A stretch of DNA of 63,880 nucleotides from a bacterium (lineage in GTDB: Bacteria > JAMCPX01). The DNA is taken from positions 1 to 63,880 of the forward strand of contig JAJYLN010000014.1 in NCBI GenBank assembly GCA_021787665.1, written 5' to 3'. Under the pieces are notes generated by a model. It searched no databases. It was not told the origin of the DNA and was given only the letters and a program-made list of their open reading frames with translations. Shown here piece by piece: positions 1-63,880 of this stretch. The position numbers and the translations under genes were made by a program. Position 1 is the first letter of the stretch; each line of letters opens with the position of its first letter.

Positions 1-115
1 CCGTCTACAATGTCCTGAATAGTGAAGCGATGGTGCACCATATCCAACGATGTCCCAGAGCCAGCTCGTATATCTCTGCCCACAGTCTCTTACAGGAAGG
101 TTTTTCCCTGCTGTG

Positions 116-560
116 TTATGACGGAACTATGTCATTACTATTATGGACTGATGAGTAGTTGTCGAAAACGACGGCGAAAGAGGACGGAAACCTTTCAAAG
201 AGATGATTGAAGAATCTCCCGGCAAATGCCGGAAGCGCGGCCTGATATTCGGGGCTGATTCGGGCAAGGCCGATGACATCTCTTTGCCGCCTTGTCCACC
301 GCCAGCTTAAGATAGTAAAAGAAGGTCGCAGGATCGGCGTCACCTCCATCTATGTAATACCAGATGCCCGGGAGTCTGCGGCTCCTGCTGTAGCTTGTCA
401 CCAGGGTCGTTTTACCCGAGCCCGGCGGTCCTGTGATCCAGATAATCGGGTTTTCTCGTGCATGATCCAACATGCGGAAAAGCCTCTGCCTGATAACAAC
501 GTTCGTAAGCTTTGTACGGGTTATCGTAGGATAGTGGGCCACTGTCAGTGATCTTTGCAC
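116..560 (-). pseudogene. Frameshifted N-terminus of a MalT/LuxR-type signal-transduction ATPase
   Basis: From 560 downward the frame encodes an RTKL..VVIRQRLF segment followed by a Walker A motif GPPGSGKTTL and GIWYYIDGGDADPATFFYYL. This is the usual start of the large STAND ATPases of MalT-like LuxR regulators. Near position 278 the homology moves to another frame, which continues with SPEYQ..LPAFAGRFF and a Walker B-like VVFDNY before a stop at 116-118. Family members exceed 800 residues, whereas only about 150 codons remain here. Nothing recognisable follows in 1-115. It is a decayed gene, or less likely an intact one with assembly errors. Confidence 0.6.
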
Positions 561-605
561 CGCACATCCCTCGCGTCAAGGTCGTCTTCGTCGTTACGGC
601 CGTTT

Positions 606-1274
606 CTACCTGCTCCTCGTGACGCCGACCTTTCGGCAATAGACCTGTACAGGACACACCGAGCACCGCGGAGACACCGGATGGCAGATCGCCTGTCCGA
701 GGGCGACGAGCAGGTCGTTGTATATGATCCAGTACCTTTTCGGCAGCGACTTTCTCAGCGCCATCTCGGTCTCGAAAGGCGTCCTCGTCTTCACATACCC
801 GATCCTGTTGGTAATCCTGTGGACGTGCGTGTCCACACATAGGGCAGGCTTTCTATACCCCAGCGCTACGACGAGATTTGCGGTCTTCCTCCCGACCCCG
901 GGAAGCCCCACGAGTTCTTCGATGGTGTCCGGGACTGTGCCGTGATACGTGTCTGCTATGGCCCGGGCAACGCTCCTGATCCTGCCCGCCTTTACCCGGT
1001 AAAACCCAACTGGGTATATCATGGTCCTGATTCGCTCCACGGACAGCGCCGCCAGCCGGGCTGGCGTAGCTGCGGCAGCAAAAAGTCGCTCGGATGCCTG
1101 TCTGGTCACCGCATCCTTCGTCCTCTGGCTGAGGATGGTCGCTATGAGTATCCTGAACGGGTCGTGGCTCCTATCGCTTATCTGGGTCACGATGGGCACG
1201 TCCCATTGCGTGTAGACGGACTTCAGCCGCCTGATGATCGTTACTATGTCCGGCCTGGTACTAACCATTGCCAT
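606..1274 (-). CDS. nth: Endonuclease III (DNA glycosylase/AP lyase)
   Basis: Base-excision repair enzyme that removes oxidised pyrimidines and cleaves the abasic site. The 222-residue protein has the helix-hairpin-helix LPGVGRKTANLV with the catalytic lysine, the catalytic aspartate in VDTHVHR, and a C-terminal 4Fe-4S loop spaced C-X6-C-X2-C-X5-C, as in E. coli Nth. The ATG at 1274 lies two bases after the stop of the upstream MmgE/PrpD gene, with a second in-frame ATG at 1268. The tight spacing suggests co-transcription and coupled translation. The frame stays open far upstream, but that part is antisense noise inside its neighbour. Identification is secure; the start is uncertain by two codons. 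Confidence 0.93.
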   Translation of the reverse strand: MAMVSTRPDIVTIIRRLKSVYTQWDVPIVTQISDRSHDPFRILIATILSQRTKDAVTRQASERLFAAAATPARLAALSVERIRTMIYPVGFYRVKAGRIRSVARAIADTYHGTVPDTIEELVGLPGVGRKTANLVVALGYRKPALCVDTHVHRITNRIGYVKTRTPFETEMALRKSLPKRYWIIYNDLLVALGQAICHPVSPRCSVCPVQVYCRKVGVTRSR

Positions 1275-1276
1275 GG

Positions 1277-2851
1277 TCACGGGATGACGTGCTGGATGAA
1301 CATGCCGACCGGGATCTTGGGGTCTGTCATCTCGAACAGATCGTTCGCTTTCTGCTCTGAGCCCAGGGCCGCTGCGAGTTTCCCTATCACGACCTCCCTC
1401 TGTCCGGCCCGGGCCCCCCCCCTCGGTACCACGGACTCGGCCTCGTAGACCTGTCCATCGTTCGTCTCGAGCCGCACCCGTGCGCCGAACGAGAACACGA
1501 ACTGGTCCATCCTCACCTGACTGTCTTTTCTTCGCAGTCCACGCCTTATTATCCCCTTCGTTTCCCCGGGGAGCGAGAGCCATGCCTTGGGCAGGGCCTG
1601 CAGGCGCAGCGGCACCCGCGGCAGGTCCTTCCGTATCCTGTGGAATGCCTTTATCAGCCTGTATACGCCGGTATCTCCGAGCATGAATCCCCCGCCGATT
1701 GCATCGTACGACGACGCGATTGTATCGAAGGTATAGCGCCAGTCATGGCGGAGCGAGATCTTCGCGGCCAAGGCATTGATCGCATCCTTCTGCCCTGACA
1801 GGGCCTTCGAGGACAGATGCCTGGCCTCCAGGGAGCCATTCACCAGTACGACCGCGAGACTCTTGGGTATGGAGAAGTTTATATTGACCGGGTGGAGCGT
1901 TCCGTCGTCGTACATCTCGGACATCGCGTTCATACCCATGGTAAGTATGTTCGCGGAAACGTCCACATGCCGTATAGCGGACGGCCTCATCGCCGCGCCG
2001 GTCTTCTGCCGGTATTGCTCCCTGATGTCGTAGACGCTGTCCACCGCGGTGTCAATGTACGCACAGCCCGGGTAAGGCTTGAACGCGAGGGTATCCGTCA
2101 CCCACCACTCGCCGAGCCCTGCCAGCAGGTGCGGCAGCGGCAGGTAGGAGAACCTGGACAGGAAGCCGTGCTCTGCTTCGAACAGATCCGTATTGCCCCG
2201 CATGCCCCTTTTTGCAAGCTTTGCGCAGATTATGCCTGACAGGAGCGGTATCGACGCGGTGAGGAGCTTCGAATCGCTCAGCATGAATCCGGGAGACAAC
2301 GGATAGTTGGGCTGGTACAGCGAAAGCGCGATGGCCGATGCTATCTGCTCTTTTGAAAGCCCGTAAAGCTTAGCAACAGCGACCGCGGCGCCGACCGTAT
2401 GTATGTACGACCACATCTGCCCGTTGTGTGGTCCGAACAGGACAGACGCACCGAGCCTCCCCTCGACCTCGTTGGTGATAATCTGCGCCAGGAGGAGCTC
2501 CTTGAGGGTAAGCCCTGCCTCTTCGCACACGGCGAGCGGGACAAGAACGGAAGAATGGCCCGTATGCCCCATAAACAGGTAATCGTCGAAGTCGAAGCTC
2601 ATCGAATGGAGCGCATTGATGAATACCGCATATTCGAGTGCCGTCTTTTTTGCCCGTGGCAGCGCAGTCGCGCCACCGTCCGGCAGATCGATCGGCCCCA
2701 TGGACGTCAGGGCATCGCAGTGCCTGCCGGACACGACAGCAGCCATGATGTTCAGTATTTGGAGCCGTGCCTTCTCCACAAGACGTTCGGGTACATCGTC
2801 GTAGGTGAGTCCGGCAACCCACGCTGCGATGTTCTCTACTATCGTAGCCAT
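1277..2851 (-). CDS. MmgE/PrpD family protein
   Basis: A 524-residue member of the MmgE/PrpD family, which includes 2-methylcitrate dehydratase and cis-aconitate decarboxylase. The N-terminal ENIAAWVAGLTYDDVPERLVEKA and the following helical region with HTGHSSVLVPLAV fit the family's all-helical domain; the later GCAYIDTAVDSV region fits the smaller lid domain. No other methylcitrate-cycle gene is nearby, so the substrate is open. meaB, which serves methylmalonyl-CoA mutase, lies 0.5 kb away and loosely suggests propionate or C4 acid metabolism. The slightly long C-terminus ends two bases before nth. Confidence 0.85.
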   Translation of the reverse strand: MATIVENIAAWVAGLTYDDVPERLVEKARLQILNIMAAVVSGRHCDALTSMGPIDLPDGGATALPRAKKTALEYAVFINALHSMSFDFDDYLFMGHTGHSSVLVPLAVCEEAGLTLKELLLAQIITNEVEGRLGASVLFGPHNGQMWSYIHTVGAAVAVAKLYGLSKEQIASAIALSLYQPNYPLSPGFMLSDSKLLTASIPLLSGIICAKLAKRGMRGNTDLFEAEHGFLSRFSYLPLPHLLAGLGEWWVTDTLAFKPYPGCAYIDTAVDSVYDIREQYRQKTGAAMRPSAIRHVDVSANILTMGMNAMSEMYDDGTLHPVNINFSIPKSLAVVLVNGSLEARHLSSKALSGQKDAINALAAKISLRHDWRYTFDTIASSYDAIGGGFMLGDTGVYRLIKAFHRIRKDLPRVPLRLQALPKAWLSLPGETKGIIRRGLRRKDSQVRMDQFVFSFGARVRLETNDGQVYEAESVVPRGGARAGQREVVIGKLAAALGSEQKANDLFEMTDPKIPVGMFIQHVIP

Positions 2852-2878
2852 AGCAAACCCCTCACTATTAAAATTAGA

Positions 2879-2955
2879 TGGTCGGGGCGGGCGGATTTGG
2901 ACCGCCGACCTTTCGGTCCCGAACCGAACGCTCTACCAGGCTGAGCCACGCCCCG
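2879..2955 (-). tRNA. tRNA-Pro (anticodon CGG)
   Basis: A complete cloverleaf on the minus strand. The acceptor 5' CGGGGCG pairs with CGCCCCG, the D arm is GCTCAGCCTGGTAGAGC, and the anticodon stem TTCGG/CCGAA encloses the loop TTCGGGA, giving anticodon CGG. Unlike the other tRNAs in this window, the 3' CCA is encoded (2879-2881). It lies just upstream of the MmgE/PrpD start and is read in the same direction. Confidence 0.92.
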
Positions 2956-3183
2956 GTCCACAAAAGAAAGATGCTGTCTGCCCATCGGCTTGCCGACGGA
3001 CGAGCAACAGAGTTATAGTTTATACCACAACAGATTTGACCGTCAACATAAATATACATCGATCAAAAATGTTCTCTGGCTTATACTATTGACAAACATT
3101 TTGGAGTGGCATATCAGGCTTATAAACCATGAGAGCGTGTATTATCGCTCGTGGTAACTATTCAAAAAAGGAGGTAAGGATAC

Positions 3184-3351
3184 ATGAGGAAGTTCATGCT
3201 ATTGGCGATCGTTCTTGCATTTACAGCAGGTATGACTGGCTGCCACAAAGAAGCGACCGAGCAGGCAGCGCCGTCCGTGAAGACCCAGGCAGCACCTGTG
3301 TCACCGACGACAGCAGCCCCGGTAACAGCACCCGCAGCACCGGCAAAGTAA
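3184..3351 (+). CDS. Small Ala/Pro/Thr-rich lipoprotein (55 aa)
   Basis: A 55-codon gene with a strong AGGAGGT-like site eight to fourteen bases upstream of the ATG. Residues 1-19 form a lipoprotein signal (MRKF, hydrophobic LLAIVLAFTAG) with a lipobox-like MTGC ending at Cys20. The mature part of about 35 residues is a low-complexity tail rich in Ala, Pro, Thr and Val after HKEATEQ. It stands alone and is followed 24 bp later by a strong intrinsic terminator, so it forms its own transcription unit. Such tails often act as flexible linkers or envelope spacers; no function can be assigned. Confidence 0.75.
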   Translation: MRKFMLLAIVLAFTAGMTGCHKEATEQAAPSVKTQAAPVSPTTAAPVTAPAAPAK

Positions 3352-3375
3352 TACGAGGACTGTTTTTCACTGAGG

Positions 3376-3402
3376 GAGGGAGCATCTGCTCCCTCTTTTT
3401 TT
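3376..3402 (+). terminator. Intrinsic terminator of the small lipoprotein gene
   Basis: Stem GAGGGAGC, loop ATCT, stem GCTCCCTC, then seven T. It lies between convergent genes, ending the lipoprotein unit at the tail of meaB. Read on the minus strand it has no T tract, so it serves the plus strand. Confidence 0.9.
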
Positions 3403-4378
3403 ATCCGCGCTTCAGTATCGAGCTGAGGATATGCTCGTCATGCATGAGTCTGTCCAGAATGCTGTAGACGCTCACGGACGGGTCCATCAGGTCCCTGCGG
3501 TAGTCGCCCATAGCTGCCTCGCTGACCACACGGTCTACCCGCGCGCCCAGGTGCTCGGTCACGATCTGCTTCAGCTCATGCAGCCTCTTGCGCAGCAGGA
3601 GGTCCGCAGACCCGTGGCCGGCCAGATATTCGCGGTGGGCAAGGACGGTCCGGAACAGCTCGTCGGTACCGGTACCGTCCAGCCCGTTGGTAAGGACGAC
3701 CGGCACCTGCCACGTATCACGTCCGGCCGACGATGTCTCTATGAGGAACTGTAGCGCATTGACCATCTGCCGAGAGCCTTCGCGATCGGCCTTGTTCACA
3801 ACGAATATGTCCGCAACCTCCATGAGTCCTGCCTTCATTGCCTGAACAAAGTCTCCGGACTCCGGGACAAGCACGACCGCGACCGTGTCCGCTATGTCCA
3901 TGATATCGAGCTCCGTTTGTCCCACGCCTACCGTCTCCAGGATGATAAACCGGTAACCCGCCGCCTGTAACAGGTAGGAGGCGTCCCTCGTGATCCTCGA
4001 TATCCCTCCGCTGGTACCACGGGATCCGAGGCTCCTGATAAACACCCCGTCGTCGAGGAAATGATGTTGCATCCGTATCCTGTCGCCGAGTATGGCCCCG
4101 CCGGTAAAAGGGCTCGAAGGATCGGTCGCAAGCACTCCTACGGTATCTTTAGCGCTCCGTATATGCTTCATGGTCCAGTCTATCAGCGAACTCTTACCGG
4201 CGCCGGGCGGTCCGGTGAACCCTATCCTGAAGGACGCAGCAGTCCTGCCGATGATACGCTCGACGGACGCCCTGTCGATCTCACCTTCCTCGAGGAGGGT
4301 AATAAGTCTCGCAAGCGCCGCGGTATCGCCTCGCTTCAGCCTTTCTATCAGGCCCTTTATTCCATCGCTTACTTCCAT
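3401..4378 (-). CDS. meaB: MeaB/ArgK-type GTPase, methylmalonyl-CoA mutase chaperone
   Basis: G3E-family P-loop GTPase of 325 residues that guards cobalamin loading and inactivation of B12-dependent acyl-CoA mutases. The P loop GFTGPPGAGKSSL is near residue 55, FTGGAILGDRIRM and the ETVGVGQTELDI switch region follow, and VVNKADREG is the guanine-specificity NKxD motif. The N-terminal helical arm and C-terminal dimerisation arm (HLGARVDRVV..AMGDYRRDLMDPSVS) are present. The mutase itself is not in the window. The start overlaps the upstream SAM hydrolase gene by 10 bp, indicating one operon. Confidence 0.93.
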   Translation of the reverse strand: MEVSDGIKGLIERLKRGDTAALARLITLLEEGEIDRASVERIIGRTAASFRIGFTGPPGAGKSSLIDWTMKHIRSAKDTVGVLATDPSSPFTGGAILGDRIRMQHHFLDDGVFIRSLGSRGTSGGISRITRDASYLLQAAGYRFIILETVGVGQTELDIMDIADTVAVVLVPESGDFVQAMKAGLMEVADIFVVNKADREGSRQMVNALQFLIETSSAGRDTWQVPVVLTNGLDGTGTDELFRTVLAHREYLAGHGSADLLLRKRLHELKQIVTEHLGARVDRVVSEAAMGDYRRDLMDPSVSVYSILDRLMHDEHILSSILKRG

Positions 4379-5130
4379 ATCACCCTTACCCTTTCGCCCA
4401 TACCGATACCGAGATTCGTATGGGCGCTCCCTTCATGTACGGCGATCTCGAGCAGACCGAAGCTGTCGATGAGGGCACAAGGCGTAGCGGTGCTGCACTG
4501 CTCGTAGGTACCGACCAGGCCCGTGATCCTATAGCTTTTGACCATGATACCCCGTATCCTGCGGGTCCGTACGAGGTCGGCAGGTATATTCGTTATGGCA
4601 TTGCCGAAGCCGTCGATATGTATCACTTCCCCGGTCACGCCATTCCTGCCAACCGCGGGGCAGGAAACGTCGATGCGTACCGGACTCTCGATCTTTTTCC
4701 CCAAAACCGTACTATCCTGCCGCAGCGAGAACCTTGCCGCTGCCGGGGCAAATACGTCCCTCCCATGGAACGTGCACGATGCACGGTGTCCCCTGCTCAG
4801 CTCATAGCACGCCGGATGCCCCTGCGCCAGGATGTGGGTAAACACGCCGTTGTCCGGGCCTACGAACAGGTAGTCCTTCGTCTTTACGACCATGCCGGAC
4901 CGCGTGCCGCCAACGCCGGGATCCACGACAACGACATGTATGGTAGATTTCGGGAAGTATCTGTAATAGCCGTTCAGCACGAACGCTGCGAACCTGATAT
5001 CATGGGCCGGTACCCCGTGGCTTGCGTCCACGATGGTCGCGGAAGGGTTTATGCCGAGAATCACGCCCTTCATGCTTGCCACATAGCTGTCCTTCTCGCC
5101 GAAGTCCGTGCACAGTGTTATGATTGACAT
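4369..5130 (-). CDS. DUF62-family S-adenosylmethionine hydrolase
   Basis: A 253-residue member of the SAM hydroxide adenosyltransferase family, which splits SAM into adenosine and methionine and is related to fluorinase and chlorinase. It shows the N-terminal ITLCTDFGEKDSYVASMKG with the conserved Asp, VDASHGVPAHDI, VVDPGVGGTRSG and VGPDNGVFT, all family hallmarks. The C-terminal beta barrel contains HIDGFGNAITNI. The loop that marks halogenases is not evident, so hydrolysis is the likelier reaction. It overlaps meaB and follows a DedA gene by 10 bp; why these three are grouped is unclear. Confidence 0.88.
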   Translation of the reverse strand: MSIITLCTDFGEKDSYVASMKGVILGINPSATIVDASHGVPAHDIRFAAFVLNGYYRYFPKSTIHVVVVDPGVGGTRSGMVVKTKDYLFVGPDNGVFTHILAQGHPACYELSRGHRASCTFHGRDVFAPAAARFSLRQDSTVLGKKIESPVRIDVSCPAVGRNGVTGEVIHIDGFGNAITNIPADLVRTRRIRGIMVKSYRITGLVGTYEQCSTATPCALIDSFGLLEIAVHEGSAHTNLGIGMGERVRVIWK

Positions 5131-5140
5131 GGTGCCGTTG

Positions 5141-5764
5141 TTACGCCTCGCTCGATACCTGTCTCAGATGGCGTATCAGATAGACGATGAAGAGCAGGAT
5201 CGCCGATACGAACAGCACGTCGTCGAACCTGTGGAAGTACGGTCCAATGACTTGCCACTTCTCCCCGAGCTTGAAGCCTATCCATGCGATCAGAAGGCTC
5301 CAGATGAACGAGCCGACGAATGTGTAGATCACGAACTTGGTGAAGTTCATCCTCGAGATGCCCGCGGGTAGGGATATGAACGTCCGTACGACCGGCAGGA
5401 GCCTGCCCGTGAAGACGATCATAGTGCCAAATCTGTTAAACAGTCGGTCAGCAAGATCGAGATCATGCCTGCTGATGAGGATATACCTGCCATACCGCTC
5501 GATCAGCGGCCTGCCCCCGTACACGCCGGCCGCATAGGCAGCCACGGAACCGACCACACAGCCCAGCGCCCCGGCCACCGCAACAGAGAGCAGCTTGAGC
5601 TTCCCCATAAAGACGAGATACCCGGCGAACGGCAGTATTATCTCGGAAGGAAGCGGTACGCATGCGCTCTCTATCGCCATCAGCACAGCTACCCCGGTAT
5701 AGCCCAGCGCGCCGATGGTGGATACGATGAAGCCCGCGATGACTGCGAATACCTTTGAAGCCAT
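5141..5764 (-). CDS. DedA family inner-membrane protein
   Basis: A 207-residue protein with about five hydrophobic segments and the DedA/SNARE-associated signature: MAIESACVPLPSEIILPFAGYLV near residue 30, GGRPLIERYGRYILIS, then FTGRLLPVVRTFISLPAGISRM with the conserved Arg residues, and a C-terminal hydrophobic helix. DedA proteins help flip polyprenyl phosphate or phospholipid carriers and maintain proton-motive force. It sits in a compact minus-strand run between the thioredoxin-like lipoprotein and the SAM hydrolase. Confidence 0.9.
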   Translation of the reverse strand: MASKVFAVIAGFIVSTIGALGYTGVAVLMAIESACVPLPSEIILPFAGYLVFMGKLKLLSVAVAGALGCVVGSVAAYAAGVYGGRPLIERYGRYILISRHDLDLADRLFNRFGTMIVFTGRLLPVVRTFISLPAGISRMNFTKFVIYTFVGSFIWSLLIAWIGFKLGEKWQVIGPYFHRFDDVLFVSAILLFIVYLIRHLRQVSSEA

Positions 5765-5773
5765 ACTTGTGTT

Positions 5774-7174
5774 CTATTTGGCACACTGCCGGGCAGCGGC
5801 CGGACCGGTCGTCAGGGACTGTTTGCCGATAATCGGCGACAGCTCGAAAATATCGATGGCCTGATTCGGGTTTAACGGATCTACGAGTTCCGTGTTATCA
5901 ACGAGCACAGCGAACGGGGCCTGGCCTATCCCCAGTCCCGAGGCAAGTGCATCGTTGCGCGCGATCTCGATACGTGCTGCCCTCTCTTCCCCGGGCCTCA
6001 CCGGGAACGCCTTGTTGAACCCGGACAACGATGGCGCGGTATAAAGCCTGATCATCATGGCTATCAGGCCGTCGAATGACGTCTTCCTGCGGCTATGAAT
6101 TATCGATGCGGATTGAGCGATCTCATCGGAGATCTTGCCGACGTTCATACTCGCTATCACCTTTATATCGGGATGGTACTGATACTTCTTGTAGTCCCGC
6201 AACAGTCTCAGGATGGATATGCAGGCATTGACAGCACTCTTGTCCGTAACGTCCACGAACAGGACTATCCGGCCGGCTATGAAAGGTCTGTCGATGATAT
6301 GCCGGTAACCCAGGTCGCTCAAGGGATCGACGTACTCGCCGTCTATCTCTCTCAGTCTTCTCTTTAGCATACCGAAGCTTGGCGTAGCAGCTACGGTGCT
6401 GCTGAACACCATGACGGGTACGCTCCTCAGGCCGAGTCTCTTCGCGAGCGCTCTCCCCTGCGGGCTGCCCGCTTCCATGAGGCCCACGGTCGCCTTATAA
6501 AAAAAGTCATCCAGGCCTTCCTTCATGATAACCGGATGGTAGACGCCCTCCCAGCCGCCGGTCAGCACGGTTATATCCACGTTGACCGGCGGTTTCAGGG
6601 TCTTGCAGGACGAAAGTCCGGTGAAAGAGGCGCAGGCCGCCCGTATGATGCGCTCGGGCTGGATAGGGCCTCGGTACCGGTGCGAGTCGATGTAAAGGGT
6701 GGGACTCGCATTGATGCCCAGCCTCTCCGTCGCAGCAAAATCGCTGTCCAGTACCTTCCCGGCCTTTCCGGATCGGACAAACGCGTCTATCCTGGTCCTG
6801 TCTATGGCGTTGTTGAAAAGGCACAGGTCGCTGTTCATGGTGCTGTCGTAGCACCGCAGGTAGCCATAGAACTTGCTACCGTATAGTCTCTGGACGCCTA
6901 TCTGACGGAGGTCCTCTTCGAGCTCCGTGGGGCCGTGCAGACTGGTAAAGTTATTCCCACTCTTGCTCACGATATAGGAGACGCGGAGCCCGATGCCGTT
7001 CCCAAAATACCCTATAACGTCTAACAAGCTTTCCTCGGCCCGAATACCGAAGGGACAATGACTCATCACATAAAGGTTCAGCAGGGGCTTTTCTTCGTGG
7101 TGCTTCGTACACGATACCGCGGCGAGGCATAGCAGTGTACAACAGAGCGCGATTTTCCCGGACATTTTGGACAT
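5774..7174 (-). CDS. Lipoprotein with GILT/thioredoxin-like domains
   Basis: A 466-residue exported protein. Residues 1-22 are a lipoprotein signal ending in AVSC (Cys22). The segment LLNLYVMSHCPFGIRAEESL resembles the start of GILT and DsbA-like thiol reductases, but the active site here is a lone Cys (HCPFG) rather than CXXC. Later LGINASPTLYIDSHRYRGP resembles the cis-proline part of the same fold. The C-terminal half, with LGLRSVPVMVFSS and LGIGQAPFAVLVDN, looks like two further degenerate thioredoxin modules. It may bind thiols or act as an envelope scaffold; true disulfide exchange is doubtful without a second Cys. It ends 10 bp before the dedA gene. Confidence 0.6.
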   Translation of the reverse strand: MSKMSGKIALCCTLLCLAAVSCTKHHEEKPLLNLYVMSHCPFGIRAEESLLDVIGYFGNGIGLRVSYIVSKSGNNFTSLHGPTELEEDLRQIGVQRLYGSKFYGYLRCYDSTMNSDLCLFNNAIDRTRIDAFVRSGKAGKVLDSDFAATERLGINASPTLYIDSHRYRGPIQPERIIRAACASFTGLSSCKTLKPPVNVDITVLTGGWEGVYHPVIMKEGLDDFFYKATVGLMEAGSPQGRALAKRLGLRSVPVMVFSSTVAATPSFGMLKRRLREIDGEYVDPLSDLGYRHIIDRPFIAGRIVLFVDVTDKSAVNACISILRLLRDYKKYQYHPDIKVIASMNVGKISDEIAQSASIIHSRRKTSFDGLIAMMIRLYTAPSLSGFNKAFPVRPGEERAARIEIARNDALASGLGIGQAPFAVLVDNTELVDPLNPNQAIDIFELSPIIGKQSLTTGPAAARQCAK

Positions 7175-7176
7175 AG

Positions 7177-7434
7177 TCAGCTCCCCACCATATCTATTTT
7201 CTTTTCTCTTTTGTATATCGCAACTTCATACTTTAATACATCGACCACATAATGATAGTTGTCGATATAGAGCTCGTACATCTGCGGTGCGCCCATCGGT
7301 TGCTGCCCTTCCTGCTGAAAGGCACCCTCGTCGATAAGATGATCCAGCATCTTCCGTATCTCGGAGAAGCTGATGTCCTGATCCGTGATGATATTGAATA
7401 TCAAACTTTTATGTACGATCGGATACGTGTCCAT
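7177..7434 (-). CDS. Conserved-looking hypothetical protein (about 85 aa)
   Basis: Not recognised. From the ATG at 7434 it encodes 85 residues that look like a folded helical protein with a winged-helix-like stretch (SFSEIRKMLDHLIDEGAF), followed by Gln/Pro-rich MGAPQMY and a charged C-terminus (YKREKKID). The frame stays open upstream to 7554, and a TTG near 7470 would add the plausible segment TASLYSFRTRIG, so the start is uncertain. It stops two bases before the lipoprotein gene begins and is probably co-transcribed with it. Confidence 0.5.
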   Translation of the reverse strand: MDTYPIVHKSLIFNIITDQDISFSEIRKMLDHLIDEGAFQQEGQQPMGAPQMYELYIDNYHYVVDVLKYEVAIYKREKKIDMVGS

Positions 7435-7607
7435 ACCGATACGTGTTCTAAAAGAGTACAGGGAAGCTGTCAAGTCAAACTCTCTGCCGCTGGTGGATAA
7501 ACCGGTTCTATGATCCTGCCCCGGAAAGCGCGTCCGTCGCCGGAGCGCTTGCAAAATATTTTTTAATAGTATACAGATAGGTCTTCATCGTTACGACGTG
7601 GTGTCGC

Positions 7608-7680
7608 GGTCCTATCGTCTAGAGGCCCAGGACGTTGCCCTCTCAAGGCAGAAACGAGAGTTCAAATCTCTCTAGGACCA
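7608..7680 (+). tRNA. tRNA-Glu (anticodon CTC)
   Basis: Cloverleaf with acceptor GGTCCTA/TAGGACC, discriminator A, anticodon stem TTGCC/GGCAG around the loop CTCTCAA (anticodon CTC), and T loop TTCAAAT. The 3' CCA is not encoded (CGA follows). It is transcribed toward the convergent esterase gene. Confidence 0.92.
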
Positions 7681-7701
7681 CGATCCCCGTCAACGGCCTG
7701 T

Positions 7702-8838
7702 CTACTGGAGCGTGTCCTTCCAATCCGCTGTATCCGTGATCATATCCGCCGTCCACTGGGAGATCGTGGTTCCGCTCACCTGCATCGTGTAATAGGCCGG
7801 CAATTCGAGCACAGTATGTATGTCTCCATCCACAAAAAACCGCTCGAAATGGGTGGGGTGGGCCGCGTGGATGGCGCCCGTTACGCTGAGCAACAGGCTC
7901 TTAAAGTCCGCCGTACTCATCTGGAGGAAGACAGACCCGATGACCATATCGTTGTAATACGAGAAAAAGCCGAAGTTCACGTCCGGATCGTTATCGAGCG
8001 CCCAGTCTGCAAGATAGCTCATCTGCTGGCTACACTTGGGGCAGTCGGACGGTATGATCCTGCTCAGGTTCCATGTGGCGAGGATGTGCTGGAACAACGA
8101 GGACTCCTGCGGGTTGAACAGCCCTACCCCGGAATCGTTTATCACGTTCAGGGTCGTGAAGGGATACTGCGTCCGCGTCACGAAGTAGCCCATGAAGGTC
8201 CCATAGCCGCCCGCGCTGCTGCCGGCTACGACTATCGTGGAGGGATTGATATAGTCCTGCTTCATCAAGGTCACCGCGGCGGAGAGGTTCGCAAGCCCGT
8301 GGAAGTACGTGGTCTCGGTGGCGCCGGTGAAGTCAACGTCGTTGTCGCCCGACCATACGCTGGCGTCACAGTACGACGCATAGATGATACTGTAATTTTT
8401 GAACGGATTGGCCGGGTTCGTCGGATCGAGCATGCCCATGGGTATCGCGGGGTTGGCCCCGGACTTCGCCAGCTTCTCGCTGTAGCACGTCGTGTAGTCC
8501 CAGCATGCGCCGCCGCCCTCGAGGTAGAGCAACACCTTCTGGGGGTCGCCCCGGTGCAGGGACACGATGTACGGGCTCCCGTTGAAGCACCGCGCCGGCG
8601 AGGACGGGTCGTAGGAGTACACCTCCCATGTGCTGCCGTCTATGGTCTGGGTGGTCTCCAGCGTCGGCTCAAGGCCGATGTACTTGTCGACGCCCATCGA
8701 ATTCAGCCTGTCGAGAAAATCGGGGGCGACTGTCGTGGTGGTGTTCGAGCCGCAGCCATAGAGCACCACGGCGAACAGGGCAGACAGGACGATCCCCGGC
8801 AAACCGACCGTTAGGAAAGCGCGATTGTGTCTCTTCAT
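7702..8838 (-). CDS. Pectinacetylesterase/Notum-like lipoprotein esterase
   Basis: A 378-residue protein from the ATG at 8838, which has a GAAGGGGGT ribosome site. Residues 1-27 are a signal ending in VLYGC (lipobox Cys). The body matches the pectinacetylesterase family: KVLLYLEGGGACWDYTTCY forms the oxyanion region and the nucleophile lies in VVAGSSAGGYG (G-X-S-X-G), with ANPFKNYSIIYASYCDASVWSGD between. A C-terminal Asp and His (e.g. FFVDGDIHTV) complete a likely Ser-Asp-His triad. It probably deacetylates a carbohydrate or acts on another ester at the cell surface. The frame continues upstream to 8955 but lacks a better start. Confidence 0.8.
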   Translation of the reverse strand: MKRHNRAFLTVGLPGIVLSALFAVVLYGCGSNTTTTVAPDFLDRLNSMGVDKYIGLEPTLETTQTIDGSTWEVYSYDPSSPARCFNGSPYIVSLHRGDPQKVLLYLEGGGACWDYTTCYSEKLAKSGANPAIPMGMLDPTNPANPFKNYSIIYASYCDASVWSGDNDVDFTGATETTYFHGLANLSAAVTLMKQDYINPSTIVVAGSSAGGYGTFMGYFVTRTQYPFTTLNVINDSGVGLFNPQESSLFQHILATWNLSRIIPSDCPKCSQQMSYLADWALDNDPDVNFGFFSYYNDMVIGSVFLQMSTADFKSLLLSVTGAIHAAHPTHFERFFVDGDIHTVLELPAYYTMQVSGTTISQWTADMITDTADWKDTLQ

Positions 8839-9019
8839 GCTACCCCCTTCCCGCATCCTATACCATACCGCGCCGGAGAAGTAAACCAGACGAGCAAAGG
8901 CTGCTGCCTCCTCCGGTAGTATGTCGACGCCGCGCGCCGCGCTTGCATTTATCACGGTGATAATCTACCATCGGGCTGTCACGACAGGGGGTACTCCCCA
9001 CCCCGCAATCACGGCGCGT

Positions 9020-9057
9020 GCGCCCGTAGCTCAGGGGATAGATCGTCGGACTTCGAA
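9020..9057 (+). repeat. Decayed 5' half of tRNA-Arg(TCG), left attachment site of the island
   Basis: 38 bp from the first acceptor base to the end of the anticodon loop (CTTCGAA) match the 5' part of the intact tRNA-Arg at 21129 at 36 of 38 positions. The two differences are GGGG for GTGG in the D loop and GATC for GAGC in the D stem; the second breaks D-stem pairing. After CTTCGAA the tRNA similarity stops abruptly. This fits one of the two attachment repeats left by integration at the palindromic TTCGAA of the anticodon loop. Confidence 0.85.
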
Positions 9058-9449
9058 AACGCCCAGTGGCATTTAAAATATTTCTTGTAATGCCAAACAC
9101 TTGTGCCAACCTATTGATACTGTGAGAGTTTTCCAGCATTATATAGAATGAACAGTTTCTACTGATTGTACAGAAAAGGACTATTTTCACAAAAAAATGG
9201 CAGCAGGTTGGCAGCAAGAAATTGTGCCTTTCACACCTGAGGAAAGATTCAATGTCAATGTTTTCCTCTTCAGAAATGTCATTTAACGCGCAGAGAGCCC
9301 ATCTCTGCCAGATGCTGGAATCAATCAATTCCATATCCAGATTTCCGATAACTTTCAGAACCGTATTGGCACAGACGATCGCCCGGTTCGATGGTAATTG
9401 TTTCTCTACATCTCGATTTTTGTTATAAGTACCTAAAGGAGGAATTGCC
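9058..9449. other. Left end of island, no gene seen
   Basis: 392 bp with no convincing coding frame. It holds inverted short motifs, GTGCCAACCT near 9102 and AGGTTGGCAG near 9205, plus repeated TGCC/GGCA words. These could be recombinase arm sites, but this is only inference. Confidence 0.3.
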
Positions 9450-9596
9450 ATGAAGTTCTGGAAATTCGTTCTCGGCGGCCTCACCTTAGAAGCTGCAAGA
9501 AAAGTCAGAAAGACCGATACAACCTATCCAACGGTTCTGAAGATCGTTGGCATTGTCATTGTTCTGATTATCGTATATATCATGATCTACGGGTGA
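9450..9596 (+). CDS. Small single-span membrane protein (48 aa)
   Basis: An ATG at 9450 preceded by a strong AAAGGAGG site (9435-9442) opens a 48-codon frame. The N-terminal half is amphipathic and basic (LTLEAARKVRKTD). The C-terminal half is one hydrophobic helix (VLKIVGIVIVLIIVYIMIYG) ending at the C-terminus. It is followed six bases later by the XRE gene, so the two form an operon. Function unknown; the charge pattern resembles small type I toxins or phage membrane proteins, but no antisense RNA is visible. Confidence 0.6.
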   Translation: MKFWKFVLGGLTLEAARKVRKTDTTYPTVLKIVGIVIVLIIVYIMIYG

Positions 9597-9602
9597 ACCT
9601 GT

Positions 9603-9803
9603 ATGCCCAACCACAACAACCTCAAGCAAATTAGGAATAAGGCGCTTCTGAGCAAGGCAGAGCTTGCAAGGAAGGCCGGTGTGTCGGTACTCACCATTTC
9701 ACGAATAGAATGCGGCGAGGACTGCAGGATGGACACCAAGAGGAAGGTTATTCAGGCTCTGGGGATGAAGATTACGGAGAAGGGAAAGGTGTTTCCGGGG
9801 TGA
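9603..9803 (+). CDS. XRE-family helix-turn-helix protein (66 aa)
   Basis: A compact lambda-repressor-like DNA-binding protein. LKQIRNKALLSKAELARKAGVSVLTISRIECG spans the HTH, and the rest (RMDTKRKVIQALGMKIT) completes the five-helix domain with a short tail. It lies six bases after the small membrane protein, suggesting a regulator/partner pair. The gene is convergent with the 1181-aa gene (38 bp apart). Single-domain XRE proteins of this size commonly repress their own operon. Confidence 0.85.
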   Translation: MPNHNNLKQIRNKALLSKAELARKAGVSVLTISRIECGEDCRMDTKRKVIQALGMKITEKGKVFPG

Positions 9804-9841
9804 TGATGTAATTGTTTTGACTTTCTGAGGGGTAAGGTCGG

Positions 9842-12800
9842 TTATTCCCTTGCGTTCCGCTGAGGGCGCTGTTCCATATCAAGGACAAGGAATACTACTT
9901 TGACTTCATCAAACGAAGAGCTGTATGTTGTAACAAATCCTATTGGCCTTGAGTCAGTAAATGGTATCTTTTTGAGATCTTGGAATGTGAAACCATCGGG
10001 AACCTCTGATTGGGATATTTCTTGTAAGAAATCTAACACTGAATCAGGTTGTGCTACATAGGAGTATGTTATGTGGAAGAACAGAGGACATATAGAGTAA
10101 CCCAGGAGCTTTTTGAAATGATAAGTAAGATTTTCCCTTGTATCTTGATGTGTCACGGGTTGCTTACACACAACTGCTTCAATTACGCTGAGTTCAAAAC
10201 TACCCTTAGATAATACAAGATCTCGTTTCCCTGGATTTCCTTTTTCGGTGAAACCACCTCTAGATTGATCCCTTACTGACCACCCGAGGAATTCCAATCG
10301 CGCACTCAATAACTGCTGAACCAATGCGGTAATATCATCCTCACAAGAATCAAGCTTAACATCCTTCATCATAGGGACCAGTGAAACAACGCTTGCAGCT
10401 GTGGCACGCACGTGACTAATAATCAGCTCACTAAGTGCATTTGGTGGCCCAGGAAAAACGTTCGCTTGATATAAAGGGGCCATATTTTGGAAATCATATA
10501 TAGCAGTCTTAATGCGTGTAACTGTATCCTCTACCGAGGTAGGAAGTGCTCGAGCATCAAATGGTACACTATTCTTAATTTGTGCCTGAGCTGCTTGTAA
10601 ATATTTTGTATCTCCGAAGAGTTGAATCTGTCGTTTCAATGCGTCAATGGCATCAGTACTACGCCCCATTCGTGAAAGTGCTACAGCTGAATAGGCTATC
10701 ACTTGATCCTGTAATGCAGAGCTCCCAACCTCTTCTAGAGCTTCATAAGCTTGCTCTGGTTGCCCAATTGCTAGGAGTAATAAAGCTCTGTTATAAGTAT
10801 GAATAGCTATATCCTCGTCCCGAACGCCTCGCCATTTACTCATGTCCATATCCGCATCTGTTAGCGCTTGGCGCGCGCGTTTAACATCCAAACCATGGAG
10901 TTGACCGAATAGATTACCTGACAGGAGAATACTTACTCGCACCGCTAATAAATTCACAGCATACGCAACGATATCAGGGTGACGCTGATGTAGTTGTCGA
11001 AAGATTGTTTCGGCTGTATTGAGATTGCCCTTAGGTTTTGAGAGTTCAGAAAGTGCCTTGTAGAAGTTGAGTGTCTCTTGGGCCTTGTTGATCTCGCTTG
11101 GCTCCATTTCGGAGGGTAATGCTGTTTGCGTGATCCCATCGAAGTCTTCTCGAAGAAAACGTAGTCGCAAATTCATGGTAAAGCGAAATAGTTCACGACC
11201 GGGAACCTTGCCTAATGTCTGCATATCCTTTTCTACATCAATAAATTTTGTAGCAGCATCCAATGCACCCGCTGATAACAACCCTTCGATTCGAGCCTGA
11301 ATTTCTGTTAAAGATGACACATCTCCAGCATATTCTGGGGTGAGTTCATTGATACGGGTTTGAATTCGAGTTCGCGTAGAGCGAGGAGCCACTGCAAGCA
11401 GTTGTGCGAGCATCAGAGGTTCATCAGTTTCAAGGATCGCCTGAAGTAAGCTCTCTTGTCCCTTATCCTTAAGAGACACAAGTGCTTTACCGAGATCCGT
11501 CGCAATAGTTTGATCTTCACGTCTACCCAGTGGATTATTCTCGTACTTAGCAGCAAACGCGGCGACACGTCCCTTTTCAGAATGTGTAAAGGCGCCAATT
11601 CGTACGGCATCGACAAGGGCCTCAATAAAATCTTCCGGTAGAGTATCTTCCCACACAGAAATCACACGACACAACACTCGAATGTGTGCACGAAGGGAAC
11701 GAGCTATCTGATCTTTAACCGCAAATTCGTTAGCGCCGGGTTCTTGTCCTTTAGCAAGAAGTGCCCGTATATCTAACGGGAAAAGGATATCTCGCCGTCG
11801 TTCGGGTACCCGTACGGCCAACTGCATAAGAGCAAGTGCGCTAGATGTATCGATCCTATTCGCAGACAATGAATAGTCGCCTTGACGAATGGAGCAAAGA
11901 TATGCATCAACAAAAGGCTCGGGGGAAATTGTTCCGGAAAGTGATCCTTGTGCCACGACATCGAGCGCAGCCGCAAAATTTGGATATCCTAGACCAGTGT
12001 ACGAAAGGGCTGTAATGCATGCGTTGGCAATCTTGAGCAGAATATCGGTCGGCTGTCGAGTTAATTCTGCTCGGATTATGGAAAACATCTGTTCATCAAA
12101 TTGGCGGACCTGGTTAAAGAAGGTTCGTCTGCCTGCTTGCGCATGCATCCACGAAAGTAGTGCTGCAACCTCCCTGGGATCGACCGTAGCCGTTGATAGA
12201 AAGTAACCCAAGACAGAAACTGCATCGGTGAACGCTATCAATCTGGCTGTACGATCATCACGAGTCGTTACTTCACGATCATACGCCCCCCCGCTCAATG
12301 GCCATTCGGCAATTAGCATGCACGAAAGTGCAGAGAACCGTGGTTCAAACAACATATCCGCAAGCAAGACTGGCTCCTGGCGGATCTTGAGCGTGATGAA
12401 CTCTAGAAGCTCTGGACGATCGGCGGCCAGTTCGAACAGAGTCTGCGCCACCGGATGCGGAGCCGGAGACTGGTCAGTATCTTGAGCATCGCGCAGCAGA
12501 AGACGGGTTAGGTTCCACAGGTCTTCGCATGCGTCATCGTCATCCCGTGCGTGCTCAAATTCTCGTCTCTCTAACCAAAGATACCGATCAACAAATGTGG
12601 TCGGAACCGCAGGAATGCGTCCGTCGATTTCAGATGGTGTGAGGCCCGAATCCCGGGCCAAGCTACCAACTAAGCGCTTACGCAATTGATCCCATCCGAA
12701 AAGACTGACATCAGAGCAGAGCACCTTAAATGCAGCCTCACGAAATTCCTGTGCAGTAGTGTTATCCCATACGCTACTGGGCGCAAAGGCATATCCCGAA

Positions 12801-13387
12801 AGTAAGTTGCAACGATCTGCCCAATATCGAAGTCGGGCCGTCAAGGCGAGATATTTTGGTGCTCGTTCCCAGAGCCGCGCAGCTACCCATTCTGGTGCGG
12901 GACATTCTAGAGGTTTGATGTCCTTTGGACTGTTTAGAAAGGTCGCGATTATTGGCTGCAGGGCTGAATCCTCCTGCGCCTTAGAATCGACCTCAAATTT
13001 ACGTTCAAAGCGTCGCTCCAATACAGGGCCTAGTGCCACACGAAGCTCATCGTTTGCTCGTGTTAGAAGATGCGATGAGTTCCTTCTCGCAAATAGGCGC
13101 TTCCAGGTAAGGCGAATCCATCCCAAGGGAACCAGTTCTTCAAACGCTGGTGCACCAGTATGCTGCCGCCGAAGGTCCTCATAGATCGTATGAGCTTTCT
13201 TTGGATCATTCCCGAACTCAATACTCAGATTGAGCAGCAACTTCAGAACTGACTCATCGTTCAATGAGCTGTGGTTCCGTGATTGGAGAACCCTCCATTT
13301 TGACATTGGCAAGTTCCTACTGAGGCGCTCTCGCAAAACGCGACGTTTATCAGTCGGCGAATAACCAAGGCTTTCAAATCTTGACAT
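9842..13387 (-). CDS. Large helical protein with possible PD-(D/E)XK C-terminus; unknown function (candidate defence protein)
   Basis: A 1181-residue protein I do not recognise. No P loop, helicase or membrane segment is visible. Residues ~1-1000 are dominated by amphipathic helices; the part around 700-930 reads like TPR/HEAT-type repeats (e.g. AEIFRQLHQRHPDIVAYAVNLL, IGQPEQAYEALEEV). The C-terminus has a helix ending LEFLGWSVRDQS, then GKRDLVL (Asp ~1056) and SVIEAVVCK (Glu ~1070), the order of motifs in PD-(D/E)XK nucleases, although the usual E-X-K is altered. It lies 214 bp downstream of the SPARTA pair on the same strand inside the island, which suggests an antiphage role by location only. 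Confidence 0.65.
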   Translation of the reverse strand: MSRFESLGYSPTDKRRVLRERLSRNLPMSKWRVLQSRNHSSLNDESVLKLLLNLSIEFGNDPKKAHTIYEDLRRQHTGAPAFEELVPLGWIRLTWKRLFARRNSSHLLTRANDELRVALGPVLERRFERKFEVDSKAQEDSALQPIIATFLNSPKDIKPLECPAPEWVAARLWERAPKYLALTARLRYWADRCNLLSGYAFAPSSVWDNTTAQEFREAAFKVLCSDVSLFGWDQLRKRLVGSLARDSGLTPSEIDGRIPAVPTTFVDRYLWLERREFEHARDDDDACEDLWNLTRLLLRDAQDTDQSPAPHPVAQTLFELAADRPELLEFITLKIRQEPVLLADMLFEPRFSALSCMLIAEWPLSGGAYDREVTTRDDRTARLIAFTDAVSVLGYFLSTATVDPREVAALLSWMHAQAGRRTFFNQVRQFDEQMFSIIRAELTRQPTDILLKIANACITALSYTGLGYPNFAAALDVVAQGSLSGTISPEPFVDAYLCSIRQGDYSLSANRIDTSSALALMQLAVRVPERRRDILFPLDIRALLAKGQEPGANEFAVKDQIARSLRAHIRVLCRVISVWEDTLPEDFIEALVDAVRIGAFTHSEKGRVAAFAAKYENNPLGRREDQTIATDLGKALVSLKDKGQESLLQAILETDEPLMLAQLLAVAPRSTRTRIQTRINELTPEYAGDVSSLTEIQARIEGLLSAGALDAATKFIDVEKDMQTLGKVPGRELFRFTMNLRLRFLREDFDGITQTALPSEMEPSEINKAQETLNFYKALSELSKPKGNLNTAETIFRQLHQRHPDIVAYAVNLLAVRVSILLSGNLFGQLHGLDVKRARQALTDADMDMSKWRGVRDEDIAIHTYNRALLLLAIGQPEQAYEALEEVGSSALQDQVIAYSAVALSRMGRSTDAIDALKRQIQLFGDTKYLQAAQAQIKNSVPFDARALPTSVEDTVTRIKTAIYDFQNMAPLYQANVFPGPPNALSELIISHVRATAASVVSLVPMMKDVKLDSCEDDITALVQQLLSARLEFLGWSVRDQSRGGFTEKGNPGKRDLVLSKGSFELSVIEAVVCKQPVTHQDTRENLTYHFKKLLGYSICPLFFHITYSYVAQPDSVLDFLQEISQSEVPDGFTFQDLKKIPFTDSRPIGFVTTYSSSFDEVKVVFLVLDMEQRPQRNARE

Positions 13388-13601
13388 GGCCGCTCACTGT
13401 CGACTTTTTCAAAGAAAACCACTTCGCTTGGACTTCGACTCGGCATCGTCCTGTGCAAAAAAGTAACGAGGTTTGAATTAAATATTGAGATTTTTTAAAT
13501 ACTACAGTCATCATTTACTACTTTTATTATCTTTACCACTATTTTTAAGTCTTGCCTTATAGGCAGGGGCAATGACAACACATTACACAATCCCAATTTA
13601 C

Positions 13602-15113
13602 TTATATATAGTGCTTAAACGGAAGCACGCCAATGTTTTTCATCGGACCAGCAGTCAATATTTCCCCAATAGCATCGGCAAAACGCAAGGTAACCGGAAC
13701 GCCATCTCCATAGATACAGGCATTATAGTTCAGCTTTGTCAATGCCAATACGTCTCGACAGACTGTTTCAATATCGGCCGTGTCGCGAGTTACCTCAATG
13801 CTAAGCGGATTAGGAGTCTCCATTCCTATTGGTGATTGAAGTCTCGACACGTATCCTTTTGTCCAGAGAAACGCATTTTTATTATCAATCATTAAAGACA
13901 TGCCTCTCGGTACCGGGTATGGGAACTCTCGATAGAGCTTGAATCCGTAATCATCCCTAATCCGAATGCCAACCAACTTCGATTTTCCTTGCGAGCCTTC
14001 TTCGAAGCCTTTCCACTCCTCATCACTAAAATATGTTTTAGCATGAATAAATATCTCTTTTGGAAAGGCATTATTTTTCTCCTTGAATGTCTCTAATGCC
14101 TTTTGTATCAAGTCAGCAGATCCTTCCCGATTCAAGTGAAATTCTTTTTTATCGGGGTTATACCAAGGGCCAAGATTCCCTCGGAAAACCAAACCGTCAC
14201 CTGAGTCGAGAAACATTTGTGCGGCACAGCACGCATATTTGTCATTTGAGTTATTTTCTACACGTTTATAAACAAGTCCGACATAACAGACATCTTTTCT
14301 CACCTCGCCAAGCTTCCATGGCAGTCCGCCGATTTTATAATAGAGGGCTGTAGATAAGCTCCATGCTATAGCAGATTCAAATTTGCGCAGATCTCTTTGA
14401 AGCTTTCCTTTTTCGTTCTTGATCTCGGCATACGCTATGGTACTCTCGCGTATTACCTGTGTAACTATTCTGCTCTCCAGCAGCTTTGCCTTTAACTGAT
14501 TATGGAAATTCTTCTCATACTTATATGCCTCTTGTAGTGCACGGTCTTCTTCAAAAAGAAGCAGTTCAGTCCGAGACTTTCTTGGAAGCCCGATGTTTAT
14601 GTTACCCTCTTTGGGAATTCGGGACTTGGGTCTACAATGCTGGTAAATCGAATCCGGTATTACCACAAGCCAAACTAATACAGGACGCTCTTCCTGCTTC
14701 TGGTATTTGATAAGTGCATCGGCATACAAGTTAACAAGATTGTGAATCCTTTGATGGTCATCAAAATATTGAAGGTACTTGTCTATCGCGTCTTGACTTA
14801 CCTCAAGTTGCACTATCGCGTCGATGTTAATATCGAAATTGTAGGTAGCCTCTATGCCAGGGAAATAAGGACGTGCTATGGAATCGTCAGTTTGATTAAC
14901 CGGCTTGCGCGCTTTCTCTATCCAGCTAATGAGTCTTTTTCTCGACACATCAGCTCCTATAATACCAATTGGGGGTGATTGATACTGTATCTCGTTGCGA
15001 GTATATGGTCCGAATAATGTCAAGCCATCTCTAGGGTCTATAATCTTCTGCTCATACCCGAAGGTCAGAGAGGGCTCTTCGATATAGGTAAGCTTATAAA
15101 GCTTCGTCGTCAT
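13602..15113 (-). CDS. Short prokaryotic Argonaute (MID-PIWI), SPARTA subunit
   Basis: A 503-residue MID-PIWI protein without PAZ or N domains. The C-terminal KLNYNACIYGDGVPVTLRFADAIGEIL is a typical PIWI ending (LTKLN..PVTL..A..G), and FPKEIFIHAKTYFSDEEW belongs to the PIWI core. The first catalytic Asp of active Argonautes is missing (CYVGLVYKR where G-[IV]-D is expected), so it should be cleavage-dead, as in short pAgo systems. It would bind a small guide RNA and, on finding invader DNA, activate its partner. Its start overlaps the end of the TIR-APAZ gene by 20 bp, so the two are translated together. Confidence 0.9.
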   Translation of the reverse strand: MTTKLYKLTYIEEPSLTFGYEQKIIDPRDGLTLFGPYTRNEIQYQSPPIGIIGADVSRKRLISWIEKARKPVNQTDDSIARPYFPGIEATYNFDINIDAIVQLEVSQDAIDKYLQYFDDHQRIHNLVNLYADALIKYQKQEERPVLVWLVVIPDSIYQHCRPKSRIPKEGNINIGLPRKSRTELLLFEEDRALQEAYKYEKNFHNQLKAKLLESRIVTQVIRESTIAYAEIKNEKGKLQRDLRKFESAIAWSLSTALYYKIGGLPWKLGEVRKDVCYVGLVYKRVENNSNDKYACCAAQMFLDSGDGLVFRGNLGPWYNPDKKEFHLNREGSADLIQKALETFKEKNNAFPKEIFIHAKTYFSDEEWKGFEEGSQGKSKLVGIRIRDDYGFKLYREFPYPVPRGMSLMIDNKNAFLWTKGYVSRLQSPIGMETPNPLSIEVTRDTADIETVCRDVLALTKLNYNACIYGDGVPVTLRFADAIGEILTAGPMKNIGVLPFKHYI

Positions 15114-16527
15114 TATGCTCCCTATCTAAAACAGTGTCATCAATGTCTTCGAGCTCATCATCTATTTCGGTATTTAATCCGAGTCTTTCCTTTGACACAG
15201 GATCGTTATAACCATAAGTAGATTCCATCTGGACTGTATACAGAGGCATTTTCAAGGGGAATTGATTATTTAATGGAATGGAGAGCGAATTGTTTTGTGT
15301 CTGCATAGCGGCAATAAAAGCCATCATCTGGTCTCTCCATTGCTCATTGAACCATGTTTTACCCTTCTGTCTTCTACTTGAATGTAGCCTCCTGGGGTCA
15401 TCCCAGATAGTTACTCCATTATCCGAAAACAGAATATGAGACTTTAGGTTAAAGCAAGGATAGGGAAACAGCTTTGCCCTTGATGAGATACCAAAATGCC
15501 AATATCCATTTAGATACTTGCCAAGGATGTTCTTTGTTTTTCTATAGCCGTTTGGATATAGGATATGAACCTTGTTTTTTATCTGCCATTTCCTTGCCTT
15601 GATTGACACTTTATCCTTTGTGAAAAAATAGCAGAGAGATTTGCCAGACATTTCATACCACGCTGTTCCGCTCCTTTTCGCGAGCAAATGAAATACTCTG
15701 TTCAGCAGCCATGTAAGCTGTCTTCGTTCTTCATGCAGCTTATCTCCAGAGCTTTCTATGGTATCGGAAATTGAGATTCTAACCGTTGCGATGGGACTAA
15801 TCTTGGTATCAACAATGCTTATCAAGGTCGTGTCCTCGTTCGAACGGACATCAGCTCTTGGTATTTGGTCATCGAAAGAGATGAGCTGATTGCCATGTAT
15901 TATAACCGGGAATTCCTTTAAGGTACCCAGAACAAGTTTTGCTTCGCTTTCTGATTTGTACTTGAATGAATAAAAATAGTCCGGCAGATTTTCAATCTTC
16001 CACCAATTCGTATAATAAATCTCACGTTTCTTCTTAATAATTGAGTGGTTTGCATGGAGTGTGTTGATTATAACATTGCTAATGTTTGTATTGCTTTTCG
16101 GAACAGAATCCTTTTCAAGTTTCTCAAGCAGAGCTTTTAGTCCCTTAGCCCAATAATCGACCGAGTCAATGTGGTTATATCTGTTCTGGCCGATTCTCGC
16201 ATTGAACAAACTGCTGTCAATTTTTATAGGAATAATGAAGTCGGTTAAGCCGTGTTGTTTCTCAAGACTTCTTGCATATTCGAATTCGTTTATCACCCCG
16301 TCCTTTTGGAAAGTCGTTGCCGAGACAACCAAAACGAATTTGATTGCATTGTTATCCAGAACTTTTTGAATGTCATCCCATAACTTCTCCCCACCTTTAA
16401 GATCAAATAAATCGCACCAGACCTTATACCCAGCAAGCTGGAGCCTAGTAGCAAGCCAACGAGTATATTCATTGTCTTCAGGATTCGAATGACAAACAAA
16501 CAATATATTTCTATCTCCGTTGGCCAT
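15094..16527 (-). CDS. TIR-APAZ effector protein, SPARTA subunit
   Basis: A 477-residue partner of the short Argonaute. Residues ~6-140 form a TIR domain: NILFVCHSNPEDNEYTRWLA, YKVWCDLFDLKGGEKLWDDI, VLVVSATTFQKDG, and the presumed catalytic Glu81 in VINEFEYA. The rest (~150-477) fits the APAZ region that replaces the N and PAZ domains and clamps the Argonaute. In characterised SPARTA systems, guide-target binding makes four complexes assemble and the TIR domains degrade NAD(P)+, killing or arresting the invaded cell. It is the first gene of the pair, and the upstream 270 bp (16528-16800) are AT-rich and probably hold the promoter. Confidence 0.88.
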   Translation of the reverse strand: MANGDRNILFVCHSNPEDNEYTRWLATRLQLAGYKVWCDLFDLKGGEKLWDDIQKVLDNNAIKFVLVVSATTFQKDGVINEFEYARSLEKQHGLTDFIIPIKIDSSLFNARIGQNRYNHIDSVDYWAKGLKALLEKLEKDSVPKSNTNISNVIINTLHANHSIIKKKREIYYTNWWKIENLPDYFYSFKYKSESEAKLVLGTLKEFPVIIHGNQLISFDDQIPRADVRSNEDTTLISIVDTKISPIATVRISISDTIESSGDKLHEERRQLTWLLNRVFHLLAKRSGTAWYEMSGKSLCYFFTKDKVSIKARKWQIKNKVHILYPNGYRKTKNILGKYLNGYWHFGISSRAKLFPYPCFNLKSHILFSDNGVTIWDDPRRLHSSRRQKGKTWFNEQWRDQMMAFIAAMQTQNNSLSIPLNNQFPLKMPLYTVQMESTYGYNDPVSKERLGLNTEIDDELEDIDDTVLDREHNDDEAL

Positions 16528-16883
16528 ATTCTTATTGATATTACCTTCCCCTATTTTATAGGGTACTCTGATATAGGGTTCCTAAACCATGCTTTACCAC
16601 TGTTTCGTACCTTCTGCAAACTCATTCGTGTAAGCCCTCTCAGTGCACTGTGTGGCCTCTATATGTGCACCAAAGCCTTACCACACAGTCAGAACAGCCA
16701 CGGGATACCCTTTTAAGAACAACATAGCTTTAACAGGAAAGGAAATATTTATAGAAAACTCTCCAGTAATCTGATATGTGAATTTTATGGATAACCAGCT
16801 TCCACAAACAGTATCCGAACTTTTAGAACGGTTTGAAAGAAACCATGAACTGGGAACTCTATCTCAGAGTGCTCTATAATATG
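16528..16883. other. AT-rich region upstream of SPARTA, no convincing gene
   Basis: The region between the TIR-APAZ start and the repeat block. A 30-codon plus-strand frame begins at 16788 (MDNQLPQTVSELLERFERN..) and stops at 16880, a few bases before the repeats start. It could be the stub of a gene cut by repeat insertion, but it has no clear ribosome site. Confidence 0.3.
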
Positions 16884-17237
16884 AAAAATATAGGGGTCAA
16901 GCCTACACATTTGACAAGTGTATTTATATGAAAGACAACGGGGTCAAGTCTTAAAAATATAGGGGTCAAGCCTACACATTTGACAAGTGTATTTATATGA
17001 AAGACAACGGGGTCAAGTCTTTACTTTTGATCATTCCAATTCTTCAACAACCGGCTTATCGTCGAGTAATGGAATCCGAGTATGTCGGCAATCTCTTTCT
17101 GACGGTACCCGTACAGCATCACTGCATCATATATTGTTTTGTTCCGTTTGATCCTATTTAACTTCTCTCCGCCAGTGATATCGTTTGACCGTCTGAGCCA
17201 GGATATTCAGAAACAGCGCTCTGTCGGAATCGTTTCG
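16884..17237. repeat. RAYT-derived repeat, copies A1 (short) and A2 (long)
   Basis: A 69-bp unit starting AAAAATATAGGGGTCAAG (16884-16952) is followed directly by a longer copy from 16953. A2 matches the copies at 20067-20970 for about 285 bp, up to TCGGAATCGTTTCG, where the intact RAYT element interrupts it. On the minus strand A2 encodes the C-terminal helix-turn-helix of a RAYT transposase (YRQKEIADILGFHYSTISR). Confidence 0.85.
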
Positions 17238-17239
17238 AA

Positions 17240-18281
17240 GGAAGAAAGGTGTCAGGTCTTGACATTTGACATAAGAGCAGTTTTGCGGTAGTATAGTTTT
17301 ATGGGACGGCCATTAAGAATAGAATATCCTGGAGCCTTGTATCATGTCATGAGCAGAGGCAATGAGCGAGGCAAGATATTTTATGACACAGCGGATAGAT
17401 TAAAATTTCTGTCACTCCTCAAAGATTATCATGAGCGCTATGGTATTCTGATCCACAGCTTTGTCCTGATGAATAATCATTATCACCTCATTATTGAGAC
17501 ACCCAAAGCCAACCTTTTGAAGGTCATGCACGGCATTAACGGAGTATACACCGTCTATTATAACCGGCGTCACGCCCGGATCGGACACTTGTTCCAGGGG
17601 AGATACAAAGCGATTGTGGTAGATAAAGATGCATACCTGATGGAACTGAGCAGGTATGTCCATTTGAATCCGGTACGGGCAGGAATCACAGAAAAGCCTG
17701 AGAAGTATACATGGAGCAGTTATCCAACGTATATCGGGGAAAAAACAGGGTATGAGTGGATTGAATGTGCATGGATACTTAAGCAATTTGGAAATAATAC
17801 AACAGCGGCACGGAAGAAATACCGCCGCTACGTTGAAGAAGCAATAGTGCGGGGTGTGGAAAACCCCATGAAAGCAATATTCGGACAGATAGTGCTTGGC
17901 GGGGAACAGTTTATTGAACAAATCAAGAATATGGTGAAGGGAAAGCATCTTAGCGGGGAGATCGTTGAGCGTACCCGGATGCTCAAGCAGGTTCTTCCGG
18001 GAGAGATTATCAGGATGGTGGCTGAAAGATACGGTGTTAACGAGAATTCTATTTGTGCCAGGGACCTGAGGGGAAATCTTCCCCGGAGGGCTGCAATGTA
18101 TTTGGTGTACAAATACACCCATCTGAGCAACCGGGAAGCCGGCAAGATATTTGGAGGGATACATTACAGTGCATTGCGCAAAGCGTTTGTGCGGTTTGAA
18201 GAAGAACTCGCGACAAACAAGAGTCTATCAGGCACCATTACGGCGTTAGAGTCACATGTCAAGACCTGACACCATTCTTCC
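17240..18281 (+). mobile_element. Intact RAYT (REP-associated tyrosine transposase) element with 26-bp inverted repeats
   Basis: The ends are inverted repeats, GGAAGAA then GGTGTCAGGTCTTGACAT, at 17240-17265 and 18256-18281, with one mismatch in 26. A single transposase gene lies between them and its stop codon falls inside the right repeat. The left end interrupts repeat copy A2 and the right end abuts a cut ISL3 transposase, so this insertion is younger than both. Confidence 0.85.
17301..18269 (+). CDS. REP-associated tyrosine transposase (RAYT, IS200-like Y1 family)
   Basis: A 322-residue protein with the Y1 transposase fold: RPLRIEYPGALYHVMSRGNERGKIF at the start, the metal-binding HUH-type motif in MNNHYHLIIETP, RIGHLFQGRYKAIVVDKDAYLMELSRYVHLNPVRAG containing the nucleophile Tyr region, and WSSYPTYIG. 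The C-terminal ~110 residues carry a DnaA-like helix-turn-helix (MVAERYGVNENSICARDLRG..AAMYLVYKYTHLSNREAGKIFGG). RAYTs cut and move single-stranded palindromic sequences. It appears complete and possibly active, and may have mobilised the related repeats around it. Confidence 0.92.
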   Translation: MGRPLRIEYPGALYHVMSRGNERGKIFYDTADRLKFLSLLKDYHERYGILIHSFVLMNNHYHLIIETPKANLLKVMHGINGVYTVYYNRRHARIGHLFQGRYKAIVVDKDAYLMELSRYVHLNPVRAGITEKPEKYTWSSYPTYIGEKTGYEWIECAWILKQFGNNTTAARKKYRRYVEEAIVRGVENPMKAIFGQIVLGGEQFIEQIKNMVKGKHLSGEIVERTRMLKQVLPGEIIRMVAERYGVNENSICARDLRGNLPRRAAMYLVYKYTHLSNREAGKIFGGIHYSALRKAFVRFEEELATNKSLSGTITALESHVKT

Positions 18282-18649
18282 GCGTTCCGCGGATTTGATC
18301 GTGGCGTTCTCGCAACGCCAGCCGAGATAGTAGGCAAAGCGCTTGGTGAGGTTGCCAGAAACCCACGGTAGCTTCTCCTGACGGACGATTTTAAACTGAG
18401 GGCACATTACCCGCCACATCTCCACTTGCAAGTAGATGTGCAGGTCGCCACAGGGCAGGTCCCGAAACCATTCGGTCTTGCGGTCGTAAAAAGTCCGATG
18501 CCCACGGCCACAGACCGGACAGAGTGTTTTTTTTGATGTCGTCTCAGAACGATGATCCGGGCATCGGGATCATCAGCCACACCAACAAGCTGTTTCTGAG
18601 GCGAAAAACCCGGGAAAGCATAGGCTTGATAGAGGCTGAATATTTTCAT
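18282..18649 (-). pseudogene. N-terminal fragment of an ISL3-family transposase
   Basis: From the ATG at 18649 the frame encodes MKIFSLYQAYAFPGF and a following segment typical of the ISL3 zinc-binding N-terminus. At a run of eight A (18531-18538 read on the minus strand) the frame slips. The other frame continues with the cysteine motif CPVCGRGHR, then CGDLHIYLQVEMWRVMCPQFKIV and LTKRFAYYLGWRCENATIKS. The rest is missing: the copy is cut at 18281 by the RAYT element. It is a relic of about 120 residues out of roughly 400. Confidence 0.7.
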
Positions 18650-18673
18650 ACGTAAAAGATCGCACGAAATAGT

Positions 18674-19615
18674 ACGCTTGCCAAGCTGTTATTCTCTTTT
18701 AATTACACGTGGTTACTTCTACATAAGAGGTCTTTTTTACCCACTCACTTTGGAGAAGAGCCATTAAATCAAAGCAAACATAGTTGGTTTGCAAATTTTG
18801 ATGATCGGCCGGCTCGACTTTTTGATGGACTGGAACATATACGTGCTTCAATCTTTTCGGTGCAGAAAGGTAAACCTGAATCTGGTCATATTTTTTCAAC
18901 AAATTATCACAGATGGTATTCTGAAATTCGTGGCCAATTGTTCCAGTTGTTGCACTATTCAAATATTTCTTCTCATTTAATGGACGGTTCGATTCCTAAA
19001 GTTGGTCAAGCAACGGCAATGCAGATAATAGAGCGTATTAGTAAATTTAATTCATTACAAGAATCTTTAATAAATAAGCCAAGACACTACATTTATTTTC
19101 ATAATGCACCACAGTACTGGATTCGGGCGATGGACTTTGAACCGTACTTCTGGAATGAACGGGATGGAAAACAGATATCTACACAGGTAAAAGCATTGCA
19201 ATTAAAGCTTAAAATGGATGTGCCTGTTGTTACGGCCATATTGAATAGTAGTATATTTTACTGGTGGTTTGTCATCCTTTCAGACTGTCGGCATCTTAAT
19301 ACACGTGAAATAGAAAGGTTTCCTGTCGGTCTGAATCAAATGCAAGAACCCATTAAAACAAAACTCGCGGCGCTTTCGGAGCATCTCATGTTAGATTTAA
19401 AGCAACATAAATATCGAAAAGAGGCACATTATAAAGCAACCGGTAAGGTTATTTACGACGAGTTTTATCCAAAGTATTCTAAGTCCATCATTGATGAAAT
19501 TGACCGCATACTTGCACAGCACTACGGCTTTACGGATGAGGAAGTTGACTATATCATCAACTACGACATCAAATACCGCATGGGGCAGGAAATGCAAGAA
19601 CAGATAGAGGAGTAG
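18674..19615 (+). pseudogene. C-terminal part of an Eco57I/type IIG-like restriction-modification enzyme
   Basis: An open frame of about 310 codons with no proper start. WFANFDDRPARLFDGLEHIR, then FHNAPQYWIRAMDFEPYFWN and VVTAILNSSIFYWWFVILSDCRHLNTREIERFP are typical of the C-terminal target-recognition part of Eco57I-like adenine methyltransferase/nuclease proteins. The catalytic N-terminal part (NPPY motif) is gone. The first ATG is at 18860, but homology begins earlier, so this is a 5'-truncated gene. The end is intact and a reverse-transcriptase gene starts two bases after its stop. Confidence 0.65.
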
Positions 19616-19617
19616 CA

Positions 19618-20066
19618 TTGGAATTGCGAGAGGTGTTGTCCCTCCATAATCTTGAACTTGCATGGCGTCGGATTACAACTGGCATGAACTTGTCTTACAA
19701 GAGGTACTTCCGCAAACTTTATTATAATTACGAGATTGGCATCAAGGACAATTTACATGACTTACACGTTCGATTGGAAGGTGGCAGCTATAAGCCACAG
19801 CATCCAACAAAGATCTATCTTCCAAAACCATCGGGTCTGCAACGGCCAATTACTCTTTTATGTATCGAGGACCAGATTGTCCTTCAGGCTATTGCCAATA
19901 TTTTTGCACGAAAAGTATTACAGCGCAGGCAGAAGTTGGAATACAAGTTTATTTTTAGCAATATTACCCAATCTGAGACAAAATCTATTTTCTTTTTACA
20001 AAATTGGAGGTTTTCATACTCTCAGTTCCAAGCTAAAATAACCGATGATTTTAATAGGGGTTATGA
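19618..20066 (+). pseudogene. 5' part of a reverse transcriptase, cut by a RAYT-derived repeat
   Basis: A TTG start two bases after the preceding stop opens a frame with the N-terminal fingers of a reverse transcriptase: AWRRITTGMNLSYKRYFRK, NLHDLHVRL, then KIYLPKPSGLQRPITLL and CIEDQIVLQAIANIFA, and a further SNITQSETKSIFF..W. The frame then runs into repeat copy B at about 20067, before the palm and the YXDD catalytic motif. About 150 of the expected 400-600 codons remain. The style resembles Abi/UG-type defence reverse transcriptases rather than group II introns; this is an inference. Confidence 0.68.
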
Positions 20067-20296
20067 GAAATATAGGGGTCAAGCCTACACATTTGACACA
20101 TGTATTGGAAGACAACGGGATCGACAACGGGGTCAAGTCTTTACTTTTGATCATTCCAATTCTTCAACAACCGGCTTATCGTCGAGTAATGGAATCCGAG
20201 TATGTCGGCAATCTCTTTCTGATGGTACCCGTACAGCATCACTGCATCATATATTGTTTTGTTCCGTTTGATCCTATTTAACTTCTCTACGCCAGA
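20067..20296. repeat. RAYT-derived repeat, copy B
   Basis: Starts GAAATATAGGGGTCAAGCC and runs 230 bp to CTACGCCAGA. It is nearly identical to copies A2, C and D but has its own insertion near the left end (ACATGTATTGGAAG), shared only with copy C. It truncates the reverse-transcriptase gene. Confidence 0.88.
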
Positions 20297-20541
20297 GAAA
20301 TATAGGGGTCAAGCCTACACATTTGACACATGTATTGGAAGACAACGGGATCGACAACGGGGTCAAGTCTTTACTTTTGATCATTCTAATTCTTCAACAA
20401 CCGGCTTATCGTCGAGTAATGGAATCCGAGTATGTCGGCAATCTCTTTCTGACGGTACCCGTACAGCATCACTGTATCATATATTGTTTTGTTCCGTTTG
20501 ATCCTATTTAACTTCTCTCCGCCAGTGATATCGTTTGACCG
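20297..20541. repeat. RAYT-derived repeat, copy C
   Basis: A direct tandem neighbour of copy B, about 245 bp, with the same ACATGTATTGGAAG variant and a slightly longer right part ending GTTTGACCG. B and C probably arose by local duplication. Confidence 0.88.
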
Positions 20542-20542
20542 C

Positions 20543-20970
20543 AAAAAAAAAATATAGGGGTCAAGCCTACACATTTGACAAGTGTATTTATATGAAAGAC
20601 AACGGGGTCAAGTCTTTACTTTTGATCATTCCAATTCTTCAACAACCGGCTTATCGTCGAGTAATGGAATCCGAGTATGTCGGCAATCTCTTTCTGACGG
20701 TACCCGTACAGCATCACTGCATCATATATTGTTTTGTTCCGTTTGATCCTATTTAACTTCTCTCCGCCAGTGATATCGTTTGACCGTCTGAGCCAGGATA
20801 TTCAGAAACAGCGCTCTGTCGGAATCGTTTCGGAATATCGCCTTTTTCTCGTTGCCGCGACCAGTAACATGGTACACCGCAAAAGGATATTCTATGCGTA
20901 AAGGCCTTGCCATACAGTATTGCTACCAAGAAGGACAAGGAATGTCATAAATAAAGACTTGACCCCTATT
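20543..20970. repeat. RAYT-derived MITE-like element, copy D (complete, both ends)
   Basis: The only copy with both termini. The left end AATATAGGGGTCAAGCCT is mirrored by AAAGACTTGACCCCTATT at 20953-20970. The roughly 425-bp unit is an internally deleted RAYT transposon and explains the shorter copies A2, B and C as its truncated derivatives. Its right end interrupts the island integrase gene. Confidence 0.82.
20616..20913 (-). pseudogene. Internally deleted RAYT transposase inside copy D
   Basis: On the minus strand an ATG at 20913 opens with ARPLRIEYPFAVYHVTGRGNE, the conserved RAYT N-terminus, and runs about 50 codons to KRYHWR before the frame breaks. The distal part encodes the C-terminal helix-turn-helix (YRQKEIADILGFHYSTISR) and a stop at 20616. 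The whole catalytic core with the HUH and Tyr motifs is deleted. This creates a non-autonomous element that a related RAYT could move. Confidence 0.8.
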
Positions 20971-21085
20971 CTGGAACTTGCTGGGGCATAAAGCTATCTC
21001 CATGACACTCCGCTATGAGCACCTATCGCCACAGCATTTACATGATGCAATCAATAGCTTTCCAAAAGAGGCAGCAGGCCCTTGA
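20971..21085 (+). pseudogene. C-terminal remnant of a tyrosine recombinase (island integrase)
   Basis: The frame NLLGHKAISMTLRYEHLSPQHLHDAI contains the LLGH..I.MT.RY.HLSP signature of phage-type integrases, with the nucleophilic Tyr in RYEHL and the conserved His in LLGH. Only about 36 codons remain; the upstream part was lost to the RAYT-derived element ending at 20970. The position next to the intact tRNA is where island integrases normally sit. Confidence 0.85.
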
Positions 21086-21109
21086 CAGTAAATAGGAGTG
21101 TTATATAAC
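21082..21109 (+). promoter_or_regulatory. Sigma-70-type promoter for the reconstituted tRNA-Arg
   Basis: TTGACA at 21082-21087 and TATAAC at 21104-21109, 16 bp apart, place the start about 12 bases before the tRNA. The -35 box overlaps the integrase stop codon, so the promoter lies within island DNA. Confidence 0.65.
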
Positions 21110-21128
21110 CTGTTGATATATAAAGATT

Positions 21129-21201
21129 GCGCCCGTAGCTCAGTGGATAGAGCGTCGGACTTCGAATCCGCAGGTCATGGGTTCAAATCCCATCGGGCGC
21201 T
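21129..21201 (+). tRNA. tRNA-Arg (anticodon TCG), intact copy and right attachment site
   Basis: Acceptor GCGCCCG/CGGGCGC, D arm GCTCAGTGGATAGAGC, anticodon stem CGGA/TCCG around CTTCGAA (anticodon TCG), T loop TTCAAAT. CCA is not encoded. The first 38 bases repeat the half copy at 9020. In an island of this geometry these bases come from the element, and the 3' half is the chromosomal one. Confidence 0.93.
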
Positions 21202-21268
21202 TTCTGTACAATCTTGTTGTAATTTACAAGAATTCATTTTACGCTCGGCGGAAAAGCAGGTGTATACG

Positions 21269-23707
21269 ATGCAGAAAAAATATGTACTGGTATTCATTTC
21301 GCTAATCTATCTTGTCAACCCTTTGGGCATGTATGGTTGTGGCAATGGCAGCAACCGTTCAGCACCGACCGTATCTTACTGGGGTGCAAATGGATATACC
21401 CTGACACCTGCCGGCGTACAAAGAGGTAATTCCTCTTTTACCGCCCCTGATCGCAAGGCCATACCACAGCCAAGTGAAATCGCGGTAACTCCGAACGGCA
21501 AAACGGTGTTGGTGTTGGGCACCGGCTGGGTCATGTTCGCCAACAAAAGTCATGAAATCCTGTCAATCGATCCTGCGACGGATAAGATCGTCTCCACTAT
21601 TTCACTGACGACCTCATTGCCCCTCAGGTTTGAAAGCTTCGATGGTATGGCTGTAAACAGTACGAGTGCAGACGTCTATATACCTGGTATAGCAAAACAA
21701 AAAGGGTATGTACTCGATATCGGCATCGATCCGCATAGTAATCTGACCTTTCAGCATGCAATAACGCTTCAGCCATACTCCACAACGACCTTTTTCAACG
21801 GCACACCTACCGAAGTCTGGCCCACACCGGCAGGTATCGCTGTTTCTGGTACTACCCTGATTACAGCTAATAATGTTGCCTACGACAGCTCCGGAGATCA
21901 ATATCCCGGAGAAACCATCTCCATCATAGACCTTGCTACGGGCGCACAAACATACACACTGACAACGGGTGGCCTTTATCCCTGGGCAGTTGCCATAACG
22001 CCTGATGGTAGGTACGCGTACGTGTGCAACCGTCAGTCCGATACAGGCGCAGGGACTGTTACGGTATTTTCACTGACAGGCATACCGGCTACCCTCACGA
22101 CCATACCGCTACATCAGGTAGGCTCCGCTGCAATAATTTCTTCTCTCCGGGGCAGCAAGATGTATGTTGCCAACAGCCTAAGCGATACCGTAAGTGTTAT
22201 TGATACTGCAAACAATACCGTATCAAACACGATATCCCTTGCTCTGTTTCCGACTGAGCCGAGCATGGGCGGCTTACCAAATAATGAAGCCCTTTCCGGA
22301 GACGGCAAGTATCTGTATGTTTCCATGGGCGCGGACAACGCCATAGCTGTCATTGACACCGCTACAGAACAGGTCATCGGAAGGATACCTACGGCTTCGT
22401 ATCCGTCCGCCGTGGCCTTTGACGATGCAAACAATCATCTGTACGTTGCAAACATGTACGGCGTGGGACATGGTCCGTACATCCCTGCGAGCGGAAGCAC
22501 GGCCGACCTCCTTAACTTCGCAAACTATGCGTGGTTCTGTTATGGCTCTGTATCGGACATATCCCAGCCCTCCACGTCCCAGCTCGCAGCCTACACTAAC
22601 CAGGTGTTGCAAGACGACTTTGTCCCGGGCACGAACCCGCATCCTGCCGTACCGGCAGGTATCCTCAGCGCATGGTCTCATATAACCCACATTGTCTACA
22701 TCCTGCGCGAAAACCATACCGTCGATATGGAGTTCGGCGATCTTTTTACCCAGGCGAATGCAGAGCCGGTTCCCTGTCCGTTTCTCTCTGCTGACAGTCT
22801 TGCTGCCTTTAATGCACTGCCCGTATCCTATGGATGTACGACGGCCAGTGTCTCGGGAATCGGGTTTACAACACCGAACGACCATGCTCTCGCACGTCAG
22901 TTTGCCCTTGATACAAATTTCTATTTAGATATCGTCCCCTCGATATGCGGGCATCCGCTCTCTATCCAGGGAATGATCAGCGATTATCTCCAGAGGATCT
23001 GGTCTATCAATACAGGATATGGCGGTATGAACAGAGCCGGGGACTCGGGTGAACCAATAGCGACCGTCCCCAGCGGAACAATTTTCGATGCGTTGCTGAA
23101 TGCAGGCATATCGTTTTCATCTTTCGGTCAGGGTGCAGACTCCCTGTACTATGGTGCATTCAATAGCAGCAATCCGATAAATGCATTGCCCGAATTCGAT
23201 CAATCCTGCGAACTTGGCCACGATATATTGAAAGCGGATTGTTTTGTCAAAGCCATGGTACAGGCAAATATCCTGCCGCACTTCGTGTTCCTGACTCTGG
23301 GGGGCGACGGCTATGAGCCCGGACAGATCGTGGGCTACACCGAGAATGACGCCGCAACGGCAGAGGTTGTTCAGGCTATCTCCGCAAGTCACTATTGGAC
23401 ATCGACAGCCATCTTTATCGATGAAGATGATCCTCAGCCAGGGTTCGATCATATCGATCAGGAACGGTCGTTTATCGTTGTTATTAGCCCGTATGCAAAA
23501 CACGGCTATGTTTCTTCAGCACATTACGGGTTCCCCAGTGCGCTCAGAACTATCGAGATGATACTGAGCCAATCGACGGGTAAGACGATCGGGCCGCTGA
23601 CCGAGTTCGATGCTACGGCGCTGCCCCTGTACGACCTGTTCCAGCCAACACCGGACTTGACGCCGTTCGCCGCGCTCCCGGTTACGTGGGGATCGTATTA
23701 TCGCTGA
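21269..23707 (+). CDS. YncE-like beta-propeller fused to an alkaline-phosphatase/phosphoesterase-like domain
   Basis: 812 residues from the ATG at 21269 (the frame upstream of it overlaps the tRNA). An N-terminal hydrophobic stretch ending MYGC may be a lipoprotein signal. Residues ~50-440 hold YVTN/surface-layer beta-propeller repeats such as YVANSLSDTVSVIDTANNTVSNTI and YVSMGADNAIAVIDTATEQVIG. Residues ~480-812 resemble the phospholipase C/alkaline-phosphatase superfamily: HIVYILRENHTVDMEFGD near the start, HALARQFALDTNFY, FIDEDDPQPGFDHIDQERSFIVVISPYAK with acidic and His metal ligands, and HYGFPSALRTIEMIL. Likely an envelope phosphodiesterase or phosphatase. Confidence 0.82.
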   Translation: MQKKYVLVFISLIYLVNPLGMYGCGNGSNRSAPTVSYWGANGYTLTPAGVQRGNSSFTAPDRKAIPQPSEIAVTPNGKTVLVLGTGWVMFANKSHEILSIDPATDKIVSTISLTTSLPLRFESFDGMAVNSTSADVYIPGIAKQKGYVLDIGIDPHSNLTFQHAITLQPYSTTTFFNGTPTEVWPTPAGIAVSGTTLITANNVAYDSSGDQYPGETISIIDLATGAQTYTLTTGGLYPWAVAITPDGRYAYVCNRQSDTGAGTVTVFSLTGIPATLTTIPLHQVGSAAIISSLRGSKMYVANSLSDTVSVIDTANNTVSNTISLALFPTEPSMGGLPNNEALSGDGKYLYVSMGADNAIAVIDTATEQVIGRIPTASYPSAVAFDDANNHLYVANMYGVGHGPYIPASGSTADLLNFANYAWFCYGSVSDISQPSTSQLAAYTNQVLQDDFVPGTNPHPAVPAGILSAWSHITHIVYILRENHTVDMEFGDLFTQANAEPVPCPFLSADSLAAFNALPVSYGCTTASVSGIGFTTPNDHALARQFALDTNFYLDIVPSICGHPLSIQGMISDYLQRIWSINTGYGGMNRAGDSGEPIATVPSGTIFDALLNAGISFSSFGQGADSLYYGAFNSSNPINALPEFDQSCELGHDILKADCFVKAMVQANILPHFVFLTLGGDGYEPGQIVGYTENDAATAEVVQAISASHYWTSTAIFIDEDDPQPGFDHIDQERSFIVVISPYAKHGYVSSAHYGFPSALRTIEMILSQSTGKTIGPLTEFDATALPLYDLFQPTPDLTPFAALPVTWGSYYR

Positions 23708-23901
23708 CCACTTCGCGGACCCCTAGCTTGGGCATACGCCGGGTGCAGAATGTCGCAAGGCATTTGGTTCACCATGCATGCGATCGCTCTGGCAGATTGT
23801 GCTGGAGTATGCGACAGAAGGGGAGCGGCACGAGCGCCGTCATACAAGACGCTGTATGGTTTGCTTGTGCGTGCGGCGGCTCCGTGGTAACCTAACCCGG
23901 T

Positions 23902-25308
23902 ATGAACTACCGAATCGAAAAAGATTCCCTCGGCAGTGTGCCCGTTCCCCGGGATGCATATTTCGGTGTCCAGACAGCACGGGCTCTTTCCAACTTCCCG
24001 GTGAGTGGCGAAAGAAACCACCCTTCCCTGATCAGGGCGTACGTCGTCCTCAAGAAGGCATGCGCTGCCGCGAACCATGAGCTCGGCGTTCTCGACAGGA
24101 GACGGACGGACGCAATCGTGCACGCATGCGACCGCATACTCGCCGGCAATTACGCTGACCAGTTCGTGATCGATAGATACCAGGCAGGGGCCGGCACGTC
24201 CCTGAACATGAACGTCAACGAGGTCATCGCAAACATCGCCCTTGTCTCCCTCGGACACAGAAAGGGAGATTACGCGAGTCTGAGTCCGAATGACCACGTG
24301 AACATGTCCCAGTCAACCAACGACACCTTCCCCACGACTACGCATATCGCACTCAGCCTCGCTATAAAGCAGCTCATCGGCGCACTGGACCACCTCGAGG
24401 TATCGATGCGGAAAAAGTCACGGGAGTTTGCGCTGCTCCTGAAGGCAGGGAGGACGCACCTGCAGGACGCCGTGCCGGTGACCCTGGGACAGGAGTTCTC
24501 GGCGTACGCATCGAGCGTGCGCAAGTCCATAGCTATGCTGCGCACCATCACCGGTCCCGGAGACGGCCCCACGCTTATCGAGGTGCCCATCGGCGGTACC
24601 GCGACCGGGACCGGGATCAACACCCCTTTACGCTACAGGACGACCGTCATCAGGCACCTGAGGGCCCTGACCGGACTCAGGCTCCTGGCATCCAGAGACC
24701 CCAGGGAAGGCCTGCAGTCGAGGATTGCCCTCAGTCATACGGCAGGCATATTGAACGCGATAGCCATGGAACTGATACGGATTGCGAACGATCTGCGGCT
24801 GCTCTCCTCCGGTCCTTCCACCGGACTTGCAGAGATAAGTCTCCCGGCGATCCAGCCGGGATCCTCCATCATGCCGGGCAAGGCGAACCCGGTTCTGGCG
24901 GAGGCGCTCGACATGATCTGTTTCAGGGTCGCAGGCAACAGTCTGACGGTATCCATGGCCGAGCAGGCCGGACAACTCGAGCTGAACGTGATGATGCCGG
25001 TCATGGCAAACACGCTGCTCGAGTCCGTCGATATTCTGAAGAACTTCCTGCCTGTGTTCGCGAAAAAGGCGATAGACGGGATTACTGCAAACAGGGAGCG
25101 GCTCGGTTACTACTTCAGCAACACTCCCGCGCTGGGCACGCTCCTGAACCCGGTCATAGGATACCTCAACGCCGCCGAGGTCGTAAAACAGGCAATACGG
25201 GAGGGAAGGCCGGTCACGGACATCATCCTCGAGAAGGGGCTCATGACCCGGGTCCAGATGAAAAGGCTCCTCTCGCCACGGAACATAGCCGGCACGCATG
25301 CCCGTTGA
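23902..25308 (+). CDS. aspA: Aspartate ammonia-lyase
   Basis: A 468-residue member of the fumarase/aspartase superfamily. It has AGTSLNMNVNEV, SPNDHVNMSQSTND with the conserved substrate-binding residues, TATGTGINT, and the signature loop GSSIMPGKANPV with the catalytic Ser. The AGAGTS and SSTND-type motifs and the C-terminal region fit aspartase better than class II fumarase, but the two cannot be fully separated by eye. It would interconvert aspartate with fumarate and ammonia. It stands alone on the plus strand and ends 13 bp from the convergent TPR gene. Confidence 0.88.
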   Translation: MNYRIEKDSLGSVPVPRDAYFGVQTARALSNFPVSGERNHPSLIRAYVVLKKACAAANHELGVLDRRRTDAIVHACDRILAGNYADQFVIDRYQAGAGTSLNMNVNEVIANIALVSLGHRKGDYASLSPNDHVNMSQSTNDTFPTTTHIALSLAIKQLIGALDHLEVSMRKKSREFALLLKAGRTHLQDAVPVTLGQEFSAYASSVRKSIAMLRTITGPGDGPTLIEVPIGGTATGTGINTPLRYRTTVIRHLRALTGLRLLASRDPREGLQSRIALSHTAGILNAIAMELIRIANDLRLLSSGPSTGLAEISLPAIQPGSSIMPGKANPVLAEALDMICFRVAGNSLTVSMAEQAGQLELNVMMPVMANTLLESVDILKNFLPVFAKKAIDGITANRERLGYYFSNTPALGTLLNPVIGYLNAAEVVKQAIREGRPVTDIILEKGLMTRVQMKRLLSPRNIAGTHAR

Positions 25309-25321
25309 TCCGAGGCGTTCG

Positions 25322-26140
25322 TCACTTCTTCTTGTTCTTGATCCTGTTGGCGATGCTCTGCATCTTTATGTCGATGATGGAGGTCTGCGTCGGGTACGCT
25401 GATTTCAGACTGTCGAGCAGAGTCAGTGCCTCTTCGGATCGCCCGGTCTCCTCGTAGCAGTCGGCCATCGCAATCCCGGCAGACACGCTGTACGACGTCC
25501 CCGGGTACACCTTGCTCACATGCTTGAAGTCCCGGAGGGCATCGCTGTAGTGGCCGGCAAGGTACTCGAGGTAGGCGTACTCGTAGAGATAGTTCGGAGG
25601 CGGCTTCCGGTAGAGCCCCAGCAGTTTCCGGTACATGGCCGTTGCCCGGGGGATGTTGTCGACGCTCTCGTACTCCATCGCGAGCCTGGGCAGCAGGCGC
25701 TTGAGGCCCTCGCTGGAGGTCGTGGTGCTCAGGAGCTTCTCGTAGATCTCTATGCCCTTCTGCGGCATGCCCTGTTGCTCTATGTATATCCTGGCTATAT
25801 ACAGGTACGCGTCGAAGGTATGCCGGTAGCGGGGGTAGGTATACACGAGGTCGAAGAACTCCTCCAGGGCGATCGGGTAGTCGTTGAAATAGAGGTAGTC
25901 CAACAGGCCGAGCCGGTACATAGCGTCCTTCCTGACCGAGCTGTTGGGGTAGTGTTTTATGATGCGCTTGTACAGGGTCTCCGCAAGCTCCACGTTGCCC
26001 TTAGCAGCGGCGTTGATGGCGCTCACGTACAGTCTGTCCGGCTCGTCTCTGCTGCAGGACATCCCGTAATAGATGCCCGCAGCCAGCAGCAGGAGCGCGA
26101 AGCCGACCTTAGCCGCCGTGGCCTTTGTGAAGAGCCTCAT
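25322..26140 (-). CDS. TPR-containing envelope lipoprotein
   Basis: 272 residues. The N-terminal hydrophobic segment ends in GMSCSRD, a plausible lipobox. The rest is tandem TPR helices: [64 protein letters not shown] and [23 protein letters not shown], similar in style to BamD/YbgF proteins. The C-terminus is very basic (RIKNKKK). Its start overlaps the gyrA stop by 4 bp, so it is translated from the gyrA transcript. A role in outer-membrane assembly is possible but unproven. Confidence 0.72.
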
Positions 26141-28602
26141 GCCTGTCCGTCTTCATTGTTCTCGGTACCGCCGTTATCGTCGCTTTCCGCTATCCGGACT
26201 GCCTTCGTCACACTCTCTCCCTGCTCGAGCTGTATCAGCCGTATGCCCTGCGTGTTCCTGCCGATGACGGAGATGTCTTTGACGTGCAGCCTGATCATTC
26301 TGCCGGTGTCCGTAATGATGAAGATGCCGTCGTCGTCGTTGACCTTGATCACGGACACGGCCGGGCCGGTCTTGGCCGTCACCTTGACGTTGATGATGCC
26401 CTTGCCCGCCCTCCTTTGCAGCCGGTAGGCGCCGAGCCTTGTCCTCTTCCCATACCCGTTCTGAGTCACGGTCAGCACCGTGGCGTCCTGCTCCAGGGTG
26501 TCCATGGCAATGATCTGGTCGTCCTCGCCGAGCGTCATGCCGTTTACTCCATACGCGGCCCTTCCCACGGTCCTCACCTGTAACTCCGGGAACCGTATGG
26601 CCATACCGTGCTTCGTGGAGAGGATTATTTCCTGCTTGCCGTCCGTGATCCTGACATCGACGAGTCGGTCGTCCGCCTCGAGATTAATGGCGATAATTCC
26701 GCCTGCCCTGGGGTTCGCGTACATCGACAGAGCGGTCTTTTTCAGGTAGCCCTTCGAGGTGGACATGAGGAGGAACAGCGGCTCGGAGAGGTCCTTCACC
26801 GGCACATAGGCCGTGATCCGCTCGCCCTCCGACAGGTTCAGCAGCCCGACCACGGGCTTGCCGTTCGATGCCCTGCCAGCCTGCGGTATCTCGTAGACTT
26901 TGAGCCAGTAGACCCTGCCCTTGTCCGTAAAGAACAGGATAAAGCTGTGTGCGGAGGCCACAAAGAGGTTCTCGATGAAGTCCTCTTCCTTGATGCCGGA
27001 GGCAGTCTTGCCCTTGCCGCCCCTTTTCTGTGCCCGATACAGGTTCGCCGGGTTACGCTTAATGTAGCCCTTGCTGCTCACCGTGACGATCATGTCCTCG
27101 TTCGCAATAAGGTCCTCGATGCTGATGTCTCTGGACTGCCCCACAATCTCGGTCCTCCGCTCGTCGCCGTACCTGCCCCTGATCTCATCGAGCTCCGCCA
27201 CAATCAGTCCGGTCAGCTCCTTCTCGTCGGCGAGTATGCGCCTGAACCGCTTGATGCTCTTCTCGGTCTCCCGGCACTCCGCGACGAGCTTCTCGATTTC
27301 CATGGAGGTCAGCCTCTGCAGCCTCATATCGAGGATCGCCTTGGTCTGGATGGCCGTGAAGCCGAACCGGGCAGTGAGTCGTGCCTCTGCATCCGCAGTA
27401 CTCTTCGACCCCTTGATGATGGCGATCACTTCGTCGATGTTCTCTATCGCCTTCCTCAGTCCCTCGAGGATATGGAGGTGCTCCTCGGCCTTCTTCAGGT
27501 CGAAGACCGTCCTGCGCGTGACGACCTCCTTCCTGAACTCCACGAACCTGCTCAGGATGTCCTTCAGCGACATGATGACCGGCCGGCCGTGATCGATCGC
27601 AAGAAGAATGATGCCGAACGACTCTTCGAGCTGCGTGTGCTTGTACAGCTTGTTCATGATGATGTCCGGGTATTCGTCCTTCTTGAGCTCCACGACGATC
27701 CGCAGGCCCTCCCTGTCCGACTCGTCCCGAATATCGCTGATCCCCTCTATCTCCTTGTCGTTCACGAGCTGCGCGATCCGCTCGACGAGTTTGGCCTTGT
27801 TGACCAGGTACGGCAGCTCGGTGATGACGATGTTCTGGCGCTCCCCCTTGGCCTTCTCCACGATGATCCTCGCCCTCATCCTGATGACGCCCCTGCCCGT
27901 GGTGTACGCATCCCGTATCTGGTCCGCGCCCGTGATGAACGCGCCGGACGGGAAGTCCGGCCCCGGGATGTGCCGCATGAGCCCGTCCACGTCGATGCCA
28001 GGGTTCTCTATCAGGGCCTTGATCGCGTTGATGACCTCGATGAGGTTGTGGGGAGGAATATTGGTCGCCATACCGACCGCTATGCCGGACGAGCCATTCA
28101 CCAGGAGATTCGGGAACCTCGACGGCAGGATCGAGGGCTCCTGCAAGGTGTTGTCGTAGTTCGGGACAAAGTCAACCGTCTGCTTCTCGATATCGGCCAG
28201 CATCTCCTCGGCCAGCCTCTTCATCCTGACCTCCGTGTAACGCATGGCGGCAGGCGGATCGCCGTCGATCGAGCCGAAGTTGCCCTGCCCGTCGACGAGC
28301 TGATACCTCATGGTGAAGTCCTGTGCCATTCTCACGATGGTATCGTATACCGCGACATCGCCGTGCGGGTGGTACTTGCCGATTACGTCGCCAACGACCC
28401 TCGCTGATTTCTTGTACGCCTTGTCGTGCACGTTGCCGAGATCGAGCATCGCGTAAAGGACCCTGCGGTGAACCGGCTTCAGTCCGTCCCTGACGTCAGG
28501 CAGGGCCCTTCCGATGATGACGCTCATCGCGAAGTCCAGATACGAACGTTTCATCTCATCTTCGATGTCCGTGACTACGACATTTGTAAACTGTTCGGTC
28601 AT
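26137..28602 (-). CDS. gyrA: DNA gyrase subunit A
   Basis: An 821-residue type II topoisomerase subunit that breaks and rejoins DNA during supercoiling. The winged-helix region contains [12 protein letters not shown], the quinolone region [18 protein letters not shown] and the catalytic Tyr in AAMRYTEVR. The C-terminal half carries the beta-pinwheel with its GyrA box ([11 protein letters not shown]). Position 83 is Val where quinolone-sensitive enzymes have Ser; Asp87 is kept. The next gene toward the right on this strand ends 131 bp upstream of its start. The C-terminus ends acidic ([13 protein letters not shown]), as in many GyrA proteins. Confidence 0.97.
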
Positions 28603-28733
28603 AGTATTCTCAAACCTCCAAAGTCTGTGTAAGCCCCGTTGGAATCGGCATGCGTGCGCATGCCCTTCCGGGGGATGTAAAGTCTTTTATACCATGCTCT
28701 CCGTAAGCGGTGAAACCTTTTCGACGGTGAGGC

Positions 28734-29699
28734 TTAGGACTTCCTCTCAACGATGGAACGGGCTAACCCCCTGAGCTCATCGAGCTCAGGCGACTTGGGC
28801 ATCCCGTCGAGCAGATCTACGGCCCTGTGCGCAAAGCTCCCGGCCCGTCTCTTCGTGTACTCGAACCCGTGGTACTTCTCTATGATTCCGTAGACGTCCT
28901 CAAAAGAAATTCCGTCCTCGAGCCTTCCGGCAAGCGCACGGGTGAGGAGTCCCCTTTCCTTCCTGCCCGCGACGGAGAGCGCTACTATCATGGGTAATGT
29001 TATCTTGCCTTCCTTCAGATCAACGCCTCTCGCCTTGCCGGACACCCGTACGGATGACTCGTAGTCGATGTTGTCATCGATGAGCTGAAAGGCTATACCG
29101 AGCAGGAGCCCGAACTGGCGCATCTTGTTCCGTACCGAATCCGGGGCCTGGCCCAGGATCGCCCCACTCTCGCAGGACAGGGAAATAAGATAGGCGGTCT
29201 TCTTCTTGATTATCGTATAATAGTCCCGCTGCGAGATCCCGGGGTTGCCGCTCAGACCGAGCTGGACGAGCTCTCCCTCCGCCATGCGGCTGAGGACCCG
29301 GATGAACGTTCCGAGCAGGTCGTCGTTCTTCATGTCCGCGACGATGGACGACGAGGCCGCGAGCAGGAAATCGCCCACGAGCACGCTGCTCTTGTTCCCC
29401 CACAGGTCGTTCGCCGACCGGCTTCCCCGCCGCTGCTTCGCGTTGTCAACGACGTCATCGTGCAGAAGCGATGCCGAGTGGTACATCTCGACAGCGGCCG
29501 CGACTTTGACGTATGCATCAGCCCGGACGCCGAACATCCTCGACGTCGTTATCACGAGGTAGGGACGTATCCTCTTACCCCCACTACGAATCAGGTGACG
29601 GCTTATGCGAGGGATGGCGGATATGTCGTGCTTTAGGTACCTGTTGATATACCGGTCGACCAAACCCAGGTCGTCTGTTATCGAGTCACTTATAGTCAT
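28734..29699 (-). CDS. Polyprenyl diphosphate synthase (trans-type, quinone side chain)
   Basis: 321 residues with the first aspartate-rich motif LLHDDVVDNAKQRRG and the second QLIDDNIDYES, and the FLLAASSSIVADM region. It condenses isopentenyl diphosphate units into a long chain such as the octaprenyl or heptaprenyl tail of menaquinone or ubiquinone. A second, shorter-chain synthase (ispA, 40207-41052) lies in the dxs operon, so this copy is the long-chain one. The DUF3467 gene ends three bases before its start, indicating one operon. Confidence 0.9.
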   Translation of the reverse strand: MTISDSITDDLGLVDRYINRYLKHDISAIPRISRHLIRSGGKRIRPYLVITTSRMFGVRADAYVKVAAAVEMYHSASLLHDDVVDNAKQRRGSRSANDLWGNKSSVLVGDFLLAASSSIVADMKNDDLLGTFIRVLSRMAEGELVQLGLSGNPGISQRDYYTIIKKKTAYLISLSCESGAILGQAPDSVRNKMRQFGLLLGIAFQLIDDNIDYESSVRVSGKARGVDLKEGKITLPMIVALSVAGRKERGLLTRALAGRLEDGISFEDVYGIIEKYHGFEYTKRRAGSFAHRAVDLLDGMPKSPELDELRGLARSIVERKS

Positions 29700-29702
29700 A
29701 AC

Positions 29703-30011
29703 CTATTGCAGGAACCCTATCTTCTGCGTTTGCGGTTCCTGGGCAAGCCTGATCTCGCCGAAACGCTCCTCGTACTTCTTTATATTCTCCGTGAGGGCAT
29801 TGAGCAGACGCTTCACGTGGATCGGGCTCGTCAGGACCCTGCTCCTCACCTTGCCCTGGGGGGCCTGCGGCTGCACATAGACGAAATCGAGTATAAACTC
29901 CGTCTCGGTATGATTTATCAGCGCAAGATTAACGTAGACACCCTGTGCGGTAAGTTCGTCGAGCTGGATCTGTATACCCGCTTCCTTCTTCGGCTCCTGG
30001 TTCTGCTGCAT
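29703..30011 (-). CDS. DUF3467 protein
   Basis: 102 residues from the ATG at 30011, preceded by a GGAGG-like site. The body fits the DUF3467 pattern: GVYVNLALINHTETEFILDFVYVQP, a basic hinge (GKVRSRVLTSPIHVKRLLNALTENIKKYEE) and a C-terminal glutamine-rich tail. Members are small bacterial proteins of unknown function. The longer upstream frame lacks a ribosome site and was not used. It is the first gene of a pair with the polyprenyl synthase. Confidence 0.8.
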   Translation of the reverse strand: MQQNQEPKKEAGIQIQLDELTAQGVYVNLALINHTETEFILDFVYVQPQAPQGKVRSRVLTSPIHVKRLLNALTENIKKYEERFGEIRLAQEPQTQKIGFLQ

Positions 30012-30200
30012 AAATAACCTCCTCTTTCCCTCATAATACAAATGTATCTCAAAGCAACAAAAACATGCAACCGGAAAAGGGCCGGCATAGGGCGGGATAC
30101 GGTCCTCCAAGCGTGACAGAGCATACTATGACGGAGGTTGGAGACAGCACCTGAGAGGCTTAATAGCTTAAGCCCCTCCAAACCGCTATTTTTAAGGGAC

Positions 30201-31223
30201 TTAATTCTTCGGAAGCCTGTCCTGACTCTGGTTCGCTATCATCCAGTTCGGGTAAAGGGGCTTGGGGGCCGTCAAGTCCTCGAGCCTTTGGAAGACCTTT
30301 TCATCGAGCTTCACGTCCACTGACCTGAGGTTGTCCTTCAACTGTTCCATGCTTCGTGCACCGATGATTACCGAGGTCACGCCGGGCTTCCGGAGCAGCC
30401 ATGCGAGGGATATCTGCGACGGCGTCGCGCCTATCTCCGGGGCGATTGCATTCAGGGCTTCCACGACCTTGAACCCGAGATCCCTGTCGAACGGGGGAAA
30501 CCATACCCCCCGATCCCCGATGCGCGTGCCGGCGACAGGTTCGGCGTCCCTCCTGTACTTGCCGCTGAGGAAGCCTCCGGACAGCGGGCTCCAGGGCAGT
30601 ATGCCGATGCCTTCGCTCAGGCATAGCGGTACTACCTCGTGCTCGATATCTCTGCAAAGCAGGCTGTAGTGCATCTGCGCGGACCGGAACCTCGCCGTGC
30701 CCAGCCTCTCGGCTATGCCGATACTGAGCGCAGCTTGCCATGCCGCGTAGTTCGAGAAGCCTATATACCGCACCCTGCCGGAAGCCACGATGTCACCAAG
30801 CGCGTCCATCGTCTCCTCGAGCGGCGTGAGCGCGTCCCAGCCGTGCACCTGATACAGGTCGACGTAGTCGGTCCCCAGCCTCCTGAGGCTCTTGTCGATC
30901 GCATCGAACAGGTGCCTTCTGCTCAGACCAGCATCGTTGTGCCCGGGTCCGACCCTGCCCCTTGCCTTCGTTGCAATGATGACGTCCTGCCTCTTCTGGC
31001 CGAGTGCCTTGCCCAGCATCTCTTCCGACTGCCCGGCGCTATAGATGTCCGCGGTGTCGAAGAAATTTATACCGTTGTCCAGTACCGCGCCCACCATCAA
31101 GTCTGCGGTCTTCTGTTCTACTCCCCCGAGCTTCCACTGGCTCCGGCCGAATGTCATGGTCCCGAAGCAGAGCCTGGAGACTATCAGTCCGGTATTTCCA
31201 AGGTTCGTGTATTCCATGGCCAT
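30201..31223 (-). CDS. Aldo/keto reductase
   Basis: A 340-residue (beta/alpha)8 NADPH-dependent oxidoreductase. The catalytic tetrad is visible: Asp in FFDTADIYSAGQSEEMLG with its Tyr, Lys in IIATKARGR, and His in LYQVHGWDALTPLEE. The C-terminal cofactor site includes PSQISLAWLLRKPGVTSVIIGARSMEQLKDNL. This type resembles the YakC/tas-like (AKR12/13) group, but the substrate is unknown. The ATG at 31223 has a GGAGG site. It starts 50 bp after the uvrC stop. Confidence 0.9.
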   Translation of the reverse strand: MAMEYTNLGNTGLIVSRLCFGTMTFGRSQWKLGGVEQKTADLMVGAVLDNGINFFDTADIYSAGQSEEMLGKALGQKRQDVIIATKARGRVGPGHNDAGLSRRHLFDAIDKSLRRLGTDYVDLYQVHGWDALTPLEETMDALGDIVASGRVRYIGFSNYAAWQAALSIGIAERLGTARFRSAQMHYSLLCRDIEHEVVPLCLSEGIGILPWSPLSGGFLSGKYRRDAEPVAGTRIGDRGVWFPPFDRDLGFKVVEALNAIAPEIGATPSQISLAWLLRKPGVTSVIIGARSMEQLKDNLRSVDVKLDEKVFQRLEDLTAPKPLYPNWMIANQSQDRLPKN

Positions 31224-31273
31224 ACAATATCCTCCCTTTCTCTGTGTACTATGGTCCCTCACGAGCAAATACG

Positions 31274-33118
31274 CTACGTCAGATGCTCGCGTATCTCCCG
31301 CGCAACGCTCACCGGTATGCCGCTTCTGCGCGCAATCTCCTCCGGCACCGCGCTCCTGATCTCATCGATGGTATCGAACACCGAGAGGAGAAGTCTTTTA
31401 CGTCTCTCCGACACCCCGGCGATCCCGTCGAGCTCGGATGCAAGCCCGGCCTTCGACCGCAGCTGCCGGTGGTAGGTAATGGCGAACCTATGGGCCTCGT
31501 CACGCACGCGCTTCAGGAACATGAGCGGCCCTGAGCCGTGGGCGAGGGCCAGGGGGTCCTTCCTGTTGGGAAGGTATATCCTGTCTTCACCTTTGTCCAC
31601 GTGGCGCCCGTCGCGCGGAGACGTCAGGTCCTCCGTGTGCCGCTTCGCGATACCGATGACGTCCGGCCCGGCAATGCCGAGCTCGCTCAACACCTGGAGG
31701 GCCATGCCCAACTGGCCCTTCCCCCCGTCCACGATGATAAGGGATGGCAGGTCCTGTCCGTCCCTGAACCTCCTCGAAAGCACCTCGTGCATCATAGCGT
31801 AATCATCCGGTCTGGTAACGTCCCTCAGCCGGTAGTGCCGGTACTTCGCCTTTACCGGCACGCCGTTCTCGAACCGCACCATGGACGACACACCATGGGT
31901 ACCCATGATGTCCGAATTATCGAAGCACTCAACGGAGGAAGGCTCGTTCCTGAGGCGCAGCACTTCTTTCAGCGCCCGGATCTCGGACAGGGTAGTCGCT
32001 TCCTTCTGGAGCGACATGCGCAGGTACTCCTGCGCGTTTTTTGCGGAAAGCCCGAGCAGCTCGAGCCTCTTTCCGGCCTTCGGCACCTCTATGGTCACGG
32101 CCCGGCCCTTCAGATCCGACAGGCGCGACCGCACCACATCCGCGTCCGGCAGATGGTAAGGCAGACAGACGCGGTCCGGTATGAAATGGCCGTTCTCGTA
32201 GTACTGCCGCACGACCGATCCCAGGAGTTCTTCCTTATCGAGTACGGTGTCCCTGAACAGGTAGTTCAGCGAATTGAGCAACTGTCCGTTGCGGATAAAC
32301 AGGCCATTGACCGCTGCCGCCGAGTCCGTGCAGGCCGCATTGAAAACGTCTATATCAACAGCCAGCGCGGTCTCCACCTTCTGCTGCTCCACGGTCTTCT
32401 CTATGTTGACGATCAGGTCCCGTACCTGTGCCGCTTTCTCGTAGTGCTCCATGGCCGACTTCGATCGCATCTGGGACTTCAGTTCTCTGATCACGGCACC
32501 GGTCCTCCCCTCGAGGAAGAGCCGCGCCTGACGTACACGATCCCCGTAGTCTTTCGGGGTTATGCGGTCAGCACACGGGGCAGAACATCTCTTGATCTGG
32601 TACTTCATGCACGGCCTCACCCTGTTCCTCATCTCGGCGTCCGTGCACGTTCTGAGCTGGAATAGCTCCGTGATGAGCTTTACCGTCTCCCTGGCCGCAT
32701 ACGCCGAGGCAAACGGGCCGAAGATCAGTGCCCGGTCCCGCACAGGCCTCCTGACAACCTGGATGCCCGGGGACCTGTGGTCTGTCGCTATGCGGATATT
32801 GACGTAGGTCTTATCGTCCTTCAGACGTATGTTGTACCGGGGCCGGTACTTCTTTATGAGGTTATTCTCGAGGAGCAGAGCCTCCTTCTCCGTGTCCGTG
32901 AGCATAAACTCTATGCGCCGTATGCGTGGCTTGAGGAAGTTGATGAAGGGGCGCGCGTCCGGCGATTCCGCAAAGTACGCTCTTACCCTGTTGTTCAGAT
33001 CTACCGCCTTCCCGACGTAGAGGACCGTGTCCGCGTCGTCCTTGAACAGATAAACCCCCGGCTGTCTCGGTACGAGTCCGAGCCGCTCATGGATGGTGTC
33101 GTCTACTGCTATCATCAA
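31274..33118 (-). CDS. uvrC: Excinuclease ABC subunit C
   Basis: A 614-residue nucleotide-excision repair nuclease that makes both incisions around a lesion. It has the N-terminal GIY-YIG domain (QPGVYLFKDDADTVLYVGKAVDLNNRV), a cysteine-bearing linker (CMKYQIKRCSAPC), the UvrB-binding UVR motif near 200, the RNase H-like C-terminal nuclease (VECFDNSDIMGTHGVSSMV, LIIVDGGKGQL), and tandem helix-hairpin-helix motifs at the end (ELDGIAGVSERRKRLLL). Length is normal and no key residue is missing. Confidence 0.96.
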   Translation of the reverse strand: MMIAVDDTIHERLGLVPRQPGVYLFKDDADTVLYVGKAVDLNNRVRAYFAESPDARPFINFLKPRIRRIEFMLTDTEKEALLLENNLIKKYRPRYNIRLKDDKTYVNIRIATDHRSPGIQVVRRPVRDRALIFGPFASAYAARETVKLITELFQLRTCTDAEMRNRVRPCMKYQIKRCSAPCADRITPKDYGDRVRQARLFLEGRTGAVIRELKSQMRSKSAMEHYEKAAQVRDLIVNIEKTVEQQKVETALAVDIDVFNAACTDSAAAVNGLFIRNGQLLNSLNYLFRDTVLDKEELLGSVVRQYYENGHFIPDRVCLPYHLPDADVVRSRLSDLKGRAVTIEVPKAGKRLELLGLSAKNAQEYLRMSLQKEATTLSEIRALKEVLRLRNEPSSVECFDNSDIMGTHGVSSMVRFENGVPVKAKYRHYRLRDVTRPDDYAMMHEVLSRRFRDGQDLPSLIIVDGGKGQLGMALQVLSELGIAGPDVIGIAKRHTEDLTSPRDGRHVDKGEDRIYLPNRKDPLALAHGSGPLMFLKRVRDEAHRFAITYHRQLRSKAGLASELDGIAGVSERRKRLLLSVFDTIDEIRSAVPEEIARRSGIPVSVAREIREHLT

Positions 33119-33158
33119 CGATAGTATAAGCCAGAACCATGCAATAGCAAAGGGGCAG

Positions 33159-34316
33159 TCAGGGGTAGTAGATGCCGCCGGGCACGAACGCGGAGGTCGA
33201 TCCGGTGATACCCGTCAATCGCACCGGGAGCCTGTTGAACCCCAGATATCCGAGGTAGGCAAACAGCAGGGGCTCTATCGAGCCCGTGCCATAGCCGAGC
33301 TCTTCCACGGTCCTGACCCGGGCGTCCGGCACGAGCCCGGACAGAAGGTGTACGAGCGTACGGTTGCGGGCGCCACCGCCGCACACGATCAGATCCTCGG
33401 TCCGCTGTCGCACGAAGTGCTCGATATTATAGGCAATGGAGTGCGCGGTAAATGCCGTCAGGACCGCAATGGCAGCCGGGCTGCTCGTCGCGATGCCCCG
33501 GGACTTCAGATACATCGAATGGTAGCGCTCCCTGCCCGTGCTCTTGGGCGGGCGCATCCTTACGAACCGGTCTCTCATGAGCCTTCTGAGCACGGCCCTG
33601 TCGATAGTGCCCCTGTTGGCAAGCGCGCCGTCCCTGTCAAAGGCCTGCCTGCCGCCGGTATAGGCGTACACCGTGATGTCGATAAGCCTATTGCCCGGGC
33701 CGGTATCGAACCCGTATACCGGGCCAAAGTCGCGGCCCGACGGCAGTACGGTCATGTTCGCGATGCCTCCGATATTGACGACCACCGCGGGCGCAAACTG
33801 CCTGAACAGGACGTAATGAAGGATCGGCGCGAGCGGTGCTCCCTGTCCCCCCGACGCAATGTCCTTGTCTCTGAAATGGGCCACCACCGGAATACCGGTT
33901 CTCACCGCCATGACTGATGGATTCCCGAGCTGGATCGTCGAGCCGGTCGACAGATGTCCTGACGGCGGGGAACCCGCCGTCAGGGGCCCGTGCCATACCG
34001 TTTGTCCGTGCGAGCCGATGAACGACACCCTGCGCTTCCCTATGCCGCAGGCCCTCACGGCCCTCTCGACGGCGTCCGAAAACGCAATGCCGAGGGCAAA
34101 ATCGAGCCGGCCGATCCTGTCGAGCAGAGACCGGGATCTGAGCCGGGCTACGGGGTCCACAAGCCCGAGGAACTGCCGCTTCAGTACCGGCGGATAGGGA
34201 TACGTACCGTCCCACAGCAGCCGCACGGAAGGGAAGGTCCCTCTTTTCTGGAACTCTGCAACGACGACATCGATAGCATCCGCGGATGTACCCGTGTTTA
34301 TGCCGATGCCGATCAC
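33159..34316 (-). CDS. anmK: Anhydro-N-acetylmuramic acid kinase
   Basis: Cleaves and phosphorylates 1,6-anhydro-MurNAc in cell-wall recycling. From the GTG at 34316 the protein has 385 residues, the usual size. It contains the nucleotide-binding GIGINTGTSADAIDVV (normally MSGTS.DGID), SHGQTVWHGP, VVNIGGIANMTVLPSGRDFGPVYGFDTGPGN and IVCGGGARNRTLVHLL. The first loop is altered (TGTSADAID), but the Asp is kept. The frame is open a further 47 codons upstream without family similarity, so the GTG start is preferred. Other recycling genes are not nearby. Confidence 0.88.
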   Translation of the reverse strand: MIGIGINTGTSADAIDVVVAEFQKRGTFPSVRLLWDGTYPYPPVLKRQFLGLVDPVARLRSRSLLDRIGRLDFALGIAFSDAVERAVRACGIGKRRVSFIGSHGQTVWHGPLTAGSPPSGHLSTGSTIQLGNPSVMAVRTGIPVVAHFRDKDIASGGQGAPLAPILHYVLFRQFAPAVVVNIGGIANMTVLPSGRDFGPVYGFDTGPGNRLIDITVYAYTGGRQAFDRDGALANRGTIDRAVLRRLMRDRFVRMRPPKSTGRERYHSMYLKSRGIATSSPAAIAVLTAFTAHSIAYNIEHFVRQRTEDLIVCGGGARNRTLVHLLSGLVPDARVRTVEELGYGTGSIEPLLFAYLGYLGFNRLPVRLTGITGSTSAFVPGGIYYP

Positions 34317-34503
34317 GTCGTTCCCCGGGGTTTTCCTTTTGCTGCCGTCAGGACAAGAAGATAAGCTATGTCTTGAAACGAGTTCATGGGTTGATTTTTC
34401 TTGAGCAAAAGTTGGCCATATGATTATTCCCCGCCTCAGTACTGGAGGAACTGCCACACGTACTCTGTCGTGAACCCGCCAAACAGGACGCTCCTGAGGT
34501 TGA

Positions 34504-35277
34504 TCACCATTTATAATACAGCCCCATGGACAGATCCGGCATCATCAGGAGCAGAACCGGGCTGCTGGTTTCATAGAACTGCAGCGGCAGGCTTATCCCC
34601 AGGTCCAACCCAACATGCGTCCACCCGAAATCGCAATCCAGCTCAGGGACGAACGCAAAGGTCTTTATCCATAGGGGTACCGTGGTGGTTGTTACACCAG
34701 ACTTGCTCGTTGCAGTCGTCGAGTAGTCGTAGTTCCCGAACAGCTCATACATCCGCACGGGCAGGCTGATACCCACATGCTCGCTCACTTGAAACCCGGG
34801 ATACCATCCTTCATAGAGAAAAGTAGTACCTCCTGAGATAGAGTAATCGTCATGTATGGAGTTCCCCGAATAATTGTTCGTTGTGAATGAGCCTGTCTTT
34901 ACCCCGGAGCCCCTGAAAACACCTCCACCAAGTGCAAAGGTCGCCAGATATATTCGGGGACTTTTGCTATCGGCATCGCCAGCGTTGACCACGATGCTCC
35001 CTTCATAGACCTGCTCATGGGGCTCCTGGACAGATGCAATGCCGGCTATCTGGAGGTGGTCGCTCAGACCTAACTTAAAGTCACCGCCCACCGGGAGTGC
35101 CAGGGCCGATCTGACGCCTATTTCTCCTTTCCCGGCCGGGTATGTGCCGGGCGATTGAAGGGCGTTGGGCATGGTTACATTGTAAACGCTGCATGAAGAC
35201 GCAAGGAGCAACACGAGTACGCTGCAAAACAGGCCGTGTCCTGCCCTACCATTCTGAGCATGCCGTACGTCAGGCAT
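34504..35277 (-). CDS. Outer-membrane beta-barrel-like lipoprotein
   Basis: About 257 residues from the ATG at 35277 (GAAGGAA site 11 bases upstream); an ATG at 35313 is also possible. The signal LLLASSC is followed by a Cys lipobox. The mature part has many short amphipathic strands with aromatic ends (VGGDFKLGLSDHLQIAG, GWYPGFQVSEHVGISLPVRMYELFGNYDY, GLDLGISLPLQFY) and ends GLYYKW with a terminal aromatic, as in outer-membrane barrels. The family is not recognised. It lies between anmK and ruvB with about 190 bp on each side. Confidence 0.6.
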   Translation of the reverse strand: MPDVRHAQNGRAGHGLFCSVLVLLLASSCSVYNVTMPNALQSPGTYPAGKGEIGVRSALALPVGGDFKLGLSDHLQIAGIASVQEPHEQVYEGSIVVNAGDADSKSPRIYLATFALGGGVFRGSGVKTGSFTTNNYSGNSIHDDYSISGGTTFLYEGWYPGFQVSEHVGISLPVRMYELFGNYDYSTTATSKSGVTTTTVPLWIKTFAFVPELDCDFGWTHVGLDLGISLPLQFYETSSPVLLLMMPDLSMGLYYKW

Positions 35278-35472
35278 CGGGCTTGCGTTCCTTCTTTTTT
35301 GAGCATTGGTCATCCACGCAAGTATCTTATCAGACCGCGCCAGAAAGAACAAGGATGTACCCTGAAACGGTTACGATGCCGGGGCATGACCAGGGCGACG
35401 CCCGTCGATGCGATGAGCCAGCATAGTCATCAGGGCAAAAAGCTGTCGCAGGCGCAGCTTTCTAAAAAGCGG

Positions 35473-36495
35473 TCATTTGGGAAACAGGCCCGGCTGACGC
35501 TGCGCACGGCCCTGCAGGCCGAGGTGACGATAGGCAAAGTCCGTCGCAAGCCTGCCGCGCGGGGTCCTCACGATCATGCCGCACTGGATAAGGTACGGCT
35601 CATAGACCTCTTCTATGGTATCGCCCTCCTCGCCGATCGCGGCGGCTATCGTATCGAGCCCGACCGGACCGCCGTTGAATTTCTCCACGATGGCGGTCAG
35701 TATCCTCCGGTCCATTCTGTCGAACCCGAGCTGGTCTATGTCGAGCATGGACAGCGCCTTCTTCGTTATATCTATGTCTATGGAGCCGTTGCCCTCGACC
35801 TGCGCATAGTCCCTGATGCGCCGTATGAGCCGTATGGCTACCCTCGGCGTGCCGCGCGACCTCTTCGCGATCTCGTGGCCGCCCTCGTCTGTTATATCTA
35901 TGCCGATGATCCGTGCGGAGCGCTTGATGATCCGCTTCAGGTCTTCCGTCGTGTAGAATTCCAGCCCGGCGGCGAACCCGAACCTGTCCCTCAGGGGTGC
36001 GGACAGGAGCCCGGTCCTCGTCGTCGCACCGACCAGCGTGAACTTCGGGAGGTCGAGCCGGATCGACTTCGCCGATGGGCCCTGACCGATGATGATGTCG
36101 AGCTTGAAGTCCTCCATCGCCGGGTACAGTATCTCGCCGACCGAGGCATTGATCCGGTGGATCTCGTCGATGAACAGAACGTCCCGCTCGTTGAGGTTCG
36201 TCAGGATGGCAGCGATGTCGCCGGTCTTCTCGAGTATGGGCCCGGAGGTCGTCTTCAGACCTGCCCCGAGCTCTGACGATACGATGTAAGCGAGGGTCGT
36301 CTTTCCCAGACCCGGGGGGCCGTAGAAAAGCACATGGTCGAGTGCGTCCCCGCGCTCCTTCGCGGCTCGGATGAATACCTTGAGGTTCGAGACGACCTTG
36401 TCCTGTCCGATGTACTCGTCGAACCGGTTGGGTCTGATCTTTTGCTCGAAGACCTCGTCTTCCTTCAGCTTCCGCGGGTCGAATTGCTCGCTCAT
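35473..36495 (-). CDS. ruvB: Holliday junction branch-migration ATPase RuvB
   Basis: 340 residues, complete. N-terminal [15 protein letters not shown], Walker [11 protein letters not shown], Walker [10 protein letters not shown], the sensor region [18 protein letters not shown] and a C-terminal winged-helix domain ([24 protein letters not shown]). The RuvB hexamer motor drives branch migration together with RuvA. It starts four bases before the ruvA stop. Confidence 0.98.
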
Positions 36496-37079
36496 GAGCC
36501 CAACCGCTTCAGGGACAGCCGTACGACGCCCTGGATATCGAGCGACGGGTTTTCCTTCAGCACTGCTTCCACGGCTTCCCTTGCCTGCTGTTGCCGGTAC
36601 CCGAGGTTGACCAGTGCGGAGACCGTATCGGACACCACGGCGTGACTGCCGGTCAACGGCGCGCCGTGTGACTGCAGCTTGTCGATCTTCTCTTTCAGCT
36701 CGACAATGATCTTTTCCGCGCTCTTTCTGCCGATCCCTGGGACAGACGACAGCCGGGCGACATCCCTCGTGACGACAGCTCCTATCAACTCGTCGATCCG
36801 GATGTTCGACAGCATGTTCCTGGCCCCGCGCGGGCCTATGCCTGACACCGATATCAGGAGCCTGAACAGCTCCCTCTCGGTAACGGTCGCAAAACCGTAG
36901 AGATGAATATCGTCCTCCCGGGCATGGGTATGCAGGTAGAGCATAACGCTGTCACCCTCTCCCGGGAGGGACGCCAGGGTAAGGCTTGACACGAACGCCT
37001 CGAACCCTATGCCGCCAACCTCGACGACCACGCTGTCCTGCCTCTTTTCTGTCAGGGTACCCTTAATGTGGGAGAGCAT
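36492..37079 (-). CDS. ruvA: Holliday junction DNA-binding protein RuvA
   Basis: 195 residues with the N-terminal OB fold ([25 protein letters not shown]), two helix-hairpin-helix motifs ([13 protein letters not shown] and [16 protein letters not shown]) and a C-terminal RuvB-binding helix bundle ([20 protein letters not shown]). It forms tetramers on four-way junctions. It overlaps ruvC by 17 bp and ruvB by 4 bp in the order ruvC-ruvA-ruvB. Confidence 0.97.
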
Positions 37080-37566
37080 ATCCCTCGATCCTGCTTTTCA
37101 ACTGCGCGGAATTAATATGGCAAATGGCAACCGCCATGGCGTCCGAGGTGTCGGTGACGAGCCGGTGGTCGATGTTGAGAAGCCTCCGTACCATGAGCTG
37201 GACCTGCTCCTTATCTGCCTTCCCGTAGCCTGACAGGGCCTTTTTTATCATCATGGGCTGATACTCGCTCACCGGGACACCGCTGTTGAGTGCCGCGATC
37301 ATGGCTGCGGCGGACGCCTGTACCAGCACGAAGGCGCTTCTTTGGTTCTTCGAGAAAAAAACGGTCTCTATGGCCATGCCATCCGGGCCGTGCAAACGGA
37401 TGATGTCGCTGACCTCGCGGTAGATGAACAGGAGCCGATCAGGGACGGCGCGTATGTCCTTGGAATCGATGACGCCGGACGATATATACCGGTAGCCGCT
37501 GCCGTCAGGCTCGATGAGGGCCCACCCCATCAACCGTGCCCCCGGGTCTATGCCCAGCACCCTCAT
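37063..37566 (-). CDS. ruvC: Holliday junction resolvase RuvC
   Basis: A 167-residue RNase H-fold nuclease. The metal ligands appear in GIDPGARLMGWALI (Asp7), MAIETVFF (Glu) and TDTSDAMAVAICH (two Asp). It resolves junctions after RuvAB migration. Its start overlaps the yebC stop by 4 bp. This is the common yebC-ruvC-ruvA-ruvB order. Confidence 0.96.
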   Translation of the reverse strand: MRVLGIDPGARLMGWALIEPDGSGYRYISSGVIDSKDIRAVPDRLLFIYREVSDIIRLHGPDGMAIETVFFSKNQRSAFVLVQASAAAMIAALNSGVPVSEYQPMMIKKALSGYGKADKEQVQLMVRRLLNIDHRLVTDTSDAMAVAICHINSAQLKSRIEGYALPH

Positions 37567-38318
37567 TCCTGGAGGGTCTCCATGTCCTTTTCGGATATAT
37601 CGAAGTTCGCATATACCTTCTGGACGTCATCGTGGTCGTCGAGCGTCTCCATGAGCTTGATCATCTGCTCAGCCTCCCTGCCCTTGAGCGGAACATAGGT
37701 CTGCGGGACAAGAGTCACCTCGGCGTACGTGTACTTTACACCGGCCTTATCGTACGCTCCCTTTACCGTCTCGAAAGCCTGCGGTGGTACCAACACCTCG
37801 AACATCCTGCCGTCCTCGTCGTGACTCACGTCCTCGACGTCGAAGTCCATGGATAGTTCGAGCAGCCTGTCCTCGGCGATAATATCGTCCGGCACGAGGA
37901 ACTGACCCTTCTGCTTGAACATCCATCCGACGCATCCGGCCTCTCCGAGGTTGCCTCCGAACCTCGAAAAGATGTGGCGTATCTCCGCAGCGGATCGGTT
38001 CTTGTTGTCGGTCATGACCTGTACGAGCACAGCGACCCCCCCCGGCCCGTAGCCCTCATACATGAGCTCCTCATAGATCTCGCCTTCAAGCTCCCCGGTG
38101 CCCTTTTTGATGGCGTTCTCGATGTTGGTCTTCGGCATGTTTTCCTGTTTCGCCGCGGTTACGGCCGCCCTCAGTCTCGGGTTAGTGTCGATGTTACCGC
38201 CTCCGATCCTCGCCGCCGTTATAATTTCTCGTATAAACTTCGTAAACAATTTGCCCCTTCTGGCGTCTTCTTTGCCCTTCTTGTGCTTTATCGTTGCCCA
38301 TTTGGAATGCCCTGACAT
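37563..38318 (-). CDS. yebC: YebC/TACO1 family protein
   Basis: 251 residues. The start GHSKWATIKHKKGKEDARRGKLFTKFIREI is invariant in the family, followed by NIENAIKKGTGE and YEGYGPGGVAVLVQVMTDN. YebC proteins relieve ribosome stalling at proline-rich stretches or act as regulators. It is the first gene of the ruv group and begins 11 bp after dxs ends. Confidence 0.96.
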   Translation of the reverse strand: MSGHSKWATIKHKKGKEDARRGKLFTKFIREIITAARIGGGNIDTNPRLRAAVTAAKQENMPKTNIENAIKKGTGELEGEIYEELMYEGYGPGGVAVLVQVMTDNKNRSAAEIRHIFSRFGGNLGEAGCVGWMFKQKGQFLVPDDIIAEDRLLELSMDFDVEDVSHDEDGRMFEVLVPPQAFETVKGAYDKAGVKYTYAEVTLVPQTYVPLKGREAEQMIKLMETLDDHDDVQKVYANFDISEKDMETLQE

Positions 38319-38329
38319 ACTGCCTCCTT

Positions 38330-40210
38330 TTAAAGATTTGCCAACAAAGAATGGATCCTTTTCGCGATCCCTTCCGGGTACAGGTCGTAGAGCTCCTTCA
38401 GCCTGCCCTGGTCCCCGTGCGTGACGAACACGTCCGGGATACCTATCGTTATAAACCGGTTGTTGCTGATATGCCTGCTGTGCAGGAGCTCCATAACGGC
38501 GCTGCCGAACCCGCCGGCGAGCACATTGTTCTCGACCGTCGCGATGACCTCGAATCTCGAAGCGATGTCCGTCAGGAGCTGCTCGTCCAGTGGCTTCACG
38601 AACCTCGCGTTTACGACCGTTGCATGTATCCCGTACGACGACAGGATGTTCCGGGCAATGAGGGACGGCACGACCATGTCACCGATAGCGACGATGGCAA
38701 TATCGCTCCCGTCCTCGAGCACCTCGGCGCTCCCTACCGGAATGGTCTTGAAGTCATCGGAGAGCTTCACGCCGACGGCGTTACCCCTAGGGTAGCGCAC
38801 CACCGCCGGCCTGCCCAGGTTTATCGCGGTAAACAGCAGGTGCCGCAGCTCATCCTCGTCCTTGGGAGACATCACCGTCATGTTCGGGATCATCCGCATG
38901 TACGACAGGTCGAATGCCCCGTGGTGCGTGGGGCCGTCCTGACCCACGATGCCCGCCCTGTCCATCATGATCGTAACACCGAGGTTCTGGAGGCACACGT
39001 CGTGGATGACCTGGTCGAACGCCCGCTGCATGAAGGTAGAGTAGATGGCTGCCACCGGCTTGAGTCCCTGGGTGGACAGCCCTGCCGCGAAGGTTATACC
39101 GTGCTGCTCGGCGATGCCGACATCGTAGAACCTCTCCGGGAACCTCCGTGCGAACTCCTCGAGCCCCGTACCGTCGGGCATCGCCGCCGTTATCGCGACT
39201 ACCTTCCTGTCCTGCTCCGCGAGCCGTATGATCGCATCGCTGAAGACCCTGGTGTACGTGGGCGCCGCGTTGCTTTTCGAGAGCACCCTGCCCGTTTTCC
39301 TGTCGAACGGTCCGACACCGTGCCAGAAGACCGGGTCCTTCTCGGCGTATTCATAGCCCCTGCCCTTCTGCGTCTTGACGTGGACAAGCACCGCGCCGTC
39401 CCAGTCCTTGATGTTGTTGAAGGTCTCGATGAGCTCCCGAAGGCTGTGTCCCTTGATGGGACCGATGTACTGGAACCCGAGGCCCTCGAAGAGTATGCCC
39501 GGCGTGACGAAGCTCTTGAACGACGCCTCGGTCCTCTGGGCGACCTTGTACAACGGGTCTCCGAACCTTTTCGGCAGGGACCTGATGAAGTCCTTTATGC
39601 TCCTCCGGAGCCTGGCGAAGCGCGAGCTCGTCATCTTTCTGCTGAAGAAATTGGACAGCGCCCCGACATTCGGGTAGATGCTCATGCCATTGTCGTTGAC
39701 CACGACGATGAGGTTCCTCCGGAGATGACCCGCCTGGTCGAGTCCCTCGAAGGCAAGGCCGGCCGTAAGAGAGCCGTCTCCGATAACAGCCACGACCTTT
39801 GCATCATCATCGCCGTTGATCTTGAGCGCCTCTTTGATGCCCAGCGCGGCGGAAATGGACGTGCTTGAGTGCCCGGCCCCGAAGGCGTCGTATTCGCTCT
39901 CGTCCCTCTTCAGGAAGCCGCTGACTCCACCGTACTGCCGGAGGGTGCCGAACCTGTCATTCCTTCCTGTAAGGATCTTGTGCGCGTACGCCTGGTGCCC
40001 CACGTCCCATACGATCTTATCAACGGGCGCATTGAAGACGTAGTGCAGCGCGATCGTGAGCTCGACGGTCCCGAGGCTCGATGCGAGGTGCCCACCCGTA
40101 GCGGCCACGGTATCGGTTATCCGCTCCCGTACCTCCCTGGCGAGGAGTAACAGCTCGTCCATCGTAAGACTCTTCAGGTCAGACGGTCCCTGAATCCGGT
40201 CGAGGATCAT
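38330..40210 (-). CDS. dxs: 1-deoxy-D-xylulose-5-phosphate synthase
   Basis: A 626-residue thiamine diphosphate enzyme that starts the MEP isoprenoid pathway from pyruvate and glyceraldehyde 3-phosphate. HLASSLGTVELTIALHYVF carries the His region, GDGSLTAGLAFEGLDQAGH..VVNDNGMSI the ThDP/Mg motif, YEYAEKDPVFWHGVGPFD the domain linker, and GIAEQHGITFAAGLSTQG the catalytic Glu region. Both transketolase domains and the C-terminal domain are complete. It overlaps ispA by 4 bp, placing synthesis of C5 units and their condensation in one operon. Confidence 0.97.
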   Translation of the reverse strand: MILDRIQGPSDLKSLTMDELLLLAREVRERITDTVAATGGHLASSLGTVELTIALHYVFNAPVDKIVWDVGHQAYAHKILTGRNDRFGTLRQYGGVSGFLKRDESEYDAFGAGHSSTSISAALGIKEALKINGDDDAKVVAVIGDGSLTAGLAFEGLDQAGHLRRNLIVVVNDNGMSIYPNVGALSNFFSRKMTSSRFARLRRSIKDFIRSLPKRFGDPLYKVAQRTEASFKSFVTPGILFEGLGFQYIGPIKGHSLRELIETFNNIKDWDGAVLVHVKTQKGRGYEYAEKDPVFWHGVGPFDRKTGRVLSKSNAAPTYTRVFSDAIIRLAEQDRKVVAITAAMPDGTGLEEFARRFPERFYDVGIAEQHGITFAAGLSTQGLKPVAAIYSTFMQRAFDQVIHDVCLQNLGVTIMMDRAGIVGQDGPTHHGAFDLSYMRMIPNMTVMSPKDEDELRHLLFTAINLGRPAVVRYPRGNAVGVKLSDDFKTIPVGSAEVLEDGSDIAIVAIGDMVVPSLIARNILSSYGIHATVVNARFVKPLDEQLLTDIASRFEVIATVENNVLAGGFGSAVMELLHSRHISNNRFITIGIPDVFVTHGDQGRLKELYDLYPEGIAKRIHSLLANL

Positions 40211-41052
40211 ACGCGGAACTCCTGCTTAACCCAGTCGCACACAGCGATCAGGGATACGCCCTTCTTCTCGTATCGTATCGCGCCCTCCGCCTTGTCCATG
40301 TACTCGTGGAACAGCTTTTTTGCGCCATCCATGCCGAACACGTCCACCGCGGACGGCTCTCCCTCTCCCTTGTGGTGATCGACGATGTCATCGCCGATCT
40401 GGAACGCCATGCCGAGCGATTCGCCGTAGCTGCGCATATCGGGCAGGTACGTCCGCTTCTTGAAAAAAAGGGCCGGAGCGATCGCGGCAAACATCATGAG
40501 CGCAGCGGTCTTGTTCTTGTGGATAAACAGAATGTCTTCAGGAGTCGGCTTCGCATTTCTCCTCTCGAGGTCCATGACCTGCCCCCCAACCAACCCCCGC
40601 GACCCTATCGCAGAGGCGAACCCGGTAAGCAGAGCGCCGATATCGCCGTTTGTTTTGTACGAGCCGAGCATACCCATCACCTCGAAGGCCATTGTCAGCA
40701 GAGCATCTCCGGCCAGTATCGCGATGGCCTCGCTGAACAGCCTGTGTACGGTCGGCTTGCCCCTCCTGAAGTCGTCGTTGTCCATCGAGGGGAGATCATC
40801 GTGAACAAGAGAGTAGGCGTGTACCATCTCGATCATGGCACCCATGGAGTAGACGGTCCTGTCGACGTCGACGTCCATATACTCCGAAGATGCGATCGCA
40901 ATCAAGGGCCTCAATCGCTTCCCCCCGTTGAATACGGAGTACCTCATTGCCTTATGGATAGTCGCCGGCGCTGTTAGCTCGCCGGGCAGCAGACTGTCGA
41001 GGGCCTCGTCGATCTTCTTCGTATGTTTTTTGATGTAATCGTCCCAGTTCAA
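40207..41052 (-). CDS. ispA: Farnesyl/geranylgeranyl diphosphate synthase
   Basis: 281 residues, short-chain prenyl synthase. First Asp motif SLVHDDLPSMDNDDFRRGKPTVH with an insertion of two residues before the second Asp pair (the pattern of bacterial farnesyl synthases), second motif QIGDDIVDHHKG, and chain-length region VYSMGAMIEMVHAYS. It makes the C15 or C20 precursor used by dxs-derived units and by the long-chain synthase at 28734. It begins four bases after the zinc-ribbon gene ends. Confidence 0.93.
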   Translation of the reverse strand: MNWDDYIKKHTKKIDEALDSLLPGELTAPATIHKAMRYSVFNGGKRLRPLIAIASSEYMDVDVDRTVYSMGAMIEMVHAYSLVHDDLPSMDNDDFRRGKPTVHRLFSEAIAILAGDALLTMAFEVMGMLGSYKTNGDIGALLTGFASAIGSRGLVGGQVMDLERRNAKPTPEDILFIHKNKTAALMMFAAIAPALFFKKRTYLPDMRSYGESLGMAFQIGDDIVDHHKGEGEPSAVDVFGMDGAKKLFHEYMDKAEGAIRYEKKGVSLIAVCDWVKQEFRV

Positions 41053-41055
41053 CGT

Positions 41056-41802
41056 CTATACGGCTTTTTTGTTTTTCTTCGGATTCCGTTGCACGGCTCC
41101 GTGGTCCTCGGCCTCATAGAACAGGATCCTCTGGCAGTGGGGACAATGGATGATTCTGCTGTTCATCATAACCTCGTTGTAGAGCTGGGGAGGGATATTC
41201 ATGTAGCAGCCCTGGCATACGCTCTTCTTTACCGCCACGATGGCGATGCTCCTCTGCTTCCGTATCTGCTCGTACAGACCGAGCAGGCCGGCGGACACAC
41301 TCTCCGCTATCCTGCCCCTCTCTGCCTCGAACCCCTCGATCTGTTTCGCCAGGAACGAAATTCTCTCCCTGCTCTGTGCGGACATCTGCTGGAGCCTCTT
41401 CCCTATCTCATCGAGCTGCTGTTTCTGCTGCTCCCTGCCCTTATCTATCTTTTCCATCTCCTCCATGAGCTTGAGGACCGTATTCTCGATCTCGCCTATG
41501 TCCTTCTTGGCACCGTTTATTTCCCGCATGAATGCCTGGTATTCTCTGCCTGACTTTGCCTCTTTGAGCCTTGCGTCCCATCTCTTTATCATCTCGTTGG
41601 TCTGCTGGATCTCCGCTTCCTTCGCCCTCTTGTCCGTATCGAGCTGCCCGTAGCTCTTGTCGAACTCGGCTATCGACTCTTCCGCGCTTCGGTAGCCGTC
41701 CTCGTCTCTCTTCAAGGTCTCTTCCAATTCGAGTTTCTCCTGCAAAACATTCGTAATCTCGATGTCGACTCCCTGAAGCTGCTTGAGATGTTCTATATCC
41801 AA
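41056..41802 (-). CDS. C4-type zinc-ribbon coiled-coil protein
   Basis: 248 residues. Residues 1-180 are a long coiled coil of heptads (KLELEETLKRDEDGYRSAEESIAEF, IENTVLKLMEEMEKIDKGREQQKQQLDEIGKRL). The C-terminus is a zinc ribbon with CQGC and CPHC pairs (near 205 and 228) and a basic tail. Such proteins are widespread, often beside RNase H or nif3 genes, and their role is not settled. The ispA start is three bases after its stop and the tRNA(CAT) is 43 bp upstream, so all are on the rpoD transcript. Confidence 0.85.
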   Translation of the reverse strand: MDIEHLKQLQGVDIEITNVLQEKLELEETLKRDEDGYRSAEESIAEFDKSYGQLDTDKRAKEAEIQQTNEMIKRWDARLKEAKSGREYQAFMREINGAKKDIGEIENTVLKLMEEMEKIDKGREQQKQQLDEIGKRLQQMSAQSRERISFLAKQIEGFEAERGRIAESVSAGLLGLYEQIRKQRSIAIVAVKKSVCQGCYMNIPPQLYNEVMMNSRIIHCPHCQRILFYEAEDHGAVQRNPKKNKKAV

Positions 41803-41845
41803 ATTAGAGTGCCTCCTTTCATTATGTTTAGTATTCCATCATGAA

Positions 41846-41918
41846 TGGGCCCACCTGGACTCGAACCAGGGACCAACCGGTTATGAGCCGGTAGCTCTAC
41901 CAGCTGAGCTATGGGCCC
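41846..41918 (-). tRNA. tRNA with CAT anticodon (Met, or Ile2 after lysidine modification)
   Basis: Acceptor GGGCCCA/TGGGCCC, discriminator A, D arm GCTCAGCTGGTAGAGC, anticodon stem ACCGG/CCGGT around CTCATAA, T loop TTCGAGT. The first base pair G-C and the sequence exclude initiator tRNA. Sequence alone does not firmly separate elongator Met from Ile2. It begins at the base immediately after the rpoD stop codon, so it must be cut out of the rpoD mRNA. CCA is not encoded. Confidence 0.9.
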
Positions 41919-43721
41919 TCATTCACTTATAAATGTCTTTAAATTCTTACTCCGACTCGGATGCCTGAGCTTCCGTAATGCCTTTGCCTCGATCTGTCTA
42001 ATTCTTTCTCTCGTGACCTCGAAATCCTTCCCCACCTCTTCGAGGGTGTGATCGGACTGCTCTCCGATGCCGAAGCGCAGTCTCAGTACCTTCTCTTCCC
42101 TCGGCGTCAGCGTGTTCAGCGCGTTTCGGGTGAAAAACTGCAGGTTCTCGCTCGTGACCTCTTCGTGCGGGCCCGCAAAGGACTTGTCCTCGATAAAGTC
42201 TATCAAATGGCTGTCTTCCTCTTCCCCGATGGGCGTCTCGAGGGAAATGGGCTCCTTTGCTATCTTCAACACCTTTCTGACTTTGTCAACAGGAAACTCC
42301 ATCTTTTCCGCGATCTCTTCGGGCAGGGGCTCTCTTCCAATTTCCTGGACCAGGTACCTCGATGTCCTGATGAGCTTGTTGATCGTTTCTATCATATGGA
42401 CGGGTATCCGTATTGTCCTCGCCTGGTCGGCGATGGCGCGCGTTATCGCCTGCCGAACCCACCACGTCGCGTAGGTACTGAACTTATACCCGCGCTGGTA
42501 CTCGAACTTATCAACTGCCTTCATGAGTCCGATGTTGCCTTCCTGGATAAGGTCCGCAAGGTTCAGCCCCCTGTTCGTATACTTCTTGGCGATACTGACG
42601 ACGAGTCTCAGGTTCGCGAGGATGAGCTTGGACTTCGCCCTCTTTGTCTCCTCTTCGCCGATAAGGACCTCATCGAGGGTCTTTCTCAGGAGGGCGCTGT
42701 CGGACTCGGCTTCAGTCTCGATCGTCTTGATCTGTCCCAGGGCGTTCTTTACTCTTCGCACGATGACCCTGAAGTCGTTGTAGTCCATCCTGTACTTCTT
42801 GGCTATTCTTCTGGTATCAGCCGCGGACCTGTTAATCCTCGGCAGGAGGGCCTTCAGGGTACCCAGGGGAATGGAACTCTCCTTCTCGCACAGGCGCAGC
42901 TCTCCTTCAGTAGAATCGAGCCTGTCAACGAGGCCCCTCAGCTTCGCCGTTATCTGCATGATGAACTTCTCGTTCGGCGAGAGTCCAACCAGCAGCGTGG
43001 CGATCTTATCGTTCAGCGCAGCTATCTCGGACCGTGCGTGTTTCGAGTCACGGTTCTTTCTCACGATCCGCCGGTACTTTCTCCGCTCTTCTTCCAGGGC
43101 AACCATCTTCCTGATGATGGTGATCGTGTTCTGTACGGACTCTTCCTCCTCCTCGGGCGTGGTGTCCTCTTCCATCTCCCGCACGATATCCTTGATCCGT
43201 ACGACATTGTTCGCCAGCTTGTCTCCGGTATCGTTTATCTCCTTGATCGTCACGGGCGACGAGAGCAGAGCATTGAAGACCTTGTTCCTGCCTTCCTCGA
43301 TGGCCTTCGCTATACCCACCTCCCACTCCCGTGTCAGGAGCGGCATACTGCCCATCTCACGCAGATACAGTTTTATCGGATCGTTCAGTCGCTCGTAGGT
43401 CCTGCTCTCTTCTTCCTCCTCTTCCTGAATCTGATAGTTCTGGACCTTGATGCTCTTGTTCGAGTCCACGACATCGATATCGAGCTCGCCGAACATGTTC
43501 ATGACTTCGTCTATCTGGTCAGGGGAAACAATTTCTGCGGGGAGCATATTGTTCACTTCCTCGAACGTCAGGAACCCCTTCCCCTTGCCGAGCGTGATGA
43601 GCCTTTCCACGCTGTCGTTCAACGTAACACTCGAAAGCTTGCCCGCTTTCTTCTCTTTCTTTACCTTCTTGTGTGTCCTGAGGTCTTTGCCCTTATCGTG
43701 TCTTACCGTGTCAGTAGCCAT
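41919..43721 (-). CDS. rpoD: RNA polymerase primary sigma factor (sigma 70)
   Basis: 600 residues from the ATG at 43721, just after the dnaG stop; an in-frame start at 43745 would overlap dnaG and adds nothing conserved. Region 1.1 begins after a lysine-rich leader. Region 1.2/2.1 is [25 protein letters not shown], region 2 is [30 protein letters not shown] with [28 protein letters not shown], and region 4.2 is [46 protein letters not shown]. The stretch between regions 1.2 and 2.1 is the usual long non-conserved insert of primary sigma factors. Third gene of the macromolecular synthesis operon. Confidence 0.97.
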
Positions 43722-43722
43722 A

Positions 43723-45495
43723 CTATTTTTTGTGAGATACAACAATCTCCTTTTTCTTTTTTAAGAGTGCATCAATCTGCGGGTTGTGGGCACCGCGGTC
43801 CCCTGCCGCACTTGTTCTCGCAATCTCCCGCGATAGTCGTCTCTGCTCGTTGACATAGTACGCCTTCTTGATCTTCGTCACGGCATACTCGTACAGCTCA
43901 TGGACATTTTCTTCGCTGAGATCGTTCACTATGGCAGCCGAGAGCACGGCCTTTACCCTATCATCGAGATCCTGCTGAAATAAAGCATTCTTTATATCCT
44001 TCGCTCCGTTCTCATACAAGGTTTTTATATAGTGAATAGATGCGATAATATCGGTGCTTGTCAACAAATTGATTATACCACCACTGTATAGATTATACAT
44101 TTTTTCTGGATGGTCAATAAGTATCGACAGGAGCACCGTCTCTACCTGCGACGGGGCCTGCACGGGCGTACCTGCGCGGGCAGCTGCCACCGGGGACCCT
44201 TCGTGTACCGGCGTGTTCGCCTTCCGGAGCCCGCTCCGCAGGGACGACTCGGATACCCCGGTCAGCTCCGCAAGCTTTTGGATATAGAGATCCAGCTTTA
44301 TCGGCGATTGTTCGATCCTCTGCAACGGTACGAGTATGTCCTTGATTGCCTGCAGCTTCCCCGCGACTGTGCCCTGTGCGCCTGCAATGGTCTTCTTTAC
44401 GAAATACTCGAAGAGCGGCACAGCGCCGAGAATGATCTTATTCATTGCCTCCTTACCCTGTTTGATCAGCAAGGTATCGGGGTCGTAGCCCTGCGGGAGC
44501 AATGCCATCCTCCCCTCAACGTCCGACGAAAGTATGACCTCGGTCGTCCTTAGCCCGGCCTTTTCTCCGGCTTCGTCTCCGTCGAACAGGAACACGGCGC
44601 ACCGGGCGAACCTCGATGCGACGTTTGCATGGTACAGGCTCACCGCGGTCCCGGTCGTCGCGACCGTGTTCTTAAACCCGTTCTGGTGCATGACGAGCGC
44701 ATCGATGTAGCCCTCCACGAATATCAGGGAGCCTGCACGGTCCACGTGCGATCTGGCTATGTCGATGCCATACAGGGATGCACCCTTCCTGTAGATGTCC
44801 GAATCCGGAGAATTGAGGTATTTTGGATCTTCGCCATCGAACTTCCTTCCTCCAAAGGCGATGATCCGCGACCGATAGTCCCTGATAGGGAACATGATCC
44901 GGCCCCTGAACCTATCGTAATATCCCTGCGAGGCTTGTTTTTTCATGACGAGTCCGACATCGGACGCAAGCGGCAGCGGCACCTTGTTTGCGTGCAGGAA
45001 CGAAACAGTCGTGTTCCAGTCATTGGGCGCATAGCCCAGCACATAATCATTCACGGTCTGGGTGCTCAGCCCCCGCTCCGCGGTCAGGTACCGAAACGCC
45101 TTCCTGCCCTGCGTGTCCGAAAAGAGGAGCTGGTGATAATGGTTCGCGACGAGCTCGTTGATCGAGTAGTAATCGTCCTTCTTTCTGTCGGCGGCCGACT
45201 CCGTCAGGGAAACGCCCGCCCTGTGTGCCAGGTGGCGCACGGTGTCCGCGAAGTCCTCGCTCTTCATGCGCATCAGGAAACCGATGACGTCCCCACCGGT
45301 CCCGCACCCGAAGCAGTGATAGACGCCCTTTTTCTCATTGACCGTAAAGGACGGGGTCTTCTCTGTATGGAACGGGCACAGACCTATGAAATTATTGCCG
45401 CTCTTCTTAAGGCTGACGTAGCCCGATATTACTTCGACGATACTTATCCGCTCTTTTATTTCTCTAATCTGAGTTTCCCAGATAGACCCGACCAT
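43723..45495 (-). CDS. dnaG: DNA primase
   Basis: 590 residues. An N-terminal zinc ribbon ([29 protein letters not shown]), the RNA polymerase domain, the TOPRIM motif [15 protein letters not shown] with [12 protein letters not shown], and a C-terminal helicase-binding part. It lies between rpsU and rpoD, the classical order. It ends one base before the chosen rpoD start. Confidence 0.97.
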
Positions 45496-45522
45496 AACAC
45501 TACAATTATTTTCCCTGGCCTA

Positions 45523-45540
45523 CCGTCTCAGGAAAGACGG
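45523..45540 (-). promoter_or_regulatory. Hairpin in the rpsU-dnaG intergenic region
   Basis: CCGTCT and AGACGG enclose six bases in the 99-bp gap. No T tract follows, so it is unlikely to be a full terminator. A partial terminator or processing site here would lower dnaG relative to rpsU, as known in other bacteria. Confidence 0.35.
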
Positions 45541-45594
45541 ATTGCGGACCATTTCCCCACCTGCCCCCTGGCCTCCTGCGCTGGATTTCACGTC

Positions 45595-45795
45595 CTATAG
45601 ATAGGATAATTTTTTCAATTTTTTATAGACCCGTTTTTTTGCTGCTATCTCTTTCCTCTTCCTCTCGACGCTCGGCTTCTCATAGTACTCCCGTTTCCTG
45701 AGCTCCGTCTGGATACCCGCCCTCTCGACGAGTTTCTTGAACCTTCTTAAGGCCTGTTCAAAATTTTCACCGTCTCTCACGATCACGCTTGTCAT
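45595..45795 (-). CDS. rpsU: 30S ribosomal protein bS21
   Basis: 66 residues, very basic: [50 protein letters not shown]. The length and the KPSVERKR motif are typical. bS21 helps initiation by binding near the anti-Shine-Dalgarno end of 16S rRNA. First gene of the rpsU-dnaG-rpoD operon, preceded by a 90-bp AT-rich spacer. Confidence 0.97.
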
Positions 45796-45885
45796 GAATG
45801 ATCTTCCCTCCCTTCTTTTGAGACATCAAAAGAGTAGTATATCTCAGCCCGTAGAGTAGTCAACAAATACTTGCGTCCCCTCCCC

Positions 45886-48381
45886 TTACCCCGGACGATT
45901 CTCCGTGTTCGACGGCGCTTTCCGGCCCAGCGGTCTGAGCACCAGAAGCCACAGAAGCAGCAGCGCGACAGGGATGAAAAAGTCTCCGATATCGGCCCTC
46001 CCGGACTGCTCGCACATGCACCCGGTCGACCTGCTTATCCGCTGGGTCTGAAACGAAAGCCCGCCGGATAGCGGGTACACCGCTGTATTACCGAACGGGT
46101 CGACCGAAACGACCTGGTACAGGTAGGTCGCGCCCTGGGACAGGCCGCTCAAGTCCACGATGTGGGCCACCGTCATCGTCGTCGTGCCGGTGGAAAACAC
46201 CTTCGCCGGGCTGGACGAGTTCCAGTACCTGATATAGCTCGAGCTCAGCCTGTCCGTTGCCCACATGGCCTCTGCGCCCGACGTCCCTATGTTTGAGACA
46301 GAGACGTGGGAAATGACCGGCGGCGTCGTGGTCGTAGGCGTCGTCGTGGCCGACTGCATGAGGGCCAGCGCGTCGAGCTTGCCGTACCCCCAGTCATCGT
46401 TCGGCACGGACGTCGTCCAGGTATCGTACGTGGCCGAGCTTTCGAGCAGCCCTATCGTGTCCGTGATGTCGAGGGCGTCGTCCCTGTCGTACAGCAGGGC
46501 AACGGCGCCGGTGACATGCGGGCAAGCCATGCTCGTGCCCCTCAACGCCACATGGGTGCCGTCCGGAGTGATGAAACTCGGATCGAACGATGCCTGTGTG
46601 GAGAGCGAAGACACGATCATCTCTCCCGGGGCCGAGAGGTCGGGCTTCTGGCCGGTGGCCGATGGCAGCGGCGTGGGCCCTCTGCTGGAGAAGATCGAGA
46701 GATCTCCCACGGGATTCGTGTCCTGGAAATTGGCGTCGTACAACGTTCCGGTGCATGTGCCGTTGCATGTCGTCCATGAGAACTTGGTGACGAACGAACC
46801 GACCGCGATGGCGTACCTGGCCGTTGCAGGGAAGGAGATGGTATCGGTCGTGTCTCCCTGCTCCATGACATAGCCTGTCGAGATGGGCTGCGCTGCATTG
46901 GTCGTATCGAACAAGCTGTTGTCCGACGTCAGCCATGCGTTCAGGGCCTGCACGGTGAAGCCGTTATCGTTCTTCACGAGAAGGACGTACCTGCTGAAGG
47001 CCGCATAACTGGTAAGGTCTATCGCCGGAATGCCGTTGTTCGTGATGCTGAGCGCTACCTCATTTCTGTTCGTGCCGCCCCACGCCACAGCGCTTGCATC
47101 GATGGTCGCATAGCCATACGTGGTACCGTTGGCGTACAGTGGTACCGGAGACAGCGTGGAGCCCAGCGTTGAACCCGGAGAGACCCATCCGGTCTCGGTC
47201 AGCAGGTCTCCGTTCAGGTCTACCACGCCAAGGGCGAACGAAAGGGCCGGCGTGGTCGTATAATACCACAGATCGATGTCGGATTCCCCGGGGGAGTTTT
47301 GGTTCGATACCGCCGAAAAGTATGCAGCGTACGTCCCGCCTCCCATCGCGGTAAACCCGAGGTGCACCGGGTTCGCTCCGTCGTTGCCGGCCGCAACGAC
47401 GATCGCCCTCGGGGTCGTCGTCTGGACCACGAGGCCGTCTATCGCCTGCTCCATGCTCGTGGAGTCGTCGTGCGGGCCGTACTGGGCGCCGAGGCTCAGG
47501 TTAACAACTGCAGGCAGTCCGTATTGGGACGCAAGGGAGAAGACGTAGCTGATACCATCGAGCACATGCGCCTCGGTCATGTCCGATTTCACGATAACGA
47601 GCATGACAGCCGGTGCCATACCCGTGTACGTGCTGTTGCTGCTTGCAATGATGCCTGCAACATGGGTGCCGTGCCCCACGACGTCCTGCTCCATGCACTG
47701 CGCGGTATTGATCTGATAGCTGGTACAGGCGGCCCCGTAAGCATAGCCGGCCGGCGGAGTTCCGGACAGGGTCTGGTCCCACAGCGCTATGACTTTCGTA
47801 GAGCCGTCCGGATAATGGAGGTCCGCATGGGTCAGGTCCAGCCCGCTGTCCACGATACCGACGATAACGCCTTTGCCCACGTAGGGCCTGGGCAGCCCTG
47901 CCCCGCCCTGATGCACGATATCGCCGCCAACTGCAGGCACGCTCTTATCGAGCAGGAGATGCAGCCCTCTCGAGAGCGTCATGTCTACCAAGTCCGGCCT
48001 CTGGACAAGGGTGCCTATCAGAGACAGCGGGATGGTCGCGGTTACGATGCCGTTTATCGATGTCCCCACCATCCCCCCGTTCTCCGTAATCAGACGCCGT
48101 ATGCCGGAAGGAGAAGTCGTCCGTATCAGGACGTCTACCGCACTGCCGCCGGACGCCGGGCTGCTCACAGGACCGGTGGAAGACATCGGAGAGAGCGCCG
48201 ACAGGGGACTGTAGGGCGAGCCTCCGGTGACTGCGTTCGAGAGTTCTCTCAGGTAAGGGTCGATCTTCGTCCCCGCATGGGCAGGGAACGCCGCGAACAT
48301 GACCATAAGGAGCGGGATAAGGCCGCTCTTCCTCAATCCTGCCCCTAAGAGAGACATAAAATTTTCACCGATCCTTTTCAT
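45886..48381 (-). CDS. Secreted subtilisin-like (S8) protease with fibronectin III domain and C-terminal sorting-type tail
   Basis: 831 residues. The N-terminal signal ends near AFPAHA. The catalytic triad is Asp in VGIVDSGLDLTHAD (~176), His in VGHGTHVAGIIASS and Ser in LRGTSMACPHVTGAVALL. The Asn oxyanion stretch VVAAGNDGANP is present. A long insert lies between the His and Ser blocks. After a Thr/Pro linker comes one fibronectin III domain (~695-780). The end has Cys788-X-Cys790, then GDFFIPVALLLLWLLVLRP and basic residues, like MYXO-CTERM/GlyGly-CTERM sorting signals. Its start overlaps gspN by 4 bp, suggesting it is a type II secretion substrate. Confidence 0.88.
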   Translation of the reverse strand: MKRIGENFMSLLGAGLRKSGLIPLLMVMFAAFPAHAGTKIDPYLRELSNAVTGGSPYSPLSALSPMSSTGPVSSPASGGSAVDVLIRTTSPSGIRRLITENGGMVGTSINGIVTATIPLSLIGTLVQRPDLVDMTLSRGLHLLLDKSVPAVGGDIVHQGGAGLPRPYVGKGVIVGIVDSGLDLTHADLHYPDGSTKVIALWDQTLSGTPPAGYAYGAACTSYQINTAQCMEQDVVGHGTHVAGIIASSNSTYTGMAPAVMLVIVKSDMTEAHVLDGISYVFSLASQYGLPAVVNLSLGAQYGPHDDSTSMEQAIDGLVVQTTTPRAIVVAAGNDGANPVHLGFTAMGGGTYAAYFSAVSNQNSPGESDIDLWYYTTTPALSFALGVVDLNGDLLTETGWVSPGSTLGSTLSPVPLYANGTTYGYATIDASAVAWGGTNRNEVALSITNNGIPAIDLTSYAAFSRYVLLVKNDNGFTVQALNAWLTSDNSLFDTTNAAQPISTGYVMEQGDTTDTISFPATARYAIAVGSFVTKFSWTTCNGTCTGTLYDANFQDTNPVGDLSIFSSRGPTPLPSATGQKPDLSAPGEMIVSSLSTQASFDPSFITPDGTHVALRGTSMACPHVTGAVALLYDRDDALDITDTIGLLESSATYDTWTTSVPNDDWGYGKLDALALMQSATTTPTTTTPPVISHVSVSNIGTSGAEAMWATDRLSSSYIRYWNSSSPAKVFSTGTTTMTVAHIVDLSGLSQGATYLYQVVSVDPFGNTAVYPLSGGLSFQTQRISRSTGCMCEQSGRADIGDFFIPVALLLLWLLVLRPLGRKAPSNTENRPG

Positions 48382-49310
48382 TGGTTGAACCTCGGCATGC
48401 TTACATTGCCTGTAATATGCATATTGAAATAACCGGACGGCGCCCTGGTCAGCATAAAAAGGGGCACTGTCTTACGTATCTGTGCCTCGAGCGCAGGGGT
48501 GGGATTGAACTTCAACCTGAGATCCAGCGTACTGTTCCCGGCCGGCGTCATGAGCATGATGCTGCCGTCGAGCTGTGAGTTTATGTCTTTGCTCGTCTGG
48601 GAAGCATCCTGAACATCGATCCTCCCGTCCTTGATATACACCGGCAGGGTAATGTCTCCGAAGTCTATCTTCGGCAAGGGCAGTATCCCGAGCAGGTTCG
48701 ACGGCTCCAGCGCAACGGCCTTCATGTCCATGACGCCCTTGCCGGCGTCCTTGGCAACGTTGTCCATAGAGCCCTTTATGTTCAATCGTGCATTCAGCTT
48801 CCCGATCATGTTCAGGCCATAGCTGCTCCTTAGCACGGGGTACATACCGATGTCTATGTCCTTGATCACACCGTTGCATGCAAAGTCCCTCTTGTGGAGC
48901 CCGATATTGAACAGGATACTGCCGTGATAAAGCCTTGCCATGATGCTCAACGACAGCCATCCCCTGAAGATCGAGAGTATGCCCGGTATCAGCTCGATCT
49001 CGTCCGCGGCGAGCAGGTCCTTCTCGCTGCCACCGCTCTCCTTCTTTACGACCACATGATGGAATTTCAATCCCAGCGGGAAAGCACCTGTCGTGCTCCC
49101 CACGCTCACATCGAGCGAGCGGCTCCTGAGCCGCTCGACAAGCCTCGTGGTGAGGGCATTGTAGGGAAAAAGAAACCACAGAAACACGACATAAAAGGAG
49201 ATAACGACCACCACGTACGCGGCGGCCTTCACGATCACCCACTTCTGGTCAACGAGAAAGGCCCTGACCACGCCGGGAGCTGCCTTTATCCTCTGCCATA
49301 TCTTATTCAT
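48378..49310 (-). CDS. gspN: Type II secretion protein GspN-like
   Basis: 310 residues from the ATG at 49310 (an in-frame GTG at 49319 is possible). One N-terminal membrane span (VIVKAAAYVVVVISFYVVFLWFLF) precedes a periplasmic beta-rich domain with AsmA/GspN-like strands (RSRSLDVSVGSTTGAFPLGLKFHHVVV, LPKIDFGDITLPVYIKDGRID). It overlaps gspM by 8 bp. GspN is an accessory part of some secretons, probably at the inner-membrane platform. Confidence 0.78.
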   Translation of the reverse strand: MNKIWQRIKAAPGVVRAFLVDQKWVIVKAAAYVVVVISFYVVFLWFLFPYNALTTRLVERLRSRSLDVSVGSTTGAFPLGLKFHHVVVKKESGGSEKDLLAADEIELIPGILSIFRGWLSLSIMARLYHGSILFNIGLHKRDFACNGVIKDIDIGMYPVLRSSYGLNMIGKLNARLNIKGSMDNVAKDAGKGVMDMKAVALEPSNLLGILPLPKIDFGDITLPVYIKDGRIDVQDASQTSKDINSQLDGSIMLMTPAGNSTLDLRLKFNPTPALEAQIRKTVPLFMLTRAPSGYFNMHITGNVSMPRFNQ

Positions 49311-49863
49311 TCGAAGCACCCGGGATGACGACCTGCATACTCACATCGAGGAGCGCCTGGTTGTTGTAGGACGTCCGTACATTCAATCTCTTTATCTTCA
49401 ACTGGTACTCGCCCCCTAACTCCACCCGGTACAGAAGCTTGGTGAGCTGATAGAGATTTATCCCCTTCAGCCTCACGTCTATGTACGATGTGGCGCTGTC
49501 CGAGGACGTCCTTGGCTGGATGGAGTCATACGATACGCCGACCGTGTTCGCGATACCCTGGAGGTACGTCATAACCGAGAAGTTCTTCGGTACGCTCTCG
49601 TTCCCCCGCAGTACCACGGCATACTTTTTGTGCTCCCGGTACAGGTGCTGCATCTCGACGAGACTGACCCGACCGTCCTTCACCTCTTTTCTCATCCGCA
49701 CGCTGCTCCGGTACAGCGGCGAAACGACCGCAAGATCGAGCACGACGCACAGTGTCAGCAGGGACGCGCCGACCAGCAGGACTTTTTCTCTCCTGTTGAG
49801 GCCCCTGAACGCCGTTCCCAGCTCTGAAAGTATGCCGAACTTTTTTAATAGTCTGTTTATCAT
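49303..49863 (-). CDS. gspM: Type II secretion inner-membrane protein GspM-like
   Basis: 186 residues with a single N-terminal transmembrane segment (VLLVGASLLTLCVVLDLAVVSPLY), a short helical region and a ferredoxin-like periplasmic domain (YLQGIANTVGVSYDSIQPR..YIDVRLKGINLYQLTKLLYRVE). The layout matches GspM/PilO platform proteins. It overlaps gspL by 4 bp. Low primary similarity is normal in this family; gene order supports the call. Confidence 0.78.
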   Translation of the reverse strand: MINRLLKKFGILSELGTAFRGLNRREKVLLVGASLLTLCVVLDLAVVSPLYRSSVRMRKEVKDGRVSLVEMQHLYREHKKYAVVLRGNESVPKNFSVMTYLQGIANTVGVSYDSIQPRTSSDSATSYIDVRLKGINLYQLTKLLYRVELGGEYQLKIKRLNVRTSYNNQALLDVSMQVVIPGASNE

Positions 49864-51311
49864 TTCAAGCTTATGCTCAACTGAAACTCGAACGCCTTCT
49901 GATCGGCTGTTCTCCTCGTATCTATCACTTTGACGTCCTTTATCGTATTAAAGCTCTTTATGCCCATCACTATCTTGTCCACGTTATCGATGGTCGGTGT
50001 CTTCCCCCGCAGCGTTATCTGCTCCGGGTCGATCGACAGCTCGGTCACGTCTACCTTGACGTTCCGGGGTATGCCCGTACTTATTTCTCTGAGGACCTCG
50101 ATGACCGGCAGGGAGCCGGACAGGTTCTCCGCCTTCTTCTTCTCCTTTGCAACGAGGTACTTCATCGTACCGAGCGGGTCCCCGAGCGAAGGCTCGTTCG
50201 GGAAGGCTTGGCTAAACAGGGCGTACATCTTCTTCTCGATCAGATTACTCCCGTGCTTCAGACTCGCGTAGCCGTACGCCATACTCGCTATGGACACCCC
50301 CACGATCAGGCCGACAATGCCGAGGGTGACGGCAAGCTTTCCCTTTATCTGCTCTATAACGCGCTGGAACTTGAACGATCCCCGCCGGAGGTTTATAAGA
50401 TTGCGCGGTCTCTTTATCACATTCCTCAGGGCAAGGGCGCACGCAAGGCCATACGCCGGTCCGATCGAGACACGCTCACCGATCAGGGTCCGCGCGATCT
50501 CGTCGAGGGGAAGCGAGAAGATCTGCAGACCGAGGTCGCTTTCGAACAGGCGGCCCCGGTCAGCAAACCTCCCCGCAAAGACGACCGCCGTGATATCCGA
50601 GCCTATCTTTCGTTCCACCATATTTATCGACAGCTTGAGCTCTTTTATAAAGAATGACTTCATGGGCTCGTTGAGCGCTTCGGCACCCGGCTTCTGACCC
50701 AGCATGGGTGCGCTTATCCTCAGGTCGCGGGCCATGCACAGACCGCCGTCGTTGATAAAGGTCAGCGAGGTGTGCGCGTGCCCGATGTCCACTATCACAT
50801 ACGGTCCGTCGATCTGCAGGTAGGCAGACAGGTTCGCGTACGAGGAGTGCGCAATTTCTATGACATTGGGGTCCAATCCTATGCGTGTCAACTGGTCGAG
50901 CCACTGCTTCATGGCCTCGGTATTCATCGAAAAGGTGATCACCTGTGTATCGGACTGCTGTTTCCTGAGGATATTGTAGTCCATGATCGTGTCTTCGGAA
51001 CTGAACGGGCTGACTTCCTCGAGCTCGGTGCCTATCGCCTGCGCAATGAACTTGTCTTCGGTAAACGGCACCATGATCGTATGGACGAACACCATGTCGG
51101 ACGGTATACCCACGATCACGTCCGATGCGGAGAGTCCTTCGATGGCAAAGAATTCCCTGAGTTTTTCCTCGTTCTCGCCGGAGCCAAGGTCGGTACCCTG
51201 AGGAAAAACGAATTCTTTTGAGCCCGCGTACTCTACGCCCCGCAGCGTGGTCTTCAGATTGACCACTTTCAATGAGTATCTACCTATATCGATACCGAAT
51301 ATTTCAGCCAT
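49860..51311 (-). CDS. gspL: Type II secretion protein GspL (PilM-PilN-like fusion)
   Basis: 483 residues. Residues 1-300 are an actin-like PilM fold (FGIDIGRYSLKVV, VVFAGRFADRG, GERVSIGPAYGLACALAL). A transmembrane helix near 320 (LAVTLGIVGLIVGVSIASMAYGYA) is followed by a periplasmic PilN-like domain. GspL connects the cytoplasmic ATPase GspE to GspM. It is the first gene of the run, 15 bp downstream of accA. The other gsp genes (C-K) must lie elsewhere. Confidence 0.85.
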   Translation of the reverse strand: MAEIFGIDIGRYSLKVVNLKTTLRGVEYAGSKEFVFPQGTDLGSGENEEKLREFFAIEGLSASDVIVGIPSDMVFVHTIMVPFTEDKFIAQAIGTELEEVSPFSSEDTIMDYNILRKQQSDTQVITFSMNTEAMKQWLDQLTRIGLDPNVIEIAHSSYANLSAYLQIDGPYVIVDIGHAHTSLTFINDGGLCMARDLRISAPMLGQKPGAEALNEPMKSFFIKELKLSINMVERKIGSDITAVVFAGRFADRGRLFESDLGLQIFSLPLDEIARTLIGERVSIGPAYGLACALALRNVIKRPRNLINLRRGSFKFQRVIEQIKGKLAVTLGIVGLIVGVSIASMAYGYASLKHGSNLIEKKMYALFSQAFPNEPSLGDPLGTMKYLVAKEKKKAENLSGSLPVIEVLREISTGIPRNVKVDVTELSIDPEQITLRGKTPTIDNVDKIVMGIKSFNTIKDVKVIDTRRTADQKAFEFQLSISLK

Positions 51312-51326
51312 ACGCCCTCCCGGGTC

Positions 51327-52292
51327 TCAACCGCCGGTCTCCCTGAACTGTCCAATCCCCCTGTATTTGCTGTATCGGTCTTTCACGAGCTCGTCTATCG
51401 ATACGGACCTCAGTGCTCCTATGGATCCTATCAGGGCGTTCTTTATCGTCTGTGCCATACTTTTAAAATCGTTGTGTGCTCCGCCCGGGGGCTCTTTCAA
51501 TACCTCATCGATAATCCCCGCCTTCTTCAGATCAGCGGCCGTCAGCTTCAAAGCTTCAGCGGCCTGGGGCGCCTTCGACTGGTCCTTCCATAGTATGGAC
51601 GCACAGCCTTCCGGGGATATGACGGAATAAACAGCATATTCCAGGATAAACATCCTGTCAACAAGCCCTATGGCAAGTGCTCCGCCGCTGTTGCCCTCGC
51701 CGATGATACACCCGATCGTGGGCACCCTGAGCCCGGCAAGCTTCAGTATGGAGGCCGATATGGCCTCTGCCTGTCCCCGCTCTTCTGCACCAATGCCCGG
51801 GTATGCGCCAGGGGTATCGATGAGGGTGACGACCGGCATATTGAACTTTTGCGCAATGTCCATGGCGCGCATCGCCTTCCGGTAGCCCTCCGGACCCGGC
51901 ATGCCGAAGTTCCGCGCGGCCCTCTCTTTGGAGCCCCTGCCCTTCTGCTCGCCTATCAGCACGACCCTGTTCCCATCGAGCATGCCGACCCCGGCGACTA
52001 TTGCGGTATCGTCCTTGAACCTCCTGTCACCGTGTATCTCGATAAACTCGTCGAACATGAGGTAGAGGTAATCGTACGTGTACGGCCTCTCCGGATGCCT
52101 GGAAATCTGTACGATCTTCCATGCATTCAGGTTTGAGAATGTCTCTTCCTGGAGCTTCCTTACCTTCTTCTCCAGTCGGGAAATCTCATCCGACAGATCG
52201 ATGCCTTCTGATGCGGAAAGCTGTTTAAATTCCTCAATTTTCTTTTCCAGCTCACAGATGGGCTTCTCAAAATCGAGTGGCTGATGGATCAT
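51327..52292 (-). CDS. accA: Acetyl-CoA carboxylase carboxyltransferase subunit alpha
   Basis: 321 residues from the ATG at 52292. LDFEKPICELEKKIEEF at the start, HPERPYTYDYLYLMFDEFIEIHGDRRFKDD, the carboxybiotin/CoA crotonase-fold motifs GRGSKERAARNFGMPGPEGYRKAMR and LIDTPGAYPGIGAEERGQAEAI, and GEGNSGGALAIG. It transfers CO2 from biotin to acetyl-CoA in fatty-acid synthesis with AccD, which is not in the window. A GTG at 52310 is in frame, but similarity starts at the ATG. Confidence 0.97.
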   Translation of the reverse strand: MIHQPLDFEKPICELEKKIEEFKQLSASEGIDLSDEISRLEKKVRKLQEETFSNLNAWKIVQISRHPERPYTYDYLYLMFDEFIEIHGDRRFKDDTAIVAGVGMLDGNRVVLIGEQKGRGSKERAARNFGMPGPEGYRKAMRAMDIAQKFNMPVVTLIDTPGAYPGIGAEERGQAEAISASILKLAGLRVPTIGCIIGEGNSGGALAIGLVDRMFILEYAVYSVISPEGCASILWKDQSKAPQAAEALKLTAADLKKAGIIDEVLKEPPGGAHNDFKSMAQTIKNALIGSIGALRSVSIDELVKDRYSKYRGIGQFRETGG

Positions 52293-52363
52293 ATAGGATA
52301 CTAATAACACCCACAGTGCGGTGCGTCAAATGGCATCTCAAGTCAGGGAATATACTCCAACCT

Positions 52364-53413
52364 TCATGCTTGTGTAAAGAGTCTTAATTCTGTTCTCTTT
52401 GCGAACCAGACAAGCACAAGCATGACCGGCACTTCGATAAGCGGACCGATGACCGTTGCAAGGGCAACGGTCGGGTTAAAAGCTGTGATGGCGATCGCAA
52501 TGGCTATTTCGAAATCCCTGCCTGTTGAATTGAATGCAACTGCTACAGAATCCTGATAGCTCAACTTCAGTTTCCAGCCTACGAAATAAACTACGACAAA
52601 CATTGTCCAGAAAAAGATGATCATGGGTACTGCCATCTGTACAATAAATATCGGCTCTTTCAGGATCAGATCACCTTTCAGCGCGAACATGACAATGAGG
52701 GTAAAAAGAAGTCCAACAATGGATAAGGTATCCAGATAGAATTTCAACCGCTGAAACCACGCCTCACCGAATCTTTTTACACCCACTACTCTCGTAAGAA
52801 TGCCTGCAACAAGCGGTATGCCGAGATAGAGGAGTACACTCTCACCGACAACCCATACATCGAAATGGACATTGCCAAGCAATAGCTTTGCATAGACGGG
52901 GATGAGCAGCATTTGAATAATGGAATTAACAGCAACCAGTATGATTGCAAGGGGAGCATTGCCCTGGGCAAGATAGGTAAACACAATCACCATCGCGATG
53001 CAGGGTGCAAGCCCGTAGAGTACAAGGCCGGTGGAAAGGTCCGGCTCATTGCCCAAAAATAGTCTAGCAAGCAGCAGCATGAAAAATGGGGCTATTGCAT
53101 AATTGAAAAACAGTACGATAAGAAGCTGTTTTGGCGATCGTGCTGACTTGCCGAGGTCCTCAAACTTGATATTTGCCATCGCAGGATAAATCATCATAAA
53201 AAGCCCGACAACAACACCGAGAGCCAGGGTATTGGGAAGATTAAATTCATAGGTTCCCTGCAGTATTGCTTTGATCGCATCAATTGGCGGTGTGAGCTGA
53301 AAATTGGATATGCCATAGAGCTTTCCAATACCGATACCTATTGCCATGCTGACAACAACAAAAACCGGCAGCAGTTTGAAATTGTGCAGTTTCTCAAGCA
53401 ATCTTCTGAACAC
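52364..53413 (-). CDS. acr3: Arsenite efflux permease, ACR3 family
   Basis: A 349-residue integral membrane protein with ten hydrophobic segments. The hallmarks of ACR3 are present: a conserved cysteine in LYGLAPCIAMVIVFTYLAQGNAPLAI, FNSTGRDFEIAIAIAITAFNPTVALATVIGPLIEVPVML and LFFNYAIAPFFMLLLARLFL. It exports As(III) and may be energised together with ArsA. It overlaps arsC by 20 bp and is the last gene of the main ars unit. Confidence 0.94.
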   Translation of the reverse strand: MFRRLLEKLHNFKLLPVFVVVSMAIGIGIGKLYGISNFQLTPPIDAIKAILQGTYEFNLPNTLALGVVVGLFMMIYPAMANIKFEDLGKSARSPKQLLIVLFFNYAIAPFFMLLLARLFLGNEPDLSTGLVLYGLAPCIAMVIVFTYLAQGNAPLAIILVAVNSIIQMLLIPVYAKLLLGNVHFDVWVVGESVLLYLGIPLVAGILTRVVGVKRFGEAWFQRLKFYLDTLSIVGLLFTLIVMFALKGDLILKEPIFIVQMAVPMIIFFWTMFVVVYFVGWKLKLSYQDSVAVAFNSTGRDFEIAIAIAITAFNPTVALATVIGPLIEVPVMLVLVWFAKRTELRLFTQA

Positions 53414-53825
53414 GCTTTAACTCCTCAACAAGGATTTCAATCTTTTTCTGTATCTCGTCCCTCGCTTTACGGAAGGCATTCACAACCTCTTCCTCAGTAC
53501 CGGTTGCTGATGTAGGGTCATCGATAGACCAGTGGATCCGTTTGATCCGCGGCGGAGTCATAGGACACAATGCCTCAGCGCTGCTGCAGAGTGTGATGAT
53601 AATGTCCATCGTATGCAACAGACTTTCGTCTATACCTTTTGATGTCTGACAAGAAATATCGACACCTGTCTCTTTCATCACCTGAACTGTTTTCGGATGC
53701 ACTTCGGACGGCTTCACACCAGCACTGTACGGCTCTATCACACCTTTTCCCATCGCCCGGGCAAATCCCTCGGCCATCTGGCTCCGGCAAGAATTGCCGG
53801 TACACATAAACATTATTTTTACCAT
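53394..53825 (-). CDS. arsC: Arsenate reductase, low-molecular-weight phosphatase type
   Basis: 143 residues. The P loop MFMCTGNSCRSQMAEGFARAMG contains the nucleophile motif CX5R, followed by the redox region VDISCQTSKGID and the general-acid loop DIIITLCSSAEALCPMTPP with two cysteines of the thiol relay. It reduces arsenate to arsenite with thioredoxin. It lies between arsA (14 bp) and acr3 (overlap). Confidence 0.94.
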   Translation of the reverse strand: MVKIMFMCTGNSCRSQMAEGFARAMGKGVIEPYSAGVKPSEVHPKTVQVMKETGVDISCQTSKGIDESLLHTMDIIITLCSSAEALCPMTPPRIKRIHWSIDDPTSATGTEEEVVNAFRKARDEIQKKIEILVEELKRVQKIA

Positions 53826-53839
53826 GGATTATCTTCCCA

Positions 53840-55645
53840 TTACAGGAACGCTACGGCCTTTTCAAGGAGCTCAAATCCCTTGATTTCGTCCTGCATCAGA
53901 GGGAATTGAAGCACGGGAAGATTGAACTTATGGTTAATCTCTTCAAGATATTTTATCTGCATTGCTTGTCTATTCTTGAAAAAGTCATTGATACATACCC
54001 TGTCTGTTAAGATTACATTTGCAACGATGAGCTGTGTATATATCCCGGCGTTTTGCAGATCAACCATTGCCCTGTAAGATTCCAAAATAGGCGTTGATTC
54101 CGGATAAAGAACGAATGCAAAAATGGTACGAGCTTTATCGCGAAGCGTCTGTATGATCTTTTTAAACCTGTTTTGGGCATCATCTTTCACAGCAAGACTG
54201 TCTCCCGTACCTGCCATCATCTCAACCTGTTTTGCATAATCAAACGGAAGTTCAAGAAGCCGAAGCGTATGCCCTGTCGGAGCAGTATCAAATACAACCG
54301 TTTGATATTCATTGCTTTCGATGAATTGTATGAATTTATCAAACGCAGCCATCTCCTCGGTGCAGGGTGAATTCAATTCTTCATTCATTGCCGATAGCAT
54401 ATCTTCGGAATACTTTCCCTGTGCCTCTCTGAGTACCTTTTCCTTGTATTCCTGGAATGCTGCTTTCTGGTCAACCATAACTGCATACAAATTGTCGGTA
54501 ACCTTTGACGGATCAGGACCAACCTTTACATTCAATACTTCACCGATATGCGCCGCAGGGTCAGTGGTAACGAGAAGTGTTTTGTAGCCCTTCTGAGCGT
54601 TAAAGAGTGCTGCTATACATGAAATCGTAGTCTTTCCGACACCACCCTTGCCCGTAAAAAACAGGGACTTCGTCGCCCTGTTCCTGCCCGGCAGCCACAG
54701 ACGTTCGATGTCCGGCTGTTCGAGAAAGATATCGGCTGATGCAATGGCGTGCTCAATGCCCGACTTGAATGACGGCTTCCTGTTATCGAACAGCTCGTCT
54801 GCCACCGATTGGAGGGCTTGTAACCCTTTCACTTCATTGTCCCTAAGAAGCATATATTTTGTCGGTTTATGAATCGCTTCCGCAGTCCTCTGTATGACCT
54901 TTTGCTGGGCATCATACTTTTTCTTAAAAAAATCGATACCGCATACCTCTTCGGGCAGTATACCGTTGATGATAAGCTCTCCTGAATCAATCCCGATGGT
55001 CCCAAGTTCTTTGGATGCGCGTTGTGTCTCGTACAGAGAAAGCTCCTCAGGTCGCATGACAAAAACAAATGTTGTCTTTCCGGTGTCCTTCAAGAGCGCT
55101 GTTGCCCTGTCGTATTTGTCCTTTGAATCCTGAATCGTCTGTACGGGGCCAAGGCACGTCTGGCCGCTGCCGCTTGCGGCCTGTTCAATGTGCTTTGACC
55201 AGTCTACCGGAAGCTCAAGCAGACGAATGGTATGGCCTGTCGGGGCGGTATCAAATACGATACTATCGTACTCATCGCCTTCCATAAAATCTATAAACCG
55301 GTCGAACGCCGCCATCTCTGTGGTACAGGGACCGCTGAGATTTTCCTCGAGCGATGCAATAACATCCTCCGGCATAATTTCTCGATACGGTGCGATGATG
55401 TTCTCTTTATACTCTTTGGTTGCTTTGTCCGGTTCGATCTCCATTGCCCATAGGTTCTTTATGTTTTGAATCGGTGTAATTTTATGCCCTATTTCTTGTT
55501 CAAAAACATCTGCAAGGTTGGAAGCCGGGTCTGTGGTCACGATCAATGTTTTTTTGCCGCTCACTGCATCATGGACGGCGCTTGCCGATGCCATAGTGGT
55601 TTTACCGACCCCGCCCTTGCCTGAAAAAAATAAATAGTGCGTCAT
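53840..55645 (-). CDS. arsA: Two-domain arsenite-activated ATPase ArsA
   Basis: 601 residues from a tandem fusion of two homologous halves. Walker A motifs FFSGKGGVGKTT (~5-16) and FFTGKGGVGKTT (~330) are both intact. Each half has a conserved cysteine block (LSGPCTTEMAAFDRFI and LNSPCTEEMAAFDKFI) and a DTAPTGHTIRLLELP switch. The halves are about equally conserved, so both are probably catalytic. ArsA receives As(III) from ArsD and energises the efflux permease. The start at 55645 begins directly with the P-loop strand. Confidence 0.96.
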   Translation of the reverse strand: MTHYLFFSGKGGVGKTTMASASAVHDAVSGKKTLIVTTDPASNLADVFEQEIGHKITPIQNIKNLWAMEIEPDKATKEYKENIIAPYREIMPEDVIASLEENLSGPCTTEMAAFDRFIDFMEGDEYDSIVFDTAPTGHTIRLLELPVDWSKHIEQAASGSGQTCLGPVQTIQDSKDKYDRATALLKDTGKTTFVFVMRPEELSLYETQRASKELGTIGIDSGELIINGILPEEVCGIDFFKKKYDAQQKVIQRTAEAIHKPTKYMLLRDNEVKGLQALQSVADELFDNRKPSFKSGIEHAIASADIFLEQPDIERLWLPGRNRATKSLFFTGKGGVGKTTISCIAALFNAQKGYKTLLVTTDPAAHIGEVLNVKVGPDPSKVTDNLYAVMVDQKAAFQEYKEKVLREAQGKYSEDMLSAMNEELNSPCTEEMAAFDKFIQFIESNEYQTVVFDTAPTGHTLRLLELPFDYAKQVEMMAGTGDSLAVKDDAQNRFKKIIQTLRDKARTIFAFVLYPESTPILESYRAMVDLQNAGIYTQLIVANVILTDRVCINDFFKNRQAMQIKYLEEINHKFNLPVLQFPLMQDEIKGFELLEKAVAFL

Positions 55646-55762
55646 TTTGAATCTCCTCTCTGCTTAAAAGCAAATAACGAGGATAAACCCGTTCCTTCTG
55701 TATTGCTTTTCATCCTCAATACTGAATCTCTTTATCCCCTGTTCCCTTAACATTGTGCTGAT

Positions 55763-56062
55763 TTATCGGCATGAACTCTTGTCCGATTGAGGCATGCCAC
55801 TAAGGACGAAGCCCCGCTGATCAGAAAAATCCATTGAGGCCGCTGCAAGTGTCGCACTTGCATCCTTTTCAACAAATACCCTGAGCCCGTCTCTTTCGAT
55901 AGTTACATCTCCATCCATGGGTTGTTCCACAATATCCAGGGCCAGAGACGGGCCGCAGCATCCAGCGCCTGCGGTAAATATCCTGATACCGGATCCGTCC
56001 GTTCCCTGATCCCTGAGGAATTTTTTAAACCTTTCGATTGCATTACTTGTTAACGTAAGCAT
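55763..56062 (-). CDS. HesB/IscA-like protein of the ars locus (copy 1)
   Basis: 99 residues. It matches the IscA/HesB fold (ERFKKFLRDQG..GIRIFTAG, LRVFVEKDA) but with a Cys-Cys pair at 35-36 in GAGCCGPSLALDIV and no C-terminal CGC motif; a single Cys is at 98. Proteins of this type occur in some deltaproteobacteria, sometimes as selenoproteins with Sec in the CCGPS position; here the codon is a normal Cys. Placement between arsD and arsA suggests an arsenite or thiol role. Inference only. Confidence 0.7.
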   Translation of the reverse strand: MLTLTSNAIERFKKFLRDQGTDGSGIRIFTAGAGCCGPSLALDIVEQPMDGDVTIERDGLRVFVEKDASATLAAASMDFSDQRGFVLSGMPQSDKSSCR

Positions 56063-56078
56063 GTATCCTCCTTTCTCA

Positions 56079-56429
56079 CTATCCCTGCAATGACAGTGTC
56101 ATTGGTCGATGTTTTAACGGCGTAAGGTTCAGTGCCTTGCACAGTTCCTCGTATGAAGGGTAGGCGCCAGTTTTAAAAACAGAGCCGTCCACGATAATTA
56201 TCGGCAATATATGTTTGCCGTTTTTATGAAGAAGATCTGCCACTATCTTGTTTGTCATGAAGTCTTTCGTCTGTTGGGAAAGGTTATAGCGTTCAACCTC
56301 GACACCCTGTTTTTTCAATGCCAGCACGGCATCGTTTACCTTTACCAATACCGGATCGACCACCGGGCCGCACAGTCCTGTGGAACAGCACAGTGCCGGA
56401 TCATAAATCGCTATCTTCGTATGTTGCAT
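56079..56429 (-). CDS. arsD: Arsenite metallochaperone ArsD
   Basis: 116 residues with the conserved cysteines Cys14-Cys15 and Cys20 in ALCCSTGLCGPVVDP, and LKKQGVEVERYNLSQ..TKDFMTNKIVADLLHKNGKHILPIIIVDG. ArsD binds As(III) through these cysteines and passes it to ArsA. The C-terminal cysteine pairs of some ArsDs are absent. Second gene of the main ars unit. Confidence 0.92.
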   Translation of the reverse strand: MQHTKIAIYDPALCCSTGLCGPVVDPVLVKVNDAVLALKKQGVEVERYNLSQQTKDFMTNKIVADLLHKNGKHILPIIIVDGSVFKTGAYPSYEELCKALNLTPLKHRPMTLSLQG

Positions 56430-56440
56430 AGCTTCTCCTT

Positions 56441-56791
56441 TTATCTCGTCTCTGAAAGCGATGTTTCTTTCTCCTGCTCTGCAATTTTTAATTTACCGTC
56501 CATTTCCAGCTTCTCATGCACTTTGTCCCATATCTTTTCCTTTGCGTAGAGCAGCCGTAGTTCTATTTTGTCAGGAAAGCTGATTGCCGTACCTCGGCAC
56601 AAATTACCACAGGTCGTACATCCCACGACACACGCATCGGGGTTTACGACTTTTGGGCCATCTTTGGTCCACTCAAAAACTTTCTGACCACAGTTCATGC
56701 AGATGGAACATTTGTCCTTCAAGCACTTTTCCAAATCTATTATGGGATACCAAGTGACCTTTTCTCTCGGATAACCTACTATCCACGGCAT
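56441..56791 (-). CDS. Ferredoxin-like protein with two 4Fe-4S motifs, ars-associated
   Basis: 116 residues. First cluster motif C23-X4-C28-X2-C31-X2-C34 and second C54-X3-C58-X2-C61-X3-C65 (CVVGCTTCGNLCRGTAISFP). The remainder is an unusual helical tail (KEKIWDKVHEKLEMDGKLK). It heads the second ars operon right behind the operator at 56918. An electron-transfer role for arsenate or thioredoxin chemistry is possible; I know no characterised arsenic function for it. Confidence 0.75.
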   Translation of the reverse strand: MPWIVGYPREKVTWYPIIDLEKCLKDKCSICMNCGQKVFEWTKDGPKVVNPDACVVGCTTCGNLCRGTAISFPDKIELRLLYAKEKIWDKVHEKLEMDGKLKIAEQEKETSLSETR

Positions 56792-56917
56792 ATTCTTTAC
56801 TCCTTCCTTAGTGTAAGTTATTGTATTTATAAACGAAATCTATTTTCTGCATTTGCTTCTTCTTCAGTTTTACTATATCCACTTGGTTCTCTTTTTCTGC
56901 ACGGTGTACTATCTCTG

Positions 56918-56963
56918 TATCACGATATAGTGATATATTAGCTACCAGTGTTTACAATGTCAA
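56918..56963 (-). promoter_or_regulatory. Promoter with ArsR-type operator, main ars unit
   Basis: TTGACA (56958-56963), 17-bp spacer and TAATAT (56935-56940), read on the minus strand. The palindrome TATCAC-N6-GTGATA (56918-56935) overlaps the -10 and start region, matching the operator at arsR. The remaining stretch between 56964 and 57202 holds no gene that I can see. The leader to the ferredoxin gene is about 130 bases. Confidence 0.8.
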
Positions 56964-57202
56964 GAAAAATAGGTCATGGCTTTTATCAAACCGGAGCATG
57001 CAGGTAATACATAAGGGAGTTTTTGTAAAAGCCTTCATCAGGTACAGAGCAACGAGGAATCTCCACACACTCATGTCACTCTGGCATAGCGAACAATCTA
57101 CGTTCTGAGGCCCTATACTCCTGTGTGTTAATTCAGAATTACAAGATGCTGTCATTACGATCGACAACGATTGCGGCAAATACCCATGCAACCCTCATGT
57201 GA

Positions 57203-57553
57203 TTATTCGTCACACTCATCGCATGCATCACCAGCATCATCGTCACATCCCGGGGAACAGCATGAGCCATGGTCTGACTGTGGCATACCCCGCACGACGA
57301 AGCCGTGCTCGCCGGAAAAATCCATCGTCGCCTCTGCAAGGGTCGTCTCTGCATCCTTTTCAACAAATACCCTGAGCCCGTCCTTCTCTATGGTTACATC
57401 CCCGTCTGATGCGTGTTCCACGAGATCAATAGCCAGCGACGGGCCGCAGCATCCGGAATCCGTCAAAAATATCCGTACCCCGTAATTCTCACATCCTTCA
57501 TCCTTGAGAATCCTCTTGAACCTTTGTACCGCCTGGTCCGTTAACGTCGGCAT
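57203..57553 (-). CDS. HesB/IscA-like protein of the ars locus (copy 2, Cys-rich tail)
   Basis: 116 residues, a paralogue of the 55763 gene over the core (VRIFLTDSGCCGPSLAIDLVEH, LRVFVEKDAETTLAEATMDFSGEHGFVVRG) with Cys35-Cys36 again. It has an extra 20-residue tail rich in Cys, Asp and Glu (HGSCCSPGCDD..CDECDE), a likely metal-binding extension. It is the last gene of the arsR unit, 28 bp after the truncated arsD. Confidence 0.72.
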   Translation of the reverse strand: MPTLTDQAVQRFKRILKDEGCENYGVRIFLTDSGCCGPSLAIDLVEHASDGDVTIEKDGLRVFVEKDAETTLAEATMDFSGEHGFVVRGMPQSDHGSCCSPGCDDDAGDACDECDE

Positions 57554-57581
57554 GTAATCTCCTTTCCTATCCGTCTGGGGT

Positions 57582-57707
57582 TCATTGTTTTTTCAATGCC
57601 TGCACGGCATCGTTTACCTTTACCAACACCGGATCGACCACCGGACCGCACAGCCCCGTGGAGCAGCACGGTGCCGGATCATCGATCGCAACGTTCTTCG
57701 CCTGCAT
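57582..57707 (-). pseudogene. Truncated second arsD (N-terminal 41 residues)
   Basis: The ATG at 57707 opens 41 codons nearly identical in pattern to ArsD 1-40, including the cysteines in APCCSTGLCGPVVDP, then stops after ALKKQ. The C-terminal two thirds are missing. Its start lies inside the arsR end (28-bp overlap), so it is translated with arsR. It might still be a Cys-rich arsenic-binding peptide, or simply debris of a locus duplication. Confidence 0.75.
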
Positions 57708-58095
57708 GGATACTCCTTGCACGCCGTTTCTTCTTCAAGGCAACGACGCTGCAAAACGCAACACCCTTTTTGCTGACCTCGTTCAGACTCCTGTTATCTT
57801 TTTGAAGGATGGGATCGTCCTTGGGTAACGATGGCAGAAGGCGGATGAAGTCACGGTTATGTGCGTTCGTCTTGTCCTTCGAAAGTCTGTAGAATGACCA
57901 CGTGCCCCTTTTCTCCATCTCAACAAGACCCGCATTTTTGAGAATCCCGAGGTGCTTGGAAACCGTCGACTGCCCCATGTCGAGTATGACCATGAACTGG
58001 CAGACGCACAGCTCGCTGTGCGCAAGGAGGTTCAATATCCTTGCCCTTGTTTCATCTGACATCGCCTTGGACGATCTGACGAATTCTCTCAGCAT
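57679..58095 (-). CDS. arsR: ArsR-family arsenic-responsive repressor
   Basis: 138 residues. A winged helix with ELCVCQFMVILDMGQSTVSKHLGILKNAGLVEMEKRGTWSFYRL; the two cysteines in ELCVCQ form the As(III) sensor. Length is ordinary apart from a basic C-terminal extension (KKKRRARS). It reads into the truncated arsD and HesB-like gene, giving the first ars unit. It should repress both ars promoters. Confidence 0.93.
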   Translation of the reverse strand: MLREFVRSSKAMSDETRARILNLLAHSELCVCQFMVILDMGQSTVSKHLGILKNAGLVEMEKRGTWSFYRLSKDKTNAHNRDFIRLLPSLPKDDPILQKDNRSLNEVSKKGVAFCSVVALKKKRRARSIHAGEERCDR

Positions 58096-58108
58096 CTTCT
58101 TATTCCTA

Positions 58109-58154
58109 TATCACCATATAGTGATATGATACCCATGACGGCGTTTTCTGTCAA
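58109..58154 (-). promoter_or_regulatory. Promoter with ArsR-type operator, arsR unit
   Basis: TTGACA (58149-58154), 17-bp spacer and TATCAT (58126-58131) on the minus strand. The palindrome TATCAC-N6-GTGATA (58109-58126) lies directly after the -10 and ends 13 bases before the arsR start. Confidence 0.82.
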
Positions 58155-58216
58155 GGAATTTAAATAGGGTCTACTGGGTAAACCGGTGCTTGGATCTTGT
58201 GATAGATTTTCCTGAG

Positions 58217-59773
58217 TTACAGTTCTATCGTCGGGGCTTCCCCTGTACCTTCTCCGTTCTTCGCGGATTTGACGCCCTTGAGCACGAGCACGATCGGTAT
58301 GGTAATCAGAAAAGCGAGTGCCATGAACAGGAACGCATGGTTGGATGCGATCATAAATGCCTGCTTTGTCACCAGTCCGTTGATCAGCATCAGTGCCTTG
58401 TGCGTTGGCGGGTAAACAGAAGGTGCATGGGTAAGTGCTGCAGCATGTTGTAACAGCATAAGGCTCGGGGTAGTATAGACACTGACGTTCCTGCCGAGAA
58501 TTTCATGATTGAACTGGACATTATTATCCATCATCGTGGCAAGCATGGCAATACCGATAGAGCCTGCGACCTGCCGGATAAGATTATACAATCCGGATGC
58601 ATCGGTCTTGAACTTGTTCTCAATGGTCAGCAGCGATGAAACGTTGAGGGACACGATAATGAAACCGAAACCAATCCCCTGGATAAACTGCGGCCAGAAT
58701 ATCTCCCAAAATCCCATGCCGAGGCTGAGGCTGCCGAGCTGGATGGATGAAATTATTGCCAGGAGAAACCCGGTGCCAACCAGCACGTTCGGTCCCAGTT
58801 TGTTGAACAGCTTGCCCGCAAGAGGCATGGCAAAGGCCATCGCGAGTCCCCGGGACATGATCGCAAGGCCTGCATCATAGGCCGAATATCCCATGATATT
58901 CTGAAGAAACATGGGCAGAAGAAACAGGCTGCCGAACATCCCCAGACTGAAAACCATGGAGAGAAGTGAGTTTGCGCTCAGGTTTATGTCTTTTAAAACC
59001 TTTAAATTTACCGCGGGGTGCTCTGAAAAGAGCTCTTTGACGATAAATAGGATTATGGCAAGTGCCGATACGATCGTTAAGGTCACGATATAATTCGAAG
59101 AAAACCAGTCTTTGTACTCTCCGTCCGTCAGGACAATCTGCATGGCACCCAGGCCGATGGTAAGAAAGGTTATCCCGAACCAATCGACGCCGCCCTTGAG
59201 CTTCTGAATAAAGGGAGGGTCCTCGATAAACAGATACAGCAGGACAAGGTTGATCAGACCGATGGGCAGATTGACATAAAAGACCCATGGCCATGAATAG
59301 TTGGTGACAATCCATCCGCCGAGGTACGGGCCTATCGCAGGTCCGAGGACAATGGCAAGGCTGAATATCGCCATCGCAGTTCCCTGTTCTTCCCGTGGAA
59401 ACGTTTCGGCGAGGATTGCCTGGGCAAGCGGTATCAGTGCACCGCCGCCCATGCCCTGCAGGAGCCGAAACACGACGATGGAGGGGAGATCCCATGCGAC
59501 ACCACATAATAAGGAGCTCACCGTGAACAACAGGACCGACAGCATGTAATAGTTTTTTCTTCCCAAAAGAGAACTGAAGAAACTTACCAACGGCATCAGG
59601 ACCACACCGGAGAGCATATAGCCGGTTATCACCCAGGTTATTTCTTCTATGGATGCCGACATGGACCCTTTGATATAGGGCAATGCCACATTGACAACAC
59701 TCATATCTATACTGAAGAGCGTTGTGCTGGGAATGACCGCTAAGGTGACCAGCCATTTATTGGTTTTCGTCAT
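58217..59773 (-). CDS. DHA2-family multidrug efflux transporter (EmrB-like)
   Basis: 518 residues with 14 predicted membrane spans. It has the MFS motif A loop SSLLGRKNYYMLSV, the antiporter motif C region (ALGPAIGPYLGGWIV) and the DHA2 N-terminal ITWVITGYMLSGVVLMPL. The drug-binding Asp near VNVALP is present. It is the inner-membrane pump of a tripartite system with the HlyD-like and TolC-like genes just upstream (12 bp after the HlyD stop). Substrates cannot be told. Confidence 0.9.
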   Translation of the reverse strand: MTKTNKWLVTLAVIPSTTLFSIDMSVVNVALPYIKGSMSASIEEITWVITGYMLSGVVLMPLVSFFSSLLGRKNYYMLSVLLFTVSSLLCGVAWDLPSIVVFRLLQGMGGGALIPLAQAILAETFPREEQGTAMAIFSLAIVLGPAIGPYLGGWIVTNYSWPWVFYVNLPIGLINLVLLYLFIEDPPFIQKLKGGVDWFGITFLTIGLGAMQIVLTDGEYKDWFSSNYIVTLTIVSALAIILFIVKELFSEHPAVNLKVLKDINLSANSLLSMVFSLGMFGSLFLLPMFLQNIMGYSAYDAGLAIMSRGLAMAFAMPLAGKLFNKLGPNVLVGTGFLLAIISSIQLGSLSLGMGFWEIFWPQFIQGIGFGFIIVSLNVSSLLTIENKFKTDASGLYNLIRQVAGSIGIAMLATMMDNNVQFNHEILGRNVSVYTTPSLMLLQHAAALTHAPSVYPPTHKALMLINGLVTKQAFMIASNHAFLFMALAFLITIPIVLVLKGVKSAKNGEGTGEAPTIEL

Positions 59774-59785
59774 GATCGTTCCTGC

Positions 59786-60874
59786 TCACTGCTTGATCAA
59801 CACATACGGGTAAACCGAGAGCCCCGGATACAGCGGTGTGTCCGTGTACGATGCCTGATCCAGAACAATTTTCACCGGCACCCGCTGAACCACCTTGATA
59901 AAGTTACCGGTTGCATTCTCCGGAGGCAGCAGGCTGAAGGCAGAACCACTGCCCGACTGGAAGCTCGCGACATGGCCTTTGAATGTCCTGCCTGGATACG
60001 CGTCGATCTTGATGTTGACCGGCGCCCCGATCTTTATCTTGTTGATATCTGTTTCCTTGAAATTGGCGACAATCCACACCTTGTCAAGGTCGACCACACT
60101 CAGGTAGGGAATCCCCGGCATAACGTATGCTCCGGGGTTGACGTTCTTCTTGGTTACATAGCCGTTACACGGGGCGTACACCGTTGTCCTCTGGAGATTG
60201 ATCGCTGCGAGCTTATAGCCGGCCTCAAGCGCATGCGTGACCATTGTTTTGGTTTTCAATTCTTCTTTGAGATTCTGAATACCGGTCTTCAGTTGTACGA
60301 TGGTCGCCTGATCGGCACCGACCTTCGCCGAACTCATCGCATATTTCGTTTTCATTTCATCGTACGAAAGCCTGGACACTGCATTGTCTTTCAAAAGGTT
60401 CTCATAGCGTTGTGCATTTTCTTCATTGAGCGTATTCATCGCCGTATCGGCCTTCAACTCATATCCCGCCTTGATCAACATTTCCTTTTGCATAGCTATC
60501 GAAAGGTTGATCTGTTTGAGTTCATTTTTGTTTGCCTGATACTGTGCCTGTGCCCTGTTTGTGTTCTCTGTATAGTCGGACGGATCGATGGTAAACAGGG
60601 GATCTCCTGCCTTCACGTACTGATTGTCGCGAACAAAGACCTTCATGACCTGCCCTTTGACCTGCGGAGCTACCGGAACAATGGCACTGCTTCCATCGAC
60701 AAAGGCATCATCCGTGTCGACATGGGTGAACATGAACCGTATCGTCGGTATCTCAGCTATCACGAGTATCAGTGCAACCACTGCCGAGACCATCAGGATG
60801 ATCTTTCTTTTTGAATTTTTTCCCGGTTTTGAAGCGGGCTGTTTTGGTTTGTTTTCCATGTTATTATTTTCCAT
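59786..60874 (-). CDS. HlyD/EmrA-family membrane fusion protein
   Basis: 362 residues. A basic N-terminus, one transmembrane helix (IILMVSAVVALILVIAEI), then biotin-lipoyl-like halves (VAPQVKGQVMKVFVRDNQYVKAGDPLFTIDPSDY and TVYAPCNGYVTKKNVNPGAYV) around a long coiled-coil hairpin. It bridges the EmrB-like pump and TolC. It overlaps the tolC-like gene by 11 bp. Confidence 0.92.
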   Translation of the reverse strand: MENNNMENKPKQPASKPGKNSKRKIILMVSAVVALILVIAEIPTIRFMFTHVDTDDAFVDGSSAIVPVAPQVKGQVMKVFVRDNQYVKAGDPLFTIDPSDYTENTNRAQAQYQANKNELKQINLSIAMQKEMLIKAGYELKADTAMNTLNEENAQRYENLLKDNAVSRLSYDEMKTKYAMSSAKVGADQATIVQLKTGIQNLKEELKTKTMVTHALEAGYKLAAINLQRTTVYAPCNGYVTKKNVNPGAYVMPGIPYLSVVDLDKVWIVANFKETDINKIKIGAPVNIKIDAYPGRTFKGHVASFQSGSGSAFSLLPPENATGNFIKVVQRVPVKIVLDQASYTDTPLYPGLSVYPYVLIKQ

Positions 60875-62243
60875 AATCGTTCCTCCCTATGCTTCGTTCA
60901 AGCTTTGCTACATTTATTTCATAACCATACAGGGCATTATAATAATTCAGTTCAGCCTGTGTAAGGTACGTTTGTGCGTCCAAGACTTCGGTGGATGTGA
61001 CCAGTTGCTGTCCATACTGCTTATTGGTGATCCTATAGTTTTCTTTTGCCTGTTCGAGGGCTGTCTCGGATGTGCTGATGTCATCGGCAGCAGTATGCAA
61101 TGCTATAAAATCACTCTTTACCTGAAGTTTGACCTGGTTCATAAATGCATGGAGCTGATTTTGCAGTGCCGATTTCCTATAATCTGCCTGCTGGGCGTTG
61201 TCCGTCGTTTTGAGCCAGTTAAACAGCGTCCACTTGATGCCGATGCCTACCATCTGATTATATTGATTCTGATAACTGTTTCGTGCGGCAAGACCGTCCT
61301 GTCCTGCCTGGGTATACGCTGCAAACGCAAAGACATGCGGATAATATTCACTTTCCGCGAGCCTGACGTGGGTATTCGCCTCCTGAACCCGTATGCCCAT
61401 CGCCTTGAGCTCGGGTCGTTCCTGCAAAGCCTCATCCGTCAATACCGTCAGCGTTTCTGTCGACGATGCGACAGAAGTGATATCCTGTAATTGCACATCT
61501 TGGTTCAAATCTCTGTTTAATACGGTATTGAAGTTTGCCCGTGCAATATCGAGGTTTGCCGCTGCCTGGGCTTTAAATTGAACTGCATCCGCCAATGCAA
61601 CCTGAGATTTGAGCAGATCATTATATGCAATAATGCCTCGATCGTAAAAGTGTCGTGCCTCGTCCTCATGCGAGGTCAACTGTTGCACCCGTTCGTCAGC
61701 AACTTGAAGTTGTTTTTGTGCGCGTAGTGTATTGAAGTAAGCAATCTTTGCCTCCTCCGCAATGTTGAGCACAGCCTCTTCCCGTTGTACCCTGGCAACG
61801 TCGATGCCTAATTCGCCAAGTTTGTGCTGATTGAAGAGTGCAAAGCCCGTGAAAATCGGCTGCTTGAGCTCGATTTCCCAGTTTATCAATGCCGTTCCGT
61901 TCATATACATGCGCGGCGGGAGGTACACGGAGTCTCCATTGGGTTTTCCTGCATTAAAAACCGGCAGGGGCCTGTGCGGTATTTGCAGGTATGGCTGGTT
62001 CCTCAATCCTACGGCGCTGTAGTCAAAGGAAAGTTCCGGAAGCATGGATGCCGTTGCACCGCGACGCTGCGCCTGAGCAGCCTTGATCTGATCCATCGTT
62101 GCCTGTATCAAGTAATTATTATGGATCGCCTCCTGCACGGCTGAATCCGGCGTAATTACGTCATCTGCCGTGGCGTGAACAGCAAAAGCCAGGAGTGCAG
62201 CACCTGTTAAAAGAACCGAAAGAGAGAATGTTTTTGCTTTCAT
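60864..62243 (-). CDS. TolC-family outer-membrane efflux protein
   Basis: 459 residues with a signal ending near VHATA, then repeated helical hairpins characteristic of TolC: PDSAVQEAIHNNYLIQATMDQIKAAQAQRRGATASMLPEL and YQNQYNQMVGIGIKWTLFNWLKT. It forms the outer-membrane channel of the drug efflux system. Its start overlaps the stop of a 15-codon leader by four bases. Confidence 0.92.
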   Translation of the reverse strand: MKAKTFSLSVLLTGAALLAFAVHATADDVITPDSAVQEAIHNNYLIQATMDQIKAAQAQRRGATASMLPELSFDYSAVGLRNQPYLQIPHRPLPVFNAGKPNGDSVYLPPRMYMNGTALINWEIELKQPIFTGFALFNQHKLGELGIDVARVQREEAVLNIAEEAKIAYFNTLRAQKQLQVADERVQQLTSHEDEARHFYDRGIIAYNDLLKSQVALADAVQFKAQAAANLDIARANFNTVLNRDLNQDVQLQDITSVASSTETLTVLTDEALQERPELKAMGIRVQEANTHVRLAESEYYPHVFAFAAYTQAGQDGLAARNSYQNQYNQMVGIGIKWTLFNWLKTTDNAQQADYRKSALQNQLHAFMNQVKLQVKSDFIALHTAADDISTSETALEQAKENYRITNKQYGQQLVTSTEVLDAQTYLTQAELNYYNALYGYEINVAKLERSIGRNDYGK

Positions 62244-62287
62244 AAATTCACCCTGCTCCGTATCGTTCTTTGTATCCTATTCATCAT
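62240..62287 (-). CDS. Short leader ORF translationally coupled to tolC-like gene (15 aa)
   Basis: Begins ATGATG at 62287 after a strong AGGGAGGAAC site and encodes MMNRIQRTIRSRVNL, then a stop whose TGA overlaps the tolC ATG (ATGA). The tolC start itself has only a weak site (CAGGGTG). Translation of tolC may depend on this basic leader peptide. Its sequence is not conserved in any way I can test. Confidence 0.5.
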   Translation of the reverse strand: MMNRIQRTIRSRVNL

Positions 62288-62303
62288 GTTCCTCCCTTGT
62301 TGG

Positions 62304-62320
62304 TAATCACTTACATACAA
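62304..62320 (-). promoter_or_regulatory. Operator-like sequence upstream of tolC-like gene
   Basis: Contains TAATCACTTACATACAA, nearly the same as the sequence in the tetR promoter at 62962. It likely binds the TetR-family regulator so that drugs induce the efflux operon. Confidence 0.55.
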
Positions 62321-62359
62321 ATATATCACATTAATTCCCGTGTACGTGGGTGCATAAAA

Positions 62360-62950
62360 TTATTTCAGCAGCATGCGCTGCATCAACGAGAACATTCTCT
62401 TACAGAAGTTATGAATTTCAAACTGGTCTTTATTCAGAATCATTTCTATGTTCAATGTTATGGGAATGCCCATATAGATGGTAGCAATATCGTCTACAGC
62501 AAGCTTCTTGTTCCATAGACCCTCGGCCATCCCGTCCCGTATGATCTTGCTGAACAGGGATTTCTGTTCAGCAAGTATTTCGTGTAAATTATTTTTCAGT
62601 TCCTTATCGTTCATATGGGCGGCTTCTGAAAAAAGAAGTATCGTAATTCCTTTATTATCAATGAGATATTTTACATGCCAGCAAAGGAAGGCAAACAATT
62701 TATTCTCCGATTCTTCGGCACTGAGGGCAATCTTCCTCATTTCACCGATGAGATCTGTCTTTACGTCCTGCATAATGCCGAGCATGATGTCCCGCTTTGA
62801 CTTGAAGTGGCGGAAAATCGCACCTTCGGTGATACCGACCCTGTTTGCCAGATTCCTTGTTGATAGTTGGTTTAGCCCGTCCTTGAAAATAATGTCCAGC
62901 ACGGCCTTTTTAATCTGCTCCTGCCTGATTTCAGTTGTTTGTCGTTCCAT
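62360..62950 (-). CDS. TetR-family regulator of the efflux operon
   Basis: 196 residues from the ATG at 62950 (an in-frame ATG at 62968 lies in the promoter and was not chosen). The helix-turn-helix is LSTRNLANRVGITEGAIFRHFKSKRDIMLG (~34-63), followed by helical ligand-binding sequence. It lies upstream of the emr/tolC genes on the same strand. An operator-like repeat shared between its own promoter and the tolC leader indicates it controls both. Inducers unknown. Confidence 0.9.
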   Translation of the reverse strand: MERQTTEIRQEQIKKAVLDIIFKDGLNQLSTRNLANRVGITEGAIFRHFKSKRDIMLGIMQDVKTDLIGEMRKIALSAEESENKLFAFLCWHVKYLIDNKGITILLFSEAAHMNDKELKNNLHEILAEQKSLFSKIIRDGMAEGLWNKKLAVDDIATIYMGIPITLNIEMILNKDQFEIHNFCKRMFSLMQRMLLK

Positions 62951-62957
62951 AGTAAAT

Positions 62958-62986
62958 GATATAATCACTTACTTACATGTTGTCAA
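62958..62986 (-). promoter_or_regulatory. tetR promoter with operator-like spacer
   Basis: TTGACA (62981-62986), 17-bp spacer and TATATC (62958-62963) on the minus strand. TAATCACTTACTTACA (62962-62977, plus orientation) sits mostly within the spacer, so bound repressor would block RNA polymerase. This suggests autoregulation. Confidence 0.6.
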
Positions 62987-63070
62987 GCATTTTTTTGCAG
63001 ATTTTTATCCGGACAGCTTCTCGTGTAAGGAGTACACTGAATTTTATACATAAGGTCTTTTAGAAACACC

Positions 63071-63635
63071 TTATTTCACGAATGCAATGCCGTAATGATA
63101 GGGTTTTAAGTCATACTGAGACGGGCTCTGAAAACCAACGCTCTGCGCCCATTGAATACAGTCCCCGGGTTTCGGTCGAATGGCCAGCGGATGGCCCCCT
63201 TGGTGTTGAAGCGTCATGATTCCAGTGGATAATCCCGGCCAATCCGCCTTTCTTGAGGATCCTCCATGCCTCTGTCAACAACGACCGTGGGTTTTCGAGG
63301 TGAAGGATGTTAAACAGCATGACATAATCAACGCTTGTGTCCGGTAATCCGGAGCCATTAGCCATAAAATCGCGGAGAAGAGGCTTGATATTATGCATAG
63401 CTTGCTGCTTGGCCTTTTCTTCCACCATGCGGATCAAATCAGGCTCGATGTCCACTGCAAATATAGTACCTTTGATTATTTTGGCGGCGGCCAGGGTAAA
63501 TGTTCCATACCCGCAACCAAATTCCGCGACATTACCGGTCTGTGCAGACATCCCCAGTGTCATGAGAATAGCATGCGGATCAAAAAACGTTTCCCACATA
63601 TCCTGTGACGGCATCCCGCTTTCACGAATCTTCAT
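63071..63635 (-). pseudogene. Class I SAM-dependent methyltransferase, frameshifted near the 3' end
   Basis: From 63635 the frame encodes a Rossmann methyltransferase: VAEFGCGYGTFTLAAAKI (motif I), GTIFAVDIEPDLIRM (acidic loop), LPDTSVDYVMLFNILHLENPRSLLTEAWRILKKGGLAGIIHWNHD. In the original frame it stops at 63111 after an unlikely tail. One base shift near 63190 gives PGDCIQWAQSVGF, then YDLKPYHYGIAFVK, a believable ending that stops at 63071. The run GGGGG close to the shift may be a sequencing error or a true mutation. Substrate unknown; arsenite methylation is not supported, as no Cys-rich motif is seen. Confidence 0.75.
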
Positions 63636-63799
63636 TGTATCTTATTAATGCTTGCGACTTCGTTTAGTCCTCTATCCTAAAATAAATCCGTTGCCTTCCA
63701 CGAAGGTTATAACCTGTTGCTAGGTCATGTAAAGTCAATTTTTCAGCATAGGTGTCACCCATTTAAAGTGCCCGTGTCAAGGGAAAAGATCATCCCTAT

Positions 63800-63822
63800 C
63801 GTGAGAAACGGAGTTTCTCACG
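63800..63822. repeat. Perfect 10-bp inverted repeat (hairpin)
   Basis: CGTGAGAAAC-GGA-GTTTCTCACG. It lies in the gene-free end of the window (63650-63880), near GTGTCACCC and GTGTCAAGG, which may be decayed insertion-sequence ends. No T tract follows, so it is probably not a terminator. Confidence 0.5.
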
Positions 63823-63880
63823 GCTGTTCCTTGCTTTGATGTTACCATCATCCTTACCATTCCCGTAGTTTCTTTATGTT

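Follow-up and report, generated by a model that had tools for sequence, protein, structure and literature searches.

A mobile-borne helical solenoid protein with a predicted PD-(D/E)XK-like C-terminal domain, a candidate single-gene anti-phage effector

STAND/Avs proteins are defence proteins that combine a sensor and an effector. Short prokaryotic Argonaute (pAgo) systems such as SPARTA, or SPARDA with its DNase/RNase effector, provide defence by targeting nucleic acids. P4 satellites carry a TIR-STAND-TPR protein, and the hotspots of P2/P4-like elements hold old, tin, PARIS and other systems as cargo (PMC9122126). P2/P4 phages and the repressor-side loci of K139-like phages are known defence hotspots; the region past gpA is such a hotspot in P2, and related phages have one between the repressor and the integrase (PMC9122126).

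Here we compare with these systems a gene, P0001, lying on a bacterial contig (JAJYLN010000014.1) of which the whole stretch analysed, 63,880 nucleotides, is called the window. Like STAND/Avs proteins and the P4 TIR-STAND-TPR protein, P0001 is a very large, mobile-borne polypeptide with what would be a TPR-type sensor and a terminal effector. Unlike STAND/Avs, it has no P-loop NTPase (Walker A in 0 of 14 members), its putative effector is C-terminal, and it belongs to a different family. Relatives of P0001 occupy prophage positions comparable to those of P2/P4 hotspot cargo (next to the repressor in a P2-like phage, or in elements linked to an integrase), and one of them shares its P2-like phage with Lamassu. 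In contrast to the named cargo, the family has no name in PADLOC 2.0.0, PHROGs, NCBIfam 20.0 or the open-access papers found. SPARTA, the neighbour of P0001 in the window, resembles our proposal in that it targets nucleic acids, but P0001 contains no APAZ, PIWI or TIR domain and its relatives are not accompanied by a pAgo. Finally, the C-terminal domain, whose fold is predicted, differs from the PD-(D/E)XK superfamily in lacking a detectable Pfam match and in being fused to a solenoid of ~940 residues. The features under discussion are the following.

9842..13387, minus strand: P0001, candidate solenoid-nuclease gene of 1181 residues, whole ORF (ORF list, colinear relatives, purifying selection)
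11588..13387, minus strand: N-terminal helical solenoid body, residues 1-600 (AlphaFold secondary structure, alignment; no Pfam family match)
10565..11560, minus strand: TPR superhelix, residues ~610-941 (Pfam TPR_14, VIA-align)
9845..10342, minus strand: putative PD-(D/E)XK-like domain, residues ~1016-1181 (residue invariance)
13602..15113, minus strand: short prokaryotic Argonaute of SPARTA, a neighbour outside the system (PADLOC pAgo_I, 1e-196)
15094..16527, minus strand: TIR-APAZ of SPARTA, a neighbour outside the system (PADLOC, 3.5e-120; Pfam TIR_2, 3.3e-17)

The 1181-residue ORF reported in a preliminary description of this DNA was found exactly there, on the minus strand at 9842-13387, intact and with an ATG start. 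Its GC content by codon position is 0.60/0.42/0.40, a structure by which it looks coding. Because the third position lies far under that of nearby host genes (0.71-0.84), the gene is probably of foreign origin. Furthermore, dN/dS between relatives is 0.12-0.30, that is, purifying selection, and together with full-length colinear relatives this makes P0001 more than a chance ORF.

The surroundings of the gene show several other features. An intact tRNA-Arg gene lies at ~21128-21201, and its first 44 nt, which end in the anticodon loop, occur a second time 12.1 kb upstream, at 9019-9062; this partial/intact pair likely marks the ends of an island, in which we recognised no integrase gene. An XRE-type HTH gene of 66 codons (9603-9803, plus strand) runs towards the 3' end of P0001 and may be part of the island's host side. 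Positions 17240-18281 encode a REP-associated (Y1) transposase whose C-terminal HTH is of the DnaA type, with imperfect terminal inverted repeats of 31 nt, and several long direct repeats at 16884-17237 and 20066-20832 have the motif GGGGTCAAG...TTTGACA in common, with identical 285-nt copies at 16953 and 20548. Between 18860 and 20271 lie two consecutive broken defence genes, one a C-terminal remnant of a type IIG restriction-modification enzyme gene, the other an N-terminal remnant of a gene for a UG19 (DRT-type) reverse transcriptase. Genes at 52364-55645 resemble by eye those for an arsenite exporter and for a duplicated ATPase of the ArsA type, and suggest a metal-rich habitat of the host.

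Searches with the single P0001 sequence of genome contigs, viral contigs, plasmids, phages and several hundred genomes returned no relatives, an outcome mostly due to weak probes or to rarity, and an alignment whose variant rows were made up (A1) likewise returned none. We then used an alignment (A2) in which row 1 is the real P0001 C-terminus and the remaining rows carry random residues everywhere but at the motif positions that we guessed. It matched two IMG/VR contigs with ~50% identity over the C-terminal domain, the first real relatives. Every later step relied on real sequences alone, and alignments A3 and A5 built from them added two viral contigs and 12 genome loci: a Rhodospirillales MAG, an unclassified Proteobacteria MAG, Edwardsiella piscicida, Paraburkholderia, Curvibacter (two), Gluconacetobacter, Acidithiobacillus ferrivorans, an alphaproteobacterial MAG, Pseudoroseomonas, Rhodoblastus and Bradyrhizobium. 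Of the viral contigs, L007 corresponds to the Edwardsiella locus. In all there are ~15 independent relative loci, in Pseudomonadota and viral contigs, with 33-47% identity to P0001 when partial copies are included. With P0001 included, ten full-length proteins align colinearly along ~1180 residues, sharing 33-43% identity with P0001. Other copies are decaying: the Bradyrhizobium one is a fragment, that of Paraburkholderia is truncated, and that of Rhodoblastus (L022:5801-10645) is split by an IS3-type insertion with transposase ORFs at 6650-7803, showing a recent loss of function.

The family is rare, with figures that are rough since the first-look filter of the genome screen may miss some relatives. 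A domain-wide draw showed none in its 385 other genomes, and neither did the 8 other genomes from the phylum of the window, for which the search collection holds only nine genomes. The families of two relatives, with 249 and 350 genomes, have a P0001 homologue in the seed genome of each only, and 57 genomes of an order gave one further partial copy. E. coli genomes, plasmids and phage records yielded no relatives. In the protein tree, bacterial hosts and viral contigs are intermixed, as expected for horizontal transfer.

The preliminary description held the family to be unrecognisable by eye, and no family library names it either. P0001 has no match at a useful level in PADLOC or NCBIfam, a sequence search of the PDB was also empty, and library searches with every family member gave the same outcome as P0001 alone. 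By these searches the family appears to be undescribed, having no name in PADLOC 2.0.0 (2023), PHROGs v4, Pfam (2025), NCBIfam 20.0 (2026) or the open-access literature searched. Some profile matches were set aside as chance: one to PADLOC PifA (0.0016, residues 932-1018 of the relative at L019), which spans a linker and has no Walker A, and those to mitochondrial Rho GTPase (E 0.04).

An AlphaFold model of P0001 was built with 14 aligned sequences (mean pLDDT 78.3, pTM 0.62). In this model residues 1 to ~950 are almost entirely helix, and in the alignment the N-terminal body begins with a conserved M-S-R-F. Pfam recognises TPR repeats only, near residues 780-940 (TPR_14, 4.9e-6, 27.2 bits against a cut-off of 23.5). 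VIA-align places model residues ~610-941 on TPR structures with Z up to 14.2, its top rows having an rmsd of 3.4-6.5 over 186-263 residues. The remaining N-terminal helices have a solenoid-like look and Foldseek matches to HEAT/TPR proteins at low TM scores. The model, VIA-align and Pfam thus bear out the helical, repeat-like body described previously, as a TPR/HEAT-like solenoid. The Walker A motif G-x4-G-K-[ST] is absent from all 14 members, no NTPase family matches, and P0001 has no strong transmembrane segment. Judged from these absences, an NTP-driven or membrane-pore mechanism is unlikely.

The preliminary description also proposed a terminal PD-(D/E)XK-like nuclease, with an Asp at ~1056 and a Glu at ~1070 and an order D...E-A-V-x-x-K. 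Both acids are where it put them and are conserved in 14/14 aligned family sequences, as are E1016 and K1093; the invariant residues of the domain are E1016, D1017, Q1041, N1051, G1053, R1055, D1056, E1070, H1090 and K1093. The model orders residues 1016-1109 as helix (1016-1034), strand (1037-1041), strand (1056-1061), strand (1064-1074), helix (1081-1094) and strand (1102-1109), and such a helix-strand-strand-strand-helix-strand run is the order of the PD-(D/E)XK core (PMC1913061). In it D1056 starts the second strand and E1070 lies in the third. The invariant residues fall at the active-site positions of that fold, with E1016 at motif I (helix A), D1056 at motif II, E1070 at motif III and K1093 in the motif IV helix. 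The string E-A-V-V-C-K ending at K1075 is indeed present, but K1075 does not hold as the motif lysine, being conserved in 3/14 only (the residue there is K, D, S, G, N or R), and the lysine of the classical E-X-K is absent, position 1072 being V, L or I. A motif-III lysine or arginine moved to the motif-IV helix is documented in PD-(D/E)XK families, for example DUF506, DUF790 and DUF1626 (PMC1913061), and by analogy K1093 probably replaces the classical lysine.

The order of secondary structure and the invariant acids fit the proposed nuclease, but a match to a nuclease fold was not obtained. No Pfam nuclease matched any of the 14 members at E up to 10, nor did nuclease families of NCBIfam and PADLOC. 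Fold searches with the whole model listed helical solenoids and viral proteins of low significance, with no nuclease among them, and are silent on the C-terminal domain; folded from the single sequence, residues 955-1181 reached a pLDDT of 40, too poor for fold matches to have meaning. The domain is thus a likely, predicted member of the PD-(D/E)XK superfamily.

Almost all informative relatives are located within or next to mobile elements. The settings are as follows.

L004: relative antisense between the gene for the major head protein and a second gene of the head region, a tail sheath gene being close by
L007, L008 and L014 (Edwardsiella and two IMG/VR contigs): relative flanked by recE/recT on one side and a CI-type repressor on the other, then DnaB
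L005/L009: relative adjoining the repressor in a P2-like phage with gpA; Lamassu LmuB past gpA
L013: S24 repressor on one side of the relative; HKD-SNF2 helicase, DUF4391 and type III-like methylase on the other
L017: relative with an integrase, YqaJ and AbiLi; AbiLii read in the sister locus L016
L022: relative with an integrase and a Toprim/helicase protein
L012: relative with ArdC
L018: relative with ParA/ParB

Homologues mainly in housekeeping contexts had been named as the outcome contrary to a defence effector; the settings checked are those of mobile elements and defence, not of housekeeping. Three relative loci hold a Lamassu, AbiL or methylase/SNF2 system, and a known defence system is nearby at 4 of the ~15 independent loci, window included, which is a raw count without a background rate. 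No partner is shared: only the P0001 homologue recurs across loci, and otherwise just distant repressors and integrases match. As the genes flanking the relatives are, moreover, often on the opposite strand, P0001 most likely acts as a single gene, and the independent single-gene system that had been offered as an alternative is the best fit.

Two of these loci deserve description in their own right. LmuB of Lamassu occupies L009:8972-10939, downstream of gpA on the same P2-like phage contig as the relative. At L013:553-6529, the type III-like methylase, DUF4391 and HKD-SNF2 helicase form a set beside the relative, which looks like a restriction-type defence system.

We consider it fairly probable that P0001 is a stand-alone, single-gene effector against mobile elements, most likely phages, borne by mobile elements itself and made of a solenoid sensor and a PD-(D/E)XK-like tail. 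In this proposal, the helical/TPR solenoid of ~940 residues would serve as sensor and scaffold, and would keep the C-terminal domain inactive until it binds a phage-made trigger, either a protein or a nucleic acid structure. Binding would release the domain or activate it allosterically. The activated domain would then cut nucleic acid, probably DNA, through a metal site formed by E1016, D1056 and E1070, with K1093 as the substitute for the motif-III lysine, and phage growth would be stopped through destruction of phage DNA or abortive infection. Prophages, integrative elements and genomic islands would spread the family, and adjacency to SPARTA would reflect clustering in a defence island. 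The analysis shows the gene, its family, the order of domains, the invariant residues, the mobile settings and the absence of a common partner; we infer its part in defence, its nuclease activity, a trigger and the autoinhibition, and a solenoid sensor switching on a C-terminal nuclease is the most economical model. More tentatively, it is possible, at slightly under an even chance, that an NTPase-free alpha-solenoid of ~940 residues senses a phage trigger and activates a fused PD-(D/E)XK domain with a helix-shifted lysine, the whole being exchanged between prophages, satellites and islands.

The position of P0001 raises the question of whether it works with the Argonaute next door. Judging from the strong PADLOC matches of both TIR-APAZ and pAgo, the SPARTA pair upstream is genuine. 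On the minus strand the order is TIR-APAZ, short Argonaute, P0001, and the gap between the last two measures 214 bp, as previously described, with no strong terminator on that strand. P0001 could hence be an accessory of SPARTA, co-transcribed with TIR-APAZ and pAgo, and act as an extra nuclease with the Argonaute complex. However, its GC content is 0.47 against 0.40-0.43 in the SPARTA genes, with an unlike codon-position profile, and it has no TIR-APAZ or short pAgo domain (Pfam gives TPR matches only, PADLOC none). Neither TIR-APAZ nor pAgo was present in the fetched flanks of any of the 17 relative loci scanned, where the P0001 homologue stands as a lone gene. Conversely, none of 72,556 plasmid records has a P0001 relative, although 100 of them carry a relative of the window pAgo. 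The suggestion of an Argonaute partner is therefore unlikely to stand, and we regard it as quite improbable.

A reading with more weight, though we still judge it unlikely, is that P0001 serves a prophage in superinfection exclusion, in counter-defence or in the control of lysogeny, and that its C-terminal domain, a degenerate nuclease fold, binds nucleic acid or protein but does not cut. Relatives that adjoin CI-type repressors or lie inside phage late genes agree with it, as do the missing motif-III lysine and the lack of a nuclease family match, and location in mobile elements fits it as well. Yet the metal-ligand-like E1016, D1056 and E1070 are invariant together with K1093 across deep divergence, a pattern of conservation that would favour catalysis, and the window copy and several relatives lie in islands with other defence genes and no structural phage genes in view. 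Least probable of all, at a very low chance, is a helical scaffold of ordinary cell function, for example in assembly or regulation, that sits in the island by chance. Its TPR matches and huge solenoid do resemble general scaffolds, but the foreign composition of P0001 and the mobile settings of most relatives speak against this, as does a rare and patchy distribution (none in the 385 domain-wide genomes or the 8 phylum neighbours, seed only among the 249 and 350).

The single-gene defence effector thus remains our preferred reading. As a large, conserved, mobile-borne family that defence and domain libraries leave unnamed, P0001 and its relatives are a direct candidate for a new single-gene phage-defence system, with many natural homologues and clear point mutants (D1056A, E1070A, K1093A) on offer. 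If P0001 works without an NTPase, it would represent a simple solenoid-to-nuclease switch for phage sensing, and, if the proposal is true, the family would enlarge the list of weapons that prophages hold against competing phages.

Follow-up and report, generated by a model that had tools for sequence, protein, structure and literature searches.

HesB/IscA-like proteins of an ars operon as probable dedicated arsenic-handling proteins, with relatives that look like selenoproteins

Why would an ars operon that already encodes ArsD also carry two IscA-fold proteins and a ferredoxin-like protein? To our knowledge, no As(III) chaperone other than ArsD is established for the ArsA pump. ArsD hands As(III) to ArsA via Cys12, Cys13 and Cys18 (PMC12607644). 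The window considered here (the whole 63,880-nucleotide stretch of bacterial DNA that was analysed) raises this question, as a preliminary description had placed two HesB/IscA paralogues and a ferredoxin among its ars genes. This placement is correct: arsR, arsD, arsA, arsC and acr3 are all matched by family models, and the operon runs on the minus strand in the transcription order arsR, truncated arsD', HesB1, a second ArsR-type operator, ferredoxin, arsD, HesB2, arsA, arsC, acr3. Its features are the following:

58108..58127, no strand assigned: inferred ArsR operator 1, upstream of arsR, ATATCACCATATAGTGATAT
57679..58095, minus strand: arsR repressor (NF033788 87.8 bits, cut-off 55)
57585..57708, minus strand: putative arsD' remnant, 41 codons, CCSTGLC kept (PF06953 39.9 bits, profile positions 2-39; also found by the genome search)
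57203..57553, minus strand: HesB1, 116 aa, IscA-fold protein with CC at 35-36 and a Cys/Asp-rich tail (PF01521 39.1 bits, alignment)
56917..56936, no strand assigned: inferred ArsR operator 2, upstream of the ferredoxin gene, GTATCACGATATAGTGATAT
56806..56885, minus strand: what is left of the 5' end of a DUF169 gene, limits approximate; in an alignment, 56852-56940 corresponds to the operator plus initial codons of DUF169 in G007, and no more of the gene is present
56441..56791, minus strand: ferredoxin-like protein with eight Cys, 116 aa; two further genomes encode close homologues (83% identity in G007) preceded by this operator
56079..56429, minus strand: arsD, full length (PF06953 131 bits; NF033727 125 bits, cut-off 90)
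55763..56062, minus strand: HesB2, 99 aa, IscA-fold protein with CC at 35-36 and one Cys in its tail, gene flanked by arsD and arsA (PF01521 40.1 bits)
53840..55645, minus strand: arsA ATPase (PF02374 498 bits)
53394..53825, minus strand: arsC arsenate reductase, thioredoxin type (TIGR02691 164 bits, slightly below the cut-off of 174)
52364..53413, minus strand: acr3-type arsenite efflux protein (TIGR00832 265 bits, cut-off 283)

Three of these elements had been overlooked in the earlier reading, namely arsD' (57708-57585), the operator-like palindrome at 56917-56936 and the DUF169 remnant. The first overlaps the end of arsR, retains the CC pair and the third Cys, and could be either a remnant or a mini-ArsD. 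The palindrome ATATCACNATATAGTGATAT is present in two copies, upstream of arsR and of the ferredoxin gene, for a chance expectation of 0.01 in the window, and these are the sole two sites of the whole 2.25 Mb assembly; their position and symmetry suggest that ArsR binds to both. Among nine genomes sampled from the phylum (drafts 80-99% complete), operator sites occur in 7/7 with an ArsD match and in 0/2 without, and none was found with a reversed control pattern.

Are the two HesB proteins then Fe-S carriers, or something else? Open reading frames, PF01521 matches (both above the cut-off of 26.3) and alignment agree on the paralogue pair as described, CC positions and tail included. HesB1 and HesB2 are 64% identical, the former ending in the tail SCCSPGCDDDAGDACDECDE and the latter in SSCR. 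When HesB1 is modelled (pLDDT 77), its tail comes out unstructured and its fold resembles that of E. coli IscA (Foldseek E 2e-7, TM 0.66-0.77), with no thioredoxin-like fold among the structural matches. The domain and the fold are thus common to the window proteins and the A-type carriers IscA, SufA and ErpA, but the window proteins have CC in the loop, lack the C-terminal C-x-C motif and miss every equivalog cut-off (53.1 of 58.8 for TIGR00049, with SufA, IscA and ErpA scores far below). Another resemblance is to ArsD, which also has a vicinal Cys pair with a third Cys and arsA as neighbour; ArsD, an As(III) chaperone, nevertheless belongs to another fold and family, its profile PF06953 giving zero match to HesB1 or HesB2, and the likeness is one of functional analogy, not homology. 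The YneR/PdhA integrative model is also among the structural matches, in line with a metabolic regulator acting via protein-protein contact, a role demonstrated for the IscA-fold pyruvate dehydrogenase inhibitor YneR/PdhI of B. subtilis (PMC10090944). We regard such a role as very improbable here, as it leaves the conserved chalcogen site unexplained and the linkage is to arsA, arsD and arsC.

Absence of ars linkage in other genomes, which the preliminary description had named as refuting its proposal, was looked for, and linkage was found in the phylum, in Paenibacillales, on plasmids and in Nitrospirota. In the phylum, the order arsD-HesB-arsA is present in 6/6 testable genomes (G000, G002, G003, G006, G007 and G008; G005 was left out of the count, its contig stopping within arsD). 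Searches with both PF01521 and HesB proteins, the latter recovering the G002 HesB missed by the former, revealed no other IscA-domain protein in the nine genomes and none at all in the arsD-less G001 and G004, and no suf genes adjoin HesB in this phylum. The TGA of the G008 HesB gene was considered as a selenocysteine (Sec) codon and ruled out, being a stop codon only. Among 246 Paenibacillales genomes, 13/13 GCCGP-type HesB loci (11 genomes) lie directly after arsA with arsD about 2 kb off, and ArsD is encoded in 20 of the 246, the chance of the HesB/ArsD genome overlap being 4e-14. HesB lies within the ars cluster in 12/12 plasmid regions examined (eleven from Bacillota, one from Stenotrophomonas; in the Alicyclobacillus region arsA is unseen before the record end), and five of 295 Nitrospirota genomes (G304, G505, G508, G530 and G534) have the order arsD-HesB-arsA, with HesB directly after arsD.

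This conserved linkage bears out HesB as an extra ars part, but such an arrangement is already published: a HesB-like orf7 is known in the ars1 operon of Bacillus sp. CDB3 (PMC4562236, PMC5481582) and hesB in an Exiguobacterium ars operon (PMC8779447), both, like the window, with arsD and arsA in the operon. The Bacillota relatives examined have the CC loop of the window proteins; their genes, however, come after arsA and their proteins sit on a separate tree branch, whereas the window gene is duplicated and placed between arsD and arsA, the CDB3 and Exiguobacterium proteins being compared by description only.

In a first tree, with nif HesB as outgroup, the window HesB proteins cluster with those of their own phylum (HesB1 with G002), and the ars-linked Bacillota proteins form a separate, strongly supported group. 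A single origin of ars-linked HesB was rejected by the AU test on this first tree, before Nitrospirota ars forms were added (p-AU 0.0001); the base of a larger tree including the Nitrospirota ars and Sec forms is poorly resolved. The first tree suggests that HesB was recruited into ars operons at least two times, at different positions, any further history being uncertain. The window ars locus itself is a mosaic, since G002 shares the block 57586-62993 (from arsD' via arsR and an MFS/HlyD/TolC efflux set to a TetR regulator) at 86% identity and HesB1 groups with G002, while arsD, arsA, arsC and acr3 are closer to other genomes. Mosaicism and a block in common with G002 would also suit a passenger gene without arsenic function, carried in mobile ars operons. 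This possibility is hardly credible given the repeated recruitment on the first tree, the exclusive co-occurrence in the phylum, and the purifying selection acting on HesB1 and HesB2 (dN/dS of 0.25 with the G002 and 0.175 with the G003 orthologue, respectively).

The window proteins had also been presented as Cys forms of a family that includes selenoproteins, and the Nitrospirota relatives agree with this view. Many of these homologues have an in-frame TGA exactly at the CC position (GGGUGPSLAMDIA versus GAGCCGPSLALDIVE), and 13/13 TGA forms have a SECIS-like stem (GGCTAT-GGAC-ATAGCC) at a fixed distance 3' of it, a base of the 3' arm being changed in one of them. Some of these genes also end in TGA, which is therefore not a general sense codon there, and by these signatures many close relatives look like selenoproteins. 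For HesB1 and HesB2 themselves Sec was ruled out, both having CC codons and no SECIS-like stem. HesB-like selenoproteins have been published (PMC1794560, PMC13188914, PMC9312934), and those of TIGR01911 and NF038090 have the IscA fold and the loop Sec or Cys in common with the window family. The window and Nitrospirota proteins nonetheless fall below both cut-offs (HesB2 scoring 51.2 of 85 for NF038090 and 28.5 of 66 for TIGR01911), with a motif UxPSLAMDIA instead of UxGP. A search of open-access literature found no paper linking HesB-like selenoproteins to arsenic operons.

In G304 and G505, Cys and predicted Sec copies stand side by side, and a Sec-to-Cys change is suggested in G505, as its Cys copy still forms the stem. 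Paired Cys and predicted Sec HesB genes are seen in the Nitrospirota ars operons L144 and L209, one arsD copy of L144 being a fragment. Four Cytobacillus ars plasmids (L052, L234, L235, L236) have an in-frame TGA in the HesB loop followed by a 7-bp SECIS-like stem; the TGA-form genes exist in two versions with mostly synonymous differences, and are unannotated in the gene table.

An ars gene, mostly arsC, lies within 1.5 kb of 15/22 predicted Sec forms, versus 0/20 in the sister PSYG/PSFG Cys subfamily (p 2e-6). The 22 are not a random sample, as homologues were ordered by their similarity to HesB2 and those with TGA were picked. The idea that Nitrospirota Sec forms stand alone was wrong, most of them adjoining arsC or acr3; conversely, the PSYG/PSFG forms were ruled out as ars parts, and 13 of their 20 loci have a hemB-like neighbour. 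L020, L022, L023, L025 and others are such stand-alone CCGPS[YF]G HesB genes, often immediately upstream of the hemB-like gene. A sufC-like neighbour was found for 9/22 predicted Sec forms, most also with a sufB-like one, several of these nine retaining C-x-C, and the gene order arsC-HesB(Sec)-sufC-sufB recurs in several Nitrospirota.

These sufC/sufB-like neighbours speak for an Fe-S role. The main rival explanation is an arsenic-dedicated A-type Fe-S carrier: HesB would rebuild or protect Fe-S proteins that As(III) has damaged, and the ferredoxin, placed under the same operator, would donate electrons. The IscA fold and the PF01521 domain are consistent with it. Against it, the tail C-x-C is found in 0/34 rows of arsD/arsA-type loci, a table that leaves out Sec forms from genomes without arsD, and 34/34 have at least three Cys/Sec. 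This loss, and a lineage without any other A-type protein, incline us to As(III) handling, and with suf genes never adjoining HesB in the window's phylum they make the Fe-S carrier rather unlikely. Among the predicted Sec forms from genomes without arsD, many beside suf genes, C-x-C is kept in 7/9. The tail comparison separates two flavours, so that As(III) binding is favoured for the arsA-linked one, and an Fe-S role is possible for the other. Could the CC pair or Sec instead be catalytic, for example to reduce ArsC or oxidised thiols while arsenate is being reduced? CC and Sec interchange, Sec forms frequently adjoin arsC, and trxB is present in some Bacillota ars clusters, but an IscA fold that is not thioredoxin-like, and linkage to arsA and not arsC in two groups, render a thiol/selenol redox protein improbable.

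HesB1 and HesB2 are probably dedicated arsenic-handling proteins. The specific explanation that we prefer, and consider about equally likely to be right or wrong, is that HesB is a Cys- or Sec-based As(III) carrier beside ArsD and ArsA. Upon entry of As(III), ArsR would release the operon, and HesB would coordinate As(III) with the chalcogens of its loop (Cys35-Cys36, replaced by Sec in relatives) and one Cys of the flexible C-terminus, a three-ligand soft site similar to that of ArsD on a different fold; it would then store As(III), or shuttle it between ArsC/ArsD and ArsA so that it can be exported. In the same arsenic response, the ferredoxin would be a distinct redox component under ArsR control, derived from a DUF169-ferredoxin unit. 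The carrier has in its favour the operon position, the shared operator, the recurrent ars linkage, the CC/Sec interchange among relatives and the C-x-C loss. Against it, the fold and nearest profiles are those of Fe-S carriers, 9/22 Sec forms have sufC-like neighbours, the tail lacks structure in the model, where the predicted site geometry is not visible, and the operon already has ArsD for this task. More broadly, and with somewhat less than even confidence, ArsD may not be the only type of As(III) metallochaperone: HesB would be another, with an IscA fold, that entered ars operons on more than one occasion and has Sec or Cys-Cys as interchangeable metalloid ligands. If true, an ArsA partner of another fold with selenoprotein versions changes the picture of As(III) movement, and part of an uncharacterised selenoprotein group gains a function; an arsenic-specific Fe-S carrier would instead provide direct genetic evidence for Fe-S clusters as a main arsenic target.

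The ferredoxin is a looser ars companion than HesB. Its eight cysteines, all conserved with G007, form two groups of four (C-x4-C-x2-C-x2-C and C-x3-C-x2-C-x3-C), as expected of the two-cluster protein first described, but the first motif is atypical (not CxxCxxCxxxC) and all Pfam Fer4 models stay below cut-off (Fer4_2 at 13.5 of 24.5); one homologue, whose first motif is the standard one, passes Fer4_9. Saturated dS precluded a dN/dS estimate. It is present in 3/9 genomes of the phylum, downstream of the same operator in 3/3, and of five Nitrospirota hits G505 alone is ars-linked (HesB-arsA-DUF169-small ORF-ferredoxin-FmdE-TSUP), no ars core gene being near the other four, which rules it out as a constant ars part. 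In G005 and G007 the order is DUF169 then ferredoxin, and the window keeps just the first DUF169 codons between operator and ferredoxin, the latter belonging to a DUF169-ferredoxin unit.

In other genomes of the phylum, the operator stands next to or in front of arsC-acr3, a region holding arsM-acr3, a cluster of FmdE, porin, TSUP and chrA genes, and a DUF169-ferredoxin pair. The FmdE-like, porin, TSUP and chrA-type genes under this operator are possible further arsenic-regulated genes. At L077, L079, L082 and L008:16515, the ArsR-type operator precedes an FmdE-like gene, with a phosphate-selective-type porin in three of them and TSUP permease and chrA-type genes following in some.
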